Notes under the pieces: model-generated
Seen by the model: only the letters and a program-made list of their open reading frames with translations
What the model was told of the DNA's origin: nothing
Databases searched by the model: none
Position numbers and translations under genes: made by a program
In this document: piece after piece, positions 1-5,141 of the stretch
How positions within the stretch are numbered: the stretch's first letter is position 1
Layout: each line of letters opens with the position of its first letter
Source: Gemmatimonadota bacterium
Lineage (GTDB): Bacteria > Latescibacterota > UBA2968 > UBA8231
Direction of reading: 5' to 3'
Assembly: GCA_002712305.1 (NCBI GenBank)
Contig: PATE01000090.1
Coordinates: forward strand, 1 to 5,141
DNA length: 5,141 nucleotides

Positions 1-700
1 CGAAGGCGATCGAACCGGGTGTGTATTTGTAGATGAGCGTGCGGCGCTGGTGCGACGCATTCCAAGGCAGGGTTCCGTGTGTGCAGGCTTCTGTGAAGAT
101 CACCGCGTCCCCCGCCTTCACGTGAATCTCCTGAACCAACTCTTGATGTTCCTCGTAGTAGGAGAAACTCTGCGGGATGGGATAGTTCGACTTGTGGCCA
201 CCGGGGACGATCGCCACGCCCCCATCGCCGGGCCCTTCGTCGGCCAGCATGAACTCCACCACCGTCATGCCACAATACATTCGTCCATGATTGTATCGAT
301 ACGTCTGTGTAAAGTCCGGGCGCTCGACGCCGCCCCCGTGCAGATAGTGGCCGGCGCACCCCTTCTCCATCGTGACGATCTCCGGACCCTGGTTGATCCG
401 GTAGCCGTCCCCCTGCAGTTCTTTCAGATACGGATCGATCCGTGGGTGTACCAGCAGATCACGGAAAGGCTCGCACCAGGGACGCTCCCACCCCAGCAGG
501 CCTGACATCCAGTGCTGCCGTACCGGACTTGTGAGTGTCTTCGAATCTCCTTCAAGGCGCCGCTCATGGGGTGCCAGCAGGTGAGCGTGCTCATCGATCG
601 CCTCGTTGCACCGCGCCACCTGCTCTGCCGGCAGCACATCGCGCAGAATGGCGAAGCCGAGCAGATCGAAGAAGTATTTCTCCTCGTCAGTCAGGCCCAT
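1..700 (-). CDS. PhyH-family Fe(II)/2-oxoglutarate dioxygenase-like protein, LHGG subgroup (3' end outside window)
   Basis: An open frame runs from ATG at 698-700 to the left edge without a stop, giving 233 residues. The ATG has a GGTGAGG ribosome site (708-714) seven bases upstream and lies 36 bases after the amidohydrolase stop, so it is the last visible gene of the operon. It resembles the phytanoyl-CoA dioxygenase family: a cupin-type core with GHYLHGGG at about 117-124, a GDGGVAIVPGGHKSNYP segment at about 158-173, and THGT with H208 followed 11 residues later by R219. That matches the spacing of the second iron histidine and the 2-oxoglutarate arginine in human PHYH. The acidic ligand of the usual HxD motif is absent; the sequence offers H118-x-L or H121-x-G. 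From memory, LHGG is usual in a large uncharacterised bacterial subgroup. The family oxidises C-H bonds in the cytoplasm; the substrate here is unknown and it need not be phytanoyl-CoA. Confidence 0.88.
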   Translation of the reverse strand, partial: MGLTDEEKYFFDLLGFAILRDVLPAEQVARCNEAIDEHAHLLAPHERRLEGDSKTLTSPVRQHWMSGLLGWERPWCEPFRDLLVHPRIDPYLKELQGDGYRINQGPEIVTMEKGCAGHYLHGGGVERPDFTQTYRYNHGRMYCGMTVVEFMLADEGPGDGGVAIVPGGHKSNYPIPQSFSYYEEHQELVQEIHVKAGDAVIFTEACTHGTLPWNASHQRRTLIYKYTPGSIAF

Positions 701-707
701 GATCCAA

Positions 708-714
708 CCTCACC
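708..714 (-). promoter_or_regulatory. Ribosome binding site of the PhyH-like gene
   Basis: The minus strand reads GGTGAGG seven bases before the ATG at 700. It fixes the start of a reading frame that has no stop inside the window and is easily missed. Confidence 0.6.
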
Positions 715-736
715 GCAATTGATCGCAACATGAGCA

Positions 737-1489
737 CTAGTCGAGCCCAAGCAGCCTCTTCGCATTTCCACCGATCACCTTTCGCTTGTCATCATCACTC
801 AAGTCGGCGGTGATGATCTTGCCCAACTGCGTTCGCGGATCCATGAGCGGCTGATCCGAGCCGAACAGTACCCGGTCTGCACCGGCCCCTTGCACCAACT
901 GCTCGATCACGCCAGGTTGCCGGTAGGTCGAACAGGTCTCGAGATAGAAATTGTCGTGGGTGCGCGCCATCTCGATCGACTGGATCCGACAGGGCTCGAT
1001 GTTGCCCGCATGGCCAGCCACGAAGAACGCCCCGGGAAAGTGCCCTGCCGCGACGCCCAGTCGGGCGGGTTGCGAGACGTATCCTCCATCGGTGTGGGAG
1101 ATCACCACCAGGCCGCGTTCCTGGGCGAAGGAGAACACAGGATGCCATGCCTCATGATCGAGCGGATAGGTGGTGTAGGGTGGATAAATCTTGATCGCCC
1201 GGAGACCGAGGTCGTCCATGGCCCGTTCCAACTCAGGCACCATCCTGTCTGACATCATGGGTGATACGTAGGCGAAGCCGATGAAACGATCCGCATGCCG
1301 GGCGACGAAGGCGGCTGTCGCGTCATTGCCCCGTCGGCCATCGGGATGAAAGATGTTGAACACGCATGCCCGATCGACACCGGCCGCATCCATCGCGTGC
1401 AGCATCCGAGAGGGATCATCGAGCATGGCCAACGACTCCCAGTTGCCCACGTGACCGTGAAAATCGATGACGGGTGCATCGCCGATCAT
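737..1489 (-). CDS. Amidohydrolase family 2 (TIM-barrel metal hydrolase), intact active site
   Basis: The protein has 250 residues and the usual Amidohydro_2 layout: DFHGHVG with H11 and H13 after beta-strand 1, K100 in a LRAIKIYPPY strand, H132 in VVISHTDGG, H160 in VAGHAG, D212 in LFGSDQP, and a C-terminal GNAKRLLGLD helix like the family's 'N-A-x-R-L-F/L' ending. These residues can bind one catalytic divalent metal, so it is probably an active cytosolic hydrolase or decarboxylase. Family members include sugar lactonases, 2-pyrone-4,6-dicarboxylate lactonase and aminocarboxymuconate decarboxylase. Its ATG overlaps the stop of the upstream homologue by four bases (ATGA at 1486-1489), and GGAGGGG (1495-1501) sits five bases upstream. 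The overlap implies translational coupling and roughly matched amounts of the two proteins. The substrate cannot be read from sequence; a lactonase role fits the sugar-acid neighbours but is inference. Confidence 0.9.
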   Translation of the reverse strand: MIGDAPVIDFHGHVGNWESLAMLDDPSRMLHAMDAAGVDRACVFNIFHPDGRRGNDATAAFVARHADRFIGFAYVSPMMSDRMVPELERAMDDLGLRAIKIYPPYTTYPLDHEAWHPVFSFAQERGLVVISHTDGGYVSQPARLGVAAGHFPGAFFVAGHAGNIEPCRIQSIEMARTHDNFYLETCSTYRQPGVIEQLVQGAGADRVLFGSDQPLMDPRTQLGKIITADLSDDDKRKVIGGNAKRLLGLD

Positions 1490-2286
1490 CGGGTCCCCTC
1501 CGACTCGTCTTGTTCCGCGGGCAGCCGCAGAAGCTCACGTGCCGTGCCATCGAGGATCCGCTGCAACTGCCAGGGCTCGATGGCGAGCCGGTGCAGTCCC
1601 CACAACACGGGACCCATCGCATATCGAGGCGCGTACGAACCATAGAGAAGGCGTCGCGCCCCAACGCTCGTCACCAGATCTTCGATCGCGCCGAGCGTTT
1701 CGTGCCGGCTCAGTTCGAGGCAGGCTCTGGGAAGGTGCCGGAGCAGTTGTGGGATGTAGGGCGCGTGCGTGTAGTGGCCGCCCACCAGCACAACGCTCAA
1801 CTCGCGAAACTCCGCCAGCGTGTTCGCCAGTTCCATGGGATCATTGTCAGCCAGGGAGATCCACAGGGGCAGCTGTTCCTGCTGCAGCCAGGTCAGTAGA
1901 TCGCCGTAGATCCAACTCGTGAGCGGCGTCGACGTCGACGTCGTATCATGGAGCCGCACGGCACGAACGTGACCCTCCGCATGCAATTGCTGCAGCTGGA
2001 CCAGTGATTCTGGTGCACCGGAAGCCATCCATGTTGGCAGCAGGCGACCGTCGGAGCCATCGATCCACTCGTGCAGTCCATCATTTCCATCGAGGGCGCT
2101 GATCATCTCGCCCTGCAGAGGGTAGATCAAGGCCGAGTCCACGCCGTGGCGGTCCATCTCTGCCAGCAAAGGCGCTGGTTCCCCGAAGGGTGAGGGCTGA
2201 TCGTGGCGATGCCCCACGCCGACGTTGGCATCGACGACAGGCGTGTCGCAGCGAAAACTCAGCTCACTCACGGTCACGTCGCCCAA
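1486..2286 (-). CDS. Degenerate amidohydrolase family 2 homologue (probable pseudoenzyme)
   Basis: The protein has 266 residues and a TIM-barrel pattern that aligns by eye with the next gene. PVVDANVGVG (about 16-25) matches PVIDFHGHVG, LWISLAD (141-147) matches VVISHTD, VGGHYT (169-174) matches VAGHAG, and LYGSYAP (214-220) matches LFGSDQP. In this alignment HxH has become N21-x-G23, the strand-5 histidine is L145 and the catalytic aspartate is Y218; only H171 remains. It should therefore not bind the usual metal. The start is TTG at 2284-2286, chosen because AAGGGGA (2294-2300) lies seven bases upstream; GTG codons at 2275-2277 and 2269-2271 are alternatives. The frame is intact, so it appears to be kept for a function. 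The shared ATGA with the intact homologue suggests a heteromeric partner, regulator or ligand-binding subunit. Alternatively it is an uncharacterised subfamily with different chemistry. Confidence 0.82.
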   Translation of the reverse strand: MGDVTVSELSFRCDTPVVDANVGVGHRHDQPSPFGEPAPLLAEMDRHGVDSALIYPLQGEMISALDGNDGLHEWIDGSDGRLLPTWMASGAPESLVQLQQLHAEGHVRAVRLHDTTSTSTPLTSWIYGDLLTWLQQEQLPLWISLADNDPMELANTLAEFRELSVVLVGGHYTHAPYIPQLLRHLPRACLELSRHETLGAIEDLVTSVGARRLLYGSYAPRYAMGPVLWGLHRLAIEPWQLQRILDGTARELLRLPAEQDESEGTR

Positions 2287-2345
2287 GAGCAGATCCCCTT
2301 CGCCGTGACGCGAAAAACCTACAAGCCCCGTTCGGCAACGGACGG
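2287..2345. other. Intercistronic gap with two small hairpins
   Basis: This 59-base gap in the operon holds two short inverted repeats. CCGTT/AACGG at 2328-2341 has a four-base loop, and TTCGC/GCGAA at 2299-2314 has a six-base loop. The second covers the AAGG end of the ribosome site that serves the TTG start, so it could mildly reduce initiation. The T-run on the minus strand lies ten bases beyond the first hairpin, too far for a normal intrinsic terminator. Both stems have only five pairs and may be chance. Confidence 0.25.
2294..2300 (-). promoter_or_regulatory. Ribosome binding site that decides a TTG start
   Basis: The minus strand reads AAGGGGA seven bases before TTG at 2284-2286. No ATG lies nearby in frame, so this site supports the TTG over the downstream GTG codons. 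Confidence 0.5.
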
Positions 2346-3359
2346 TCAGTTGGCATTCGCAGCCTGCAGTGCCGCGTGGATATACCCGAAGACATACGCC
2401 ATACCGACACGGCCCGGTTCCGGCCCGGACATGCCTGGGACGTGATCGGGCATGATCATATATGGGTACTCGACCTCTTTGAGCACACGCATCACCTCGA
2501 TCATGTCCACGTCCCCCTCATCGGGGAAGACCTCGACGAAGCTGCCGAGAGATCCTTTGATGTTCCGGTAGTGGATGTTGAAGAGTTTCTTGCGCTCACC
2601 GAAGTAGCGGATCGAGTCGAAGATGTCCCTGGATGGGTTCTCGAGACATTCTGAATGGCAGCCTACGCAGAAGTTCAGCCCGTTGTAGTCACTCGGATAC
2701 AGATCGATGAGTTTCTTGAACCCCTCCGTCATGCCCAGCACTCGATCCACACCGCGATAGGTAACCCCAACACCGATGCCCGGGTCGGACGGATGGCAGG
2801 CCATCTGCACCTTGTATTCCTCTGCCACGGGAATAACACGTTTGAGAAAGTGATCGATTCGCGACCACATCTCGTCTGCATCGGCGGGACCATCCTCAAA
2901 CACGGTATCTTCCGTGGCGCCTTTCTTTCGCGGCGATCCCTTTTCCAGCAATTCCTGGTAGTCGAAGGTGGACAACCGCGCACCTCCGCGTCCGGTCTTC
3001 GACTCGGTCCGCAGGTGACCGAGGATCGTAATGTTGTAGTTGAAACCGCGCAGCCCCGCTTCCCCAGCCATGCGAATCGCATCACACACGTGATCTAGCT
3101 GTCTTTCCCGTTCATCACTGGGTTTGAGGAAAATGGCCCCGGTCTCCTTGTCGGCCAGGGCACTGCCGGAGCCGATCAGGTGCATCATTTCGAGATTGAT
3201 GCCGAACTTCGCATAACGCTCCCGATAGCCGGTCAGTAGATCCGTCGTCCACTCCGCCAACGGCTCTCTGGGCGTGACGTCGATGTTGTTGACACCCAGC
3301 TGGGCCAGTTGCTCCAGATCATGGTCTTCAGTGAAGTGCCCCTGTGTTCCGATATACAT
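2346..3359 (-). CDS. Mannonate dehydratase-like (UxuA family) TIM-barrel protein
   Basis: The protein has 337 residues when started at ATG 3357-3359, where AGGAG (3365-3369) lies five bases upstream. The frame stays open 62 codons further, but that stretch is low-complexity and overlaps the control region, so it is not included. UxuA removes water from D-mannonate to give 2-keto-3-deoxygluconate in hexuronate breakdown. Family signatures appear in order: H189 in ACHPSDPG, C231 in GLNFCVGCHSE, H263 in FNIHYRNIKG, FVEVFPDEGDVDM at about 274-286, and D305-H306 in MPDHVPG. The His, Cys, His and Asp match the family's metal ligands, and the histidine of PDH is a catalytic residue in studied members. 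It is shorter than E. coli UxuA (about 394 residues) and could act on a related sugar acid, so no gene symbol is given. It is the first gene of the minus-strand operon, 59 bases before the amidohydrolase pair. Confidence 0.85.
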   Translation of the reverse strand: MYIGTQGHFTEDHDLEQLAQLGVNNIDVTPREPLAEWTTDLLTGYRERYAKFGINLEMMHLIGSGSALADKETGAIFLKPSDERERQLDHVCDAIRMAGEAGLRGFNYNITILGHLRTESKTGRGGARLSTFDYQELLEKGSPRKKGATEDTVFEDGPADADEMWSRIDHFLKRVIPVAEEYKVQMACHPSDPGIGVGVTYRGVDRVLGMTEGFKKLIDLYPSDYNGLNFCVGCHSECLENPSRDIFDSIRYFGERKKLFNIHYRNIKGSLGSFVEVFPDEGDVDMIEVMRVLKEVEYPYMIMPDHVPGMSGPEPGRVGMAYVFGYIHAALQAANAN

Positions 3360-3360
3360 A

Positions 3361-3425
3361 GTCGCTCCTGTGCTCTGCTTGTTGGCTTGTGGGGTTGTGG
3401 CGTGGGCGGTGCGGGTTTGGGGTGC
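3361..3425 (-). promoter_or_regulatory. 65-base T-free, C/A-rich 5' leader of the operon
   Basis: The plus strand has no A from 3361 to 3425, so the transcript strand has no U over the bases just before the first operon gene. It is rich in C and A and contains the ribosome site near its end. Such a leader would be largely unstructured. C-rich, G-poor RNA is also what Rho loads on. The lack of T is a direct observation; either role is inference. Confidence 0.4.
3365..3369 (-). promoter_or_regulatory. Ribosome binding site of the mannonate dehydratase-like gene
   Basis: The minus strand reads AGGAG five bases before ATG 3357-3359. It sets the start at MYIGTQGHF rather than at upstream in-frame codons that would run through the control region. 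Confidence 0.65.
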
Positions 3426-3426
3426 A

Positions 3427-3432
3427 AGTGTA
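3427..3432 (-). promoter_or_regulatory. Candidate -10 box for the minus-strand operon
   Basis: The minus strand reads TACACT, four of six matches to TATAAT, directly before the T-free leader. A start near 3420 would make that leader the 5' untranslated region. No good -35 is visible 16-18 bases upstream; the inverted repeat lies there instead, which would suit an activator or repressor. This is a weak call. Confidence 0.25.
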
Positions 3433-3437
3433 GGACG

Positions 3438-3459
3438 CCCATGGTCCCATCGCCATGGG
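3438..3459. promoter_or_regulatory. Operator-like inverted repeat CCCATGG-N8-CCATGGG
   Basis: Two perfect seven-base arms (3438-3444 and 3453-3459) are separated by eight bases in the gap between two divergent genes. Arm centres lie about 15 bases apart, close to one and a half helical turns. It overlaps the expected -35/spacer region of the candidate minus-strand promoter, so it may bind a dimeric regulator of the operon. CCATGG is itself a palindrome, which raises the odds of a chance match. Confidence 0.35.
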
Positions 3460-3553
3460 AGAGGAGATCCGACGTTGCCTGAACACCTCCGGCACACCAC
3501 AATACCGGCTGAGACCCTGGCCTCATCCCGACATTGCTGATGCAAAGGCGCCC

Positions 3554-3979
3554 ATGACCCTCCACATCGCCAACCGACGCGAACCGTTCATCGATCGCTT
3601 CCTCATCGACCGACTGAGTGGGGGTGCCATCAACCGACTGCACCATCCACGGCGTGAAGGTATCGCTCCGCGCTTCCACCAGCCGTGGGAAGGCATCCTC
3701 GCTCTTCACGTGACGATTCTCCAGGACGGCGATCTCTACCGGATGTACTATCGCGGCTGGGTGTCGACGCATCTCGGCGAGAAAACGAAGAGGGGCAGAC
3801 CATGCCCGTCACGTGTTACGCCGAGAGTCAGGACGGGATCCACTGGGACAAACCGGAACTCGGTCTGTGCGAATGGTGTGGTTCGACGGCGAACAACATC
3901 AACCTCACCGGCCCCCGTGAGGTGACGCAGCGGTTTTTCACCGATGCTCGACGACCGACCCGGTGTCCCCGCCGATGCT
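3554..3979 (+). pseudogene. Truncated, twice-frameshifted beta-propeller (GH32-like) protein gene
   Basis: ATG at 3554, with a weak AAAGG site five bases upstream, opens REPFIDRFLIDRLSGG then HQPWEGILALHVTILQDGD and LYRMYYRGW. This is the N-terminal pattern of a large planctomycete/verrucomicrobial family related to GH32-type five-bladed beta-propellers (family recalled from memory). After K77 (3784) the original frame loses similarity, and the next frame continues with TMPVTCYAESQDGIHWDKP and ELGLCEWCGSTANNINL. Near 3938 the homologous text returns to the first frame (SPMLDDRPGVPADA) and ends at about 3979. The original frame meets TGA at 3923-3925. The jumps sit at AAAA (3782-3785, one A too few) and TTTTT (3934-3938, one T too many). 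About 142 codons remain of what I recall as a protein of several hundred residues. It is very probably non-functional, although sequencing errors could explain the indels but not the loss of the 3' end. Confidence 0.75.
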
Positions 3980-3989
3980 GTGTGCGCGT

Positions 3990-4139
3990 CGCGAAGAGCA
4001 TGCGCCCCACACCGGCTTCGATCTCGTAGTCAACGGCGGTCCAGCAGTCCTGGGTGAGGCGGTCACTGATGGCGGCGTTAGGGGTCGCGCGGCTCAGGTC
4101 GAGGAGGTACACCGAGGGGTCGTCGACATCAGCTGTCAT
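3990..4139 (-). pseudogene. 5' remnant of an unrecognised minus-strand gene
   Basis: From ATG 4137-4139, with GGAG (4148-4151) eight bases upstream, about 50 codons look like real protein: VYLLDLSRATPNAAISDRLT at 10-29, then QDCWTAVDYEIEAGVGRMLFA to residue 50. Beyond that point the frame runs on to a stop at 3828-3830, but its composition becomes Arg/His-rich and it lies antisense to the facing beta-propeller remnant. The real coding part therefore seems to end at the junction around 3980-3990. I do not recognise the family. The small frame just upstream (4129-4248) may be its original N-terminus, split off by another frameshift. It follows the enolase-type gene in the same direction and was probably co-transcribed with it. 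Confidence 0.5.
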
Positions 4140-4248
4140 CCGCCAAGCTCCAGCGTGTATGCTTCAGGTGGTAGGCGAGTTCGCCAGTGTAGTCACAGTC
4201 CAGAATCGGCGAGACAAGCAGTTGCTCTTCCCCGGTCTCTCTCGTCAT
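4129..4248 (-). CDS. 39-residue small ORF overlapping both neighbours
   Basis: ATG at 4246-4248 overlaps the TGA of the enolase-type gene as ATGA, and the frame ends in TGA at 4129-4131, 11 bases inside the next gene's start at 4139. The peptide has credible composition: acidic start MTRETGEEQ, then LLVSPILDCDYTGELAYH, then LKHTRWSLADDS. No strong ribosome site precedes it, so coupling to the upstream stop would be its route to translation. There are two readings. It may be a small standalone protein, or it may be the true N-terminus of the 4139 remnant, joined by one indel near 4130-4137 so that LADD runs into DVDDPSVYLL. The second fits the decay seen around it. It has no recognised family and no membrane segment or signal peptide. 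Confidence 0.45.
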   Translation of the reverse strand: MTRETGEEQLLVSPILDCDYTGELAYHLKHTRWSLADDS

Positions 4249-5141
4249 GCGTCCACGGGCCAGCGCACGACGTGCACCGCATCCCGTTCATGCGCCTCCC
4301 AGTCAGGTTCGTTGGGGCGCACCGGTGTCCAGGCGATCTGCAGCTGCCCGTCCTCGACATACGGCGTTCCGCGACAGTCCAGTTCCTCGTCAGCGGGCCT
4401 GCCCCGGCCGTCGCGCACGATCTGCACGACGCCGCCTACCGTCTCGTACAGCGGGTCGTTGGCCACGGCCAGGACCACCTGCGGGTCGCCACCGTGCACC
4501 TGGGCGCCGAAACTCTCGGCCAGCTGCGCCTGCTTCACCTGCCCGGTGATGCCGATGCCGCGCTGTCGCACGATGTCGGCTGCCTGCAGCGCCAGGTACG
4601 GCGCCGTGTTGAAGGGCTGACCGCCGATGGCGCCGATCCACTCCAGCGTCAACACCGGCAGGTCGAGGCTGGCGCACAACTTCTGCAGACCGAGGATGTC
4701 GTAGTCCTGCAGCGGCTCCTCGATCCATGTGTAATTCAGCGACTCGAGCACGCGCCCGATCTGCACCGCTTCGGGATAGGTGTACGACTCGACGGGATCG
4801 TGCAGCAGCTGAAAGTCATCACCCAAGGCGGAACGTAGCTCGATGGCCATTTCGGTGTTGCCTTTGACGCCCCGGTACGAGTGGTCCTTGCAGCCCACGT
4901 AGCCTTCGTCTTTGGCCCGCAGCCCATCGGCGACCAACTCGTCGATCGTGTTGCCGCCGATGTTGCGGTACGCCGGCACACGTTCGCGCGCCGCGCCGAG
5001 CAGCTTGTAGATCGGCAGGCAGGCGTGCCGGCTGGCCAGGTCCCACAGCATGCGGTCCACCTGATCGAGTACCTGACGGCCGGTGTAGAAGAAGCGCTGC
5101 GCGTACCACAGCCGTTGCCACACGTATTCGCGATCGAACAC
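4245..5141 (-). CDS. Enolase-superfamily enzyme, mandelate racemase subgroup (5' end outside window)
   Basis: The frame is open to the right edge; 298 residues are visible and about 90-100 residues of N-terminal capping domain are missing. A GTG coincides with the last bases but is probably internal. The ligands follow mandelate racemase spacing: D115 (QLLHDP), E141 (WIEEPL, 26 later) and E167 (LTLEW, 26 later). The catalytic dyad is H216 (QVHGGD) with D189 twenty-seven residues earlier, and E233 sits near the usual electrophilic Glu. Strand 2 has K85-D-H87 where mandelate racemase has KxK. Such enzymes abstract the proton next to a carboxylate and then racemise or dehydrate; most bacterial ones are acid-sugar dehydratases. 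With a UxuA-like gene nearby, a sugar-acid dehydratase is the likeliest role, but the substrate is undetermined. The downstream genes at 4248 and 4139 overlap or follow closely, as in an operon. Confidence 0.87.
   Translation of the reverse strand: MFDREYVWQRLWYAQRFFYTGRQVLDQVDRMLWDLASRHACLPIYKLLGAARERVPAYRNIGGNTIDELVADGLRAKDEGYVGCKDHSYRGVKGNTEMAIELRSALGDDFQLLHDPVESYTYPEAVQIGRVLESLNYTWIEEPLQDYDILGLQKLCASLDLPVLTLEWIGAIGGQPFNTAPYLALQAADIVRQRGIGITGQVKQAQLAESFGAQVHGGDPQVVLAVANDPLYETVGGVVQIVRDGRGRPADEELDCRGTPYVEDGQLQIAWTPVRPNEPDWEAHERDAVHVVRWPVDA

Follow-up and report, generated by a model that had tools for sequence, protein, structure and literature searches.

The zinc ligands of 2-amino-3-carboxymuconate 6-semialdehyde decarboxylase (ACMSD; PDB 2hbv, 4ifk, 7pwy) comprise an HxH motif, a strand-5 His and a strand-8 Asp, and a strand-6 His is absent from the ligands listed (PMC11650718). 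The enzyme is a homodimer that has no activity as a monomer, because a substrate-binding arginine comes from the neighboring subunit (PMC9021598, PMC11650718). Elsewhere in the amidohydrolase superfamily, an inactive chain, the pseudo-dihydroorotase of the Pseudomonas aspartate transcarbamoylase (ATCase) complex, is required for the activity of its partner (PMC7053772). In trypanosomes, AdoMetDC and its catalytically dead paralog, the prozyme, together form the active heterodimer (PMC6221367).

The window analyzed here is the whole 5,141-nucleotide stretch of contig PATE01000090.1 (assembly GCA_002712305.1, Latescibacterota). It contains two tandem amidohydrolase genes of which the first encodes a degenerate (dead) chain stripped of metal ligands and the second an intact (live) chain. 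The dead chain has the Amidohydro_2 fold in common with ACMSD (Z ~22), but ACMSD is a homodimer of metal-bearing chains whereas the window pair includes one dedicated metal-ligand-free copy with its own gene. The pseudo-dihydroorotase is likewise inactive, but its partner is a transcarbamylase and it lies in another branch of the superfamily, whereas the dead chain of the window is paired with an Amidohydro_2 enzyme that is its own active paralog. The AdoMetDC and prozyme pair joins a dead paralog with a live enzyme as is proposed here, although the fold is unrelated and the system is eukaryotic. We know of no coupling or fusion of the AdoMetDC and prozyme genes of the type seen with the window pair. 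No published description of an inactive or non-catalytic amidohydrolase subunit pair was found in a non-exhaustive search of the open-access literature, Pfam, NCBIfam and PDB, which is consistent with the suggestion in the initial annotation that the arrangement may be undescribed.

Gene organization of the locus

The two frames are intact on the minus strand and share an ATGA overlap at 1489-1486, as the initial annotation had described. The genes and their surroundings are as follows.

1486-2286, minus strand: degenerate (putative pseudo-) subunit of 266 aa, encoded by the first gene of the pair; Amidohydro_2 fold lacking metal ligands
737-1489, minus strand: intact, putative catalytic subunit, 250 aa, Amidohydro_2 (PF04909, 116 bits)
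1486-1489, minus strand: overlap of the pseudo-subunit stop TGA with the catalytic-subunit start ATG, sequence GAGGGGACCCGATGATCGGCG
2346-3545, minus strand: UxuA-like/xylose-isomerase-like TIM barrel gene upstream of the pair, adjacent or close to it in relatives too
2-700, minus strand: phytanoyl-CoA dioxygenase (PhyH) gene downstream of the pair, truncated at the window edge; such a gene adjoins the pair in relatives as well
4245-5141, minus strand: enolase-superfamily acid-sugar dehydratase-like gene (MR_MLE), truncated at the window edge

The TTG start of the 1486-2286 gene is tentative: GTG codons at V4 and V6 could serve instead, which would shift the start by as many as five codons. 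The homology that had been claimed for the two products is evident in BLASTP (23% identity, E 5e-7). The live chain exceeds the PF04909 gathering cut-off of 26.4 bits with its score of 116, whereas the dead chain falls below it at 18.5 bits; 27 of 32 dead homologs match PF04909 at E 0.001. Against the L-fucono-1,5-lactonase model NF052480 the live chain scored 11.6 bits, under the NCBIfam cut-off of 400.

In the window and in relatives, the pair is accompanied by genes for UxuA-like barrels, enolase-superfamily dehydratase-like proteins, PhyH dioxygenases, class-III aminotransferases and Gfo/Idh/MocA oxidoreductases. These neighbors point to the catabolism of sugar acids or other small acids of that kind, in which the pair might act as a hydrolase or lyase. 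Between the UxuA-like and MR_MLE genes, short overlapping frames on the plus strand (3554-4029) resemble remnants of one broken gene.

Active-site residues of the live and dead chains

The five active-site residues that the initial annotation assigned to the live chain are all present in the 1489-737 product. In the dead chain, the replacement of HxH by N21-x-G23 and of the strand-8 Asp by Y218 was verified. The annotation had also placed the lost strand-5 His at L145; the loss stands, but an alignment of 95 sequences and the end of the predicted strand both place the equivalent position one residue away, at S144, whereas BLASTP gives L145. The discrepancy has no consequence, since neither residue is a ligand. 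The positions are listed below.

1457-1459, minus strand: H11 of the catalytic subunit, HxH metal ligand
1451-1453, minus strand: H13 of the catalytic subunit, HxH metal ligand
1094-1096, minus strand: H132 of the catalytic subunit, strand 5
1010-1012, minus strand: H160 of the catalytic subunit, strand 6
854-856, minus strand: D212 of the catalytic subunit, strand 8
2224-2226, minus strand: N21 of the dead chain, where HxH has its first His; 71/90 homologs, and 27/27 of the window clade, carry Asn
2218-2220, minus strand: G23 of the dead chain, in place of the second His of HxH
1855-1857, minus strand: S144 of the dead chain, in place of the strand-5 His
1633-1635, minus strand: Y218 of the dead chain, in place of the strand-8 Asp
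1774-1776, minus strand: H171 of the dead chain, on the loop after strand 6 with Y172; nearly invariant in the window clade
1765-1767, minus strand: H174 of the dead chain, on the same loop and likewise nearly invariant in the window clade
1846-1848, minus strand: D147 of the dead chain, pseudo-site region; polar and near-invariant within the window clade
1705-1707, minus strand: R194 of the dead chain, pseudo-site region; polar and near-invariant within the window clade
1624-1626, minus strand: R221 of the dead chain, pseudo-site region; polar and near-invariant within the window clade

All four positions that supply zinc ligands in ACMSD are thus replaced in the dead chain (N21, G23, S144 and Y218). 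The equivalent of the strand-6 His is ambiguous, being G169 with MAFFT and H171 with BLASTP, and the alignments accordingly disagree on whether H171 is a retained strand-6 His. Residues D147, H171, H174, R194 and R221 each are kept in 26 or all 27 of the dead chains in the window clade, whereas dead chains of the other clades do not conserve them, and H171/Y172/H174 as a set was not found in dead chains outside the window clade. With these residues conserved, the dead pocket of this clade may bind a ligand of its own, or even metal.

Conservation of the pairing

Among the 119 relatives searched, 44 genomes encode proteins that match the degenerate chain; most of the genomes surveyed are fragmented. 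With the A1 profile built from this protein, dead chains of the window type (type 1) scored at least ~154 bits and all others 134 bits or less, a gap which separates them from ordinary amidohydrolases. Ninety degenerate domains were collected together with their surroundings. Homologs of the dead protein do not mostly occur alone: 87 of the 90 adjoin, or are fused with, an intact amidohydrolase partner on the same strand, two lie truncated at contig ends, and for the one remaining domain a type-1 live partner is encoded in the same direction ~5.3 kb further downstream. The dead gene precedes the live gene in 86 of the 87 pairs, and the exception (L044) is a member of a second lineage. None of the 90 dead homologs retains two metal ligands. 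By comparison, all five positions (HHHHD) are kept in 83 of the 85 partners that could be scored, and the other two carry Asp at strand 5. Adjacency and ligand loss, which the initial annotation had singled out for joint scrutiny, are therefore conserved together.

The converse holds also. In the class (47 genomes), every type-1 live match that lacked a complete dead neighbor lay either at a contig end, one such case retaining the tail of a fused dead domain, or at a fragmented locus (G012:C205) that retains pieces of the dead gene. Judged by these comparisons, the pairing of dead and live chains is ancient and near-obligate.

Evolutionary history and fusion of the two chains

The 89 type-1 dead chains are recovered as a single clade (support 0.986) in a 224-domain tree, which also groups their live partners. 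Pairs of a second set, mostly in live-then-dead order, group apart from these on both the dead and live sides. The topology fits one old duplication, in a tree that has no outside root and in which the dead/live split is moderately supported. The dead gene is under purifying selection, with dN/dS of 0.16-0.17 compared to 0.13-0.15 for the live gene. Distances between dead chains correlate with those between live chains (r = 0.71, null maximum 0.09), a value which includes shared species history and which falls to 0.31 among distant pairs.

These data bear on whether the degenerate gene is a decaying duplicate heading for loss. The missing metal ligands are all that speaks for decay, whereas the frames are intact in dozens of genomes, dN/dS is ~0.16, the dead chains constitute one old clade, and fusion has occurred repeatedly. 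Decay was rejected on these grounds and is given practically no chance of being correct.

Fused forms are scattered over several separate parts of the dead-chain tree and, by our reading, dead/live fusion would have arisen at least three times. A genome scan located fused forms in metagenome-assembled genomes (MAGs) of Latescibacterota, Armatimonadota and Zipacnadia, all of the named fused loci from these groups being in MAGs. These occurrences also suggest a placement of the window's class in Latescibacterota. The scan was queried with fused proteins of one clade, as the diverse dead-chain alignment lacks a sufficiently conserved stretch. A type-1 fusion (WP_276256065.1) also is encoded by plasmid NZ_CP119797.1 of an isolate of the cultured archaeon Halomontanus rarus, where it directly adjoins a type-2 fusion (WP_276256064.1) near a mandelate-racemase-family gene and another amidohydrolase gene. 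Matches to Paenibacillus in the scan were rejected as pairs because they proved to be single live enzymes, and a search of viral contigs for the pair returned no match.

Predicted structures

The dead chain is predicted to adopt the Amidohydro_2 fold (pLDDT 83). The structural matches listed for this model are amidohydrolase-family structures, the closest among those listed being CAC3332 (3cjp; Z 25.3, rmsd 2.4, 226 aligned residues). The best sequence match of the live chain in the PDB is BB4693 (3irs; E 1e-13). CAC3332 and BB4693 are amidohydrolases that resemble the dead and live chains, respectively, and both are single uncharacterized chains.

A natural fusion of 529 aa from another clade of the family was predicted by AlphaFold2 as one compact unit (pLDDT 85, pTM 0.86), in a model based on an 11-sequence alignment and without an inter-domain error estimate; the alignments used for structure prediction held 11 and 12 sequences. 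Two equal domains of undefined orientation are expected to give a clearly lower pTM.

A probable heteromeric enzyme with a non-catalytic subunit

The two genes probably encode the partner chains of a single heteromeric enzyme of the amidohydrolase family, with the dead barrel serving to complete or gate the live site. A heteromeric enzyme with a pseudo-subunit had been suggested in the initial annotation, and the joint conservation of adjacency and ligand loss argues for it at the level of sequence. As the pair, sometimes fused, turns up repeatedly across bacteria and also in a cultured archaeon, the "dead" half very probably is a required subunit of the enzyme. The 1489-737 product would carry the metal and perform the chemistry, whereas the 2286-1486 product would be a pseudo-barrel that packs against the live chain, a contact that is presumed for the unfused pair of the window, and that has been retained in this partner role since the ancient duplication.

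In the likeliest working mode, the dead barrel would act across the subunit interface to complete or gate the active site of the live chain, because the ACMSD monomer is inactive without the arginine of its neighbor and the fusion is predicted to be compact. By analogy, the dead chain could be the dedicated non-catalytic counterpart of the neighboring subunit in ACMSD. Position 176 of the dead chain, on the loop after strand 6, is Arg in 57 of the 63 homologs outside the window clade and is a candidate for the residue supplied in trans in those proteins. The absence of this loop Arg inside the window clade, where H171/Y172/H174 are found instead, counts against an ACMSD-like role there. Conserved adjacency and fusion also are seen in enzymes of the same pathway that have no common active site, which counts against a shared site more generally.

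Two other explanations concern what the dead chain does for its partner. It may merely stabilize or assemble the live chain, for example in folding or metal loading, and have no role in substrate binding. Obligate pairing, translational overlap and fusion would suit any stoichiometric partner, and the Pseudomonas ATCase complex needs the pseudo-dihydroorotase for activity (PMC7053772), so this account carries some weight although it is considered unlikely: polar residues at or near the barrel mouth, which ought to drift in a pure scaffold, are conserved, including N21 (71/90), S193 (79/90) and, outside the window clade, R176 (57/63). Alternatively, the dead chain may be a separate enzyme or binding protein of the same pathway, either metal-free or differently metalated, in which D147, H171, H174, R194 and R221 create a new site, with co-expression and channeling, not a common active site, as the reason for the pairing. 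The near-invariance of these pocket residues in the window clade exceeds what a purely structural subunit would need, and Asp or Glu occupies the strand-5 position in other dead clades. However, pairing and fusion are conserved in the rest of the dead family where the pocket residues are not, and the fusion modeled as one compact unit derives from another clade; a separate enzyme is deemed distinctly unlikely.

The heteromeric enzyme may be placed in a wider scheme that is plausible but put forward tentatively. An ancient Amidohydro_2 duplication would have produced a pseudo-barrel that gives residues or a second ligand pocket in trans, followed, in bacteria and archaea, by divergence into two lineages of opposite gene order (dead-live or live-dead) and by several independent fusions, with both halves annotated as amidohydrolases or not at all. 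Many entries labeled "amidohydrolase family protein" may then be half-enzymes. The live chain expressed alone could appear misleadingly inactive, and the degenerate chain is easily overlooked. The pair also would be a clean system in which to study the passage from a symmetric dimer to catalytic and non-catalytic subunits, as separate-gene and fused forms can be compared.

Other amidohydrolase pairs

The genome from which the window derives contains two further dead/live pairs, both of the second type, at L053 (C93:19500-29500) and L099 (C132:1-4000). The live gene (HHHHD) is first in each case and the degenerate gene second, with NWPNG and CWQGH, respectively, at the five positions. A third locus in the same genome (L100; C9, ~37830-39267) comprises tandem amidohydrolases that both are devoid of HxH and in which the strand-8 Asp is changed to Asn. 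The Klebsiella pneumoniae plasmid pC708_1 (CP067510.1; L115) carries a sugar-PTS operon, with no match to this locus in E. coli genomes, that includes an intact amidohydrolase and a second, non-adjacent one in which N replaces the first His and the strand-8 Asp is retained.
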